Below are positions 1 to 64,000 of a stretch of 64,000 bases of DNA, piece by piece. How positions within the stretch are numbered: the first letter of the stretch is position 1; each line of letters begins with the position of its first letter. The position numbers and the translations under genes were made by a program. This DNA is from an uncultured SAR86 cluster bacterium (GTDB lineage Bacteria; Pseudomonadota; Gammaproteobacteria; Magnimaribacterales; Magnimaribacteraceae): the NCBI GenBank assembly GCA_938075195.1, contig CALJGK010000010.1:1-64000 (forward strand), in the 5' to 3' direction. A model generated the notes under the pieces. That model was not told the DNA's origin, ran no database searches, and saw nothing but the letters and a program-made list of their open reading frames with translations.

Positions 1-21
1 AATTGTTAAAATAATAAAAAA

Positions 22-98
22 GCCCCGTTAGCTCAGTCGGATAGAGCGCTGGATTCCTAATCCAGAGGCCATAGGTTCAAATCCTGTACGGGGCACCA
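22..98 (+). tRNA. tRNA-Arg (anticodon CCT), CCA encoded
   Basis: GCCCCGT/ACGGGGC acceptor stem, CTGGA-TTCCTAA-TCCAG anticodon arm, GGTTCAAATCC T-arm, encoded ACCA end. Confidence 0.95.
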
Positions 99-104
99 GA
101 TATT

Positions 105-1652
105 ATGAATTGGAAAAAAGAAACAACAGAACTAAAGAAAAGAAGAAAACTTGCAAAATCACAGGGCGGTAAAGAAGCTATTAAACTACAACATGCCAAG
201 GGCAGACTTACCCTAAGAGAAAGAATAAATCTTCTTCTAGATGAAAACTCTTTTGAAGAACAAGGTGAGATCGCTGGAGGATCAGAAGTTAATGAAGAAG
301 GAAAACTAGAATCATTAACTCCAGCAAATTTTATTCTTGGTTTTGGAAAAATTAATAACAAAAGAGTGGTGGTAGGAGGAGAAGACTTTACAGTAAAAGG
401 AGGTTCTCCTAACCCTGCAGGACTTCGAAAAAGTGTTTACACGGAAGAACTTGCTCTGAAATATAAGATGCCACTTATCAGATTACATGAAGGTGGTGGC
501 GGTTCTGTGGCGGGACCTGGAAAAAAATCTGGGGGATATGGAGGAGATCCTGTATTTTCAAGATCAAGATTTAAATCTATTGCAGATACTTTGAGAGAAA
601 TTCCAGTAGCCTCAGCGGCGCTTGGTCCTGTTGCAGGGATGCCTGCAGCAAGATTTGTTGCCTCGCACTTTAGAGTCATGACAAAAGAGACGGCTCAAAT
701 CCTGGTAGCTGGTCCGGCTGTAGTAGAAAGGGCTTTTGGCAAACAAATGACCAAAGAAGAATTGGGGGGTTCAGAAGTACATAAACTAAATGGCGTTACT
801 GATAATGTTGCTTCATCAGAAGAAGATGCTTTTTTACAAATAAAAACTTTTCTTTCTTTTTTTCCTCAGAACAAATATGAATTACCCGAAAGAATTGAAA
901 CTCCCGATCCTTTTGACAGACAAGAAGAATCTTTAATTTCAATAATTCCTAAAGATAGAAAGAAATCTTATGAAATGAGAGATGTCGTTAATTTAATCTT
1001 TGATAAAGATTCCTTCTTTGAAATGACTAAATTCTTTGGTCGAGGAATTATCACCGGTTTTGCTAGAATCAATGGCTACTCAGTAGCAATTTTTGCCAAT
1101 GACTCTAACTTTTATGCAGGCTCAATGTCTGCTGAGGGAGCCCAAAAAACAAGTCGCTTTATTAGATTATGTGACACTTTTAATATACCTATAGTCAGTC
1201 TGGTTGATGAACCCGGTTTTTTAATTGGCCCTGATGCTGAGAAAGCTGGAACAATACTGCATGGCACCGAAGCGGTTCTTGCCACTACAGAATCTACTGT
1301 TCCTTGGACAACAGTCATGATTAGAAAATCTTTTGGAGTTGCTGCTGCTGCTCATTATGGACCCGATGGATATGTCTTAGCTTGGCCTTCAGCTGAGTCT
1401 GGACCATTACCTCTAGAAGGTGGTGTTGCAGTAGCATTTAAGAAGGAAATTGCACAAGCGGCTAATCCGGAAGCAAAAAGAAAAGAACTTGAAGAAAATA
1501 TGGCTAAAAACCAAAATCCTTTTCCACGTGCTGAAGCCTTTTCAGTACATGAGATTATCGATCCGAGAGAAACGCGAAGGTATATTTCTTTATGGGCAGA
1601 TCGAATACAAGGCCAATTAAAAGCCAGTTTAGTAAAAGATAAACTTATCTAA
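105..1652 (+). CDS. acyl-CoA carboxylase carboxyltransferase (beta) subunit, propionyl/acetyl/methylcrotonyl-CoA carboxylase type
   Basis: 515 aa ORF; KGRLTLRERINLLLD N-terminus and carboxyltransferase motifs (RLHEGGGGSVAG, NDSNFYAGSMSAEGAQKTSRFI, LVDEPGFLIG). Confidence 0.88.
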   Translation: MNWKKETTELKKRRKLAKSQGGKEAIKLQHAKGRLTLRERINLLLDENSFEEQGEIAGGSEVNEEGKLESLTPANFILGFGKINNKRVVVGGEDFTVKGGSPNPAGLRKSVYTEELALKYKMPLIRLHEGGGGSVAGPGKKSGGYGGDPVFSRSRFKSIADTLREIPVASAALGPVAGMPAARFVASHFRVMTKETAQILVAGPAVVERAFGKQMTKEELGGSEVHKLNGVTDNVASSEEDAFLQIKTFLSFFPQNKYELPERIETPDPFDRQEESLISIIPKDRKKSYEMRDVVNLIFDKDSFFEMTKFFGRGIITGFARINGYSVAIFANDSNFYAGSMSAEGAQKTSRFIRLCDTFNIPIVSLVDEPGFLIGPDAEKAGTILHGTEAVLATTESTVPWTTVMIRKSFGVAAAAHYGPDGYVLAWPSAESGPLPLEGGVAVAFKKEIAQAANPEAKRKELEENMAKNQNPFPRAEAFSVHEIIDPRETRRYISLWADRIQGQLKASLVKDKLI

Positions 1653-1714
1653 ATTTAGCTTAACTTTGCTAGATCCTAAGATATACTTACCAATCAAATA
1701 TACGGAGAGTAAAG

Positions 1715-3145
1715 ATGAAAACTTATGAACAATTTTATATAAACGGAGAATGGGTTAATCCTGCAGAAGGAAGTACCATGTTAGATGTATTGAACCCAGC
1801 GACTGAAGAAGTCATTGGAAAAATAGCCATGGGAACTGCTACTGATGTTGATAATGCCGTCAAAGCAGCTTCAAAAGCATTTAATACCTTCAGTCAAACT
1901 ACTGTAGAAGAAAGACTAGCCTTATTGGGAAAAATTGTAGAAGTCTATCAAACTAGATATGACGAAATTGCAGAAACTATTTCAATGGAAATGGGAGCTC
2001 CTTTATCACTATCCAAAGCTGCACAAGCTGCGACTGGTTTAGGTCACTTTGCACAAGCAATAGAAATACTTCAAGGCTTTGAGTGGGAAGAAACAAGAGG
2101 AAAAACCGTTTTGAGAAGAGAGCCTATTGGTGTGGTGGGAATGATTACTCCATGGAACTGGCCTATAAATCAAATTTCTTGCAAGGTTGCCCCTGCATTA
2201 GCAGCAGGATGCACAATGATCCTCAAGCCAACGGAAATGGCTCCTCTAAATGCAATTATATTTGCTGAAGTTCTTCATGAAGCTGGTGTGCCTGCAGGCG
2301 TATTTAATCTAGTTAATGGAGATGGACCGTCAGTAGGTGAAGCTATGTCTTGCCACCCAGGAATCGATATGATGTCCTTTACAGGTTCAACAAGAGCAGG
2401 GATTGCTGTTGCTAAAGGCGCGGCTGATACAGTCAAACGTGTTGCACAAGAACTAGGTGGAAAATCTGCAAATATCATTCTTGATGACGCTGATTTTGAA
2501 TCAGCTATTACTGGGGGTGCTAGACACTGTTTCAATAATAGTGGGCAGTCTTGTAATGCTCCTACCAGAATGTTGGTGCCTGAATCTAGACATGATGAAG
2601 CGAAAGAGATTGCTAGAAAAGCCGCTGAAGCGACTAAAGTTGGAGACCCATTTGCAGAAGATACTGGAATAGGTCCGGTAGTTAGCGAAGTGCAGTTCGA
2701 TAAAATTCAAGGTCTTATTGATAAAGGTATTGAAGAAGGTGCAGAACTTGTTTCTGGAGGTCCAGGTAAACCTGAAGGCTTAAATGCGGGTTACTTTGTT
2801 AGGCCAACAGTATTCGCCAACGTCAATAATGACATGACGATAGCGAGAGAAGAAATCTTTGGTCCTGTGCTTTCAATTCTTCCATATAAGGATGAAGAAG
2901 AAGCAATAGAGATCGCAAATGATACTGAATATGGTCTTTATGGCTATGTATCTTCAGGTGATCTTGAGCATGCTAAGCAGGTAGCTAACAGGATAAGAGC
3001 AGGGAGTATCGCTATTAATAATGCTGGTGCTGACTTTACAACTCCTTTTGGGGGATACAAACAATCCGGGAATGGAAAGGAATGGGGTCTATTCGGGTTT
3101 GAAGAATTCCTTGAAGTAAAAGCGGTTGTAGGATTCACAAGCTAA
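1715..3145 (+). CDS. aldehyde dehydrogenase family protein
   Basis: 476 aa; ITPWNWPI, FTGSTRAG, QELGGKSANIILDDAD, NNSGQSCNAPTR catalytic Cys, REEIFGPVL motifs. Confidence 0.95.
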   Translation: MKTYEQFYINGEWVNPAEGSTMLDVLNPATEEVIGKIAMGTATDVDNAVKAASKAFNTFSQTTVEERLALLGKIVEVYQTRYDEIAETISMEMGAPLSLSKAAQAATGLGHFAQAIEILQGFEWEETRGKTVLRREPIGVVGMITPWNWPINQISCKVAPALAAGCTMILKPTEMAPLNAIIFAEVLHEAGVPAGVFNLVNGDGPSVGEAMSCHPGIDMMSFTGSTRAGIAVAKGAADTVKRVAQELGGKSANIILDDADFESAITGGARHCFNNSGQSCNAPTRMLVPESRHDEAKEIARKAAEATKVGDPFAEDTGIGPVVSEVQFDKIQGLIDKGIEEGAELVSGGPGKPEGLNAGYFVRPTVFANVNNDMTIAREEIFGPVLSILPYKDEEEAIEIANDTEYGLYGYVSSGDLEHAKQVANRIRAGSIAINNAGADFTTPFGGYKQSGNGKEWGLFGFEEFLEVKAVVGFTS

Positions 3146-3156
3146 GTTGCTTTATT

Positions 3157-3185
3157 AAAAAAGGCCGCTTTAGCGGCCTTTTTTA
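3157..3185. terminator. bidirectional Rho-independent terminator
   Basis: AAAAAAGGCCGC-TTTA-GCGGCCTTTTTT hairpin between convergent CDS ends. Confidence 0.85.
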
Positions 3186-4139
3186 TACCTGATTAATTAA
3201 TTTTTCACCCTTAAGGAACCTTTTGTAATTGTCTATAAAAAGCTCTATTGCACGCAATGGTGCTCTTGGTCCCCAAGCAGAATCATGAGGCGTGATGTAA
3301 CAATTTTCTAAAGTCCAGAGTGGAGATGTTGCATTGAGCGGTTCCGGATCTGTAGTATCTAAAGCTGCACAGAAAATTTCTTGTTCTTTAAGGGCTTGTG
3401 CAAGACTTTTTTCATCAACTGATTCTCCTCGCCCCACATTAATAAACATTGCAGAAGGCTTCATAGCTTTAAATTGTGCATCTGAAAAAACTTTATGGGT
3501 ATCAGGAGTAGAAGGAAGGCAGTTAACTACAAAATCGCATTTTGTAAGCATTTCATTTAATTCGCTGGGCTTGAATAATCTATCTAGATTGTCCGAGAGA
3601 ACAGGAGTTCTTTTCGTAGCATAAACATTCATTCGAAATGACTTAGCTAAGCGTGCAACTTCTTGACCAATCCCACCAAATCCGGTGATTCCTATAGAGA
3701 GATCAGTTAACTCTCCAACAGACATCATTTGCTTCCATTCCTTTTGGTTTTGCATTTTTATATGGGCATCTATTGATTTTACTGACCTTAAGATTTGAGC
3801 AAACACATAGGTGGCTATTGGTATGGCGTGAATTCCCCCTCCATGAGAAAAATTCTTTGAATGACTAATCAATGCTTCTGCCTGAGTGGTTTCAATACCA
3901 GCCCAAGATCCCTGAACATATGAGCATCCATCAATTAACGATAGGTACTTACTAAAGAAAACTTCAGATTTTAATGCCTTGAACATTAGTTCATAAGACA
4001 CTAAAGCAATATCTGGTTTCCCTTCTCCGTGAACAACATTAGACTCGGAGTCTATTAGAATAAACTCATCGTTTATGAAACTATCTGTTAAAAGTTCTTC
4101 AAAAGCTTTAAAGGTAAATTCACTTACGCAGATTTTCAT
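3183..4139 (-). CDS. D-isomer-specific 2-hydroxyacid dehydrogenase
   Basis: 318 aa; GITGFGGIGQEVARLA Rossmann motif, NVGRGESVDEKSLAQAL, ITPHDSAWGPRAP. Confidence 0.85.
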   Translation of the reverse strand: MKICVSEFTFKAFEELLTDSFINDEFILIDSESNVVHGEGKPDIALVSYELMFKALKSEVFFSKYLSLIDGCSYVQGSWAGIETTQAEALISHSKNFSHGGGIHAIPIATYVFAQILRSVKSIDAHIKMQNQKEWKQMMSVGELTDLSIGITGFGGIGQEVARLAKSFRMNVYATKRTPVLSDNLDRLFKPSELNEMLTKCDFVVNCLPSTPDTHKVFSDAQFKAMKPSAMFINVGRGESVDEKSLAQALKEQEIFCAALDTTDPEPLNATSPLWTLENCYITPHDSAWGPRAPLRAIELFIDNYKRFLKGEKLINQV

Positions 4140-4142
4140 TGA

Positions 4143-4535
4143 TTACTTTAAGTCGCCCTCTTCTCTCATTTTCTTCCTAATCTTAGTTGCGCTGATGTCT
4201 GTAACAGATTCTTCAAAGGTCTCCTCTTCAAAAACATAACCAACCCCTCTGCCATAGGTAATATTTACTATGTTAGGCACCATCATAATCTCATAGTGAA
4301 CCCCCCTTTCGAAGCCATCTTTAGCAAGACCTTCGGAAATATTCTTACACACCTCATCCCAATCAAAAGGATTATCATTCTGACCTTCGCCTCCTGAAGC
4401 ACCATGTACATCTCTTACTTGAATAATCACTTGACCGGTCTTATTGAGAGATCTTTTAAATAACTCTTGATGACCATCATGCCAAGGTTGCCATCTACCA
4501 AGCATCTGAACTGTAGGTTTCTTCCAATCAAACAT
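4143..4535 (-). CDS. HxGH-type nucleotidyltransferase (cytidylyltransferase/adenylyltransferase-like)
   Basis: 130 aa; GRWQPWHDGHQELF active-site motif and C-terminal ISATKIRKKM. Confidence 0.75.
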   Translation of the reverse strand: MFDWKKPTVQMLGRWQPWHDGHQELFKRSLNKTGQVIIQVRDVHGASGGEGQNDNPFDWDEVCKNISEGLAKDGFERGVHYEIMMVPNIVNITYGRGVGYVFEEETFEESVTDISATKIRKKMREEGDLK

Positions 4536-4938
4536 CTTTATTAATCCTCTCTGCTATATCTATGTGGTTGTGATCATTCCATTCTTTGATATGAAAATCC
4601 ACTTGTTGTGGAGGTTCAAAGAGTGCATTTGTGTCTTCGAATCTTCCCTTTTCAATCGTATCGAGCCAAATGGTAATATCAGCTTCGAATATGTTCCTAG
4701 TCTCCTTTGTGGGGCACACAAAATCACAAATAACTATTCTATTATGAGCAGATTCGAAGTCAGCAACTGACTTCATTCTTAAGCTCTGTCTTAATCTCCC
4801 CTCTTCGCTGAAGTCCCAATCACCAGCCATTGTTCTTACTTTATCTGCGTTATACCAAGCAGATTCTAATAAAGGTTGCAGTCTTTCTGACAAATAAGTC
4901 TTACCACTGCCCGGTAGTCCCATCACGAGTATTTTCAT
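4528..4938 (-). CDS. APS-kinase-like P-loop kinase
   Basis: 136 aa; GLPGSGKTYLS Walker A, NADKVR, DWDFSEEGRLRQSLRM, CDFVCPTKETR resemble adenylylsulfate kinase. Confidence 0.75.
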   Translation of the reverse strand: MKILVMGLPGSGKTYLSERLQPLLESAWYNADKVRTMAGDWDFSEEGRLRQSLRMKSVADFESAHNRIVICDFVCPTKETRNIFEADITIWLDTIEKGRFEDTNALFEPPQQVDFHIKEWNDHNHIDIAERINKDV

Positions 4939-4952
4939 ATATCAATATTTGT

Positions 4953-6047
4953 TTAAAGGAAATTTAACTTATTATGTACTTCTTTCTTATCAAGTCCATA
5001 ATCTTGTAATGAATAGCTGTGTTTAATTTTAGCTTCTTGCTTCCCGGTCTCAACATAATTCATCATCTGATTTAGAGTTAACTCATTCAATGGTAATGAA
5101 AATTTACTATATATATCTTTTATTAAGTTAATTGGATCTTCTAACAAATCATCGTATTCAACTTGGAGATATTTTTCAGCAGGTATCTTCGATATCTGTG
5201 ATTCGTTTTTATCATTAGATTTTGCCCAAAAGTCTAAAGTTTTCCTTCCAAGGTCATTGGGACTTAATTTTTTTGAAAATCCTCTTCTTACCTGAGAAGT
5301 CAGACTACAAATTGATGGTAGAGTCTCTGATGGATCTCTACTTAAATGAATGAAGCATGCATCAGGATAACGATCTAATATTTCCTCTAGGTTACCCAAA
5401 TGAGACGGATCTTTAAGCAGCCACCTTTTGGGTTTGTGTGTTTTTTCAAGAATCTTAAGAAACTTATAATGCCAGTCGTAACTGATACCAGTATCTGCAT
5501 TAATTAAATATTCAAGATAAGATGGAGTATTTGCCATATAAAAATAAAAGATGCTTTGTAAGGCAAAGACTTTTATAAGCAAGCACTCTTCTGGACTCTC
5601 CGATTTGATTGCATGAATGTGATCTAGTTGTGGAATAAATTTTTCTTTAATGAACAAAATAGAATCAGATCGCAATATCCTGGATTTCTCGGAAAATGAT
5701 TTTGGGGTAACTAATGGAAGAGGCTTCATCATTTCCCAAAAAAGCGGACTTCTATTATCGGGATCTTTGCTAAGTAAATTAAATAAAAAAGTAGTTCCAG
5801 ATCTCGGCAGTCCAATCACTATAATGGGTTGAGATACTTTTTCTGAATTTACATCGTTATAGGCTTGAGATATCAAGGACCGATTCCTTAGATGTTCTTT
5901 AATTTGATACTCAACTGCAAGGTTTCCTAAGAAAGTTAGATCTGCCTCTTTATTGATTGACCTTATCAGAATATCAAGAGGTTCCTGATAATCAGTGTCA
6001 GATTGGTCAAGCCCTACCCGATCAATGATCTTCGAAAGATTAAGCAT
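4953..6047 (-). CDS. sulfotransferase family protein
   Basis: 364 aa; PAPS 5'-phosphosulfate loop IVIGLPRSGTTFLFNLLS, WLLKDPSHLGNLEEIL, FIHLSRDPSETLPSICSL. Confidence 0.88.
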   Translation of the reverse strand: MLNLSKIIDRVGLDQSDTDYQEPLDILIRSINKEADLTFLGNLAVEYQIKEHLRNRSLISQAYNDVNSEKVSQPIIVIGLPRSGTTFLFNLLSKDPDNRSPLFWEMMKPLPLVTPKSFSEKSRILRSDSILFIKEKFIPQLDHIHAIKSESPEECLLIKVFALQSIFYFYMANTPSYLEYLINADTGISYDWHYKFLKILEKTHKPKRWLLKDPSHLGNLEEILDRYPDACFIHLSRDPSETLPSICSLTSQVRRGFSKKLSPNDLGRKTLDFWAKSNDKNESQISKIPAEKYLQVEYDDLLEDPINLIKDIYSKFSLPLNELTLNQMMNYVETGKQEAKIKHSYSLQDYGLDKKEVHNKLNFL

Positions 6048-6063
6048 CTAGTTAGATGGAAGA

Positions 6064-6630
6064 CTATTCTCTATAAATGCCACGACCAGCTGGCATGGTT
6101 TTTTCCATATCAGCATAGTTACCAGTAAAGGCCATATGCTCTCCCTCAATATCCTCAATTTTTGAAGCGGTACCATTTACCAAAAGAGGATCAAATTGCG
6201 TTTTTGAAGTGAAACTTTGAAGGTACTTATAAGATTCCCTTACATTCATGGCTCCTTTTGCAGAGGTAACTTTAATACCCTTAATTTTCCCTTTTGAATT
6301 GATTGAATAAGTGAATTTTATTCTCGTTTTACCCGCCTTTACATTGTCAGGCTTTTCAAAAAATTTTGAAACATAACTAGGGGTGCAAAATAACAACTTA
6401 CAAACAGCTTCATCACCTTTCTTTTCCTCAGGCCAAGCTTTAAGTTTGCAAGAATCATCATTACAAGCCAAACATGTATCAGTAGTTTGTTGTCTAAATT
6501 GACTTAACTGGCTTGCAGTATCTTTGTTGAGTTCTTGATTTATTAAACATATAGGTGCGCTGTATAAGCTCAATCCAAAGAATGTTAAAAATAATAGCGA
6601 TAAACATTTTTTCATAAAAAATCTCCCCAA
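6064..6630 (-). CDS. secreted protein with TonB C-terminal-like domain
   Basis: 188 aa; signal peptide (MKKCLSLLFLTFFGLSLYSAP; true start probably at about 6615) and IKFTYSINSKGKIKGIKVTSAKG...FDPLLVNG pattern. Confidence 0.55.
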   Translation of the reverse strand: MGRFFMKKCLSLLFLTFFGLSLYSAPICLINQELNKDTASQLSQFRQQTTDTCLACNDDSCKLKAWPEEKKGDEAVCKLLFCTPSYVSKFFEKPDNVKAGKTRIKFTYSINSKGKIKGIKVTSAKGAMNVRESYKYLQSFTSKTQFDPLLVNGTASKIEDIEGEHMAFTGNYADMEKTMPAGRGIYRE

Positions 6631-6702
6631 TTTGTAAATAAGAATACCATCACTCTTTCTTTACAGTCTATGCTTTTGATAAGTGTAAAAAAACTAAAGA
6701 AT

Positions 6703-7770
6703 CTATTTAAGGGCCTCAAAAACAAGATTATTAGTAGTTGAATCTGATATTCGAACCTTTTCAAATCCTGACTGATTTAAAACTTCAGTAAGTCTTTTAG
6801 GGCCAGCCTGAGCGCCCAAACACAATGCAACCTCTTGAGCTCTTGAAGTCGGCACACATACTAACGTTGAAAAACCATACATCATTGCAGATGATGGATT
6901 TAAATTATCCTTGAGATCATCCTCTGCAAAAGGCTCCACCAGCATAAATCTACCTTCTTCATTTAATATGTTTTTAATACCTGAAGCAACTCCAACTGGA
7001 TCGCCCATATCATGCAGCGCATCGAATATACATGCCAAGTCAAAATCACCATCTGGGATTTCTTTGGAATCTGCAACTTTAAAAGTAATGTTGGTAAGTC
7101 CTTTCTCTGCTGCCCTTTCTTGCGCTTCTTTTATAGAAGGCTCATGAAAGTCATATCCATAAATATGAGAATTTGGATAAGTCTCTGCCATAAGGATAGT
7201 GGTAGAGCCTAGTCCACAACCTATGTCCGCTACTCTTCCTCCTGTTTTTAGTTTTTCTTCCGCTCCACTGATAGATGGTATCCACTCATCGACAAGGTGA
7301 CTGACGTAAGCCGGTCTGAAGAATCTGTCGGTTCCGCAAAAACAACAAGCATGATGCTCGCCCCAAGGCCTACCCCTTCCAGTCTTGAATACATCTAAAG
7401 CAACATCCTCTTTGGCTATTTGTCCTATAACCCCTTGGATTAACCCTTGAAGGCATTGAGGTTCTCCTTCGCGGCAGAAAACTATAGCCTGTTCAGGGCT
7501 TAAACTAAACTCTTCGGAACCTCCATCGTAAGTAATATATCCATGAGCTGCATTAGAAGAAAGCCACTCTTGAAGATACCTTTCGTCCATATCTGTAGCT
7601 TCGGCTAATGTCTTAGCTGAGCAAGATCCTAATTCTTCTATCTTTGCATACAATCCTGTTTGGTCTCCTAGATAGGACATCATTAGACCAACCGCACCTG
7701 ATATATGTGAAAACACATTACCAAAAAGATTCATTAATTTTTCGTGATTAACTTCCTGAGATTGACTCAT
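6703..7770 (-). CDS. SAM-dependent methyltransferase, class I with winged-helix N-terminal region
   Basis: 355 aa; VADIGCGLGSTTILMAETYP motif I, FDLACIFDALHDMGDP, GRFMLVEP. Confidence 0.88.
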   Translation of the reverse strand: MSQSQEVNHEKLMNLFGNVFSHISGAVGLMMSYLGDQTGLYAKIEELGSCSAKTLAEATDMDERYLQEWLSSNAAHGYITYDGGSEEFSLSPEQAIVFCREGEPQCLQGLIQGVIGQIAKEDVALDVFKTGRGRPWGEHHACCFCGTDRFFRPAYVSHLVDEWIPSISGAEEKLKTGGRVADIGCGLGSTTILMAETYPNSHIYGYDFHEPSIKEAQERAAEKGLTNITFKVADSKEIPDGDFDLACIFDALHDMGDPVGVASGIKNILNEEGRFMLVEPFAEDDLKDNLNPSSAMMYGFSTLVCVPTSRAQEVALCLGAQAGPKRLTEVLNQSGFEKVRISDSTTNNLVFEALK

Positions 7771-7813
7771 TTTATTTTCTCCATTTATGTTGTTGAATAT
7801 ATTTAATTAAATT

Positions 7814-8422
7814 TTACTCGCCACCAGAACTTCCTCCATCTCCTCCAGCTACTCCGGCATAACCTACGCTCCCTTCCGCCCCTCCTGATGTTGTTGAGAT
7901 GGATGAAATAAACATTTCTCCATCTCCAAGGGTTGAGGTTATTTTTTTTGGGTTAAGAAATTGGTTTAATTCCTCGCTTGAATCCATCTCTCCATTGTCT
8001 TTATCGATCAAGAGAATATCTTTATTAGAAATTGCTAAAAGCTGATTACCGGCAATTATTAATCTGTAAGTTTTAAACCAACCTGCAGGTTTAACAGAAA
8101 AAATAATTTCTCCAGTCTTCCAAGATACTTTATATATTTTTTTATCAGTAAAGCCGCAGTAGTAAAAATAATCGCCATCATTTAGAGGCGAAATACCGCT
8201 ATCAATATCTTTTGACCAGAGAGTCTTACCTTCTAAATCAAAGCAATCAATATTATGCGAACCCCATGCAGATGAAGACTGCACAAGAATGAAATCCTTA
8301 TAGTTAGAGATATTAGTGGGTTTATAATTTTTCGAAAGATTGGCAATCCATAAAGACTCTAGAGTGTTTATATCTATCTTTGCTATGAACCCTTTTTTTC
8401 CGAAAATAGCCGAATTAGTCAT
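7814..8422 (-). CDS. hypothetical protein, partial beta-propeller/PQQ-like repeat with Gly-rich tail
   Basis: 202 aa; repeated blade-like patterns (IDCFDLEGKTLWSKDI, IYKVSWKTGEIIFSV, LLIDKDNGEMD); C-terminus GGAEGSVGYAGVAGGDGGSSGGE. Confidence 0.5.
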   Translation of the reverse strand: MTNSAIFGKKGFIAKIDINTLESLWIANLSKNYKPTNISNYKDFILVQSSSAWGSHNIDCFDLEGKTLWSKDIDSGISPLNDGDYFYYCGFTDKKIYKVSWKTGEIIFSVKPAGWFKTYRLIIAGNQLLAISNKDILLIDKDNGEMDSSEELNQFLNPKKITSTLGDGEMFISSISTTSGGAEGSVGYAGVAGGDGGSSGGE

Positions 8423-8456
8423 GCAGACATATTAACTAGACAATCAAGTTTTTCAA

Positions 8457-9341
8457 TCAATCTTTACTATTGAGAAGACTCTGAGACTCTTCTTGTATGG
8501 TAAGTAAAGCCTCAGTCTTAATTAATTTCTTTTTAGCTTCAGATAGATTCCATTGATTAATAAAGTGAAGCGTTGATGAAGCAATAGAGATTAACCATAA
8601 AGAAAAACGAGAATTATCGATAATTGAGTGTTTTAAATAGGCTTCGCAAAGTTGATTCATCCCCTCCTTTCCATATTCATACCTCATCTCAAGGCTTGAT
8701 ACAGCCAGATCAGAGACAGGATCTCCTATTGCGGCATAATCCCAATCAATAACAGCTACTATTTGATCTTTAGCCCAAAGTATATTGCCGGGCCAAAAAT
8801 CACCATGAAGAAAAACCCTCTGGCCTTCAAAAGCAGTATTTTTTAAAGACGAAAGATAATTCCTTATCTCCATCCACTCGTCGCCTTTTGGAAGATATTT
8901 CAGAAGACCTTCCATAGGATCTATTTGGATAGGGAGATCAGGAAGTAGAGCAGGATTTATGGAGTGAATACTTCTAAGCTGATCCGCCATCTTAGTGATC
9001 AAATCTAAGTTATCTGTATTAGGAATATTAATATCGCCTTCAAGGAATGAAAGTAACATAAAAGGTTTATCTAAAATTTTGCAACTGGTATCTATAAATA
9101 ATGGCTCAGCAGATGGTATGTTTGTATTAGCCAATGCCTGAAGTAGATTAAATTCATTCTTGATATCATTCTTGGAAGGCGGACCTGCTTCATATCTGAG
9201 AACTAGTTTAATTTGAGTTTTATTTTGCTTAGCCTCAATAAAGAAAACCTCTGACGAAACACCTCCTGTTAAAGGTTCAAAATGAATTAGCTTTAGCCCT
9301 GGAACAAAAGAGTTCAGTACCTTTTGGAGCTTAGTTTTCAT
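8457..9341 (-). CDS. phosphotransferase family protein (APH/choline kinase fold)
   Basis: 294 aa; VFLHGDFWPGNILW and VAVIDWDYAAIGDPVSDLA Brenner-type motifs. Confidence 0.88.
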   Translation of the reverse strand: MKTKLQKVLNSFVPGLKLIHFEPLTGGVSSEVFFIEAKQNKTQIKLVLRYEAGPPSKNDIKNEFNLLQALANTNIPSAEPLFIDTSCKILDKPFMLLSFLEGDINIPNTDNLDLITKMADQLRSIHSINPALLPDLPIQIDPMEGLLKYLPKGDEWMEIRNYLSSLKNTAFEGQRVFLHGDFWPGNILWAKDQIVAVIDWDYAAIGDPVSDLAVSSLEMRYEYGKEGMNQLCEAYLKHSIIDNSRFSLWLISIASSTLHFINQWNLSEAKKKLIKTEALLTIQEESQSLLNSKD

Positions 9342-9435
9342 AGAGATGCAGCAGGTAATATAGCATTTAATTTACAATGCATTGACTTATCCCAACTAGT
9401 AAAGAAAAGATTAGTTTCAAATAATAAATATCTTC

Positions 9436-10512
9436 TTACTGGACAGAAACCTTTATCAATGCGGCACCTAAATTAGCGACATAAAACGGCTGAGTCTTAT
9501 TACCTATTATCATTCCGGTTAATAAACCAGGCATTTCTCCAATAGCTTCAGGCCCTAGAAGATCAGCCATACCGTCACCTCTACTCACCCTACTAATCCC
9601 TTCTGCAACAATTGCTGCTCCGTCTTTTGTTTGGGCATCAAAAGCAACAAAAAAGTCTCCAGTAGTTATATCTATTGAGAAAATTTGATTTGATAAAGGT
9701 GAGGCAACCCATAAAGAACCATCATGGTTAAGCTGCATGTTATCGGGTGAAGGAATCTCGGCTAAAATAGTCATATTTGCAAGAGTGCCTGTCGATACAT
9801 CCAAATCAAAAGATAAGACTCTATTTGCTAATGTTTCAGAAAGGTAAAATTTCTTATTAGTTTCATTGACGTAAAATCCATTTGCAAAATCTAGTTCATC
9901 GAGAATTAATTCAGGTTTTTCAGCAAAATCTCCTGTGTCCGATAAAGGCAATCTAAATAAAGAGCCATCTGGAATTGGCTTAGCGATAGCCACAAATAAT
10001 CTCTCCTCATTCTTGTTTTGAGTTGATTGCGTGAACCACAATGCACCAGTAGAATCTTGTATAGCAGTGTTTACTCCATATTCATGTGAATAGATTATCT
10101 CCGTAGAATTACTTTCGATAGAAGTCCTATAAATGTGCCCAGAAAAAACATCTGCTGTAAAAATAAAGAGATTATCTGGAGATAAATGAACGCCATTAGG
10201 TCCAGACTCTATCTCTGGAGGATTGTGCTTGTATCCAATAGATTGAAAATTACCAAAAGGTTCTACTGTGCCAGATTCATCAATCTTCACTAGACCATAT
10301 CGCTGATCGGCTACGATCAAAGTTCCATCAGAAAGCATTACTCCATCTTCTGCCCTGGAGAGAGGACGATCTTTTGGAAACTCAACCCCATCCGATAAGC
10401 TCCAAGAAGATTTCTCACTGGATGCACTCTCTTTGTCAGAAGAGCATGAAATACAAAATATTATTGCAAATGCTAATAATAATTTACTTGGGCCGAAAGT
10501 GGTTAGATTCAT
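9436..10512 (-). CDS. SMP-30/gluconolactonase/strictosidine synthase-like beta-propeller lipoprotein
   Basis: 358 aa; lipobox-like FCISCSS; GPNGVHLSPDNLFIFTADVFSGHIYR, LDFANGFYVNE, PDNMQLNHDGSLWVASP. Confidence 0.75.
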   Translation of the reverse strand: MNLTTFGPSKLLLAFAIIFCISCSSDKESASSEKSSWSLSDGVEFPKDRPLSRAEDGVMLSDGTLIVADQRYGLVKIDESGTVEPFGNFQSIGYKHNPPEIESGPNGVHLSPDNLFIFTADVFSGHIYRTSIESNSTEIIYSHEYGVNTAIQDSTGALWFTQSTQNKNEERLFVAIAKPIPDGSLFRLPLSDTGDFAEKPELILDELDFANGFYVNETNKKFYLSETLANRVLSFDLDVSTGTLANMTILAEIPSPDNMQLNHDGSLWVASPLSNQIFSIDITTGDFFVAFDAQTKDGAAIVAEGISRVSRGDGMADLLGPEAIGEMPGLLTGMIIGNKTQPFYVANLGAALIKVSVQ

Positions 10513-10535
10513 GATTTCTCCTAAAAGTAGGTTAA

Positions 10536-11018
10536 TTAATCCAATGGGACTAATTTATTTTTATATAGCCTAGTTGCAACTAATAGATCACTGTTATATT
10601 CATTGATAGAAAGAATTTTTTCATCTTTAAATTTGTAAACAAACACATATTTATTATCGTATTCACCATTAATACCTTCGGCATCTCCTTCCATAATGAC
10701 AGCCACACCATTTGCATCGGCAATCATATCCGTTGTAGTTAGAGTAATGCCGCTGGGCAATAATGCTCCAACCACATTTGGAATCCAGTCATCAAAATAA
10801 GTATCCCTATCAAATGGAATATTAGATATCTCTGTTTCACCCATAAAAGTAAAAGTAAAATCAGGATGAGTGAGAGGTTGGGCAGACTTAGGATTGTCGG
10901 ATAGAGCTAAATTCAAAAAATCACCAGCCATTTTCTTATTTTGTTCTATTTCATTTGAGTTGGTACAACTAATTAAAAAAATTGTTGTAAGTATTAAAGA
11001 TAAATTTCTTAGTTTCAT
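10536..11018 (-). CDS. lipoprotein, SnoaL/NTF2-like
   Basis: 160 aa; lipobox LISCTN; DGEA/EYDNKYVFVYKFKDEKILSINEYNSDLLVATRLY pattern typical of SnoaL-like folds. Confidence 0.55.
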   Translation of the reverse strand: MKLRNLSLILTTIFLISCTNSNEIEQNKKMAGDFLNLALSDNPKSAQPLTHPDFTFTFMGETEISNIPFDRDTYFDDWIPNVVGALLPSGITLTTTDMIADANGVAVIMEGDAEGINGEYDNKYVFVYKFKDEKILSINEYNSDLLVATRLYKNKLVPLD

Positions 11019-11093
11019 AAAGACTCCTTTCTAGATAGAAATCTTAACTGAAATATAGGACAAGGGTATTATTTTTTGTATCTTTAGAAAGAC

Positions 11094-11184
11094 TGGCGGA
11101 GAGAGAGGGATTCGAACCCTCGATAGGGGTTTACCCTATACTCCCTTAGCAGGGGAGCGCTTTCAACCGCTCAGCCACCTCTCC
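11094..11184 (-). tRNA. tRNA-Ser (anticodon GCT), CCA encoded
   Basis: Reverse complement GGAGAGGTGGCTGAGCGGTTGAAAGCGCTCCCCTGCTAAGGGAG...GGTTCGAATCCCTCTCTCTCCGCCA with long variable arm. Confidence 0.96.
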
Positions 11185-11203
11185 GGGACGGTACATTCTA
11201 AGG

Positions 11204-12832
11204 CTATGTATGTAATTGTCTAATGGAATCTGCTGCCTTTTCAGCAATCATGATTGTGGGAGCATTGGTATTGCCACCAATCAGGGTAGGCATTATGGAT
11301 GCATCTACTACTCTTAAACCTTGAATTCCATGAACTTGAAGATTGTTGTTGACTACCGCCAAGTCATCATCGCCCATTTTACAGGTACCAACAGGGTGAT
11401 AGAGAGTTTCACCAGTCTGTCTTATCCAGTCATCAAGCTGTGCATCGTCATCTACATCTATGTCCTTTCCAGGTTTAGTCTGATCTCCTCTATAGGGGTC
11501 GAAAGCTTTTTGAAGGAATACTCTTCTTGTTTCTCTCAAAGCATTTCTTGTATCGATCATATCTTGCTCTTCGGATAAATAATTAGGATACATAAGGGGC
11601 TCATCACTAGGATTTGAGCTTTTTAGTGCAATATGGCCCCTACTTTGCGGCCTACATATATAAATCACAGCTGTAAATCCATGATTTTTGTCAATGCCTT
11701 CTCTGCCATGCAGGTCTGGTGTTTGTATAGATGTAAAGTGTAGTTGTGTATCAGGGATATCTTTATCGGGACTCGATTTAAAAAATGCTCCTGCACTAGT
11801 AGGTGGATAAGCCGCATCTCCTTTACCAAAGAATAAATACTTCATTCCTGATAACCCTGTGTTAAGAAGACCAGCAGACCTATGAAGCGTTACTGGTTGT
11901 GTGGAGTAAAATGAATTTAAAACTCCGTAATGATCTTGAAGATTCTTACCTACACCCTTAAGTTCATGAACTACATTGATGCCGTGTTTATTTAACTCTT
12001 GCGCATCCCCTACTCCGCTGTTCATAAGAATTTGAGGACTATTGATTGCTCCTGCTGAAATAATGACTTCTTTATTGGATTTGCATGTAAACATTTGCCC
12101 ATTCTTTGAATATTCAACGCCGACGGCTTTTTTTCCCTCAAAAATAATTTTATTTACTTGTACATTTGTTTCTGTAGAAAGATTTTTTCTTTTTAAGACT
12201 GGATGAAGGTAAGCTTTTGCAGAACTCCATCGCCTAGGTCCTAATCGAGTGTCTTTCATGGTATGTTCATACCTTGAAAATCCCTCTTGTTCTTTACCAT
12301 TAAAATCGTCCGTCAAAGGAAAGCCTGCTTGCTCTCCCGCTTCCAAGAATACATCTAATAAAAGGTCATCTTTTCTGGAAGATTTTTTTACGCTCAGTGG
12401 ACCATCAAAGCCATGGTATTCTTCATCTCCTTCGCCCTGGAAACTTTCAGCCTTTTTAAAATAAGGTAATACGTCCTCATAGGACCAACCTGTATTGCCT
12501 TGCTGTCTCCATAAATCATAGTCATAAGAATTTCCTCGAATATAGACCATGGCGTTTATAGATGAGGAACCGCCCCATACCCTTCCTCTTGGCCAGTAAA
12601 GCTTTCTGTTGTTAGTAGTTGGCTCCGGTTCCGTTTCATATCCATAATTAAGATTACTTTTAGTGGGTACTATTTGAGAGTAACCAGAAGGCATATGGAT
12701 AAAGAAGTTTTTATCCTTACCACCTGCTTCTAAAATTAAAACTGTATCTTTCTCGTTCTTAGAAAGCCTATTGGCCATCACGCAACCGGCACTTCCTGCA
12801 CCTATAATGATGTAATCAAAATTTCTATCCAT
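11204..12832 (-). CDS. GMC family oxidoreductase (choline dehydrogenase-like)
   Basis: 542 aa; DYIIIGAGSAGCVMANRLS, GRVWGGSSSINAMVYIRG, ISAGAINSPQILMNSGVG, HPVGTCKMG, NAPTIMIAEKAAD. Confidence 0.93.
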   Translation of the reverse strand: MDRNFDYIIIGAGSAGCVMANRLSKNEKDTVLILEAGGKDKNFFIHMPSGYSQIVPTKSNLNYGYETEPEPTTNNRKLYWPRGRVWGGSSSINAMVYIRGNSYDYDLWRQQGNTGWSYEDVLPYFKKAESFQGEGDEEYHGFDGPLSVKKSSRKDDLLLDVFLEAGEQAGFPLTDDFNGKEQEGFSRYEHTMKDTRLGPRRWSSAKAYLHPVLKRKNLSTETNVQVNKIIFEGKKAVGVEYSKNGQMFTCKSNKEVIISAGAINSPQILMNSGVGDAQELNKHGINVVHELKGVGKNLQDHYGVLNSFYSTQPVTLHRSAGLLNTGLSGMKYLFFGKGDAAYPPTSAGAFFKSSPDKDIPDTQLHFTSIQTPDLHGREGIDKNHGFTAVIYICRPQSRGHIALKSSNPSDEPLMYPNYLSEEQDMIDTRNALRETRRVFLQKAFDPYRGDQTKPGKDIDVDDDAQLDDWIRQTGETLYHPVGTCKMGDDDLAVVNNNLQVHGIQGLRVVDASIMPTLIGGNTNAPTIMIAEKAADSIRQLHT

Positions 12833-12936
12833 GTTTCTCCTTTGTGAGAATTAAGCGGGCCAGACCCCATTAATATCAGCAATTTTAAGCTGAAAGTTCA
12901 GTGATTAGAAGAATAAATTTCAGTATCTAATTGGAT

Positions 12937-13512
12937 CTATCGCGATAGATTGTCCGCATAGGAGTGATTGGCATGACTATGCCTTTGCTCGTCATTTCTT
13001 ACGGCTTTGATTAAATCTGAAAGCTTGGCATTTCGGTCTAAATCATAATATTTAATAGCTAAAAGTGGAGCTTGGAAATTCTCTACACTACCCTCCTCAA
13101 CCATTTTCAAATATTCTGTATAACTCTTCACAGCCTCGTCCTCAAAGTAACCAATCATTCGGTGCGCTGTTCTAGTAAAAAATAAGTACATGATTAAGTA
13201 GAAGGTACCAAATATAATTTGAGCGAAAGATACCAGAAATCTCTCAAACCTATTAGGTTTAGCGATTTCAATAAAAAACATAAGATGCATACGCTCGTTC
13301 TCTGCTTCTGCAAGCATTTCTCTGATATCTGCTCCATAACCAGTCTGCATAGACCTTAAGCTTTTGAAATGCATTAAGACTCCCGCAACCATTCCGGGCA
13401 CACCGGCTACTGTCTCAAGAACTACAGCGCGGTGGCCATATCGATCAACAAAAAAGGTATCGGCAATGAATCGGAAGAACTTTGTCATAGATAAAGCAAA
13501 TTTATCTGACAA
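12937..13512 (-). CDS. alternative oxidase (AOX) family di-iron quinol oxidase
   Basis: 191 aa; VLETVAGVPGMVAG, AEAENERMHLM, GYFEDEAVKSYTEYL, RNDEQRHSHANHSYAD - the four AOX di-iron ligand motifs. Confidence 0.88.
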   Translation of the reverse strand: MSDKFALSMTKFFRFIADTFFVDRYGHRAVVLETVAGVPGMVAGVLMHFKSLRSMQTGYGADIREMLAEAENERMHLMFFIEIAKPNRFERFLVSFAQIIFGTFYLIMYLFFTRTAHRMIGYFEDEAVKSYTEYLKMVEEGSVENFQAPLLAIKYYDLDRNAKLSDLIKAVRNDEQRHSHANHSYADNLSR

Positions 13513-13599
13513 AAGACCAGGAATTGTAGAAATTAGAATTTTAATATAAACACCACTTATGACTTAATATAAGCAATAATTATAACTTGGCAAGTTTAT

Positions 13600-14568
13600 T
13601 TAAGCAATGCTCCGAGAATCGTTTAAATGATCAAGGATAGTCGAGGTTATTTCATCGGCAAGCTCTTCCGGAATTTCGTGACCCACACCTTCCATAATTA
13701 ATTTTTTAGCATTAGGAATATTTTCATACAGGGCCATACCATGATCTAAACCAAGGATAGCATCTTCTGTTCCGTGTATAACTAGAGTGGGTTTAGAAAT
13801 TTGATTGAGTCTATGTTTTCTACTTGGAGAAGCTCCAGCAGCATCACCATGTTTACAGTTAGGATTATGTCCATGAGCCATTATTGGTTTAAGTTTTTGT
13901 CTAAATTTTTCTTCATTAAAAGGGAATCTAGAGCCTGTAAGTTCTCTATAAATTCTTGTGACTGAATCGGCATGATTTCCTTTGGCGTCCATAAAAGCAG
14001 ATTCTTGCAATCCATTGATGAGGGCAGGAGTCATGTTTGATAGGTCTGGATCTCCTATGCCAGGAGAAGACATAATTGGAGTAATTGTTAGAGTACGATC
14101 AGGATAATCAAGTGCAAGTAACTGAGTTATCATTCCTCCCATTGAAGCACCAATGATATGTGCTTTATCTATGTTTAAATGATCCATCAAGCAAACTGCA
14201 TCTTTAGCCATATCATCTAAAGTATAGTCAGGATCTTTAATATCAAACTCTTGCATATAGCCATTCTCATCAATAACAGAATCGAAGGCTTTTTTTAGAA
14301 AAAACCTTAATAAGAATTTAGGTAAAAAGAGTCGAACTAGTTTTGCAGAAAAAGATTCCTTACCAAACCACGTGCTCTTGCCAACATCTCTATTATCAAA
14401 TCTTACGACATGAAAACCTGCATGAACTAGAGGATCAATGAATTCGGGGGGCCATTGCATGCAGTTTGCATTCGCTCCCATGATAAGGAGAACAGAGGGA
14501 TTAGAAGGATTGCCGAAGTCTTCCCACCATATATTGATGTTATTTACTTCGGCGATTCCTTCAGGCAT
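13600..14568 (-). CDS. alpha/beta hydrolase
   Basis: 322 aa; VLLIMGANANCMQWP, RFDNRDVGKS, IIGASMGGMITQLLA nucleophile elbow, TLVIHGTEDAILG, GVGHEIPEE. Confidence 0.92.
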   Translation of the reverse strand: MPEGIAEVNNINIWWEDFGNPSNPSVLLIMGANANCMQWPPEFIDPLVHAGFHVVRFDNRDVGKSTWFGKESFSAKLVRLFLPKFLLRFFLKKAFDSVIDENGYMQEFDIKDPDYTLDDMAKDAVCLMDHLNIDKAHIIGASMGGMITQLLALDYPDRTLTITPIMSSPGIGDPDLSNMTPALINGLQESAFMDAKGNHADSVTRIYRELTGSRFPFNEEKFRQKLKPIMAHGHNPNCKHGDAAGASPSRKHRLNQISKPTLVIHGTEDAILGLDHGMALYENIPNAKKLIMEGVGHEIPEELADEITSTILDHLNDSRSIA

Positions 14569-14573
14569 ACATA

Positions 14574-16964
14574 TTAAAAATTTCTTCTATATTCTATACC
14601 ATATCTTCTAGGTTGACCCCAATAATCAGTAGTCATACCAAGGCTGAAGTTAGTGCCTCCAATTTCGATATCACCAGATTGGCTCAACATAGTATTGACA
14701 TAATCTTCATCTGTTAGGTTAGTTCCCCATAGGGCAATAGACGATTGACCATCTGCAAGATTCCAAGTGATTCTTGCATCCACAAGCTCATAGTCATCAG
14801 CAACTGAAGATGGAACATCTTCAAGTGTATAGTTCTCTTCATCATGATAACTGATTCCAATTGTGCTCTGGATATCAGATCCATTACCAAGGTCATAGGT
14901 ATGCATTAGACTCAGATCCCATGTCAGGCGGTCATCGTTTCCACCAAACCCGGTTGAGGTGATGTCTCTTTCAACTACTAGAGTAGAAAGGGAGCCATCG
15001 GCATTTGTAATAGTTGTATTATCTTGAATTACAAATTCGTCATATTCACCTTCAAATGTAGCTACCATTGCGCTTAAAACTAATGAATCAGTTAACTGAG
15101 CCAGGATTTCAAATTCCATGCCTTCCAGGGTAGCTTCTTGTGCATTAACTAAATCAGCTATTGGAGTGCCATTGACGATTCTTCCTACAGTAACCTGTTG
15201 GTTTTCATACGTAGTACTGAACATAGTAGCGTTCACTCTGAGCCTGTTATCTAAAAAGTCGCCTTTCATACCAAACTCATAGTTATCTGATGTTTCAGGT
15301 AAGAAACGCCTCATTGCTACGTCTCCATTAAAACCGCCACTAGAGTAACCTTTACTATAACTAGCATAGAAAAGAACATCTTCTGTTTGTTGGTAACTTA
15401 GGATGGCTCTAGGAGTTGTCTCACTGTATTCAACGGTTCTAGTACATCTATCTGATGCAGCAAAACCAAAGGCATTTGTAGGCATACCTGGGCAAGCATA
15501 ATTAAGATTGAATGTTCCAGGCATTCCAGTAAGAGCTGATGCGTCCTCATAAAGTCTAGAAGTCCTAGTAAATTCTCTTTCATCCTCTGTGTATCTTGCA
15601 CCTAGAGTTAAATCCAATTGGTCATTTATTGCATAAGTTCCTTCAAAAAATATAGCTTGGTTTTGCATATCTGTAATACTTCCTTGAACCTCACTTCCTA
15701 GTAATTTAGTTCCCAATGCAATTCCTGCAAGAGCAGGAGGTAATAGAGGTGATGGATTGACTCCTCTAAACAAAGGCACACTTAGTACATCAACAGCATC
15801 TTCTTCAAATGCATACAAACCAACTACCCAATCCATATTTTCTGACGATCCAGTAAGTCTTAGTTCTTGAGACCATTGTTTATGACTCATATTGTCATCA
15901 AGAATCTCTAAGAAGTTGACACCAGGTCCATTTCCCATCATCCAGCCCCATGTACCATTAAAAGAATCGAGCTCAGCATAATTAGAAATGGATTCTATGG
16001 TTCCAAAAGCAGTTTCATATGACTGGCTTAGGGTTATCGAATCTTTTTCAGCAGAAACGTTCTCATTTGGCGCTGTGTCCATTGAAATATCTTTAGTTGT
16101 TGATCTGCAATTAGCTTTTAAGGCATCATAAATTCCAAAAATATTAGCAACAGCTCCTAGTCCGCCACTCAAAGCACCATTTTCAGGACCAGTAAATCTG
16201 CAAGAACCAAGAGCAGCTCTTTCGTCTTGCTCGAATTGACTAAAAGCTAAATTTGCAGAGTAAGCATCATTGTCATATCTGAGTTGTGCTCTAAAAGAAG
16301 TAGTGTCTTCGTTACCACGATCATTTCCTGTAATAGAATTGATCATAAATCCATCAGTCTCTTTTGTTAAAAAAGAAAACCTGAAGGATAGAGAATCATT
16401 TATAGGAGTATTAAACATACCTTCTATTAGCTGATGACTATCAGAGCCTGCACCTAATCTGATTTTAGCTTCCCTTTCTTGAGAAGGCTTATTGGTAATA
16501 ATATTTATTAGACCAGCAGTAGTATTTTTACCAAATAAAGTTCCTTGAGGACCCCTCAAAACTTCTACTCGCTGAATATCATACAAGTCTACTAAACCAC
16601 CTTGTGGTCTAGCTGAGTAGACTCCATCTGTGTATAGACCAATTTTTGGATCGTGAGAAACAGCCCAATTAGATTGCCCTATTCCTCTCATAAAAACTTC
16701 AAGAACAGTACTGTTTACTGCACCAAGTTGGATACTTAAGTTAGGCGCTAATTTTTCAATATCTGTTAGCTCAACAATATTCCTCATCTCTAATTGCTCT
16801 TCGTTTAAAGCACTGATAGGTATTGGAACACTTTGAGATAACTCAGCTCTTTTACGTGCCGTGACTACTATCTCATCAAAGACAGATACGTCCTCGTCGG
16901 CGCTAAAAGAAATTGTTGGAATGGATATAAGTGATAAACACAAAAGTGTTAATTTAAGATTCAT
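14574..16964 (-). CDS. TonB-dependent receptor
   Basis: 796 aa; signal peptide, DEIVVTARKR TonB box/plug start, VEVLRGPQGTLFGKNTTAGLINIIT plug, C-terminal GIEYRRNF aromatic end. Confidence 0.95.
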   Translation of the reverse strand: MNLKLTLLCLSLISIPTISFSADEDVSVFDEIVVTARKRAELSQSVPIPISALNEEQLEMRNIVELTDIEKLAPNLSIQLGAVNSTVLEVFMRGIGQSNWAVSHDPKIGLYTDGVYSARPQGGLVDLYDIQRVEVLRGPQGTLFGKNTTAGLINIITNKPSQEREAKIRLGAGSDSHQLIEGMFNTPINDSLSFRFSFLTKETDGFMINSITGNDRGNEDTTSFRAQLRYDNDAYSANLAFSQFEQDERAALGSCRFTGPENGALSGGLGAVANIFGIYDALKANCRSTTKDISMDTAPNENVSAEKDSITLSQSYETAFGTIESISNYAELDSFNGTWGWMMGNGPGVNFLEILDDNMSHKQWSQELRLTGSSENMDWVVGLYAFEEDAVDVLSVPLFRGVNPSPLLPPALAGIALGTKLLGSEVQGSITDMQNQAIFFEGTYAINDQLDLTLGARYTEDEREFTRTSRLYEDASALTGMPGTFNLNYACPGMPTNAFGFAASDRCTRTVEYSETTPRAILSYQQTEDVLFYASYSKGYSSGGFNGDVAMRRFLPETSDNYEFGMKGDFLDNRLRVNATMFSTTYENQQVTVGRIVNGTPIADLVNAQEATLEGMEFEILAQLTDSLVLSAMVATFEGEYDEFVIQDNTTITNADGSLSTLVVERDITSTGFGGNDDRLTWDLSLMHTYDLGNGSDIQSTIGISYHDEENYTLEDVPSSVADDYELVDARITWNLADGQSSIALWGTNLTDEDYVNTMLSQSGDIEIGGTNFSLGMTTDYWGQPRRYGIEYRRNF

Positions 16965-17074
16965 AAAACTCTCCTTGTTAAATGTAAACCTTCCATAAAA
17001 CCTAATGGCTTTATATGTTTAATGCACTCTATAGAGTTTGTAAAGAAAGGTTAAGTCTTTTTTTTAAACCAGAA

Positions 17075-17107
17075 CAAAAAAAGGGCTCATTAACAAGCCC
17101 TTTTTTT
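17075..17107. terminator. Rho-independent terminator (for the TonB-receptor gene 17121..19526 on the minus strand)
   Basis: AAAAAAAGGGCT-CATTAAC-AAGCCCTTTTTTT hairpin with A/T tracts on both sides. Confidence 0.8.
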
Positions 17108-17120
17108 CTTGAAAAGAGAA

Positions 17121-19526
17121 TTAGAAATCTCTTCTCCATTCGATTCCAAATCTTCTTGGTTGGCCCCAGTAATCAGCAGAAAAACCAAGAGACGGATCCA
17201 CTCCTCCAGCAGGCACATCACCACCCTGCCAAAGCATACTAGCTATATACCTTTTATCGGTGAGATTAGTTCCCCATAAGGTTATGGTTGTAACGCCATC
17301 AGGAAGTCTTACTGCAACCCTACCGTCTACTAAGGTGTATCCTGGTGCATTTGAACCGGGAACATGCTCTAAAGTTCCCCAAACATTATCTTGTTTATTT
17401 AAACTAACTTGACTGGTAACGGAAGTGCCATCTGATAACGTTTGGTCATGGATTAATCCAATATCAAAGGTGTTACTTTTACCATTATCTCCTGAGCCTC
17501 CAAAAGGCGTTGCCGTCAAATCCCTTAAAACATCAGTTGAAACAAAGGTCGCAGGATCGTAAAGCGTGTCAATTACATTAAAGTCATTATATTCCCCATC
17601 AAGCAGACCATAAGTCATAGTTAATGCCAAGTTATCCGTTAACTGAGCAGCTAATTCAAATTCTAAACCACTTAAATCTGCTTCTGCGGCATTAATAATA
17701 TCTGCCGTGGGTTGGCCATCAATTACTCTGCCAACAGTAATCTGCTGATTCTTATATATAGTGGAAAAATAAGTAGCATTTAGACGTACTGTTCCATCTC
17801 TAAGAGTGCTTTTAAAACCTACTTCATAGTTATCAGACACTTCAGGTAAGAAAGGTTTCATTCTTACATCTTGGTTAAAGCCACCAGATGAATAGCCTTT
17901 ACTATAACTAGCATAGACTAGGAAATCTTCATTATAAGCATGACTAAGAATTGCTCTCGAAGTTGTTTCGCTATAATCAATCTCTTGATAACAACGATCG
18001 CTCTTAGCCACTCCAGTTGAAGCATCGATATTTCCTGGACAAGCATATGCAGGATCAAAACCACCTCCAATAAGACTTTGTATCCTCAGGTATTCCCTCT
18101 CATCTTCAGTCCTTCTCATACCTATAGTTAAGTCTGTCTGATCATTGAAGGCATAGGTTCCCTCTGCATAGAAAGCTTCATTAGAATTGGTGACATCATT
18201 TGATTGAGATCTAGAGCCAAACATTTGGGTGCCCATGACTGTTTGAGCTACATTTAAAACTCCGGGGATAACAAGATAATACATCGGCCAATCAGCAGCT
18301 GATGGAGGTGTATACCCTCTCAAAACTGGGACATCTATAGAGCCAAAACTGTCTTCTTCAAACATATAAGCACCTAATGTCCAAGATAGATTGCCTGTAT
18401 CTCCAGTAAGTCTTATCTCATGAGAATCGATATCATTTTCACTAGAATTATTGATTACATCCAATAAATTAGTTGTGGTAGTTGTCGAAGAATTACCCGA
18501 ACCCATACCCCAACCCCAAGTACCATTGTAATTTTCAATTTCTCTATGATTAGAAATAATAGTTAGAGTACCTATTTCCATATCTAAAGTTTGAGTGAGT
18601 GTGAAAGAATCTGTGTCTGAGGTTACTTGCTGATTAGGATTATTATCTCTTCCTAGACCATATCCAGTTTCATTACAGTTTTTTCTCATTGTGTCGTATG
18701 TTCCTGCGAGATAAGCAACCGCACCAAATCCTGTTGCAACTGCGCCATTCTCGGGATTGATAAAACGACAACTCGATAAAGTTGCAAGTTCATCTGATTC
18801 AAAATGGTCATATGTAAATCTTGCTTTATAAGCATCGCCTGAATATTGAAAGGAAGCTCTTATCGATTGAGAATCTTCGTTACCTTGGTAATTTCCTGTA
18901 ATTTGATTTTTCATAAAACCATTAGTCTCTTTAGACATCACAGCAAATCTTGAAGAAAACCTATCTGAAAGTGGAACATTGACTACTCCCCTCAACACTC
19001 GATGCCCTTCTGTTCCAATACCTAAATTTACAAATCCTTCAAAATCTTCTGTTGGGGCTTTTGTAATGATGTGAACTAATCCAGCAGTGGTATTTCTACC
19101 AAACAAAGTGCCTTGTGGTCCCCTAAGAACCTCTACACGCTCAACATCTATTAAGTCAACCATCCCGCCTTGTGGACGACTCAGGTAAACTCCATCAATG
19201 TAGATTCCTATTTTTGGATCTTGTGTCTCAGACCAATTTGTTTGACCAATTCCTCTCAAGAACACGTTAGTAACTGTAGAGTTGATGCCTTGAGCCTCAA
19301 AATTCATATTAGGTGTTAACTTACCTATATCAGCAAGTTCAGTTATGTTCCTAGCTTCGATCTGATCACCGCCTAAGGCTGTAATGGGAATAGGCACTGA
19401 TTGTGCCGTCTCTTCTCTTTGTCTGGCTGTTACTACAACCTCATCAAATATGTTGGCTTGATCATCAGCTGTAATAGCAAAGAATGGGAATGATAATAGT
19501 GAAATAATTAAAGGTAATCTAAACAT
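17121..19526 (-). CDS. TonB-dependent receptor (paralogue of the adjacent receptor)
   Basis: 801 aa; DEVVVTARQREETAQSVPIPITAL, VEVLRGPQGTLFGRNTTAGLVHIIT, C-terminal YWGQPRRFGIEWRRDF. Confidence 0.95.
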   Translation of the reverse strand: MFRLPLIISLLSFPFFAITADDQANIFDEVVVTARQREETAQSVPIPITALGGDQIEARNITELADIGKLTPNMNFEAQGINSTVTNVFLRGIGQTNWSETQDPKIGIYIDGVYLSRPQGGMVDLIDVERVEVLRGPQGTLFGRNTTAGLVHIITKAPTEDFEGFVNLGIGTEGHRVLRGVVNVPLSDRFSSRFAVMSKETNGFMKNQITGNYQGNEDSQSIRASFQYSGDAYKARFTYDHFESDELATLSSCRFINPENGAVATGFGAVAYLAGTYDTMRKNCNETGYGLGRDNNPNQQVTSDTDSFTLTQTLDMEIGTLTIISNHREIENYNGTWGWGMGSGNSSTTTTTNLLDVINNSSENDIDSHEIRLTGDTGNLSWTLGAYMFEEDSFGSIDVPVLRGYTPPSAADWPMYYLVIPGVLNVAQTVMGTQMFGSRSQSNDVTNSNEAFYAEGTYAFNDQTDLTIGMRRTEDEREYLRIQSLIGGGFDPAYACPGNIDASTGVAKSDRCYQEIDYSETTSRAILSHAYNEDFLVYASYSKGYSSGGFNQDVRMKPFLPEVSDNYEVGFKSTLRDGTVRLNATYFSTIYKNQQITVGRVIDGQPTADIINAAEADLSGLEFELAAQLTDNLALTMTYGLLDGEYNDFNVIDTLYDPATFVSTDVLRDLTATPFGGSGDNGKSNTFDIGLIHDQTLSDGTSVTSQVSLNKQDNVWGTLEHVPGSNAPGYTLVDGRVAVRLPDGVTTITLWGTNLTDKRYIASMLWQGGDVPAGGVDPSLGFSADYWGQPRRFGIEWRRDF

Positions 19527-19687
19527 AAACTTCTCCTAAATTTATAGTTAAATCATATAAATACTTCCTTGTTTTCTATATGGATAAGAACACATTATTA
19601 CAATAAAAAGCCATATGGAAGCTTTATTTAGCTTTTTCTCTTCCTTAAAAGCATAGAAAAATGATATTTCTTGAACCCAAAAAGAAG

Positions 19688-20245
19688 TTAATTCCAAACT
19701 TCAAGGTAATCATTTAATTCTAGTTCAGGGATGGGCTTTTCTTTTCCCGATGAAGTTCCAATGTAGAGATAACCGATGACTTCAAAATTCGCCTCTAAAC
19801 CTAAAGCTTTAGATATTTCTGGGTTGAAGGCCATCTGCCCAGTTCTCCATACGGCCGAATAACCTATCGCATGTATTCCCAATAAAATATTCTGAGCAGC
19901 TGCGCCCATTGAGATAATTTGCTCTACTTTTGGGACTTTAGGATGATCTTTAATATCTGCAGCTAATATAATTAGCATCGGGGCACGATAAGGAGCTTGC
20001 TTTAATTTTTCAATCTCTGATTCACTTAAATCTTTATTTAAAGAGTGTGCAGTTTCAAGAAAAGCATTAGCGAGTTTTTCTCTAGAGGCCCCTCTTACTT
20101 CAATAAATTTCCATGGTCTCAACCGTGCATGATCCGGGGCCCTTAATGCACCTTTATATACCTCAAACATTTCCTCAGAGGAAGGTGCAGGATCTTCTAA
20201 GCGCGGAATAGAGTTTCTAGTTTGAATAGCTTGTAAAGTGTCCAA
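19688..20245 (-). CDS. nitroreductase family protein (YdjA-like)
   Basis: 185 aa; IQTRNSIPRLEDPAPS, RAPDHARLRPWKFIEV, SMGAAAQNILLGIHAIGYSAVWRTG. Confidence 0.88.
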   Translation of the reverse strand: MDTLQAIQTRNSIPRLEDPAPSSEEMFEVYKGALRAPDHARLRPWKFIEVRGASREKLANAFLETAHSLNKDLSESEIEKLKQAPYRAPMLIILAADIKDHPKVPKVEQIISMGAAAQNILLGIHAIGYSAVWRTGQMAFNPEISKALGLEANFEVIGYLYIGTSSGKEKPIPELELNDYLEVWN

Positions 20246-20338
20246 AATTTTTCATCCTTTAAGTAAAGATTTATTTTACTACATAAGTAAATGATAAATT
20301 AGACTCTTCAATATCAAAGTTAATTTATAATTAACGCC

Positions 20339-21337
20339 ATGAAAGGAATTCTTCTTATAAATTTAGGTTCTCCTAAAGATCTAGAACTAGACTCTATTAA
20401 AAAGTACTTAAAGGAGTTCTTGTCCGATGATCTAGTTATAGATTACCCCAAACTTCTTCAGCAAATACTCGTAAATTGGATAATTATTCCTTCACGATAT
20501 AAAAATACGCGAGAAGCTTACTCAGAAATATGGACAGATCAAGGCTCTCCTCTAATAAATAATACTATTAGTTTGGGTAAAAAAATAAGCACTAAATCTG
20601 GCGTGCCTCTTGAAGTTGCCATGAGATATCAGTATCCAAGTATCGAAGAAGGATTAGTTAATCTTAGAGATAAGGGTTGTTCTGATATTTTTGTAGTGCC
20701 GCTTTACCCCCACTATGCCATGTCTACAACTCTTACTACCGAAAAAGAAGTTAAACGAATAGAGCATGAACTCAGCTTGAATTTGAACTTAACATTTGCA
20801 GAGTCATTTTATAAAGAGGAAGGCTATATCGAAAGCTTAAGTCAGACTATCGACTCAAATCGCCAAGAAAATAGTGATTATCTTTTATTCAGTTATCACG
20901 GTATTCCTAATAGGCATCTTACCAAGACTGATCCAACAAAAAGTCACTGTCTAAAAGTGCAAAACTGCTGTGATATCGAGTCTGAAGCAAAACCTTATTG
21001 TTACAAGGCTCAGGTTATTGAAACCTCTAGGTTGTGCGCAAATAAATTACATCTAGACGATGGTCAATGGGGTATTTCTTTTCAGTCTCGAATTGGTCCA
21101 GGATGGATTGAGCCGTTTACAGATAAAGAACTTGTAAAGCTTGTTGAGAAGGGAGTTAAAAGATTGGACGTTGTGTGCCCCGCTTTTGTCATAGATAACC
21201 TTGAGACTCTTGAAGAGATGAACATCAGAGGAAGGGAAACCTTTTTAGAAGCCGGGGGAGATTCTTTTAATTATATTCCTTGTCTGAATGATGATAATAC
21301 TTGGGTAGATTTTTTAACTGGTCTGTCAGAAAAGTGA
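20339..21337 (+). CDS. hemH: ferrochelatase
   Basis: 332 aa; GILLINLGSP, LFSYHGIPNRHL, WGISFQSRIGPGWIEPFTD, VVCPAFVIDNLETLEE. Confidence 0.96.
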   Translation: MKGILLINLGSPKDLELDSIKKYLKEFLSDDLVIDYPKLLQQILVNWIIIPSRYKNTREAYSEIWTDQGSPLINNTISLGKKISTKSGVPLEVAMRYQYPSIEEGLVNLRDKGCSDIFVVPLYPHYAMSTTLTTEKEVKRIEHELSLNLNLTFAESFYKEEGYIESLSQTIDSNRQENSDYLLFSYHGIPNRHLTKTDPTKSHCLKVQNCCDIESEAKPYCYKAQVIETSRLCANKLHLDDGQWGISFQSRIGPGWIEPFTDKELVKLVEKGVKRLDVVCPAFVIDNLETLEEMNIRGRETFLEAGGDSFNYIPCLNDDNTWVDFLTGLSEK

Positions 21338-21367
21338 AAGGGGCCTAGAAAAGTATCTAGACCCCTT
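21338..21367. terminator. stem-loop after hemH, possible terminator
   Basis: AAGGGG-C-CTAGA/TCTAG-A-CCCCTT stem with one mismatch immediately after the hemH stop codon; weak T tract. Confidence 0.5.
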
Positions 21368-21369
21368 CC

Positions 21370-21398
21370 TTAATCAACCATTGGGGAGGGTTGGTTAA
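21370..21398. repeat. inverted repeat / stem-loop
   Basis: TTAATCAACC / GGTTGGTTAA 10-bp stem (one G-T pair) around a 9-nt loop. Confidence 0.6.
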
Positions 21399-21413
21399 TC
21401 CGTTAATGTTTTA

Positions 21414-21438
21414 AGTCTGTAACGGATTCCGACTAAGA
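21414..21438. repeat. direct repeat copy 1 (25 bp), identical to the TonB-receptor 3' end at 21540..21564
   Basis: agtctgtaacggattccgactaaga occurs at 21414 and 21540; on the minus strand encodes LVGIRYRL. Confidence 0.9.
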
Positions 21439-21472
21439 TAGAGTGAGTCCACTGCGCTTGGGACTCACTCTA
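21439..21472. repeat. perfect 12-bp inverted repeat / stem-loop
   Basis: tagagtgagtcc - actgcgcttg - ggactcactcta. Confidence 0.85.
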
Positions 21473-21535
21473 GGGCGCTTTTTAGCAATAACTAATCTTA
21501 TTAAGTATCACTAATTGCATTACTACCATTGTTAC

Positions 21536-23719
21536 TTACAGTCTGTAACGGATTCCGACTAAGAACGTACGAGGCTGTTGAGCTCTAGCACCGTTCTTAG
21601 GAGCTCTTGCGATAACATCAGTTTCGTCAGTTAGGTTAGCCGCGACTACATATACTGAAAGACTTTCATTAATCGCTTGGGTTAACGAAGCATCCATTAC
21701 ATTGTAAGAATCAATTTCTGTTCCAGCTGCACAACTTGTTACTGAACAGGTGCTTCCATAAGAATATAGAGTAGCACTTCCGCGTAAACCATTTACAGTT
21801 TCAAAACCAGCGGTTAAAGCTAATTGGCTGTCTGGAAGATCTGGTATTTCCATTCCAGCAGTGACATCACCCCAGAAATCACTCTCAAAGGTATTATCGA
21901 ACTCAGCATCTGTTGATGTGTAAACCAAGCTAAGAGGATAAGTAGTTCCAGAAGCAGAAGTCATTTCTGTTCTAGCAACTAGTTCTATTCCGCTTATTGA
22001 AGCCTCACCAGCATTAAAAGAATCACCTATTTCACAATATCCTGTTGCACCACCTGAAGCTGTACAATTTCCAAACATATTTTGATAATCAGTATCAAAA
22101 TATACCGCCTCTATAAATGTATTGTCATTTGAGTATCTAACACCCATTTCAAGGTTATCAGCCTCTTCAGGATCTGCTCCTCCACCTGTAGGTGTGAAAC
22201 CTTCATGAAAACCTACAAATATCTGTGTAGTGTCATTCATATCATATGTAGCTCCGAATCCCATCAAAGAATTGTCGTTATCGGACAAAGTCTTAGGATA
22301 TCCTTTATCTGCGTTAACAGCCGTTCTAGCTGCATCTGTGTAACGTTCTTGAACAATTGTCCAATCTTCTGAACGGTACCCTACATTGACAGTCAAAGCT
22401 CCCATAGTTAACTCTTCATTGATATAAAACGCATCCGCTTCAGCAGTTGTAAGTCTATTATTAGAGCTATAACCTGGATCAGATCCCACAGTTAGAGGGC
22501 CTAATTGACCGCCTGACCATGGAGTATATGCATACACTTGGAATCTATCTTCAGAATCTTCAGTATCTCTATAACCCATCGTAAGAGTTTGATTTTCAGT
22601 TTTGTATTGAAGTTTAAGATCAGTACCTTCATTAGTATAAGCACGGTTATTATTCTTAAGTTTAATCTCAACTGCTTCAGCATTTGTACCATTCAAGATC
22701 GCAGAAGCCGTTGCTTCACCAGCATTAGCTGCAGCGATTATGTTATTGATACCATTGCCATGGCCGTAAACTTTATTATTATCAATCTTATCGACCTTAA
22801 ACCAGTTTCTGGCAAAGTCGTTTTCATACATTGTTGCGCTTATCTCAAGGTCTCCAAAATCAGCAATATAATTGAAAGAAGTTGTTTCATGACTGTTATC
22901 CATATTGTCATAAGCTGAAAGACCATAACGTTGATGGGCATCTCTTCTGAAATCAGCATCTGCTAAACCAACATAAGTTTGATCAGAATCTTCATCTGAA
23001 TCTTGATATTTAATATTTAATTCTTGATAAATTGCTGCATCGGCATCAGTGTTAAGTCTCAATTTGATCACTAGATCATCTTTATCAAACCCTGTATCTG
23101 CATCAGATCCTTTAATAGAATCAAATCCATCAGTTTCCCAAGTATGTGATTCAATTAGCATAGCGGCATTTTTCCCAACCACACTGTAATGAAGGTGTGT
23201 TCTTGAAGTTCCGTCTTCACCGAACTCTTGGTTAATAAGACCACCAGTTTCATCAGCTATAGGTGTACTTAATAAGTTTACAGCACCACCGATAGTGTAA
23301 GGTCCTTGAGAGATAGCAGCAGGTCCTTTAAGAACCTCAACCCCAGCTATTCTTCCTGCAGTAGGAAAGTAATAAGCAGAAGACGCTGAATATGGACCAG
23401 GAGCTATCAAAACTCCATCTTCCATTAATGTTATTTTTCCAGAACGGTCAGCATAAGTTCCTCTAATGCTGATATTTGGTCTTAGTCCATAACCCTCTTC
23501 AGGTCTGAAGTTGACACCAGGAACATTTGATAAAATCTTGTGAATATCAGTGTATTCATAAGTTTCTAGCTCTTCTTCTGTAATGACAGAAGCTGATCCT
23601 GCTATTTTAGTGGCATCTTCTTTAGATCCGATTATTTCTATTACTTCCATCTCGACATCAGATGCAAAAATAGAAAAGTTCAGAAATAAAGCTGTTATAA
23701 ATAGAGCAATTCTTTTCAT
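21536..23719 (-). CDS. TonB-dependent receptor, likely siderophore/iron uptake
   Basis: 727 aa; signal peptide, EVIEIIGSKEDATKIAGSASVITEEELETYEYTDIHKILSNVPGVNFRPEEGYGLRPNISIRG plug; C-terminal FLVGIRYRL; Fur-like operator upstream. Confidence 0.93.
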   Translation of the reverse strand: MKRIALFITALFLNFSIFASDVEMEVIEIIGSKEDATKIAGSASVITEEELETYEYTDIHKILSNVPGVNFRPEEGYGLRPNISIRGTYADRSGKITLMEDGVLIAPGPYSASSAYYFPTAGRIAGVEVLKGPAAISQGPYTIGGAVNLLSTPIADETGGLINQEFGEDGTSRTHLHYSVVGKNAAMLIESHTWETDGFDSIKGSDADTGFDKDDLVIKLRLNTDADAAIYQELNIKYQDSDEDSDQTYVGLADADFRRDAHQRYGLSAYDNMDNSHETTSFNYIADFGDLEISATMYENDFARNWFKVDKIDNNKVYGHGNGINNIIAAANAGEATASAILNGTNAEAVEIKLKNNNRAYTNEGTDLKLQYKTENQTLTMGYRDTEDSEDRFQVYAYTPWSGGQLGPLTVGSDPGYSSNNRLTTAEADAFYINEELTMGALTVNVGYRSEDWTIVQERYTDAARTAVNADKGYPKTLSDNDNSLMGFGATYDMNDTTQIFVGFHEGFTPTGGGADPEEADNLEMGVRYSNDNTFIEAVYFDTDYQNMFGNCTASGGATGYCEIGDSFNAGEASISGIELVARTEMTSASGTTYPLSLVYTSTDAEFDNTFESDFWGDVTAGMEIPDLPDSQLALTAGFETVNGLRGSATLYSYGSTCSVTSCAAGTEIDSYNVMDASLTQAINESLSVYVVAANLTDETDVIARAPKNGARAQQPRTFLVGIRYRL

Positions 23720-23756
23720 TTTCTTAACCCTTAAGTTAATATTTTTTTCAATTTAA

Positions 23757-23816
23757 TAATGATTCTCATTCTGAGAATGAGAACGAGTCGCATTATAGAT
23801 GAGAATGATTCTCAAA
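23757..23816. promoter_or_regulatory. tandem Fur-box-like operator upstream of the TonB receptor
   Basis: Palindromes CTCATTCT-G-AGAATGAG (23765-23781) and TGAGAAT-G-ATTCTCA (23800-23814), within 40-95 nt of the receptor start. Confidence 0.82.
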
Positions 23817-23859
23817 TGCAACAAATAAAATTAAATTTATTTGTTAATTAGAGTAAGAA

Positions 23860-24234
23860 TTAATTGTGCTTGTGGGATTTAAGGTCTTTTTCTATATCTT
23901 CATGATCGCCAACCATAATGTGAGAATCACTTTTAACGATATATTTTTCTAAAAGGGGAATAAAGAGTAAAGGAAGCAAGCCTCCCAGCATGATACCCAA
24001 GGCAGCAGATCTCATTGTAGGATCGAGTAATGAAGCAATAAGATCAGCTAATATATGGGCTATGACCGCACCTACTATGCCTGCTACATGTCCATTTGAA
24101 GTTTTCTTTAATAAGCGATTTATACTCCAACCAGAATAATAACCAATGATCAGTATACCTACGTGTACTAATCCAAAAACAAAACCTCTTAGTAAGCCTT
24201 GCTCGAGTCCAAATAACTCTATTATTGCATCCAC
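23860..24234 (-). CDS. hypothetical integral membrane protein
   Basis: 124 aa; Gly/Ala-rich TM helices (FVFGLVHVGILIIGYYSG; HVAGIVGAVIAHILADLIASLL; LGIMLGGLLPLLFIPLL), hydrophilic His-containing tail. Confidence 0.6.
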   Translation of the reverse strand: MDAIIELFGLEQGLLRGFVFGLVHVGILIIGYYSGWSINRLLKKTSNGHVAGIVGAVIAHILADLIASLLDPTMRSAALGIMLGGLLPLLFIPLLEKYIVKSDSHIMVGDHEDIEKDLKSHKHN

Positions 24235-25463
24235 TAAGAATCTAGCTCTTTATCTAAATCAAAAGCATCATGGAGCGCGGAAACAGCATTAATCATCTCA
24301 GATTTTTTAATAACGACTGAAATCTTGATTTCAGAAGTGGTGATCATGGAAATATTAATTTCACTCTTGGCAAGGGCTTGGAACATTTTACTAGCCACTC
24401 CGGCGTGGGCTCTCATGCCTCTTCCAACAATACTTATTTTTGCAATATCATCATCTACTTCGATGGAACCTCCCCCTAGAGATGCTGATACCTCATGAAG
24501 TATTGCTTCAGCTTTTTTTGCATCGGCTTTGTCTACCGTAAAAGTAAAATCAGTATTATTTTCAGCACTTATATTTTGAACGATAACATCTACTTCTATC
24601 CCAGCTTCACTTATAGGGCTTAAAATCTTGGCCGCTACTCCGGGTATATCCGGGACTCCTCGCATAGTTAATTTCGCTTCAGAATCAATACTGCTGATTC
24701 CTGAGACAATTGGTCTTTCCATAATATTTTTCTCCTCTTGAACTAAAGTCCCTTCACCTTGATTGAAACTAGATAAGACACGAAGGGGTAAATTAAATTT
24801 ACTTGCATATTCCACTGCCCTTAATTGCAGCACTTTAGCTCCTGAACTAGACAATTCTAGCATTTCTTCAAAACTTACTTCTTTCAGTAACCTAGCTTTA
24901 GGACAAACCCTAGGATCTGTGGTGTAAACCCCATCTACATCTGTATAAATTTGGCATTCATCGGCTTTTAAAGCCACGGCCAATGCAACACCAGTCGTAT
25001 CTGAACCCCCTCTTCCGAGTGTAGTGATATCTCCTAATTCATTCATACCTTGGAATCCAGTAATAACAGGTACTACTCCATTATCCAATTCTGCAGTTAT
25101 TTTACTAACCTCTACATCTAAGATACGCGCCCTGCTATGACTTGAATTTGTTTGGATGCCAAGCTGATAAGCTGTATAAGACTTACCTTTTATTCCTCTC
25201 TTTAACAAAGCCATAGCCAATAAAGCTACGGAGATTTGCTCACCAGTAGAAACCAACGCATCATATTCTCTAAGGTCAGGTTCAGGATTAATTTCTTTGG
25301 CTAATTCAATAAGAGCATCGGTGCTTTTACCCATTGCAGACAAAACCACAGTAACTTTATTGCCTTTTTGGATTTCGGCTTCAACATTATCAGCAACGGC
25401 TTCAATACGAGCGCTATCAGCAACTGAAGTGCCTCCGAATTTTTTAACTATTAATCTACCCAT
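24234..25463 (-). CDS. lysC: aspartate kinase
   Basis: 409 aa; VKKFGGTSVAD, LGRGGSDTTGVALA, C-terminal ACT domains. Confidence 0.96.
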   Translation of the reverse strand: MGRLIVKKFGGTSVADSARIEAVADNVEAEIQKGNKVTVVLSAMGKSTDALIELAKEINPEPDLREYDALVSTGEQISVALLAMALLKRGIKGKSYTAYQLGIQTNSSHSRARILDVEVSKITAELDNGVVPVITGFQGMNELGDITTLGRGGSDTTGVALAVALKADECQIYTDVDGVYTTDPRVCPKARLLKEVSFEEMLELSSSGAKVLQLRAVEYASKFNLPLRVLSSFNQGEGTLVQEEKNIMERPIVSGISSIDSEAKLTMRGVPDIPGVAAKILSPISEAGIEVDVIVQNISAENNTDFTFTVDKADAKKAEAILHEVSASLGGGSIEVDDDIAKISIVGRGMRAHAGVASKMFQALAKSEINISMITTSEIKISVVIKKSEMINAVSALHDAFDLDKELDS

Positions 25464-25485
25464 AAAAAAGGGTTGGTATTCTATA

Positions 25486-28281
25486 TTACTGGTTATTTAA
25501 AGAAACAATTAAGTCTGCTATAGAATTCAAAGCCATATCTATATCATCAGTATTCTCAACTCCACCTTGAGCAAAATCAGGTCTTCCGCCTCCGCTACCA
25601 CCTAATTGATTTATTAAATGTTTCATGACTTCTCTAGCGTCTATATCAACTTCTTTGGAACATGCAATTATCGTTGGTACCTTGTCATCAGATATGGAAA
25701 TTAGGGCTATTATTGAATTTTGGCTGTTATTTCTCAATCGATCAGCAATTTCCCTTAGCTCCTTAGAATCTACTCCCTCAAAAGTACTTGTGATTAGATT
25801 ATATCCTTCTACCTCAAGAGATTGATCCATGAGATCACGAACAGAAACACCTAAATCTTCAGACTGTGCTTTTTTCGCATCCGTTTTAAGAGATTGATTA
25901 GTATCTAATATTTGTTCAATTGCCTCCAAAGGACTTTCATGTATTTTAAACTCAGCTGGTTCTTTTTTTAGCTCCTTAGACAAAGAGGAATTTTCATCTT
26001 TTATCTGAATTATCTTCTTCAATACCTGGTCCGAAGAACAATTTAGCAATTCGGCATAAGAATTTATTTCATCTTGTAAAAACCGAATGTATAGCAGCGC
26101 TTCTAAGCCATCCCTAGAGTCAAAGACTTCAACTAGTAGTTCATTACTGATTGATAAAAAATTCTGCTCTAATTCATCTAAAAGAAAATTAGCCCCTTCT
26201 CCGGTTACAGCTTCAATTCTTCTAACACCAGCAGAAATACCTGATTCAGAAATAACTTTTATAAGTCCTATTTCTCCTGTTCTTTCTACGTGCGTTCCAC
26301 CACATAGTTCCACGGAGAAACCATTTCCAATATCAAGCACTCTTACATTCTCTCCATATTTATCTCCAAAAAAGGCTATGGCTCCTTTTTCTATGGCTTC
26401 GCCTATAGGAAGAACTTCAGTTATAGATACTATGTCTCTAGCAACCTCTTCATTAAGCATGTCTTCAATTGCATTCAAGTCTACTGAGTCTATTGCGCTG
26501 TGATGAGCAAAATCGAATCTTAAACGAGATTCTTCAACTAATGACCCTTTTTGTTCAACATGATCTCCAAGAGTTTGTTTTAAGGCAGCATGAAGTAAAT
26601 GAGTAGCGCTATGATTTCTCTTTATCCTATTCCTATGATCTTGGTCTATTTCAGCCTCTACGGAATCATCTTTCTTAAAGGAGCCTGACTTAACAATTCC
26701 TATATGAAGATATTGATCTCCTTTTTTTTGAGTGTCATAAACTTCAAAAATAGACTCATTAGATTTGATGAAGCCTCTATCGCCAACCTGCCCTCCGGAC
26801 TCAGCATAAAAAGGTGTCTCTTTAAGCAAAATCAAACCTTCTTGATCTTCTAAAAGTTCGCCCTTTATATTGTCTTCAGAATTTGAAATTATCTCAACAA
26901 CGTTAGAACTTAGAGCATTAGATTCATACCCTACAAATTCTGTTTTACCTTGAATATTCAGCGATTCTGGAATAAGCGAACTAAAGTTACTAGACGATCT
27001 AGCTCTTTCTTTTTGCTCGAGCATTAAAGAATCATATAACTCTAGATCTACGACTAAACCCTTCTCTCTTGCAAAATCAGCCGTCATATCTACAGGAAAA
27101 CCATATGTGTCATAGAGCTTGAAAGTTATATCACCAGGAATTGTGTTTCCTTCAAGGTCCTCTATAGCAGACTCTAGAAGTTGCATGCCTTGTTCGAGAG
27201 TAGAACTAAACTGTTCTTCTTCTTTAGATAGATTTGCTTTGATAATGTCAGAATTTTTTCTAAGTAGCGGATAGGCATTTCCCATTTGATCTTCCAAGAC
27301 AGGTACTAATTTAGAAAGAATTGGATCTTTCATTCCCAGTTTATGGGCATGCCTTAATGCACGTCTTATGATTCTTCTTAATACATAACCTCTTCCTTCA
27401 TTAGAAGGTATAACGCCATCGGCAATCAAAAAAGCACATGCTCTCAAGTGATCAGCAATTACTCGTAAGGAAGGATTTTTTAGGTCTTCATGTTTGGTTA
27501 ATTTTCCTGCAGCAGCAACTATGGCTTTTAAGATATCAGTGTCAAAATTATTTTGTTCATTTTGCAAAACAGCCGCTATTCTTTCCAAACCCATGCCTGT
27601 ATCGACACAAGGATTAGGCAGAGGACTCATAGAACCGTCTTTGTCTCTATCAAATTGAGTAAATACCAGATTCCAGATCTCAATAAATCTATCACCCGGT
27701 TCATTTCCAGGCAAAGGAGGTTCCCCTTCAAGATGGTCTCCGTGGTCATAATAAATTTCACTGCAAGGTCCGCAAGGCCCAGTATCACCCATTGTCCAAA
27801 AGTTTTCTTCATCATCTAATCTAGATACTCTAGATGGATCAACCCCAACCTTTTTAATCCAGATTTCTTCAGATTCATCATCATCTTCATGAACAGTTAT
27901 CCATAACTTATCAGGCGAGATTTTGTACCTTTCGGTCAATAGCTCCCAAGCAAAAAATATTGCTTCTTCTTTGAAATAGTCACCAAAACTGAAATTTCCA
28001 AGCATTTCAAAAAGAGTATGGTGTCTTGCTGTGTAACCCACATTATCTAGATCGTTATGTTTTCCTCCAGCTCTAATACATCGTTGAGAACTCACTGCCC
28101 TTGTGTAGCTTCTTTTTTCTATACCCAATAAAAGGTCCTTAAATGGAACCATACCAGCATTGGTAAACAAAAGGGATGGATCATTAATTGGTACCAAAGA
28201 TGAACTTTCAACCAGCGTATGACCTTTTTCTTGAAAAAAATCTAAATAAATATTTCTGATTTCGTTAGTGGATAAGATCAT
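25486..28281 (-). CDS. alaS: alanyl-tRNA synthetase
   Basis: 931 aa; FFQEKGHTLVESSSLVP, NHSATHLLHAALKQTLG, ELCGGTHVERTGEIG, GGSGGGRPDFAQGG. Confidence 0.98.
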   Translation of the reverse strand: MILSTNEIRNIYLDFFQEKGHTLVESSSLVPINDPSLLFTNAGMVPFKDLLLGIEKRSYTRAVSSQRCIRAGGKHNDLDNVGYTARHHTLFEMLGNFSFGDYFKEEAIFFAWELLTERYKISPDKLWITVHEDDDESEEIWIKKVGVDPSRVSRLDDEENFWTMGDTGPCGPCSEIYYDHGDHLEGEPPLPGNEPGDRFIEIWNLVFTQFDRDKDGSMSPLPNPCVDTGMGLERIAAVLQNEQNNFDTDILKAIVAAAGKLTKHEDLKNPSLRVIADHLRACAFLIADGVIPSNEGRGYVLRRIIRRALRHAHKLGMKDPILSKLVPVLEDQMGNAYPLLRKNSDIIKANLSKEEEQFSSTLEQGMQLLESAIEDLEGNTIPGDITFKLYDTYGFPVDMTADFAREKGLVVDLELYDSLMLEQKERARSSSNFSSLIPESLNIQGKTEFVGYESNALSSNVVEIISNSEDNIKGELLEDQEGLILLKETPFYAESGGQVGDRGFIKSNESIFEVYDTQKKGDQYLHIGIVKSGSFKKDDSVEAEIDQDHRNRIKRNHSATHLLHAALKQTLGDHVEQKGSLVEESRLRFDFAHHSAIDSVDLNAIEDMLNEEVARDIVSITEVLPIGEAIEKGAIAFFGDKYGENVRVLDIGNGFSVELCGGTHVERTGEIGLIKVISESGISAGVRRIEAVTGEGANFLLDELEQNFLSISNELLVEVFDSRDGLEALLYIRFLQDEINSYAELLNCSSDQVLKKIIQIKDENSSLSKELKKEPAEFKIHESPLEAIEQILDTNQSLKTDAKKAQSEDLGVSVRDLMDQSLEVEGYNLITSTFEGVDSKELREIADRLRNNSQNSIIALISISDDKVPTIIACSKEVDIDAREVMKHLINQLGGSGGGRPDFAQGGVENTDDIDMALNSIADLIVSLNNQ

Positions 28282-28293
28282 AGATAAATCGGA

Positions 28294-28995
28294 CTAAAAA
28301 ATTTCAGCAAAGAAGTTCAACATAGATTGCCAGGACCTTTTGTCTGCTGCTTCATGGTACTGGGTACCCAAATTTGGATCATTCGCTTCTTTGTTCGTAA
28401 AAGAGTGATAAGCATTTCCATAACTATGTAATTGCCAATCCGCACCTGCCTCTGTCATTTCTTTTTGAAATTCATTTACCATTAAAGGCGGAACCATTGG
28501 ATCTCTTTCGCCATGCAGAACTAATATCTTACTTTTTATTCCTTGTTCTGGAATCTCAGATCCCATGAGCAATCCATGAAAGCTCACTACTCCTTTAACA
28601 TCAGCGCCTGACCTTGCCAGATCCAGAACAACCATGCCACCAAAACAATATCCAATGGCTGCAACTTTGCTTGAATCGACACCTACTAGATTTTTTCCTT
28701 GTTCTAAAGCGGCATTGATTATTGATTTAAGCTTTTTTCTATCTTCCACCAAAGGAGTCATTAAAGATTGATTCTCTTCAATGGTTGTTCCTTGTTTACC
28801 ATCACCATACATATCTACGGCCATAGCAACAAAGCCTTCTTTGGCTAACTCTATTGCCTTTTCTTCAACAAAATTATCTCTACCTCCCCAAGCATGTGCT
28901 ATCAACACCAAGGGTGCTCTATCACTCTCAGGATAAGCTACAAAAGTAGAATAATTCTGTTCGTCGAAATTGTAATTTAGATTTTCTGTTTTCAT
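28294..28995 (-). CDS. dienelactone hydrolase family protein
   Basis: 233 aa; IGYCFGGMVVLDLARSG catalytic Cys elbow, LVLHGERDPMVPP, YGNAYHSFTN. Confidence 0.9.
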   Translation of the reverse strand: MKTENLNYNFDEQNYSTFVAYPESDRAPLVLIAHAWGGRDNFVEEKAIELAKEGFVAMAVDMYGDGKQGTTIEENQSLMTPLVEDRKKLKSIINAALEQGKNLVGVDSSKVAAIGYCFGGMVVLDLARSGADVKGVVSFHGLLMGSEIPEQGIKSKILVLHGERDPMVPPLMVNEFQKEMTEAGADWQLHSYGNAYHSFTNKEANDPNLGTQYHEAADKRSWQSMLNFFAEIF

Positions 28996-29001
28996 ATTTA
29001 T

Positions 29002-29523
29002 TTAGCTTATTTTTGTGAGATCTTTCTTAAACCTCTTAGCATTTTCAACATAATGTTTCGCGGAAAGTAATAAACCTTGTTTCTGATCGTCGTTAAGTTC
29101 GCCTCTTATTTTTCCTGGAGAACCCATAACCAAAGATCCATCGGGGATTTCCATACCCTCAGTTATTAGAGCATTAGCTCCAATCAGGCATCCTTTTCCA
29201 ATTTTTGCACCATTGAGAACCACAGAATTAATACCAATCAAACTTCCGTCTCCTATTGTGCAGCCATGCAACATAACTTTGTGTCCTATAGTCACATCTT
29301 TTCCAATGTCTAGAGGGTAGCCTAAATCTGTATGCAAGACAGAGCCATCTTGAACATTAGACCCTTCTCCAATGGTTATGAGTTCTGTATCTCCTCTTAA
29401 TATCGCCCCAAACCAGATACTTGAATCATTGCACAGTCTTACTTTACCGAGAACAGAAGCAGAATCAGAAACATAATAATTTCCATCCAGAATCGGTTCA
29501 TCTTCTCCCAGTTTATAAAGCAT
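29002..29523 (-). CDS. gamma-carbonic anhydrase family protein (YrdA/PaaY-like hexapeptide repeat)
   Basis: 173 aa; [71 protein letters not shown]. Confidence 0.92.
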
Positions 29524-29540
29524 AATTTATCCCCCTTAAA

Positions 29541-30131
29541 TTAATTACCTTTTGTTTTTAAATCTATTTTTGCATCTAAAGCAATATTAAGAAAATCAAC
29601 CGTAATCATTGCCGTTAATCCCCATATTATATAAGAATCATATTGATAAGCTGGCATAAAAAAGACATCTCCATTTCTATTAATTTCATCATTTCTATGT
29701 CGTTTGTCTTCTAAAAGAAAAGATAAAGGCACTTTAAAACAGGCTTCTATTTCATCAGAATTATCATTAAGCTCAATATCATCAGGGACAATACCCACGA
29801 AAGGAGTAACACTGACATTAAATCTTGAAACAACAGTATCAATAGGCCCTAGAATATTAACTTTAGCTTTATCAAGACCAGTTTCCTCTTGAGATTCTCT
29901 TAGGGCTGTATTTTCAAGAGTATTATCTTCTTCTTCATACATTCCCCCAGGGAAAGAAACTTCTCCACCATGAGAACCGACCTTATTAGATCTCAGCGTA
30001 TAGATAAGTTCAGGATCTTTAGAGTCAGTTATCGCTATAAGCACAGCAGCTTTTCTTAATTCCTCTACGGGAGGAGTCCCAGAATACGACTTTATTTTTT
30101 CCGTGATATTGTTGAGCATGAATAAATACAA
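29541..30131 (-). CDS. NUDIX hydrolase, CoA pyrophosphatase-like
   Basis: 196 aa; GGEVSFPGGMYEEEDNTLENTALRESQEETGL NUDIX box; start may be the internal Met (MLNN). Confidence 0.88.
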   Translation of the reverse strand: MYLFMLNNITEKIKSYSGTPPVEELRKAAVLIAITDSKDPELIYTLRSNKVGSHGGEVSFPGGMYEEEDNTLENTALRESQEETGLDKAKVNILGPIDTVVSRFNVSVTPFVGIVPDDIELNDNSDEIEACFKVPLSFLLEDKRHRNDEINRNGDVFFMPAYQYDSYIIWGLTAMITVDFLNIALDAKIDLKTKGN

Positions 30132-30189
30132 ATTGTTAGGGAGGATAGTTTATACTTCTGACGCTTTAAAATCGAAATAAAAAATAAAA

Positions 30190-30726
30190 ATGAAATACTG
30201 TAGTGAATGCGGTTCTGAGACAGAAAAAAGAATTCCCGAAGGAGATAATAGAGAGAGAGATTGCTGTAAAGGTTGTGATCTGATTCATTACACAAATCCA
30301 AAGATTATAGTTGGCACCATTCCGGTCAAAGATGAATCTATTCTCTTATGTAAAAGAGCAATTGAACCCAGGTATGGCAAATGGACTCTTCCAGGCGGAT
30401 TCCTTGAGAATGGAGAAACAGTATCACAAGGAGCATTTAGAGAAACCTTAGAAGAAACAAACACAGAAGTTGAGATGGGTGAGCTCTATGCAATTTTTAA
30501 TGTTCCCCAGATCAATCAGGTTTATATGCTTTATTTGGCTAAAGTGATTAAAGACGACTTCTCAGCTACTACAGAAAGCCTAGAAGTTGAATTCTTTAAC
30601 GAAGCCGATATGCCTTGGGAAGAACTGGCCTTTCCTTTTGTACCAATAGCTATAAAAAATGTCTTCGCTGATATGAAGAAGAACGAGTTTCCACTTACCA
30701 CTCACACGATAGAAAGAAGAAAATAA
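30190..30726 (+). CDS. NUDIX hydrolase with N-terminal zinc ribbon
   Basis: 178 aa; CSECG...CCKGCD zinc ribbon and GGFLENGETVSQGAFRETLEETNTE NUDIX box. Confidence 0.9.
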   Translation: MKYCSECGSETEKRIPEGDNRERDCCKGCDLIHYTNPKIIVGTIPVKDESILLCKRAIEPRYGKWTLPGGFLENGETVSQGAFRETLEETNTEVEMGELYAIFNVPQINQVYMLYLAKVIKDDFSATTESLEVEFFNEADMPWEELAFPFVPIAIKNVFADMKKNEFPLTTHTIERRK

Positions 30727-30731
30727 AATTC

Positions 30732-33700
30732 TTATTTTATAAAGTCCCTAGCATTAAGAAAAAATTTAACCCACGGACTATAGTCTTCCCAGTCATCGGG
30801 ACTCCATGAGAACTGGTCGGTCAAGAAAGCCCTTTCAGGATGAGGCATCATAATGTTCACTGTTCCAGATTGATTTGTTAAGCCTCCAATACCAAGCGGT
30901 GAACCATTTGGGTTGGCTGGGTAATTTTCGGTTAGCAAACCTCTATCATCAGCGTAAGAAATGGTGCTCAAGTTTGATTTTATGAGTTCCTTGAAATTGT
31001 CTTTACTACCCTCTGCTCTGCCCTCACCATGAGCCACAGGTATAGGAATTACAGCTCCTTCCATGCCATGAAAGAATATTGAAGGAGACTCATTCACAAC
31101 AACTTGAATTAATCGAGATTCAAATTTTTCAGAAATATTTCGTTTGAATTTCGGCCAATGCTCAGCGCCTGGAATAAGCGAAGATAAAAGAGATAAAGTT
31201 TGACAGCCATTGCAGACACCTAGAGTAAAGGCCTCTTCATTATGGAAAAACTCTCCAAACTGTTGTCTTAATTCGTCATTATATAAAATAGTATTAGCCC
31301 ATCCTCCACCTGCCCCTAGGACATCTCCGTAGGAGAATCCACCACAAGCCACCAGACCCTCAAAATCTTTTAAAAGATGTCTCTTGGATATCAAATCCGT
31401 CATGTGAACGTCAAGACAATCAAATCCAACTTCATTGAAGGCAGCTGCCATTTCATTTTGTCCATTAACTCCCTGTTCTCTTAATATGGCTATTCTTGGT
31501 TTAGAGCTATTAATATTGATCTTCTGAGGAATGATGAATGGAATAACTGGATTTAATCCATTATTTTTAAGATTGGTATCATGTTCATATTCCGATTGTG
31601 CTGTTACAGGATTATCTCTTAATTTTTGTATCTCAAAACTAACTTGATGCCAATTCTTTAGAAGCTCCTTTAAAGGAAGCTCAATGATGTTTTTTTCTTT
31701 AAACCTGAAATCTAATACTTCTTCAGTTGAAATGGTACCTAAGTTATAAACTTCATCTCTAAGTCCAATACTATTGAATAATTTGAATGTCTCATCTAAA
31801 TCGACATCTAAGACTTGAATAATAACTCCAAGTTCTTCATTGAAAAGTAAGTCAACTAGTTCACTCTCGTCTGCTAATAATGGATCAAGGTTTATTTTTA
31901 AGCCTAGCCTACTGGCAAAAGACATTTCAGCCAATGTTGTAATCAAACCTCCATCAGATCGGTCGTGATATGCCAATATCTTCTTGTCTTTTAAAAGCTT
32001 ATAAATCACAGAAACAAAACCAGGCATCTCTTCGGTACATTCAACATCAGGGGAAGTGCCACCATACTCGTTATGGATCTGGGCTAAGATACTCCCACCC
32101 ATTCTGGATTTACCTTTTCCTAAATCAATGAATAATAAACAAGAATTATCTTTATTTTTTAATTGGGGCGTAGTGGCTATATTTACATTCTGAACAGGTG
32201 AAAAGCCCGAAACAATTAAAGATAAAGGAGATATAACTGACTTATCTCTATTCTCATCATTCCATTCAGTAGACATTGATAAGGAGTCTTTTCCTACAGG
32301 AATACTCATATTCCATTTAGGACACAATTCCATTCCAATAGCCTTTACTGCTTCATATAAGTCCTGATCTCCATTTAGCTTGCCAGGAGATCCCATCCAA
32401 TTTGCTGATAATTTTATATCTGAAATATTAGAAATTCCTGATGGAAGAATATTGGTTACCACTTCCGCAACCGATATCCTCGCTGCCGCTTTTGAGTCTA
32501 ATAAAGCCAAGGGGGTTCTCTCACCTATAGCCATCGCTTCACCTGAATCCCCCAAGAAGCTTGATTTACACAGAGCATAATCTGAAACTGGTACCTGCCA
32601 AGGACCAATTAATTGATCTCTCGCAATGAGTCCTGTTATTGACCTATCTCCTATTGTAATTAAGAAATTTTTGCTCGCCACGGTGGGATGTCTTAATACA
32701 TCATTTATTAATTTCTCAGTTATCTTCTTAGGGAGATTAATTTCGTCCAATAATTTTTTTTCTAGGTTAAAGTCAATAAAGGTCTTCGGGGCCTTCCCAA
32801 AAAGAACCTCTAAAGAAAGGCTAATGGGATAGTTATCAAAGTATGAATCATATACCTCTAAGTTATGTCCTTCGGTTATCTCTCCTACAGCAGAAAATGG
32901 ACACCTTTCTCTATTGCATATTGCTTCAAACTCGACTAAGTTTTCTTCAGAAATAGCCAATACATATCTTTCCTGTGATTCGTTACACCAAATTTCCATT
33001 GGTGTCATGCCAGGTTCTGAGTTAGGAATGTCACGAAGGTTGATTAAACCACCATGACCACTATCCTTAACCAGTTCAGGAATGGCATTAGAAAGTCCTC
33101 CCGCTCCCACATCATGAATAAATAATATTGGATTATCAGCTGCCTGCCAGCACCGATCTAAAACTTCCTGACATCGTCTTTCCATTTCAGGATTTCCTCT
33201 TTGAACTGAAGCAAAATCTAAATCGCCGTCTCCCTTTCCGGAAGAAAGGGAGGAGGCAGAGCCCCCACCCAATCCAATGAGCATTGCTGGACCACCAAGG
33301 ACAATTAATTTTGAACCAACTGGGACTTCTCTTTTTAAAGCGTGTTCCGTTTTTATATTACCAAGACCACCAGCCAGCATAATCGGTTTATGATAGCCAT
33401 AATGAACATCATCTTTCTTAGCCTCAAATGCTCTAAAATATCCAAGTATATTTGGTCTGCCAAATTCATTATTGAAAGAAGCAGCCCCAATTGGGGCATC
33501 GGTCATTATTTTTAATGGAGATGCAATCCTCATAGGTGAATCTTCTTCCAACTCCCAATCTTCATTCAATTTTGGGATACGAAGATTAGAAACAGAAAAA
33601 CCTGTAAGACCTGCTTTAGGTTTTGCCCCTATACCGGTAGCTCCTTCATCTCTTATTTCACCTCCAGAGCCGGTAGATGCTCCAGAAAATGGAGAAATAG

Positions 33701-34616
33701 CAGTTGGATGATTATGAGTTTCAACCTTGATTACTAAATTAATATCTTCTTCATGAGAAGTATAAAACCCGTCTCTCGGATAAAATCTTTTCGCTCTATA
33801 ACCATTGAGAATTGCAGCATTATCCTCATAAGCCGATATAACACCTTCCGAATAATTCTTATGAGTATTTCTAATCATATCGAAAAGACTGTGGGACTGA
33901 GTTTTTCCATCTATTGACCACTCAGCATTAAAAATCTTATGTCTACAATGCTCAGAGTTTGCTTGAGCAAACATCATCAACTCTGCATCGGTAGGATTTT
34001 TGTTCGTCTCCAGATAGTTCTCATAAAGATAAGTAATTTCTTCTTCACTGAGTGCCAGTCCTAAATCTGAATTAACTTCTTGAAGAGTGTTCATTCCTTC
34101 ACTAAAAATGTCTATATCTCTTAAAGATCCGGGCTCTAAACTTGAAAATAGTTGAGGGATATCATTCATGCTCACTAGTACTTCTTGAGTCATCTTATCA
34201 ATCAGAGTGTTGCCTAAATTCAGTAAAGTATCTGATTCAATAGATCTATTAAAATGATAGCACATGGCTCTTTCAACTCTTTTTACATTGGTTAATCCCG
34301 AATTATTAAGAATATCTGTAGCTTTAGAGGACCAAGGAGATATGGTGCCAATTCTTGGAGTGATAAAAAAGAAACTCTCAGCTAAACTGTTTTGAGCTTG
34401 ATTGGAATTTAATAAATTAGTTAATTTTACAATGCCAGACTCTGAGAGATTTGATGACCCCTCCTTAAGTTGGCAAAAATAGATCTCATGACATTGGATA
34501 TCCCGATACTCATGACTAGGAATAGATTGTCTAAGTTGATTTAAACGGAAATCAGAGAGATTATCTGAGCCTATTATGGCAATGATATTTGGCGAAACTT
34601 CGATTATAGAGTTCAT
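30732..34616 (-). CDS. purL: phosphoribosylformylglycinamidine synthase (fused PurLQ type)
   Basis: 1294 aa; ETHNHPTAISPFSGASTGSGGEIRDEGATG, C-terminal glutaminase GVCNGCQTLS and MPHPERAFL. Confidence 0.98.
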   Translation of the reverse strand: MNSIIEVSPNIIAIIGSDNLSDFRLNQLRQSIPSHEYRDIQCHEIYFCQLKEGSSNLSESGIVKLTNLLNSNQAQNSLAESFFFITPRIGTISPWSSKATDILNNSGLTNVKRVERAMCYHFNRSIESDTLLNLGNTLIDKMTQEVLVSMNDIPQLFSSLEPGSLRDIDIFSEGMNTLQEVNSDLGLALSEEEITYLYENYLETNKNPTDAELMMFAQANSEHCRHKIFNAEWSIDGKTQSHSLFDMIRNTHKNYSEGVISAYEDNAAILNGYRAKRFYPRDGFYTSHEEDINLVIKVETHNHPTAISPFSGASTGSGGEIRDEGATGIGAKPKAGLTGFSVSNLRIPKLNEDWELEEDSPMRIASPLKIMTDAPIGAASFNNEFGRPNILGYFRAFEAKKDDVHYGYHKPIMLAGGLGNIKTEHALKREVPVGSKLIVLGGPAMLIGLGGGSASSLSSGKGDGDLDFASVQRGNPEMERRCQEVLDRCWQAADNPILFIHDVGAGGLSNAIPELVKDSGHGGLINLRDIPNSEPGMTPMEIWCNESQERYVLAISEENLVEFEAICNRERCPFSAVGEITEGHNLEVYDSYFDNYPISLSLEVLFGKAPKTFIDFNLEKKLLDEINLPKKITEKLINDVLRHPTVASKNFLITIGDRSITGLIARDQLIGPWQVPVSDYALCKSSFLGDSGEAMAIGERTPLALLDSKAAARISVAEVVTNILPSGISNISDIKLSANWMGSPGKLNGDQDLYEAVKAIGMELCPKWNMSIPVGKDSLSMSTEWNDENRDKSVISPLSLIVSGFSPVQNVNIATTPQLKNKDNSCLLFIDLGKGKSRMGGSILAQIHNEYGGTSPDVECTEEMPGFVSVIYKLLKDKKILAYHDRSDGGLITTLAEMSFASRLGLKINLDPLLADESELVDLLFNEELGVIIQVLDVDLDETFKLFNSIGLRDEVYNLGTISTEEVLDFRFKEKNIIELPLKELLKNWHQVSFEIQKLRDNPVTAQSEYEHDTNLKNNGLNPVIPFIIPQKININSSKPRIAILREQGVNGQNEMAAAFNEVGFDCLDVHMTDLISKRHLLKDFEGLVACGGFSYGDVLGAGGGWANTILYNDELRQQFGEFFHNEEAFTLGVCNGCQTLSLLSSLIPGAEHWPKFKRNISEKFESRLIQVVVNESPSIFFHGMEGAVIPIPVAHGEGRAEGSKDNFKELIKSNLSTISYADDRGLLTENYPANPNGSPLGIGGLTNQSGTVNIMMPHPERAFLTDQFSWSPDDWEDYSPWVKFFLNARDFIK

Positions 34617-34750
34617 TAATGCTTGGTCATCATTGTAATAAAAGCAAATCTTAAGTAAATAGCCTATCTTGTGGTTATGACATTAAACTGTTGCTAGAAG
34701 TAGTATTTCTCATAAATTCTAAATAGAATGGTTAAAAAATTGGGGTTGCA

Positions 34751-35482
34751 TTGAGAAATCTAAAATTCAGATACTCGCTCTTTTCCTTCCTTGGTCTGCT
34801 GGCCTTTGTCAGTCTCGAAGCTCCTGTGCTGGCTTCATATACAGAACAAAATAAAGAATTTTTTATAAATGAGATTGAATATTTATGGAAAGACGACAAA
34901 CCTGGTTACTCTATTTTTATGAAAAGGGTTGATTCTAGACTACCTGAATATGAAATGACCTTTAGAGATTCCGCAAAGGATTTAGAGGTTCATTGGACCC
35001 TGATTGCAGCAATAAGCTATCAAGAATCTCATTGGAATCCTAAGGCTATATCAAAAACAGGTGTTCGAGGCATGATGATGCTTACCCAGAAAACAGCTAA
35101 AGAGATGGGAATCAAGAAAAGAACCAATCCAGAAGCTAGCATATCAGGAGGTGCTAATTATTTTCAAAAGACAATGGATAGGCTTCCTGAGGAAATCCCC
35201 AAACTAGACAGAATATGGATGGCTTTAGCAGCATATAATTTAGGATTTGTAAATATAGACCTAGCCAGGGAACTAGCCAAGGAAAGGGGATTAAATTCTG
35301 AAAAGTGGTCTGAAGTATCACTAGCCCTAAAACAAATATTAATAAACAGGTATGGGGAAGAGTCAAAGCAGTTTGTTAAGCACAAAGAAGCAATTGAATA
35401 TGTAAACCGTATAGATCTTTACTATAAGACTCTTTCTATTTTAGATAGAAGCAATGAATTATTCGCGCTAACTCAAAATTAA
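34751..35482 (+). CDS. mltF: lytic transglycosylase, MltF-like catalytic domain only
   Basis: 243 aa (TTG start); [55 protein letters not shown]; adjacent to purL. Confidence 0.85.
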
Positions 35483-37486
35483 CTTTTTTCTTAGGTCTTC
35501 TACCCGATCGCGATAATTTGCCGCCTCTTCAAATTCTAAGTTTTTTGCGTATTTATACATTTGGTCCTCAATTTTAATAATTTCCTTTTTTATTTTTTCA
35601 GGGTTATCAAAACTTTCTATAGGATCAAACTCGATCTCTCCTAATTTATCTAATTTTCGACGAGACTTTGATTTTCCTTTTACCGATCTGGCACCTTCCA
35701 TGATATCTCCAATCTTCTTTTTGATACCTTGAGGTTCTATAGAATTTTCTTTATTAAATGCTTCCTGAATATCTCTTCTTCTATTAGTTTCCCCGATTGC
35801 TCTTTCCATTGAACCAGTCATCTTATCGGCATATAGAATTGCCCTACCTTCTAAATGTCTTGCTGCTCGACCTATGGTTTGAATTAATGAACTTTCTGAT
35901 CTAAGAAAACCTTCCTTATCTGCATCTAAAATAGCCACCAAAGCTACTTCTGGTATATCCAAACCTTCTCTCAAAAGATTGATACCGACTAGAACATCAA
36001 ATACACCTAACCTTAAATCTCGAATAATCTCTACTCTCTCAACAGTATCAATATCTGAATGGAGATATCTCACTCTTGTCCCGTTTTCATCCAAGTATTC
36101 AGTTAAGTCCTCTGCCATTCTCTTAGTTAAAACTGTAACGAGCACTCTGTCGCCTTTAGCGACTATTTTTTTTATTTCTTCTTGAAGATCGTCTACTTGG
36201 TGTGTAGCTGGCCTAATGTCCACTTCGGGGTCAGTTAGTCCTGTTGGCCTTACAACTAGCTCAACTATATTTCCTGAATTTTCAGTTTCATATTTAGCCG
36301 GCGTTGCAGAAAGAAATATTCTCTGGCCTGATAATTTTTCCCATTCATCAAATCTTAGAGGCCTATTATCTAGTGCAACAGGCAATCTAAATCCATAATC
36401 TACCAATGTTTGTTTTCTCGATCTATCTCCTCTATACATTCCACCTAACTGAGGAAGAGACACATGAGATTCATCAATAAAAACTAATGCATCTTGGGGA
36501 AGATATTCATACAAAGTAGGAGGAGGCTCACCAGGCTGTCTATCTGATAAAAACCTTGAGTAGTTTTCAATACCTGAGCAAAAACCTAATTCTTTGAGCA
36601 TTTCAATATCATATTTAGTTCTTTCTTCTAATCTTTGAGCCTCGACGAGCTTATTCTCTTTTCTTAAATAATCTAGCCGAAGAACCAACTCTTCTTTGAT
36701 GAATTCTATTGCCTGAAGAATTTTTTCTCTTGTGGTTACATAATGAGACTTTGGATAAATTGTGATTCTAGGAACCTCCCTTATTATTTCTCCTGTTAAA
36801 GGATCGAAAAGTTTAAGTGAGTCTATCTCGTTACCAAAAAGTTCAATTCGCAATGCTTCTTTTTCTGAATCAGCAGGAAAGACATCTATCACATCACCTC
36901 TGACGCGATACATAGATCTCTTAAATTCAACTTCATTCCTTTGGTATTGAAGCTCAGCAAGCCTCCTTAATAATGTTCTTTGATCAATCTCATCCCCCCT
37001 ATCTAGATGAAGAACCATTTGTAAATAAGACTGAGGGTCACCAAGTCCATAAATTGCAGATACAGATGCAACAATAACAACATCCCTTCTTTCCATGATT
37101 GCCTTCGTGGCCGATAAACGCATTTGTTCTATGTGCTCATTGATCGAAGCATCTTTTTCAATAAAAATATCTGAAGAAGGTACGTAAGCCTCTGGTTGAT
37201 AATAATCGTAGTAAGAGACAAAATATTCCACAGCGTTATTTGGAAAATATTCTTTGAATTCACCATAAAGCTGAGCTGCCAGTGTTTTATTATGTGCCAT
37301 AACTATAGCCGGCCTTTGTACTTGTTGAATAACATTAGCCACAGTAAAAGTTTTGCCAGAACCTGTTACTCCGAGAAGAGTTTGATTAAGTAGTCCATCA
37401 TTCAAACCAGTAACTATTTCATTAATAGCATTCGGTTGATCGCCCGCAGGTTTATAATTTGATACTAACTCGAATTTCTTTGTCAT
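35468..37486 (-). CDS. uvrB: excinuclease ABC subunit B
   Basis: 672 aa; [65 protein letters not shown]-terminal UVR domain. Confidence 0.98.
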
Positions 37487-37538
37487 ATTTTTAAAAAAAT
37501 ATTATACGCTGAGATTGTACGAGTTATAATTACTATAT

Positions 37539-37614
37539 TCCCCGATAGCTCAGTTGGTAGAGCAAATGACTGTTAATCATTGGGTCGCTGGTTCGAGCCC
37601 AGCTCGGGGAGCCA
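37539..37614 (+). tRNA. tRNA-Asn (anticodon GTT), CCA encoded
   Basis: TCCCCGA...CGGGGA acceptor stem, AATGA-CTGTTAA-TCATT anticodon arm, GGTTCGAGCCC T-arm, GCCA end. Confidence 0.96.
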
Positions 37615-37619
37615 AGTTT

Positions 37620-37649
37620 AAGGCCTACTTTTAAGAGTAGGCCTTTTTT
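37620..37649 (+). terminator. Rho-independent terminator after tRNA-Asn
   Basis: AAGGCCTACT-TTTAAG-AGTAGGCCTTTTTT. Confidence 0.88.
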
Positions 37650-37673
37650 CATTGTGGTAATATTAACTCCAAT

Positions 37674-38402
37674 ATGCCAGCAAAATTATTTGATCCTTCG
37701 TCGGAAGAACCTTTTGTTTTAAGTCGCTCAAGGATTGATAATTTTCTTGAATGTCCACGTTGTTTCTATTTAACGAATAGGATAGGAATTGCCAGACCTC
37801 CATCCTTTCCCTTTAATTTAAATAATGCAGTTGACGAGTTGCTAAAAAATGAATTCGATATCTACAGAGAACAAAAAAAGCCTCATCCAATAATGGTGGA
37901 GAATAGATTAAAAGCTTTACCTTACCAACATCCTGATCTTGAAGAATGGAGAGAATCTTTGAGGCATGGAGTTAAGAGAACTCATCCAGAAACAAATCTG
38001 ATTTTAAGAGGTGGTTTAGATGACGTATGGATAAATACAGAAACACAACAACTCATTGTGGTTGATTACAAGGCTACCTCAAAAAAAGGTGAAGTGAGTA
38101 TTGATGCCGATTGGCAGATTGGCTATAAAAGGCAAATTGAATTTTATCAGTGGTTACTTCGAGGTAATTCTTTTGATGTTTCAGATATCGGATACTTTGT
38201 TTACTGTAACGGTATTACTGAGAAAGATGAATTTAATAACCAACTTGAATTCAAAACTAAGCTCATACCTTACAAAGGAAATGACTCTTGGATTGAACCC
38301 GTTCTCTTTGATCTAAAAGAAACTCTTATGAATAATGAAGTACCAGAAGCTAATCAAAAATGTGGTTACTGCTCTTATGTAAAAAAGACTTTAATGGTCT
38401 AG
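37674..38402 (+). CDS. PD-(D/E)XK nuclease family protein, RecB/Cas4-like
   Basis: 242 aa; SRSRIDNFLECPRCFYL, RGGLDDVW...LIVVDYKATS, QIEFYQWLL, C-terminal CGYCSY cysteines. Confidence 0.8.
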   Translation: MPAKLFDPSSEEPFVLSRSRIDNFLECPRCFYLTNRIGIARPPSFPFNLNNAVDELLKNEFDIYREQKKPHPIMVENRLKALPYQHPDLEEWRESLRHGVKRTHPETNLILRGGLDDVWINTETQQLIVVDYKATSKKGEVSIDADWQIGYKRQIEFYQWLLRGNSFDVSDIGYFVYCNGITEKDEFNNQLEFKTKLIPYKGNDSWIEPVLFDLKETLMNNEVPEANQKCGYCSYVKKTLMV

Positions 38403-38403
38403 T

Positions 38404-39774
38404 TTAAATCTTTTTCCAGACTGTCCCAGATGCTTTGTCTTCAAGGGCAATACCTTTTTCTAATAACTCATCACGTATATTATCGGATAGCTGAAAATCT
38501 TTTTCTGCTCTAGCCTGATTCCTTCGCGTGATGTAAATATTCACCTCTTGATCGGTCAAAGTAATACCATCAGTAAAGTACTCTTCTGGATTATCTTGAA
38601 TTATCCCTAGGCAAGACGAGAGGTTAACCAGTTCTTTGGATAGCTTAGAGGCTTCATCAATATCATTTTCTTTTTTACAGGTATTGATATTTCTTGCCAT
38701 TTCAAAAAGAACTGAAATAGCAGCAGGAGAATTAAAATCATCCTGCATAGCATTATGAAATTTTTGAGAATATTGGCTCTCAACCAATGGTAAATGCCTA
38801 AACTCTAGATCCTTCAAAGAATTATAAAGACGATCCAATGAATTCTTGGCTTCTTTAATGCCTTCCTCCGAGTAATTAAGTGGACTCCTGTAATGACTAG
38901 ATATCAAAAAGAAACGTAGAGTTTCAGAAGAGCTATTTTTTACTGCATCTTTAATGGTAATAAAATTCTTAAGAGACTTAGACATCTTTTCTTTATCTAT
39001 CCTTAAGGGCCCTGTATGCATCCATAATCTAGCGAACTCTTTACCAGTAACACATTCTGACTGTGCAATTTCATTTTCATGGTGAGGGAATTTAAGGTCA
39101 GCACCTCCTCCATGTATATCAAATGTCTCGCCCAAAGCATCCATACTCATAGCTGAACATTCAATATGCCATCCTGGTCTTCCTTCTCCCCAAGGCGAAT
39201 CCCACTTAAGACCATCGGTATCCTTTTTCCAAAGAACAAAATCAGCAGGATTTCTTTTGCCTGGGTCTACGTCAACTCTTGCACCTGCCAACATATCTTC
39301 TAGATTTCTTCGGGAAAGTTTTCCATATGACTGAAATGACTCAGTAGAAAAATAAACATCCGAATCACCAACATACGCATGTTCTTTTTCAATGAGTTTT
39401 TTTATTAATGAAATAATCGAATCGATATTATCTGTAGCTCTTGGTTCAGCATCAGGTTCGATCATTTTTAAAGATGAAAAATCTTGGTTCATGGATTGAA
39501 TATACTTTTGAGTTAGCTCAAATGGAGTTATTCCTAGTTCCTTTGATCGCTCTAAAATTTTGTCATCCACATCAGTAACATTTCTTATGTAGTTAACTTC
39601 ATAACCTGCACTTCTTAGATATCTAACTATAATATCAAAAGAGACAAAAGTTCTCGCATGACCGATATGAGTATCATCATAAACAGTCATGCCACAGATA
39701 TACATGCGAACCTTATTGCCCTCTAAAGGTTTAAAATCATCTTTCTTTCCAGAAAGTGTATTGAAGATTTTCAA
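38404..39774 (-). CDS. cysS: cysteinyl-tRNA synthetase
   Basis: 456 aa; MYICGMTVYDDTHIGHARTFVSFD, GWHIECSAMS, KMSKSLKNFITI. Confidence 0.98.
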   Translation of the reverse strand: MKIFNTLSGKKDDFKPLEGNKVRMYICGMTVYDDTHIGHARTFVSFDIIVRYLRSAGYEVNYIRNVTDVDDKILERSKELGITPFELTQKYIQSMNQDFSSLKMIEPDAEPRATDNIDSIISLIKKLIEKEHAYVGDSDVYFSTESFQSYGKLSRRNLEDMLAGARVDVDPGKRNPADFVLWKKDTDGLKWDSPWGEGRPGWHIECSAMSMDALGETFDIHGGGADLKFPHHENEIAQSECVTGKEFARLWMHTGPLRIDKEKMSKSLKNFITIKDAVKNSSSETLRFFLISSHYRSPLNYSEEGIKEAKNSLDRLYNSLKDLEFRHLPLVESQYSQKFHNAMQDDFNSPAAISVLFEMARNINTCKKENDIDEASKLSKELVNLSSCLGIIQDNPEEYFTDGITLTDQEVNIYITRRNQARAEKDFQLSDNIRDELLEKGIALEDKASGTVWKKI

Positions 39775-41177
39775 AGCTCAGACGCCTCTTTAAATCTAAT
39801 CAGAACTTGCTCCAAGCCGATAATATGGACCACTTTATCTAGTTCGGGTCCTTTTGTTTGTCCTGTTATGGCGACTCTCAAGGGCATAAATAAATCCTTG
39901 CCTTTCGTGTTAGTTGCAAGACCAATAGTTTTGACAGCATCATTCCAATCTTTATAGCCCAACTCAATTGATTTGAATGCAGTTGTGTAAAAATCTTTTC
40001 CTGCAGATTTAATGATTTCGAAGACTTCTTCACTGGTATTTAGCGGATGATGAAATAAGTTATTTAAATAATCTTCAGCTTCTTCAGGAAAGTTAATGTT
40101 CTCTTTTATCAGCTCAATAAAATTCTCGGAATTTATTTCTGGCGGTAAAGCGTTCAAAGATTCATTGAGCCAGACTGAGCACTCTTGGGTTGACAAAGAC
40201 TCTACGGTCTTTTTTTGCCAAAAAATTAATTGGTCCATATCAAACTTGCTAGGAGAACTCGAAATATTCTTTGTTTCAAATGCTTCTGCTAATTCTTGAT
40301 AGGTCATTAGATTGTTATCCGTAATTCTGTGGCCAACTCTAGAAAGATAATTAGCAACTGCCTGAGGTAAATAACCCATTTGCCTTAGATCATTTATCGA
40401 CAAGCTTCCGTTTCTTTTAGATAAAGGTGCACCATCTGAACCAGTAAAAAGTGAAACATGAGCATATTGAGGAAGAGACAAATTCAGAGCCTCTAATAAA
40501 GCTATTTGTCGTGGAGTATTACTCAAATGATCATCTCCTCTTAGTACAATATTTACTTTCATTAAAGAGTCATCTATTGCATTGGCAAACATGAAGGTTG
40601 GAGACGAATCTTGCTTCCTGACAATAAAGTCATCAAGATCAGCTGTGGAGAAGGATTGTTCGCCTTTCACTATGTCTACAAACTCTATTTTTTTATCCTT
40701 AGGAACTCTGAATCTATAAACAGGTTTATTCCCTTTATTTAATTCTTCTTGAATCTCTTCATTTGATGCTTCAGACCAAACGCCTGTATAACGAGGAGGT
40801 TGACCAGCTGCGATTTGATTTCTACGAATAATCTTCAATTCTTCCTCGCTAGTAAAGCAAGGATAAATTAAATCTGCATCTGACAATTCTTTATAAAACT
40901 CTTCGTAAAGTTCAATTCTTTCTGATTGATAGTAAGAGTTTTCTATACCACCGACTTCCGGACCTTCATCCCAATTCAATCCCATCCAGCTTAAATCCTC
41001 GCAGATAGCCTTAGAAAACTCTTCTTTAGATCTTTCTAGATCAGTATCCTCTATACGCAGTAAAAAAGAGTCGCCATGCTTCTTTGCTACAAGTGAACTA
41101 AAAAGGGCTGTCCTAAGGTTTCCTAGGTGCAAAAGACCAGTTGGACTAGGACAAAATCTTGTTTTATTTGCTTTCAT
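39771..41177 (-). CDS. gltX: glutamyl-tRNA synthetase
   Basis: 468 aa; RFCPSPTGLLHLGNLRTALF, LLRIEDTDLERS, LSKRNGSLSI. Confidence 0.97.
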   Translation of the reverse strand: MKANKTRFCPSPTGLLHLGNLRTALFSSLVAKKHGDSFLLRIEDTDLERSKEEFSKAICEDLSWMGLNWDEGPEVGGIENSYYQSERIELYEEFYKELSDADLIYPCFTSEEELKIIRRNQIAAGQPPRYTGVWSEASNEEIQEELNKGNKPVYRFRVPKDKKIEFVDIVKGEQSFSTADLDDFIVRKQDSSPTFMFANAIDDSLMKVNIVLRGDDHLSNTPRQIALLEALNLSLPQYAHVSLFTGSDGAPLSKRNGSLSINDLRQMGYLPQAVANYLSRVGHRITDNNLMTYQELAEAFETKNISSSPSKFDMDQLIFWQKKTVESLSTQECSVWLNESLNALPPEINSENFIELIKENINFPEEAEDYLNNLFHHPLNTSEEVFEIIKSAGKDFYTTAFKSIELGYKDWNDAVKTIGLATNTKGKDLFMPLRVAITGQTKGPELDKVVHIIGLEQVLIRFKEASEL

Positions 41178-41251
41178 ATCCTTAATGTATTGGAAGCTTA
41201 ACCATAAAGTTCGTATTATAGCCCCCTCACGCTAATGAATTTAAAAGAAAT

Positions 41252-41842
41252 ATGAAACAACTCACTTCAAATTTAAGTCTAATAATCATTTTTATGACTT
41301 TTTTTTGGACGACGGGTTGTTCACAAAATGAAAAGGAGATAAAAGTGATAACTTTTGAAACAACACTAGGTCCGATTGTAATTGAGCTATTTGAAGAAGA
41401 AGCACCCGTAACATCTAAAAACTTTTTAGAGTATGCTGAGAGTGGTTTTTTTAATGGAACCATCTTTCATCGAGTAATTCCCGGTTTTGTCATACAAGGC
41501 GGAGGAATGGAGCCTGGCATGATAAATAAAGAAGGCAATCCCCCCATTATGAATGAAGCTAATAATGGTGTAAAAAATACAAAATGGAGTTTGTCGATGG
41601 CAAGGACTAATGATCCTCATTCTGCCAGCTCTCAGTTTTTTATCAATGTTGTTAATAATATTTCTTTAGATCATACAGAAGAAACTTCTCAAGGATGGGG
41701 CTATGCGGTGTTCGGTGAGGTTGTTGAAGGCTTTGAAACCGTTGAAGCGATTGCTGCAACTGCAACAGGAAGCTCAGGTTTTCATCAGGACGTTCCTCTT
41801 GAAGATATTTCAATTATCGATACGAAAGTTACGACAGAATAA
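41252..41842 (+). CDS. cyclophilin-type peptidyl-prolyl isomerase with lipoprotein signal peptide
   Basis: 196 aa; N-terminal TM plus TTGCSQ lipobox; FHRVIPGFVIQGGG, SMARTNDPHSASSQFFINV. Confidence 0.92.
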   Translation: MKQLTSNLSLIIIFMTFFWTTGCSQNEKEIKVITFETTLGPIVIELFEEEAPVTSKNFLEYAESGFFNGTIFHRVIPGFVIQGGGMEPGMINKEGNPPIMNEANNGVKNTKWSLSMARTNDPHSASSQFFINVVNNISLDHTEETSQGWGYAVFGEVVEGFETVEAIAATATGSSGFHQDVPLEDISIIDTKVTTE

Positions 41843-41844
41843 CG

Positions 41845-42567
41845 ATGGCTTACTGCTTTATATCTGATCTGCACTTGCATGAGGGCAGACCAGATATTAC
41901 TCAAGCCTTTTTAACTTTTCTTGAAGAGACTGCTTCAAAAGCAGAAAAACTATACATACTTGGTGATCTGTTTGAGACCTGGATAGGAGACGATAATCAA
42001 AATGATTTTATCTCCGGGATTAGAGAAGCTCTTCTGAAGACTAATCAAACTGCAGAGATCTATATGATGCATGGAAATAGAGATTTTCTTCTAGGACATG
42101 AATTTGCATTTTCATCCGGCATGACACTCATAACAGATCCCAGGTTAGAAGAAATGTTTGGTAAACCTGTTCTTCTAATGCATGGCGATTTGCTCTGCAC
42201 CGAAGATGTTGATTATCAATCTTTTAGGAAAACCAGCAGGGATCCGCAATGGCAAAAAGAATTCCTGAGTAAGTCTTTGATTGAAAGAAATGAAATTGCT
42301 AGAGAATTAAGAGACATAAGTAAACAGGCTACCGAGCAAAAAAAAGAAAATATCATGGATGTAACTCCTTCAGAAGTATCTAAAACTATGGAAAATTTTT
42401 CTGTAAATCTCCTAATCCATGGCCATACACACAGGCCAAATTCTCATGATATTGAAATCAATAACCAGCCTGCTAAAAGAATTGTTCTGGGAGATTGGGA
42501 TAAATACGGATGGTATCTTTGGATGGATTCTAGCTCTTGCGAACTAAAAAAATTCTCTATCTCTTAG
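41845..42567 (+). CDS. lpxH: UDP-2,3-diacylglucosamine diphosphatase
   Basis: 240 aa; FISDLHLHEGRPDITQAF, ILGDLFETWIGDD, MHGNRDFLLG, LIHGHTHRP. Confidence 0.96.
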   Translation: MAYCFISDLHLHEGRPDITQAFLTFLEETASKAEKLYILGDLFETWIGDDNQNDFISGIREALLKTNQTAEIYMMHGNRDFLLGHEFAFSSGMTLITDPRLEEMFGKPVLLMHGDLLCTEDVDYQSFRKTSRDPQWQKEFLSKSLIERNEIARELRDISKQATEQKKENIMDVTPSEVSKTMENFSVNLLIHGHTHRPNSHDIEINNQPAKRIVLGDWDKYGWYLWMDSSSCELKKFSIS

Positions 42568-43201
42568 AAACAAGAAATAACCTAATCGAAAGACCGACTA
42601 TCATTATCAACATCCCGAAGATAACTCTTATATCACTATAATAACCAAACGGTTCAACAGGATATGCAATAGTCTTTTGTAGGGCTGCAATCTTGAACTC
42701 ATGACTATCCATCATATTTGGATGAGTAACTATCTCCATCATCGCCCTGCGACTTTTATATCTCATTAATGCTGCTTGATCCCAAGTTTCTGCTCCCTCT
42801 ATTCCCACTAGATCCATGGATTGATAGACGACATCACTCATAAAAACAGGATGGGAAGCTCGCTTTAAAAGATTAGGCCACATATGCTCCATATATCTAG
42901 ACATTAATTGATCAGCAGACTCTCCAGGATTTGCGCCAGGCACATCTGCAGGATTTTTATTCATTTCAATATTATTGACCATAATGAACTGCCGACCATT
43001 ATCTTCTTCCATGAATCTTCTAAGGAAATCTATTCTTAGCTGAAGTTCTTCTGAATCTGAAGACACTCCATTATCGATGATATTTTGTTCGTGTTGTTTA
43101 ATAAATTCTTGTATTTCTTCTTGGCTTAACTGTCCTCCCATATCTGTATACCAAAAGAAAAAACCGATGTAGACCGCTCCCAAAATTATCCAAGTTTTCA
43201 T
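42557..43201 (-). CDS. hypothetical protein with N- and C-terminal transmembrane helices
   Basis: 214 aa; MKTWIILGAVYIGFFFW and IRVIFGMLIMIVGLSIRLFLV; 3' end overlaps lpxH. Confidence 0.6.
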   Translation of the reverse strand: MKTWIILGAVYIGFFFWYTDMGGQLSQEEIQEFIKQHEQNIIDNGVSSDSEELQLRIDFLRRFMEEDNGRQFIMVNNIEMNKNPADVPGANPGESADQLMSRYMEHMWPNLLKRASHPVFMSDVVYQSMDLVGIEGAETWDQAALMRYKSRRAMMEIVTHPNMMDSHEFKIAALQKTIAYPVEPFGYYSDIRVIFGMLIMIVGLSIRLFLVSKR

Positions 43202-43273
43202 ATTATTTAGAGTTTAATATCTTTTATACAAATAATAGTAGGTTAAAAGCTTTACAAAATCATCCTTTAATTA

Positions 43274-43293
43274 TACTGTATATACATACAGTA
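43274..43293. promoter_or_regulatory. LexA (SOS) box upstream of umuDC
   Basis: taCTGTATATACATACAGta: perfect CTGT-N8-ACAG, 19 nt before the umuD ATG. Confidence 0.92.
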
Positions 43294-43311
43294 TTAATTT
43301 ATAAAACCCTT

Positions 43312-43740
43312 ATGAAAATTGACTATCTGGGCGATGCATCAGAGGATAACTTATCTCTTCTTGAAATCCCCTATTTCCTAAATACCGTTCGAGTAGGATG
43401 GCCTAGCCCTGCAGATGACTATATTGAAAGATCTATAGATTTGAATGAATATCTAATAAAAAATCCTGCCGCTACCTATTTTGTTCGTGTCAGTGGAGAT
43501 TCAATGATAAATGCACATATAGGAGATGGTGCAATTTTGATAGTAGATAGAAGTATAGAACCAGGTCACAATAAAATTGTTATAGCTTCAATAGATGGAT
43601 CTTATGCATGCAAGAGACTACTGCTTAAACCAAAAGTTTGCCTAGTCTCTGAGAATCCAAAATACCCACCCATAATGATCGATAAAGAGGAAGAACTAGA
43701 AATAGCTGGCATAGTCATAGCCTCCATAAATTTGTATTAG
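43312..43740 (+). CDS. umuD: UmuD-like S24 peptidase, translesion polymerase V subunit
   Basis: 142 aa; VGWPSPADDYIERSIDLNEYLIKNPAATYFVRVSGDSM, catalytic Lys in YACKRLLLKP. Confidence 0.93.
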   Translation: MKIDYLGDASEDNLSLLEIPYFLNTVRVGWPSPADDYIERSIDLNEYLIKNPAATYFVRVSGDSMINAHIGDGAILIVDRSIEPGHNKIVIASIDGSYACKRLLLKPKVCLVSENPKYPPIMIDKEEELEIAGIVIASINLY

Positions 43741-43743
43741 ACT

Positions 43744-45000
43744 ATGATCTTTGCTTTAGTTGACTGCAATAGCTTTTATGCGTCATGTGAAAGAATATTT
43801 AGACCGGATATCAAAAAAAAGCCTGTGGTCGTCTTATCAAATAATGATGGTTGTGTAGTTGCCCTATCAAAAGAAGCAAAACAACTAGGAATTAAAATGT
43901 GCGAGCCTTGGTTCAAAATAGAGAAATCTTTTCTTAAAAAAGGAGGTGTCGCATTTTCTTCAAATTATGAACTATATGCTGACGTATCTTCTAGAGTCAT
44001 GCAAACTTTAGAAAATTTATCACCTAAAGTAGAGGTGTATAGCATCGATGAAGCTTTCTTGGATCTTACAGGTTTAAAGGACTGTGAAAAATTTGGACAT
44101 CAATGTCGTGAGACAATAAACCGCTGGGTTGGCATGCCTGTTTGTGTAGGCATAGGCCCAACAAAAACCTTGGCGAAAGTAGCAAATTATGGAGCCAAAC
44201 ATTATCCAGCCACTAATGGAGTTGTAGATTTAACAGATCTAAAAAGGCGAAAAAAGTTAATGGCATTAATGCCTGTAAGAGAGGTTTGGGGTGTTGGCAG
44301 TAGAATCAATAGGAGATTAAACAGTCTAGGCATAGAAACAGCCCTTGAACTGGCAGAGATAGATACCAAGTTAATAAAAAGAAAATTTAGCAGTGTTCTT
44401 GAAAGAACAGTGATGGAGCTACAAGGTTATTCTTGTATAGGCCTAGAGCAGCAACCTAAAACAAAAAAACAGATTGTTGTAAGTAGAACGTTTAGCAAGA
44501 AAGTGAATGACTTTAACTCTATTAATGAAGCTGTCAGTGACTATGCTTCACGCGCATGTGAAAAATTAAGAAGAGAGAATCAATATTGCAAAATGGTTTC
44601 AGTATTCATGAGGACAAACTATTTTCGTAAACAAGACAAGCAATATAACGGATTCAGGAGTTATAAATTATTTTCTCCGACGAATGATACTAGAGATATT
44701 TTAAATGCTACAAGACATATGACAGAGCAGCTCTTTAAAGAAAATATTAATTTTATTAAAGCAGGAGTAATGCTCAGTGACTTTTATGATGAAGGCATCT
44801 ATCAAGGTGATTTATTTAGAAATACAGACGAAAGGATAAATAGTAAAAAACTAATGACAACAATTGATAAAATTAACACCTCAGGAATTGGAAAAGTTGC
44901 TTTTGCCTCACAGGGAATCAAGAAATCATGGTCTATGAGAAGATTATTAAAATCACCTAGATATCTCACCAACTGGAAAGAGATACCTATTGTTAAATAG
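43744..45000 (+). CDS. umuC: DNA polymerase V catalytic subunit
   Basis: 418 aa; FALVDCNSFYASCERIFRPD, VVVLSNNDGCVVALSKEAK, YSIDEAFLDLTG, GVGSRINRRL. Confidence 0.96.
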   Translation: MIFALVDCNSFYASCERIFRPDIKKKPVVVLSNNDGCVVALSKEAKQLGIKMCEPWFKIEKSFLKKGGVAFSSNYELYADVSSRVMQTLENLSPKVEVYSIDEAFLDLTGLKDCEKFGHQCRETINRWVGMPVCVGIGPTKTLAKVANYGAKHYPATNGVVDLTDLKRRKKLMALMPVREVWGVGSRINRRLNSLGIETALELAEIDTKLIKRKFSSVLERTVMELQGYSCIGLEQQPKTKKQIVVSRTFSKKVNDFNSINEAVSDYASRACEKLRRENQYCKMVSVFMRTNYFRKQDKQYNGFRSYKLFSPTNDTRDILNATRHMTEQLFKENINFIKAGVMLSDFYDEGIYQGDLFRNTDERINSKKLMTTIDKINTSGIGKVAFASQGIKKSWSMRRLLKSPRYLTNWKEIPIVK

Positions 45001-45002
45001 TT

Positions 45003-45590
45003 TTAGCAGCCACTATGAAATCTAAAAAGATTATCTTTTTGATTAATAAAATTAGATTCAACAGAAGAGAGATGCTTCAATCTATCTGACCAATCTTCAT
45101 CAAAAATATCACAATAGATATCTAAGTAAAGATCACAGTGGCGCGCCTCAGCTTCATATAGTTTTGAATAAAACTTTTTAAGTTTATCTGAAAGAAAAGG
45201 TATTAGAGCATGAAACCTTTCACAGGACCTTGCTTCAATTAGAGAACTAATAACCAAAGAATCTTTAAGTTTATCTGGTTCTTGATTAGAAGATGCATCA
45301 TGAAGAGTTTGAGCATATTTACCCGATTTTAGATTTTTGTATTTAAAGCCATGTTGGTCAATCAACCTAAGCACTTGCTCAAAATGTAAAAGCTCTTCTC
45401 TTGCTAAAGGAGAGAGAATCTTAGCTAGATTATAATGTGGATATTTATGAATCAAAGAGATTGCTGAAGATGCAGCCTTTTTCTCACAATGTGCGTGATC
45501 AATCAAAAGAATTTCAAGCGAGTTTAGAGCCTTATCTATCCAGGATTTAGGAGTAGGAGAGAAAAGAATAGTTTCCCAGGTATTAGACAT
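45003..45590 (-). CDS. miaE: tRNA-(ms2io6A)-hydroxylase-like
   Basis: IDHAHCEKKAASSAISL, REELLHFEQV, EARSCERFHAL, EAEARHCDLY di-iron motifs; start taken at internal MSNTWETILF. Confidence 0.88.
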   Translation of the reverse strand: MSNTWETILFSPTPKSWIDKALNSLEILLIDHAHCEKKAASSAISLIHKYPHYNLAKILSPLAREELLHFEQVLRLIDQHGFKYKNLKSGKYAQTLHDASSNQEPDKLKDSLVISSLIEARSCERFHALIPFLSDKLKKFYSKLYEAEARHCDLYLDIYCDIFDEDWSDRLKHLSSVESNFINQKDNLFRFHSGC

Positions 45591-46038
45591 TAAAGTATTT
45601 CTCAGTCTTAAAGTACCTTTGATAATGCGCCTCTGATAATTGAAAGAGTTCATCTTCCATAACTTTCTTTAAATCAGACAGATCAGTCGTATCATTTAGT
45701 ATAGGATTAAAACCAAAATCCTTAGGGTTATGAATAGATTGACTGCCTGTTCTGAGAAGATCAAACACCCAGCACAGGGGGTTGCTCTCCTCATCATGTT
45801 TGATTTTATATTCTTCAAGTTTGGACTTAAGTAGCTTTTTATCAGTTACTGTAATTTTTGATTCCATAATTTGAATTTTTAAAGCTTCTAACCTGTCTAA
45901 AACGAGCCTTTTTTCAGGGTCATTGTAGGCATTCCATTTAATTACCTCATGCTGAAACCGCTTGCACCCTCTACAAACCTCATCACCAAAAACAGTAGAG
46001 CAAACTCCTATGCATGGGGTTTTAACTGACTTGTTCAT
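45583..46038 (-). CDS. DUF1289-domain protein with C-terminal extension
   Basis: 151 aa; TPCIGVCSTVFGDEVCRGCKRFQHEVIKWNAY Cys motif. Confidence 0.78.
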   Translation of the reverse strand: MNKSVKTPCIGVCSTVFGDEVCRGCKRFQHEVIKWNAYNDPEKRLVLDRLEALKIQIMESKITVTDKKLLKSKLEEYKIKHDEESNPLCWVFDLLRTGSQSIHNPKDFGFNPILNDTTDLSDLKKVMEDELFQLSEAHYQRYFKTEKYFNV

Positions 46039-46134
46039 TATCTCTTATGATATATCTAAGTCATTTCTACGCAACTTTAAATTACAGATTATGATAAAAT
46101 GCTGCACCAATAAATAACTTCTTCACTAAATATC

Positions 46135-48714
46135 ATGCTAGAAAACTATAAATCCCATGTCGAAGAGAGATTACTACAAGGCATACCTCCCCTACCCCTC
46201 AGCGCAGAGCAAGTTTCAGAGCTAGTAGAACTCTTAAAATCACCACCAATTGGCGAAGAAGAATATATATTAGATTTAATAACAAATAGAACACCTGCAG
46301 GGGTTGATCCTGCAGCTTACGTAAAAGCAGCCTTCTTGACTGATGTCGCTAAAGGCCAAACATCCTCACCGTTAATAGATCGACAGCTAGCGACCAAGTT
46401 ATTGGGAACAATGTTGGGGGGTTACAATGTTGAATCACTTATTGGCTTGCTTGAAGATGACGAAGTGGGAACATTGGCTGCAGAAGGTCTGAGTAAAACG
46501 CTTTTAATGTTTAATTCTAAACATGACGTAATTGAATTATCCAAAACAAATCTGAATGCAAAAAGAGTTGTGGATTCCTGGTCAAATGCTGAATGGTTCA
46601 CAAACAAACCAAAACTAGACGAAGTTATCAAAGCTATTGTTTTTAGGGTAGAAGGAGAGATTAATACGGATGATCTGTCCCCGGCTCCTGATGCACCATC
46701 TAGACCTGATATACCACTTCATGCATTAGCAATGCTTAAGAAAACAATGGATGATCCCCTTGGGACTATTGATAAATTAAAAGAATCTGGACTTCCATTA
46801 GTATTCGTTGGTGATGTTGTAGGTACAGGCTCCTCTAGGAAATCAGCAACAAATTCACTGCTTTGGTACATCGGAGAAGACATACCCTTCATACCTAACA
46901 AGAAACAGGCAGGAATATGTATTGGTGGAAAAATAGCTCCCATATTCTTTAACACTCTGGAAGACTCAGGAGCATTAGCTTTCGAGTGCGATGTCAGCAA
47001 AATGAACATGGGAGATATAATCGAAATCTACCCTTACGAACAAAAAGTAATTAACACAGATACTAATGAAGAGCTTTGCAAATATGAATATAAATCAAAT
47101 ACTTTGCTTGATGGCGTTAGAGCTGGAGGGAGAATTCCTCTAATTATTGGAAGAAGTCTTACAGATGAAACAAGAGAAATCTTAAAACAAGAATCATCGA
47201 AAGTTTTTACTAGACCAGATGAAGCAAAAGAAAGTACTAATGGTTTTACCTTGGCTCAAAAAATGGTCGGAAAAGCCTGTGGTGTAGAAGGCATTAGACC
47301 TGGAATCTACTGTGAACCAAGAATGTCTACAGTAGGTAGCCAAGATACTACCGGTCCAATGACTAGAGACGAATTGAAGGAATTAGCCTGCCTTGGATTT
47401 AATTCAGATTTAGTTATGCAATCATTTTGTCATACAGCCGCCTATCCACTTCCTAAAGATGTAGAAATGCAACACACACTTCCTGAATTTATACAAACGA
47501 GAGGTGGTGTCGCCCTAAAACCAGGTGATGGCATTATTCACTCATGGCTAAATAGAATGTTATTACCAGATATGGTTGGGACTGGTGGTGACTCTCATAC
47601 TAGATTTCCATTAGGGATAAGCTTTCCTGCAGGTTCAGGATTAGTGGCTTTTGGTGCAGCTCTAGGAGTTATGCCATTAGATATGCCCGAATCTGTCTTG
47701 GTAAAATTTAAAGGTGAGATTCAACCAGGTATAACTTTGAGAGATCTGGTAAATGCAATACCCTACGCCGCACTTCAATCAGGTCAATTGACTCTTCCAA
47801 AAGAAGGAAAGATAAACATTTTCTCAGGTAGATGTCTGGAAATCGAAGGACTTCCTGATCTTAAAGTAGAGCAAGCTTTTGAGTTGTCTGATGCTTCGGC
47901 GGAGAGGTCAGCTTCAGGCTGTACTATCAAGCTTAATGAAGAGCCGATTAGAGAATATCTCGAATCTAATGTAACTCTTTTGAGATGGCTTATTTCAGAG
48001 GGTTACGAAGACAAGAAAACTCTTGAAAGAAGAGCTCAAGCCATGGAAGCTTGGCTTGAAAATCCTATTTTAATGGAAGCTGATCATGACGCAGAGTATG
48101 CAGCTGTAATTGAAATAGATCTTAATAACATTACAGAGCCTCTTTTGGCATGTCCTAATGATCCGGATGATATCAAGCCCTTATCTGAAATTGCTAATAC
48201 TCATATAGATGAAGTATTTATAGGATCTTGTATGACAAATATTGGTCATTTCAGAGCTGCTGGTAAGCTATTGGAAAACGAATCTGAACTTCCATCTAAG
48301 TTATGGGTTTCACCTCCAACTAAAATGGATAAACATCAGCTTACCGAAGAAGGGTACTATGACATTTTTGAAAATGCCGGAGTAAGATTAGAAATGCCCG
48401 GATGTTCATTATGTATGGGCAACCAAGCTAGGGTTGAAGCGGAATCGACTGTGGTTTCAACCTCCACTCGTAATTTCCCGAATAGACTGGGTGATGGTGC
48501 CAATGTATTCTTAGCTTCTGCTGAAGTAGCAGCTATATCTGCAACGTTGGGTCATATACCTACAAAAGAAGAGTACTCAAGCTACATGTCAGAAATAAAT
48601 GCTATGAGCTCAGATATCTACAGATACTTAAATTTTCATGAAATTGCTTCTTACAAAGATGCAGCAAATAGCGCCATTCTTCCTTCTATAACAATTGAAG
48701 AAGTAAAAACTTAA
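46135..48714 (+). CDS. acnB: aconitate hydratase B
   Basis: 859 aa; RVEGEINTDDLSPAPDAPSRPDIPLHALAM, GTGSSRKSATNSLLW, GGDSHTRFPLGISFPAGSG, GCSLCMGNQARVE. Confidence 0.98.
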   Translation: MLENYKSHVEERLLQGIPPLPLSAEQVSELVELLKSPPIGEEEYILDLITNRTPAGVDPAAYVKAAFLTDVAKGQTSSPLIDRQLATKLLGTMLGGYNVESLIGLLEDDEVGTLAAEGLSKTLLMFNSKHDVIELSKTNLNAKRVVDSWSNAEWFTNKPKLDEVIKAIVFRVEGEINTDDLSPAPDAPSRPDIPLHALAMLKKTMDDPLGTIDKLKESGLPLVFVGDVVGTGSSRKSATNSLLWYIGEDIPFIPNKKQAGICIGGKIAPIFFNTLEDSGALAFECDVSKMNMGDIIEIYPYEQKVINTDTNEELCKYEYKSNTLLDGVRAGGRIPLIIGRSLTDETREILKQESSKVFTRPDEAKESTNGFTLAQKMVGKACGVEGIRPGIYCEPRMSTVGSQDTTGPMTRDELKELACLGFNSDLVMQSFCHTAAYPLPKDVEMQHTLPEFIQTRGGVALKPGDGIIHSWLNRMLLPDMVGTGGDSHTRFPLGISFPAGSGLVAFGAALGVMPLDMPESVLVKFKGEIQPGITLRDLVNAIPYAALQSGQLTLPKEGKINIFSGRCLEIEGLPDLKVEQAFELSDASAERSASGCTIKLNEEPIREYLESNVTLLRWLISEGYEDKKTLERRAQAMEAWLENPILMEADHDAEYAAVIEIDLNNITEPLLACPNDPDDIKPLSEIANTHIDEVFIGSCMTNIGHFRAAGKLLENESELPSKLWVSPPTKMDKHQLTEEGYYDIFENAGVRLEMPGCSLCMGNQARVEAESTVVSTSTRNFPNRLGDGANVFLASAEVAAISATLGHIPTKEEYSSYMSEINAMSSDIYRYLNFHEIASYKDAANSAILPSITIEEVKT

Positions 48715-50196
48715 CTAACTTAGCTGCCTAGAGGCTTTGGATTTATCATTACGCGCATCCTCTAAATTCTTTAAGTAGTTGTCATCAATATCATCTGTGA
48801 CGTACTTTCCATTAAAGATGGAACATTCAAATTGCTTAATGTCTTCATTGCCTACCTGAGCAGCTTGAATGAGATCTTCTAGGTCTTGATAAATAAGCCA
48901 ATCAGCCTTAATGAATTCCTCTATTTCTTTCTCAGTTCTTTGATGAGCAACTAGCTCAGTAGTTGCTGCCATATCGATACCATAAACGTTCTGATAGCGA
49001 ATCGGAGGAGCTGCAGACGCAAAATAAACTTTTTTAGCACCTGAAGATCTTGCCATTTCAATTATTTGCCTGCTGGTTGTACCTCTCACTATTGAATCAT
49101 CAACGAGCAAAACAACTTTATCTTGGAATTCTAAATCAATGGGATTGAGCTTTTGTTTTACAGACTTCTCTCTTTTTTCCTGAAATGGCATGATAAAAGT
49201 TCTTCCTATATATCTATTCTTAACAAATCCTTCGCGGTACTTAATACCTAAAGTAGATGCAAGCTGTAGAGCAGATGTCGTGCTGCTATCAGGTATAGGT
49301 ATCACCACATCAATATCATGTTCAGGCCTGATCTCCATGATTTTTTTAGCAAGGAATTCTCCCATTCTTAAGCGAGACTTGTGCACAGAAATCTTATCTA
49401 TCTTGGCATCGGGTCTAGCTAAATAAACATATTCAAAAATGCATGGGGTAGGTATTGGATTATTGATACACGATTCTGTCTCCAAAACGCCTTCTGAACT
49501 TATAAAAACCGCCGAACCCGCCTCGATATCATCTATAGTCTCAAATCCCAACGAATCTAAAACAACGCTTTCTGAAGCAATCATATAGTCTTTTCCTATC
49601 AAATCTGTTTCTTTAGAACCAACTATTAAAGGTCTAATGCCGAAAGGATCGCGAAATCCAACAATTCCAACACCATTGATCATTATCACAACAGAATATG
49701 CACCTCTCACTCTTTTGTGAAGCGCCCTTACTGCAGCAAATATTTCCTTTGATCCTGGTTTAATAGAGCCTTGTTTTTGAAGTTCATGTGCAAAGACATT
49801 GAGCAAAACCTCACTATCAGAATCAGTATTTAAATGCCTAAGATCTTTATGTACCAAGACATCTTTTAGTTCTTCTTGGTTTGTAAGATTTCCATTGTGA
49901 GAGATGCTAATGCCAAAAGGAGAGTTAACATACATTGGTTGTGCTAATTCTCTGTCTTCACTTCCAGCAGTTGGATACCTAACATGCCCTATACCCATCT
50001 GACCTCTCAAATTGAGTATATGCTGATTTCTTATAACATCTCTTACTAAACCTAACTGCTTACGAATAAAAAATCGATTATTAGTTGAAGTGGCTACTCC
50101 GGCTGCATCTTGTCCTCTATGTTGAAGGATTGTTAGGGCATCATAAATAACAGGAGAAACCTCTTTCTGACTTACAATTCCTACTACTCCACACAT
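48715..50196 (-). CDS. purF: amidophosphoribosyltransferase
   Basis: 493 aa; MCGVVGI N-terminal Cys, LQHRGQDAAGVAT, VVLLVDDSIVRGTTSRQIIEM. Confidence 0.98.
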   Translation of the reverse strand: MCGVVGIVSQKEVSPVIYDALTILQHRGQDAAGVATSTNNRFFIRKQLGLVRDVIRNQHILNLRGQMGIGHVRYPTAGSEDRELAQPMYVNSPFGISISHNGNLTNQEELKDVLVHKDLRHLNTDSDSEVLLNVFAHELQKQGSIKPGSKEIFAAVRALHKRVRGAYSVVIMINGVGIVGFRDPFGIRPLIVGSKETDLIGKDYMIASESVVLDSLGFETIDDIEAGSAVFISSEGVLETESCINNPIPTPCIFEYVYLARPDAKIDKISVHKSRLRMGEFLAKKIMEIRPEHDIDVVIPIPDSSTTSALQLASTLGIKYREGFVKNRYIGRTFIMPFQEKREKSVKQKLNPIDLEFQDKVVLLVDDSIVRGTTSRQIIEMARSSGAKKVYFASAAPPIRYQNVYGIDMAATTELVAHQRTEKEIEEFIKADWLIYQDLEDLIQAAQVGNEDIKQFECSIFNGKYVTDDIDDNYLKNLEDARNDKSKASRQLS

Positions 50197-50211
50197 ATCT
50201 TATATTCTATA

Positions 50212-50739
50212 TCAAAGAGTAATCTTAGGATTATCTTTATCTAGAATAATATCTGCTTTTTTTATCCATTTATCAAATACAGGTTTTGAGTATTCATAAA
50301 CTTGTATTGAATAAATCCTTGAGTAAGAATCTAGCCACCATTTATTTTGATCTAAAAAGCTTAGATTAAAGACATAAACACTACTCAATATCGCTAATAT
50401 TTTTATAGACCCAAAGAACATTCCTAAAAGTTTATCTAAACCCTTTAGCCCTATTGCCGATATTAATTTTGAGATGATAGAACCTAGAATCTTCAAAGTT
50501 AAAAAGGAGATTAGGAACATAAGGATAAAACTAATAACATTTTTTAAAGTATCTGAACCAACATAGTCCTGCACGAATGGGAACAGTAAAGGTCCATAGA
50601 GCCAAGCTAGAGCTAAAGAAAAAATCCATGCAGCGGCTGAGAAGATTTCTTTTACAAAACCATTAAAAAATCCTGCAATACCAAAAGCCATCATCAGTGT
50701 CATAGAAAACCAATCTATTAGAGCAAGATTTTCAATCAT
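50212..50739 (-). CDS. cvpA: CvpA family membrane protein
   Basis: 175 aa; four TM helices, WFSMTLMMAFGIAGFFNGFVKEIFSAAAWIFSL; adjacent to purF. Confidence 0.9.
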   Translation of the reverse strand: MIENLALIDWFSMTLMMAFGIAGFFNGFVKEIFSAAAWIFSLALAWLYGPLLFPFVQDYVGSDTLKNVISFILMFLISFLTLKILGSIISKLISAIGLKGLDKLLGMFFGSIKILAILSSVYVFNLSFLDQNKWWLDSYSRIYSIQVYEYSKPVFDKWIKKADIILDKDNPKITL

Positions 50740-51193
50740 ACTTTAGAACCTCTGGGTTGAAGCCCCCTAAATCTTTTAACTCTTCTAGAGATAATAAAGA
50801 GTCTTTCTTTAAAAGCGTAGGGCCTATGTATAAATTGAATGTATTAAGTGAATTCTTATCAAACCTTGAATAAACCTTATAGCCAAGCTTCTTTAAGTAA
50901 TCTAGATCTTCAAGCAACTTACCTTTATCCGAATAAGTTTTTACTTTAATGGTCCATGCTGGACTAAAATTTGTTCGATCACTTGAAGTGAATTCATCTT
51001 GGTTGTAAATATTCTCTGCACCTTTTTCAAGTCCTTCTTCAAGAGGAATATTGAGTTGAATTTCTGGTATTTCTTTTACAAAATTAATAGAGTCATAATT
51101 CTCGTAAGTTACTGGTTGCTTAAAAGTAGCTATAAGAATAAAGCCTAATACCAAGGATATTAAGAAATAGTTAATTCTTTTCACTATGCTCAC
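50732..51193 (-). CDS. SPOR-domain (DedD-like) membrane protein
   Basis: 153 aa; N-terminal TM, WTIKVKTYSDKGKLLEDLDYLKKLGYKVYSRF...YIGP SPOR pattern; between cvpA and folC. Confidence 0.75.
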   Translation of the reverse strand: MSIVKRINYFLISLVLGFILIATFKQPVTYENYDSINFVKEIPEIQLNIPLEEGLEKGAENIYNQDEFTSSDRTNFSPAWTIKVKTYSDKGKLLEDLDYLKKLGYKVYSRFDKNSLNTFNLYIGPTLLKKDSLLSLEELKDLGGFNPEVLKYD

Positions 51194-52421
51194 CCCTTAT
51201 CTCCTGTATTGCTTTATAACCCTCACTAACTGTCAGAAAGGATCCGAATACTACATAAAGATCATCTTTATGGTAACCGCTTTTGATCGCTGAATATACG
51301 GATTCGAATTTCTTTACTTTCTTTCCAGTTAAGTCATTGATGGAGGCTTCTAACTCAGAAGAGTTAAATCTACCATCATCTATTGAGCATACATTCCATT
51401 CTGAGATCCAATCAGAGATTTCCTTGATTATAGATCTATTATCTTTGTTGGACATGGAAGAGAAAATAGCATTAAAATTTTGATGTTCGTAATTTTTTTT
51501 AAGAAAATTAACAAGATATTTAACCGATGCAGGATTATGAGAGACATCAAAAATAAAATTATTAACTACATCACATCTACCTTTTAAAAAAGTTTTTGCA
51601 ATGACGCCTCTGTAATCTATTTCTTTTTTAGAGATTAACTTAAATGCAGTAATAGCAGCTGCTGCAGATTCAACATTTAAGTTTCGATAAGATAAGTTTT
51701 CTAAATCAAACTCATTTCCTTTAAGAGTGTAATTCCATCCTGATAAGCTTTCTTCAATTGTAAAACTTTTACCTAACTCAAAAACAGAAGAACATACTTT
51801 ATAGGCCAATGAAGTTACTGATTCAGGCATGCGCTCTGAAGCCAAGATACCTATCTTTCCTTCCTTTAAGATTGCTGCCTTCTGAGAGCCTATCTCTTCA
51901 CGCGTTTTACCCAGCCACTTTTCATGATCCATTTCAATATTTGTAATGATAGATATATCAGAATTAATTAAATTAACTGGGTCAAACTTACCGCCAATTC
52001 CAATTTCCATAATTACAAAATCTAGTTCCTCAGAGGCAAATATGTCAAAAGCAGCTAAAGTTACATAATCGAAGTATGTGAGCCTAGTATCCTTTTTTAA
52101 TTTTTCTATTTTCTTAAATGCGTTAACTATTCTTGTATCATCAACATGATTTCCATTGATTTGTATTCTTTCGTTAAATTGAATCAGATGAGGTGAAGTA
52201 TAGGTTCCAGTGCTGTAACCAGCCTCTAACAAAAAATTTTTTAAGTACTCAACCGTTGTTCCTTTTCCATTAGTCCCAGCAACTAAGATAGTTTTTTTAC
52301 CTAATGATTGTTTGATAATCTTAGAGAAAATACTTTGAAGCCTATCTAACCCAAACTCTCCCTCATCAGGTCTATTAGAGTTTATATATGTAAGCCAATC
52401 TGATAAAAGGTTGGAGTCCAT
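51171..52421 (-). CDS. folC: folylpolyglutamate/dihydrofolate synthase
   Basis: 416 aa; TILVAGTNGKGTTVEYL, TSPHLIQFNERIQING, IMEIGIGGKFDPVN, DVSHNPASVKYL. Confidence 0.95.
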   Translation of the reverse strand: MDSNLLSDWLTYINSNRPDEGEFGLDRLQSIFSKIIKQSLGKKTILVAGTNGKGTTVEYLKNFLLEAGYSTGTYTSPHLIQFNERIQINGNHVDDTRIVNAFKKIEKLKKDTRLTYFDYVTLAAFDIFASEELDFVIMEIGIGGKFDPVNLINSDISIITNIEMDHEKWLGKTREEIGSQKAAILKEGKIGILASERMPESVTSLAYKVCSSVFELGKSFTIEESLSGWNYTLKGNEFDLENLSYRNLNVESAAAAITAFKLISKKEIDYRGVIAKTFLKGRCDVVNNFIFDVSHNPASVKYLVNFLKKNYEHQNFNAIFSSMSNKDNRSIIKEISDWISEWNVCSIDDGRFNSSELEASINDLTGKKVKKFESVYSAIKSGYHKDDLYVVFGSFLTVSEGYKAIQEIRGEHSEKN

Positions 52422-52427
52422 AGAGAA

Positions 52428-53285
52428 TTATTTGTTAGAGATCAGACTGTATAGCAGCCTATGTATGGTATCTCTTAAATCTTTTCTATGTACTATTTTG
52501 TCAATTGCTCCATGTTCTAATAGAAATTCACTTCTCTGGAAGCCTTCTGGTAGTTGTACATTCAATGTCTGTTCAATAACCCTAGGCCCAGTAAAGCCAA
52601 CTAGAGCCTTAGGCTCTGCAATATTTATATCGCCTAACATGGCAAGACTTGCAGAAACTCCTCCATAAATTGGATCAATCATTACTGAAATATAAGGTAA
52701 CCTCGCTTGCCTCATCTTCTCTATTGCTGCACTTGTTTTAGCCATCTGATATAAAGAAATTAATGATTCTTGCATTCTTGCCCCGCCGCTTGTTGAGAAA
52801 CAAATCATTGGTAGTTGATTTTCTAAGGCAAAATTAACTGTATCTACAAATTTTTGACCGACTACAGAACCCATTGAACCACCCATGTATCTAAACTCAA
52901 AAGCTGAAGCTACTATTGGCATCTTCTTCAAGCTACCTTTCATGGCTATCAAAGCCTCTTTCTCATTACTTATTTTTTCAGCTGAGTCTATTCTGTCTTT
53001 ATAAGATTTAGTATCTTTGAATTTTAACCAGTCCTTAGGAGATTTTTCTTGAGAAATTTCTATCGTTTCTGATGCATCCAAAAAAAGCTCTAACCTCTTC
53101 CTGGCTCCTATCCTTATATGATGATCACATTTTGGGCATACAAATAAATTTGATTCTAGTTCGGGAACATAAAGAATATTGTTACAAGAGTTACAGCTTT
53201 GCCATAATCCTTCAGGTATTGTAGATTTCTTTGCAGTCTCCTTTCTAATGAAAGAAGGTAGAATTTTTTCGAACCAATTCGCCAT
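52428..53285 (-). CDS. accD: acetyl-CoA carboxylase carboxyltransferase subunit beta
   Basis: 285 aa; CNSCN...CPKCDHH zinc finger, [38 protein letters not shown]. Confidence 0.97.
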
Positions 53286-53287
53286 AT

Positions 53288-54079
53288 TTATCCGAGTACT
53301 TCTTTTAGTTCTTTAGTTTTTTTAGCAACCATATTAAGGACATCATTGCCCTCTCCTATCAAGTCAACAAATACGCTTCCAGCAACTATACCATCAGCAA
53401 TATCCTTTACAGAAGATGCTGAAATTGCATCTTTTATACCAAAGCCAATTGCAATAGGCAGATCAGTGAATGTTTGTAATACTTCTACTTTATTTTTTAC
53501 ATCATCGGCATCTATATTACTTGCTCCCGTGATTCCTTTTACAGATATGTAATAGATATAACCCGAAGATTGTGAAGATATCTTTTTAGCTCTATCAAGG
53601 CTAGTAGTTGGTGCTATTAACCTAATAATATCAATATTATTTTTTATAGCATGATCACTAAAGTTACTACTCTCTTCCGGTGGCATATCAACAATCAAAA
53701 TTCCATCTACTCCAGCAGAAACTGCCTTGGCCATAAAAGCCTGGGCGCCCAAAGATTCAAAAGTATTCATGTAACCCATGAATACAATTGGTGTTTTTTT
53801 ATTAGACGATCGAAATTGATTAACCAATTGTAAGGCATCAATTAAGGAGGCTCCTGTCTTTAAAGCCCTTTCATGACCCTTTTGTATAGAAATGCCCTCA
53901 GCCATCGGATCAGAAAATGGTATACCTAATTCAATAATATCAGCACCTTCTTCCACCATGGTGTGCATGATTTCTAAGGTAGTCTCTAAATCTGGATCAC
54001 CAGAGACAATATAAGTTATGAGCGCTTTTCTATTTTCTGCTTTAATTTCAGAAAAAGTATCTTTGATCTTAGAGGTCAA
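53288..54079 (-). CDS. trpA: tryptophan synthase alpha subunit
   Basis: 263 aa; [43 protein letters not shown]. Confidence 0.97.
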
Positions 54080-55275
54080 AGTTCTATTCCCTCTATCGAT
54101 GCAACAGTATTAATATCCTTATCTCCTCTTCCTGAAACATTAACAATTATTGTTTGCTCTTTAGGCATTGTTGGAGCTATTTTCTTAACGTAAGCTATGC
54201 CGTGAGCTGTTTCAAGAGCAGGCATTATCCCTTCCACTTTAGTGAGCTCCTTGAAGGCCTCAAGAGCCTCCTCATCATCAGCTGCAACATATTCAGCTCG
54301 ACCTATATCTTTCAACCAAGCATGTTCTGGGCCAACTCCGGGGTAGTCTAATCCAGCAGAAACAGAATGAGTCTCAATAATCTGACCGGCATCATCCTGC
54401 ATCAAATAAGTTCTCATGCCATGCAAAATACCTTCTTTGCCATCATTCAAGGGAGCAGCGTGCTTACCGGTGCTTAACCCTAAGCCACCAGCCTCAACCC
54501 CGATCAACCTAACATTTTTATTTTCTATGAATGGATAAAATAGCCCCATTGCATTAGAACCACCACCCACGCAGGCTATTAATACATCTGGATCTTTGCC
54601 TATCTGAATCTGGCTTTGTTCAATCACTTCTTCCCCAACTACGGCATTAAAATCTCTTACTATTTGAGGATAAGGATGTGGCCCTGCAACACTACCAATA
54701 ATGTAATAAGTATCATCTACATTGGTTACCCAATCCCTCATAGCCTCGTTCATAGCATCTTTAAGTGTTCTGGTACCTGAACTAACCCCAACTACTTCCG
54801 CACCTAGAAGTTTCATCCTAAATACATTTAGCGATTGCCTTTTTATGTCTTCTTCACCCATATAAACTAAACACTCCAATCCGTGTCTAGCCGCTACAGT
54901 TGCAGTTGCTACCCCATGCTGACCAGCACCCGTTTCAGCGATAATTCGTTTCTTTCCCATGTGTTTAGCCAAAAGAATTTGACCAACAGTATTATTAATC
55001 TTGTGAGCTCCAGTGTGATTTAAGTCCTCTCTTTTTAGAAAAATTTTTGCTCCGCCCAGTAACTCCGTCCAACGTTTTGCGAAATATAATGGGGAAGGTC
55101 TTCCGACGTAGTGAGAAAGATCATCTCTGAATTCTTTCAAGAAGTTCTTATCTTTTTTTATAAACTCGTACTGTTCAGCCAACTCTTCTAGTGCAGGAAC
55201 AAGCGTCTCGGCAACGTATCTTCCTCCGTAAACTCCAAACCTGCCATTTTTATCTGGCATTATTTCTTCAGACAT
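54076..55275 (-). CDS. trpB: tryptophan synthase beta subunit
   Basis: 399 aa; [53 protein letters not shown]. Confidence 0.98.
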
Positions 55276-55891
55276 GAAAACTCCTTACTTTTTCAACAAT
55301 ATTTTTAACTTTTAGATGGTTTTTTATCCCTGGACCATCTTCGACACCAGAACAGATATCTAGACCACTGCAATTCTTAATGAGAAGAGCGTTGTGAAAG
55401 TTAGTTTCATCAATGCCACCAGCCACAAGAAAGGGTATTTCTATCAATCCGTTCAACAAAGAAAGATCAAAAGATTTACCTGTTCCTCCATAAGATACTT
55501 CATCATAGCTATCGAATATCAACATTTTAGCACTTTTATAGTCATGATTTATCTTTTCTAAATCTGTATCTTTGTTAACCCTAATCGCCTTAACATAGTC
55601 TCTCCCAAAACTTTCACAATATTCTTTTGTCTCGTCACCATGAAACTGAGGAATGGCTGTAGGTAATTTTTTCAAACAATCAGCAACAAACTCTCTTTCC
55701 TGATTAACGAAAAGTAAAAAAACCTCAATGTCATCCGATAAGTCATTACAAATATTAACGATTTTATCTAAAGGGATTAAACGTTTACTTTTATTGAATA
55801 AATTAAATCCAATAGCATTCACGCCATATTGAACAGCAATCTCAGCATCTTCAAAATTTGTGATTCCGCATATCTTGATAAAACTTTTCAT
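55268..55891 (-). CDS. trpF: phosphoribosylanthranilate isomerase
   Basis: 207 aa; [55 protein letters not shown]. Confidence 0.96.
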
Positions 55892-55924
55892 ATATAAAAA
55901 TTATAGAATATTTAAAACTATAAT

Positions 55925-56713
55925 TTACCAATTTAGTTGAGATTTAGATTTTGGTATCTTATATTTTTGAGGATACTGGGGTCCAATAAAAAAAAGACCT
56001 GACGATTTTACTGTCTTGCCTGCAAAAGTTCTGTCTTTTAATCTAAGTATTTTATCTACCTCTTTTGGAGTGATCTCTTTTTTTCCGGCCATCAACAGAG
56101 TCCCAATTATTATTCTTACCATATGAAGAAGAAATGCATTAGCCCGAAGTTCAACCGAAATAAAATCTTTATTTTTATAAATCTTTATATCTTTCATATC
56201 CCTAATAGGAGTTTTAGACTGACAGCTTGATCCTCTAAAAGAGCTAAAGTCGTGTTCTCCTAATAAATATTTTGCTGCAAGCCTCATATTATTGACACTC
56301 AGTCTGTGCGGTACGTACAAAGATCTATCTGCCCAGAGGGCTGAGGGTGTCTGACTATTTAGTATGTTGTATAAATAAGATCTATTTATTGCCGAGAACC
56401 TCGCATGAAATGAATCATCAACTTTTTTAGACCATAAGATTCTGATGCTCTTCGGAAGATAAGAATTCACTCCTCTTATCCATTCAGATTCTGATCGGTT
56501 GGCATTAGAATCAAAATGTATAACCTGCATAAAGGCGTGCACACCTGCATCAGTTCTTCCACTGCAGAATGTCTTTACTTCATGATCTGCAACTTTACTT
56601 ATTGATGTGTCAAGATGTCCTTGGACAGTCTCATTTGTAGTTTTTTGTTTTTGAAAGCCATAGTAATTAGTACCATCATACTCAACGCCTAAAGCAATCC
56701 TGGAGTCGGTCAT
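55925..56713 (-). CDS. truA: tRNA pseudouridine synthase A
   Basis: 262 aa; GVEYDGTNYYGFQKQ, CSGRTDAGVHAFMQVIHFDS, SFHARFSAINRSYLY, MVRIIIGTLL. Confidence 0.97.
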   Translation of the reverse strand: MTDSRIALGVEYDGTNYYGFQKQKTTNETVQGHLDTSISKVADHEVKTFCSGRTDAGVHAFMQVIHFDSNANRSESEWIRGVNSYLPKSIRILWSKKVDDSFHARFSAINRSYLYNILNSQTPSALWADRSLYVPHRLSVNNMRLAAKYLLGEHDFSSFRGSSCQSKTPIRDMKDIKIYKNKDFISVELRANAFLLHMVRIIIGTLLMAGKKEITPKEVDKILRLKDRTFAGKTVKSSGLFFIGPQYPQKYKIPKSKSQLNW

Positions 56714-57049
56714 CTAACTATTAATTTTTTCAAATAAGTTGCTAACTAGCCTTTTTTCTTCTTGTGTTGGATTATCTTGTAAAAGTTGAGCTAAAAGCCT
56801 CTTAGCCTCTTTTTCCTGACCCATTTCAATTAAACTCCTAGAGAGGTTGATCTTAGAAATACGCTCATCTCCTATCTCATTTGAAATGTCTGAGGTAATA
56901 GCCGGAAGTTCCTGTTTCTTCTCGTATCGTATAGCACTTAATAACAGACTAAAAATTAAAATACCAAAAACCAGTCCGCTTACACCTTCTAAATAAACTC
57001 CTGTAAGAAAAAAAAATTCAGTTTCTAAATTTAATAAAAAATTATCCAT
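56714..57049 (-). CDS. FimV-like C-terminal domain protein, minimal
   Basis: 111 aa; one TM helix then ISKINLSRSLIEMGQEKEAKRLLAQLLQDNPTQEEKRLVSNLFEKI, similar to the FimV C-terminal repeat; sits between truA and asd. Confidence 0.7.
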   Translation of the reverse strand: MDNFLLNLETEFFFLTGVYLEGVSGLVFGILIFSLLLSAIRYEKKQELPAITSDISNEIGDERISKINLSRSLIEMGQEKEAKRLLAQLLQDNPTQEEKRLVSNLFEKINS

Positions 57050-57052
57050 TAA

Positions 57053-58066
57053 TTATTCAAAGATCTCTTCTGCTATTTGTATGCTATTCAAAGCAGCGCC
57101 TTTAAGAAGATTATCCGCAACTACCCACATATTTATTCTCTTATCGCTCCATAAGTCTCTTCTTATCCTCCCAACATGAACAAGATAATCTCCATCAGCA
57201 TCTGTAGCAGCCGTAGGATAGTCACCTTCATCATTAGCATAATTGATAGAGAGTCCAGGTGCTGACTTCAGCACATCAAGTACTGCCTCTTCGGTCAAAG
57301 ATTTCTCAGTTTTAATATGAATCGACTCTGAATGACCATTCAACACAGGAACTCTTACACAAGTTGCTGTAACTTGAATCTTTGAATCAAGGATCTTATG
57401 AGTTTCTTTTACTAATTTATTCTCTTCTTTGGTATATCTATTGTCTTCAAAAATATCACAATGTGGCAAGACATTATTTGCGATTTGCTTGGCATAAATA
57501 TCGGATTTTTGTTCAGTGCTTCCATGATATGAATCTAACTGAGATAACAATTCTTCAGTAGCTTCTTTTCCTGTACCTGAAACTGCCTGCAGAGTTGTCA
57601 CATCAATTCTCTGAATATTAAATGCATCATGAATTGGTTTCAATGCAACCAACATCTGGATTGTTGAACAATTAGGATTGGCAATGATTCCAGGTAGTTG
57701 ATAATCCAAAACTAGCTTTCCGTTTACTTCCGGAACTATCAGAGGAATATGTTCTTCGTACCTAAAGCAAGAAGAATTGTCCACAACTACACATCCTTGA
57801 GATACAGCTTTAGGTGCAAATTCTGCAGAAACAGATGCTCCGGCAGAAAATAGTGCCAAGTCTGTTCCAGTAAAATCATATTCAGAAAGATCTTCGATTG
57901 TGTGTTCTTTTGTTCTAAATTTTACTTTTTTTCCCTTAGATTTTTTACTGGCAAGTAGAGCAATTTCAGCATCTTGGAAAAAATTCTCTTCAAGTAATCT
58001 TAAAAAGGCTTGTCCAACCATGCCTGTAGCTCCTGCTATAGCTATTTTTCTTGCTTTTGTTTTCAT
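57053..58066 (-). CDS. asd: aspartate-semialdehyde dehydrogenase
   Basis: 337 aa; IAGATGMVGQAFLRLL, VVDNSSCFR, IIANPNCSTIQMLVAL, VRVPVLNGHSESI. Confidence 0.97.
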   Translation of the reverse strand: MKTKARKIAIAGATGMVGQAFLRLLEENFFQDAEIALLASKKSKGKKVKFRTKEHTIEDLSEYDFTGTDLALFSAGASVSAEFAPKAVSQGCVVVDNSSCFRYEEHIPLIVPEVNGKLVLDYQLPGIIANPNCSTIQMLVALKPIHDAFNIQRIDVTTLQAVSGTGKEATEELLSQLDSYHGSTEQKSDIYAKQIANNVLPHCDIFEDNRYTKEENKLVKETHKILDSKIQVTATCVRVPVLNGHSESIHIKTEKSLTEEAVLDVLKSAPGLSINYANDEGDYPTAATDADGDYLVHVGRIRRDLWSDKRINMWVVADNLLKGAALNSIQIAEEIFE

Positions 58067-58067
58067 A

Positions 58068-59153
58068 TTAATTTAATTTTTCAATAATTTTGTTACCCAT
58101 TTGAGACGTAGAAAGTTTACTATCTTTAGGTCCTTCTAAATCATGTGTTCTAAAACCTTCCGATAGAACTTCTTCTATGGAGTTCTCAATTGCTAGAGAT
58201 GCTTCTTTGGCATCAAAACTATATTTAAGCATCATAGCAACAGACAATATTGCTGCTATAGGGTTAGCTAATCCCTTGCCAGCAATATCTGGTGCAGATC
58301 CATGGACAGGTTCATACATGCCAGTATTATCAGAATTTAGAGAAGCCGAAGGTAACATACCTATCGAGCCAGTGAGCATGGCTGCTATGTCAGAAAGAAT
58401 ATCACCAAATAAATTACCAGTAACCACGACATCAAATTGCTTTGGATCTCTTACAAGTTGCATCGCTGCATTATCTACAAGCATATGAGAGAGTTCTACG
58501 TCAGGATAATCCTTTGAAAGCTTAGTCATGACTTCTCTCCACAACACACTCACTTCCAATACATTTGCCTTATCAACTGAACAAAGCGTCTTATTTCTTT
58601 TTTGAGCTGCTTCAAATGCGACTCTACCTATTCTTTCAATTTCATTCTTACTGTAGATCATGGTATTGAATGCAGACTCTTTATTGTCCGATCTTCCTCT
58701 TGGTTCACCAAAGTAGATACCTCCTGTTAACTCTCGTATGATTAACAAATCAAGATTTAAGACTTTTTCAGGCTTGAGAGAAGAAGAATCTGCAAGATGC
58801 TTAGATAAAATTGCTGGTCTTAGATTGGCAAATAAATCCAATTCAGCCCTCAAACCAAGCAAAGCTCTTTCTGGTCTGAGATGGTAGTCCAAGTCATCCC
58901 AGGTTGGCCCTCCAACTGCACCTAGTAATACAGCATCTGATTTTTTAGCAGCATCTAAAGTATCATCTGGAAGAGGCTTTCCTGTTTCTTCAAAAGCCTT
59001 TCCGCCAACTAGAGATTCTTCAATAGATAAATTTAAATCGTGAGATTGATTTACATGTATTAAAACTTTTTTTGCTTCATCGCATACCTCAGGTCCAATA
59101 CCGTCTCCAGGCAATATAAGAACTTGCTTTTGTTTATCCATTTTCTTTCTCAT
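58068..59153 (-). CDS. leuB: 3-isopropylmalate dehydrogenase
   Basis: 361 aa; [55 protein letters not shown]; start may be the internal MDKQ. Confidence 0.98.
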
Positions 59154-59787
59154 TTATGAAAATCCAAGGGGAATCTAAAATTCTATTTTTTTCAAATTCT
59201 TTTATTTGTTCAGAATGAGTTAGGCTTAGTCCAATCTCATCCAATCCCTCAAGAATGCATTTTTTTCTAAAGGGGTCTATATCGAAATGAGCAATTTCAC
59301 TGTCTACTGAGAAGATAATCTGGTTTTCTAAATCAATCTCAATTTGTTGTCTCTGCTCAGCAAGATTAAGTAGTTTATCTATTTCTTTTGAATCAAGAAC
59401 GATAGGAAGAAGTCCATTGTTGAAGCAATTATTATAAAAGATATCTGCAAAGCTTTCAGCTATTACAACCTTGAAACCATAGTCTAATAAAGACCAAACG
59501 GCATGTTCCCTACTTGACCCACATCCGAAGTTTTTTTTACTTATTAAAATATCAGAATCTAGAAACTTATCTTGATTGAGGATAAATTCTTTATTAATCT
59601 TTCTAAGGCTAACATCTTGACCAGGAAAGCCTTCATCTTCATATCTCCACGCATCGAATAGATTTTGTCCAAAGCCGCTCTTTTTAATTGATTTTAAAAA
59701 CTGCTTAGGAATTATCTGATCAGTATCAATGTTATCTCTTTCGAGAGGGACGGCCTGACCTGTATGAAATGTGCTGGTATTTTTCAT
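59134..59787 (-). CDS. leuD: 3-isopropylmalate dehydratase small subunit
   Basis: 217 aa; [32 protein letters not shown]. Confidence 0.97.
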
Positions 59788-61178
59788 GAAATAAATTCTC
59801 TAACATCTACAAAACTGCCTTGTATTGCTGAAGCGGCAGCTGTAGCCGGTGATACGAGATGCGTTCTGCCTCCATATCCCTGTCTTCCCTCAAAATTTCT
59901 ATTTGAAGTAGATGCGCAATGCTCCCCATCACCCAATTGATCAGGGTTCATCGCGAGACACATGGAACATCCCGGAGCTCTCCACTCAAAGCCGGATTGA
60001 ATAAAGATTTCATCAAGGCCTTCTTCAATAGCCTGCTTTGAGACTAGACCTGATCCAGGCACAACAATTGCTCTTTTAATTGTGCTGGATATCTTCTTTC
60101 CTTCTAAGATTTTTGCAGCCTCTCTTAAATCCTCTATTCTAGAATTAGTGCAAGAACCAATAAATATCTGATCTAGTCTGATATCTTTTATCCTTATCCC
60201 AGATTCAAGATTCATGTAATCAAGTGCGTGCTTCATGGAATCACTTGTAGGTTCTGGAATTGAGCCATCTATATCAATGACCATCTCCGGAGAGGTACCC
60301 CAAGTCACTTGAGGAGCAATAGAAGATCCATCAATAATTATCTCTTTATCAAAATAGGATCCCTGGTCGCTAATTAAATCCTTCCATTGGTTAATTGCTT
60401 CTAACCATTTCTCACCTTTAGGAGCAAAAGGTCTATTTCTTATGTAATCTTCTGTAGTTTTATCATACGCAACCAAACCAGCTCTAGCTCCAGCTTCGAT
60501 AGCCATATTGCAAACAGTCATTCGTCCTTCGATAGACATATTTTCTATTACAGATCCACTATATTCAATTGCATATCCAGTGCCACCTGCAGTACCAATT
60601 TGCCCTATTACAGCAAGCGTGACATCTTTAGGAGTTACACCATCTTGTAACTCACCAGAAATAGTTACTCTCATATTTTTTAATTTTGAAGTCTTCAAGC
60701 ATTGAGTGGCTAAAACATGCTCTACTTCTGATGTTCCGATACCCATAGACAGTGTAGCCAATGCTCCATGAGTAGAAGTATGAGAATCACCGCAAACGAT
60801 AGTCATACCAGGTAAAGTTAATCCTTGTTCTGGACCAACCACATGCACAATACCCTGCCTTTTATCATGAATATCGAATTGCAAAATATCATGCTCTTTA
60901 CAGTTATCATCTAGAGTTACAACTTGTAATTTAGCAACTTCATCATAAATACCTTCCAATCCTTTAGATCTGTCAGTTGTAGGGACATTATGATCTGGTG
61001 TTGCTATATTTGCTGATATTCTCCAAGGACTTCTACCTGCTAACTTAAGCCCTTCAAACGCCTGCGGAGAAGTAACTTCATGGATTAGATGTCTATCTAT
61101 GTAGAGTAAATAGGTATTATCGGCTCTTTGAGTTACCTCATGCAGATTCCACAATTTATCATATAAAGTGTAAGGCAT
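59784..61178 (-). CDS. leuC: 3-isopropylmalate dehydratase large subunit
   Basis: 464 aa; [52 protein letters not shown]. Confidence 0.98.
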
Positions 61179-61188
61179 AATAAGGGTC

Positions 61189-62277
61189 TTAAGAAAGATC
61201 TGGAATTTCAGTTACAACATCAGCATTTTGGGCCCTATTCCTTAAAAAATGATCCATGATAACCAATGCAGTCATTGCCTCTGCAATGGGTGTAGCTCTA
61301 ACTCCTACACAGGGATCATGTCTACCTTTGACCTGAATTTGTTGAGACTCTCCTGAACTGTTAATAGTTTGACCTTCTTTATTAATGCTTGAAGTAGGCT
61401 TTAAAACTATAGATACATTAACATCTTGTCCGGTACTAATACCACCTGAAATACCACCTGAATTATTAGATAAATAACCATCAGGACTCATTTCATCTCT
61501 GGATTCAGAACCTTTTGCAGAAACGAGATCGAAACCCTTACCGACCTCAAAACCTTTAACGGCGTTGATGCTCATTAAACCTTTAGCTAAATCAGCTTCA
61601 AGCTTATCAAAAACTGGTTCTCCAAGGCCCACAGGCAGATTCGAAACAACAACTTCTATCTTTGCACCTATAGAATCACCTTCTTTTCTTAATTTATCTA
61701 TCAGATTTTCGATATCTTTTAGAACATTTTTATCAGGACAAAAGAAAGGGTTGTTATTTATTTCACCTAAATCAATACTGTTTATCTTGATATTTCCTAT
61801 TTGAGATAAATAACCAGTGACTGAAATATTTAAACGCTCAATTAGATATTTTTTTGCCACAGCTCCTGCAGCAACTCTCATTGCTGTTTCTCTAGCAGAA
61901 GATCTACCACCCCCTCTGTGATCTCTAAATCCGTATTTCTTTGAATACACATAATCAGCATGGGAAGGCCTAAAGACGTCTTTTAAATCATCATAATCTT
62001 TTGATTTCTGATCATTATTTCTTATTAATAGGCCAATAGGAGTTCCAGTTGTTTTTCCTTCGAATACACCTGATAAAATTTCTACTTCGTCATCTTCTTT
62101 TCTTTGTGTCGTATATTTTGAAGAACCAGGTTTTCTTTTATCTAATTCTTTTTGAATATCCTCTTCACAAAGGTCTAATCCTGGAGGGCAGCCATCAATT
62201 ACACATCCAAGAGCAACTCCATGACTCTCACCGAATGTGGTCACGATAAAAGAATTTCCAAACGAGTTTCCAGACAT
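61189..62277 (-). CDS. aroC: chorismate synthase
   Basis: 362 aa; [74 protein letters not shown]. Confidence 0.98.
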
Positions 62278-62396
62278 TTTCTTACTTATTACTTAATAGG
62301 GGGTGCGATTATAGAATTTTTAAGGATCTTGAGCATTAAATTTGATATTTAATTGGAAAATATCAATATACTTCAAATATTCAATCAGAGGAACAT

Positions 62397-63035
62397 ATGA
62401 TAAAAGCTGTATTTTGGGATTTCGGAGGAGTAATAACCACTAGTCCTTTTGAGTCTTTTAATAGATTTGAAGAACAAAATAATTTACCTAAAGATTTTCT
62501 AAGATTAGTTAACTCTACGAATCCAGATTCTAATGCTTGGGCAAAATTAGAGCGTAGTGAAGTTGATCTTGATGAATTTAACGATTTGTTCATGGAAGAA
62601 AGTAGAAAATTAGGTCATGCCACTCCAGGTAAGGAAGTAATAGCTCTTTTAAAAGGAGAAGTAAGGCCTCAAATGATAAATGCATTAAAATCTATAAAAA
62701 ATAGATTAGTGCTAGCTTGTTTGACAAATAATATTCAAGCTATGGACAAGCAGTTTGAAGGAAATGTTTCTGCGTCAGGTAAACACGATGAAGTAATGCA
62801 GTTATTTGACTTTGTGATTGAATCAAGCAAAGTAAATGTAAGAAAGCCTGATCCCAATTTCTATTTATTAGCTTGTGAAAAAGCAAATATAAGACCTGAT
62901 GAGGCTATATTTTTAGATGATCTAGGAATCAATCTAAAACCCGCCAAAGAATTAGGCATGAGGACCATTAAAGTAATTGATCCGGATGTGGCCTTAGATG
63001 AACTTCAATTGCTTTTAGACTTTCAACTGTCTTAA
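62397..63035 (+). CDS. HAD family hydrolase
   Basis: 212 aa; IKAVFWDFGGVI, ACLTNN, RKPDPNFYLLACEKANIRPDEAIFLDDLGINLKPAKELGM. Confidence 0.9.
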   Translation: MIKAVFWDFGGVITTSPFESFNRFEEQNNLPKDFLRLVNSTNPDSNAWAKLERSEVDLDEFNDLFMEESRKLGHATPGKEVIALLKGEVRPQMINALKSIKNRLVLACLTNNIQAMDKQFEGNVSASGKHDEVMQLFDFVIESSKVNVRKPDPNFYLLACEKANIRPDEAIFLDDLGINLKPAKELGMRTIKVIDPDVALDELQLLLDFQLS

Positions 63036-63036
63036 G

Positions 63037-64000
63037 CTAAGCAACTAGACCAGCACAATAACCTGAAGACCAAGCCCATTGGAAATTAAAGCCGCCCAAG
63101 TGACCGGTGACATCAAGAACCTCTCCTATAAAATAAAGTCCTTGATGATTGTTTACTTCCATGGTTTGTGAATTAATATAATTGGTATCTACTCCACCTA
63201 ATGTAACTTCAGCTGTCCTATAACCTTCAGTAGATGAAGGTTTCACTTTCCATTGATTCAAGGAGTGGCCTATGTTTATCAATTTTTTATCAGAGATATC
63301 ATTCAAAGAATTTTCAGCAACCTCTCTCCACAAAAGCTCTTGTAACTCTAACACTAGGGACTTACTCAAAAAGGATGATAAATAGTTCCTTATTAAAGAT
63401 TTATTATTAAGTCTCTTTTCTGCAACCAGTTCTTCAGCTAAATTCCTTTCAGGCAAAAGATTTATAGTTATCTCTTGTCCGGGTTCCCAATAATTAGATA
63501 TTTGCAGTATTGCCGGTCCGCTTAATCCTCTATGAGTAAATAAAATGTTTTCTCTAAAAGATTTATTAGCACATCTGACTTCTGCATCTAAAGAAATTCC
63601 CGAAAGTTTTTCACAAAATGGCTTCAGGGAGTCGCTAAACATGAAAGGTACTAAGCCCGCACTAAGCGTATTCAAGGACATATTATATTGCTCAGCAAGT
63701 TTATAACCGAAGTCACTTCCTCCTAGGGTTGGGACAGAAAGAGCCCCTGTAGCAACAATTAAAGACTTACAATCAATCTTTAAGGCCGCTTCTCCTTTAA
63801 TATTTTTTTCATAACCTTCAACTCTATATTTCTCATGAATAAGTTTATCTTCATTATCTAAATTTATAACAGAACTTATCTCAGAGTTCTTAATAATCTT
63901 AACCTTATTAATCTCACACTCTTTAAGTAACATATTGACGATATCCTTAGCAGAATGGACGCAAAAAAGCTGATTATGCTTACGTTCTTCAAACTCAATC
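63037..64000 (-). CDS. NAD(P)/FAD-dependent oxidoreductase (YhiN/BaiN-like), 5' truncated by the window edge
   Basis: Frame stays open upstream of the listed Met to 64000 (IEFEERKHNQLFCVHSAKDIVNM...); LIVATGALSVPTLGGSDFGYKLAEQ, LFTHRGLSGPAILQIS, GLYFIGEVLDVTGHLGGFNFQWAWSSG. Confidence 0.9.
   Translation of the reverse strand, partial: IEFEERKHNQLFCVHSAKDIVNMLLKECEINKVKIIKNSEISSVINLDNEDKLIHEKYRVEGYEKNIKGEAALKIDCKSLIVATGALSVPTLGGSDFGYKLAEQYNMSLNTLSAGLVPFMFSDSLKPFCEKLSGISLDAEVRCANKSFRENILFTHRGLSGPAILQISNYWEPGQEITINLLPERNLAEELVAEKRLNNKSLIRNYLSSFLSKSLVLELQELLWREVAENSLNDISDKKLINIGHSLNQWKVKPSSTEGYRTAEVTLGGVDTNYINSQTMEVNNHQGLYFIGEVLDVTGHLGGFNFQWAWSSGYCAGLVA

Follow-up and report, generated by a model that had tools for sequence, protein, structure and literature searches.

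This locus raises the question of whether two small neighbouring genes, encoding a nucleotidyltransferase (NT) and a kinase resembling APS kinase (KIN), could together activate sulfate in a bacterium of the SAR86 cluster. The genes lie in what is referred to in the following as the window, the whole 64,000-nt stretch of DNA that was analyzed, which comes from a SAR86 (Gammaproteobacteria) draft genome of 1.39 Mb (82.6% complete). The initial annotation had described a four-gene operon in which these two genes are flanked by a sulfotransferase (ST) and a 2-hydroxyacid dehydrogenase (HADH), and had proposed that the pair forms a compact sulfo-activation module serving the sulfotransferase and distinct from CysND-CysC. 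All four minus-strand reading frames were found in their places, tightly packed, and the quoted motifs are present in the translations (Table 1). KIN and NT overlap by 8 nt and NT and HADH are separated by 3 nt, as described, while the gap between ST and KIN is 14 nt rather than 15 nt.

Table 1. Features of the locus, with positions in the window.
Feature	Positions	Strand	Basis and proposed role
Intrinsic terminator 3' of HADH, AAGGCCGC-TAAA-GCGGCCTT plus U-run	3156-3185	minus	Folding
HADH, D-isomer 2-hydroxyacid dehydrogenase, 318 aa	3183-4139	minus	ORF and Pfam
NT, HxGH nucleotidyltransferase, 130 aa	4143-4535	minus	ORF; proposed sulfate adenylyltransferase
ISATKIR motif of NT, residues 114-120	4176-4196	minus	Family alignment
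HxGH motif of NT, R14-H22, RWQPWHDGH	4470-4496	minus	Family alignment
KIN, shortened APS-kinase homologue, 136 aa	4528-4938	minus	Pfam, model, Foldseek; proposed APS kinase
Walker A of KIN, GLPGSGKT	4897-4920	minus	Alignments
ST, Sulfotransfer_3 sulfotransferase, 364 aa	4953-6047	minus	Pfam; next to the pair in 14 close relatives
Small secreted-type protein, 182 aa	6064-6612	minus	ORF; without Pfam match

The strong terminator claimed for the end of the operon was borne out by folding: the hairpin, followed by its U-run, has a predicted energy of -20.8 kcal/mol (z -3.5), equalled by none of 200 shuffled sequences. It is absent from the output of a simple consensus terminator scan. At the other end, the small secreted-type gene lies 16 nt upstream of ST in the same orientation and is kept beside ST in 14 relatives. 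Because of this proximity and conservation, the transcription unit probably extends beyond the four genes and has the small gene as its first.

The outer genes of the proposed operon proved to be local. HADH matches PF02826 (2-Hacid_dh_C, the NAD-binding domain) with 175.3 bits, passing the Pfam threshold, and reached the equivalog cut-off of none of the NCBIfam models. Among 80 bacterial NT loci, those with HADH next to NT (16 loci) all belong to the window's own clade, as do those with ST beside the pair (14 loci). A fixed four-gene operon was therefore rejected. Membership of the dehydrogenase in the module is likewise not supported.

The real unit of the locus is the KIN-NT pair. NT is present in 121 of 203 genomes of the SAR86 order, and an NT alignment scan confirmed at least 593 stretches among the 600 matches listed. 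KIN was found in the same cluster as NT in 72 of the 80 bacterial loci fetched. Hundreds of marine viral contigs carry the pair; both genes are present in 143 of 160 viral loci, always on the same strand and mostly overlapping by a few bases. They are fused in phages (phrog_10255 and Stenotrophomonas phage DLP6) and in a single genome from a different family within the phylum. The phrog_10255 "kinase", which has no assigned pathway, consists of the same two domains in the order KIN then NT, and its phage members are 35-49% identical. The pairing and fusion indicate that KIN and NT work together. Elsewhere in SAR86 the pair sits by tyrS, by uvrC-pgsA-kdsD or by a methyltransferase-like gene, all names read from sequence. 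In one genome (G529) the two genes are separated from each other: a sulfotransferase gene directly adjoins KIN, and one lies within 2.4 kb of NT. The same genome also carries a pyruvate kinase-Sat fusion, which weighs against a sulfate-activating role of the pair.

KIN is most closely related to APS kinases. It scored 31.9 bits against the Pfam APS_kinase model (PF01583), above the cut-off of 21.1, although the NCBIfam APS-kinase models gave 31 of the 127 bits required and their cut-offs were not reached. The predicted model has a pLDDT of 93, and Foldseek ranks APS kinases at the top of its matches, among them the Penicillium enzyme and human PAPSS1. With CysC it has in common the P-loop fold, Walker A, the Asp and Arg of DGDxxR, the Phe of GFS, the Arg of DR, the second Arg of IRR and the FxxP motif. 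In alignment with canonical CysC, residues K13, D32, R35, F43, R48 and R54 are identical, as are F73 and P76 of FxxP. The two differ in that KIN has 136 residues, compared with about 175-200 in CysC, and has lost the KGLYKKAR...NFTG lid segment, and in that the Asn of ENIRR is replaced by Gln. Thus, the APS/PAPS-binding residues, whose absence the initial annotation had named as evidence against its proposal, are partly conserved: D32, R35, F43, R48 and R54 are kept, while the Asn and the lid are not. These differences weigh against a role as APS kinase and would allow a changed substrate. APS-kinase relatives act on other nucleotide-linked small groups, and an APS-kinase homologue operates in the Campylobacter phosphoramidate pathway. 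By analogy, the pair might make a PAPS-like 3'-phosphonucleotide donor of some other small oxyanion or amide. We consider this very unlikely, as the exchanges with CysD-CysNC and CysC and the placement beside AprBA, described below, point to APS and PAPS themselves.

The identity of NT is less apparent from its relatives. In a 38-sequence alignment the HxGH motif is invariant save for D20, with W15 nearly invariant, and ISATKIR does not vary at all. The nearest solved relatives in sequence are NMN adenylyltransferases, and the predicted model (pLDDT 85, with lower confidence for residues 91-120) gave NMNAT and phosphopantetheine adenylyltransferase as its best Foldseek matches, at E values of about 1e-3. 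NT thus stands closest to the NadM/PPAT type in sequence and fold, with GRxQPxHxGH and ISxTxxR common to both; it differs in that the stretch linking the last core strand to the C-terminal motif is shortened, and in a genomic context that is not one of NAD or CoA metabolism. As regards the nicotinamide-binding segment, the 130 residues of NT compare with 168-181 in the solved relatives, and local alignments stop near residue 85. NT fell below the cut-offs of Pfam CTP_transf_like (16.6 bits, cut-off 21) and ATP-sulfurylase (PF01747; 12.8 bits, cut-off 24.3), of NCBIfam NadM and NadR (34.0 of 127 and 31.2 of 181 bits), and of every other ATP-sulfurylase, CysD or other curated model tried. Sat (PF01747) catalyzes the reaction that is proposed for the much smaller NT. 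A nucleotidyltransferase motif of the HxxH/HxGH type links the two at the level of the superfamily, whereas the QxRN signature of Sat is absent from NT. Outside the HxGH region no similarity to Sat was detectable, nor any to CysD, which weighs against the sulfate reading.

Given these relatives, the pair might instead be a split and reordered NadR-like unit, in which KIN would phosphorylate nicotinamide riboside and NT would adenylate NMN to NAD+, for NAD salvage or phage counter-defence. Kinase-NMNAT fusions do exist as NadR (PMC9503650), and a NADAR gene adjoins the KIN-NT fusion in Stenotrophomonas phages, a hint towards NAD. On the other hand, NadM exceeds NT in length by about 40-50 residues, NT misses the NadM and NadR cut-offs by a wide margin, KIN is nearest to APS kinase and scores 15.2 bits against AAA_28 (cut-off 27), and the bacterial contexts are related to sulfate. 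On these scores and contexts NAD salvage was rejected, and we regard it as very improbable.

The genomic contexts in which NT occurs without its usual partner bear on the sulfate reading. Six genomes, two of SAR116 and four Bacteroidota-type metagenome-assembled genomes, have NT without an intact KIN; one of them, G578, was counted as such from its locus and its CysC match. All six carry a canonical stand-alone CysC (E <= 4e-66), and none has a match to the CysD family (PF01507). As CysC is present in every NT-only genome, KIN can evidently be replaced by a canonical APS kinase. Three of the Bacteroidota loci extend beyond cysC, and in each of them cysQ comes next. In both SAR116 genomes NT directly precedes aprM-aprB-aprA, at a distance of 109 nt; here aprB and aprA score 190 and 951 bits, both over their cut-offs, and aprM encodes a membrane protein; canonical CysC follows about 1.2 kb after aprA. 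In known sulfite oxidisers, the APS of AprBA is handled by Sat. For this type of AprBA, aprM always stands in front of the genes and shares their transcript (PMC2211403). The CysC and AprBA neighbourhoods thus place NT among enzymes that produce or consume APS. Counting against the sulfate reading, sat has been reported in some SAR116 genera (PMC8547437), and the NT-only genomes of SAR116 and Bacteroidota may carry Sat as well.

A second kind of exchange was found within SAR86 itself. CysD and Sat are missing almost entirely from the order: an ATP-sulfurylase match occurs in one of 203 genomes and any PF01507 match in 13, while 121 have an APS_kinase match. The sole strong CysD among those 13 (E 1e-57) belongs to a genome of the window's own genus, G535, which has no NT match. 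Its CysD scores 461 bits against TIGR02039 and its CysNC 857 bits against PRK05506, and the match to APS kinase is of the canonical kind (E 9e-67). The CysD-CysNC genes are placed downstream of pgi-uvrC-pgsA and before wzz, and the homologous uvrC-pgsA-...-wzz interval carries KIN-NT in five other SAR86 loci (L018, L024, L066, L068 and L295). CysD-CysN(C) has the pathway role that is proposed here for the pair and fills an equivalent chromosomal interval in G535, although the folds are unrelated: CysD is a PP-loop protein and CysN a GTPase, and no GTPase partner is found at KIN-NT.

The two systems also have a neighbour in common, the small membrane protein DUF2061. Its gene separates KIN from NT in 21 of the 143 viral loci having both and in the bacterial loci L045 and L051. 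Mesorhizobium symbiosis plasmids show the gene order nodI-ABC permease-sulfotransferase-DUF2061-cysD-cysNC, and two Microvirga plasmids have CysD/CysN genes beside DUF2061. Among Gammaproteobacteria at large, one of 12 DUF2061 loci is linked to sulfate genes, with the DUF2061 gene directly 3' of an APS-kinase domain, so the support from this protein rests on the rhizobial plasmids and the KIN/NT loci. In the SAR86 locus L337 (genome G565), KIN-NT is followed by DUF2061 and CysQ, with a convergent Sulfotransfer_1 gene. The PAP that PAPS-dependent sulfation leaves as a by-product is removed by CysQ.

These contexts also bear on an alternative in which the pair activates a sugar, a polyol or another phosphorylated acid, KIN phosphorylating a hydroxylated acceptor and NT making an NDP- or AMP-derivative for a surface polysaccharide or the phage, with the sulfotransferase a bystander. 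Some SAR86 pairs do adjoin KdsD, UDP-sugar dehydrogenase and Wzz, KdsA- and KdsB-like genes stand near the pair in many viral loci, and NT is of the size of a glycerol-3-phosphate cytidylyltransferase. However, sulfation would be expected at polysaccharide loci too, and such an activity leaves unexplained the CysD-CysNC exchange, the aprMBA-CysC operon, the link of DUF2061 to CysDN, the CysQ neighbour and the replacement of KIN by canonical CysC. A glycerol-3-phosphate cytidylyltransferase or sugar-nucleotide function was therefore rejected as the main reading, since it does not account for the cys and apr contexts, and we consider it very unlikely.

The relation of the pair to sulfotransferases is looser than had been supposed. 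ST is a clear member of Sulfotransfer_3 (PF13469; 136.5 bits, cut-off 27) and is proposed to be the consumer of PAPS in this lineage. A sulfotransferase lies within 1.5 kb of the pair in 17 of 80 bacterial loci, and near it in four of 160 viral loci under a strict model; few were found in a Pfam survey of viral neighbours (113 representatives). Individual cases include TPR-sulfotransferases beside the pair on alphaproteobacterial contigs (L051 and L064) and a sulfotransferase by the pair on another (L047), phage contigs where a sulfotransferase overlaps KIN by 4 nt (L238-L240), and weaker matches in L146 and L163. The bacterial count does not support a sulfotransferase as fixed partner; the pair usually stands away from such genes, which the initial annotation had named as a finding against its proposal. 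Adjacency is the wrong test of the link, and was dropped as a key statistic because of its weakness in both sets of loci. At the level of whole genomes, 115 of the 121 SAR86 genomes with NT also have Sulfotransfer_3.

Sulfotransfer_3 is present in 135 of the 203 SAR86 genomes; 6 have NT alone, 20 Sulfotransfer_3 alone and 62 neither (Fisher p 2e-27, uncorrected for descent). One family of about 40 genomes lacks both, and within the two families having both the association is not significant (Fisher p = 0.08), so that it lies mainly between families. Among the six genomes with NT alone, G565 has its Sulfotransfer_1 gene beside the pair, and the copy of NT in G550 sits on a phage-like contig.

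Taken together, the sequence and fold relations, the pairing, the fusion and the genomic context make it very likely that KIN-NT is a minimal module for PAPS synthesis, in which NT does the job of Sat or CysDN with a protein of a different family. The central proposal of the initial annotation, that the pair is a compact means of sulfo-activation separate from CysND-CysC, is thus well supported by comparative genomics, through CysC, CysQ, AprBA, DUF2061 and the CysD-CysNC exchange. NT would convert ATP and sulfate to APS and PPi, and KIN would phosphorylate APS with ATP at the ribose 3'-OH, giving PAPS and ADP. ST would then transfer the sulfo group from PAPS to an acceptor, releasing PAP; PAPS would be used by the adjacent ST in this lineage and also by sulfotransferases encoded at other places in the genome. 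Where NT stands next to AprBA, its reaction would go backwards, from APS and PPi to ATP and sulfate. We infer the reactions, their direction in each host and the acceptor from context; a cell-surface polysaccharide is our guess for the acceptor, based on neighbouring genes. NT itself, an NMNAT-like protein of 130 aa, is likely to represent a third class of sulfate adenylyltransferase that differs in structure from the other two. It would provide PAPS for sulfation and, with AprBA, complete the oxidation of sulfite to sulfate in genomes regarded as lacking ATP sulfurylase. What would be new is the type of enzyme, the pathway being already known. A search of the open literature, preprints and most subscription papers aside, turned up no paper that connects SAR86 with sulfotransferases and none on such an ATP sulfurylase. 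The proteins are small, fused in some phages and easily expressed, so the claim is directly testable.

ATP sulfurylase is a gateway enzyme in sulfur cycling, and in metabolic reconstructions its presence is judged by Sat and CysDN alone. If the assignment is true, sulfate activation has been under-called in SAR86, SAR116 and marine phages, and the third class occurs widely among abundant bacteria of the ocean and the viruses that infect them. Pelagibacter HTCC1062 is reported to have aprBA, cysC and cysQ and to lack sat, cysD and cysN (PMC5069961), a gap that an NT homologue could close. Organisms called unable to activate sulfate could, on the same condition, still sulfate their surface molecules.

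Among the 203 SAR86 genomes surveyed, the sole Sat was the ATP sulfurylase domain of a fusion protein in G529, a genome that also has the shortened APS-kinase homologue (KIN) and the HxGH nucleotidyltransferase (NT) of the proposed PAPS-synthesis module. A sulfotransferase-like gene adjoins the fusion. The CysD of G535, a genome of the window's genus that lacks NT, was found to be extended at its N-terminus.

Small CysH-like PF01507 proteins occurred in SAR86 polysaccharide-type loci, and no further sulfate-reduction genes were seen around them within these loci (L295 and L296). In the window, the gene directly upstream of the sulfotransferase gene (ST) encodes a small secreted-type protein that had no match in Pfam; its position is kept across the window's clade.

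Features observed in the window and compared loci
Location	Source	Feature
window 6064-6612	window	small secreted-type protein
L341:6451-8601	G529	717-aa fusion, pyruvate kinase-PUA-ATP sulfurylase
L291:9036-10520	G535	CysD, extra ~190 aa at N-terminus
L295:3983-4576	SAR86	PF01507 protein, ~200 aa
L296:5089-5694	SAR86	PF01507 protein, ~200 aa
L165:6556-7732	Stenotrophomonas phage Bhz60	NADAR-domain gene and the KIN-NT fusion whose start it overlaps
L339:6916-9170	G930	272-aa KIN-NT fusion and the AMP-binding (acyl-ligase type) gene it overlaps

KIN-NT was also found on marine phage contigs (e.g., L096, L099, L104 and L120), with KdsA-like and KdsB-like genes nearby. A phage-like contig carrying the pair (L338) was binned into the SAR86 draft genome G550, probably as contamination. 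In phage Bhz60, an annotated cysteine dioxygenase lies 3 kb upstream. The bacterial fusion in G930, beside its AMP-binding gene, has a setting unlike that in SAR86.

Ca. Pelagibacter (SAR11) is reported to have aprBA, cysC and cysQ, with sat absent (PMC5069961), a gap that an NT homologue might fill.
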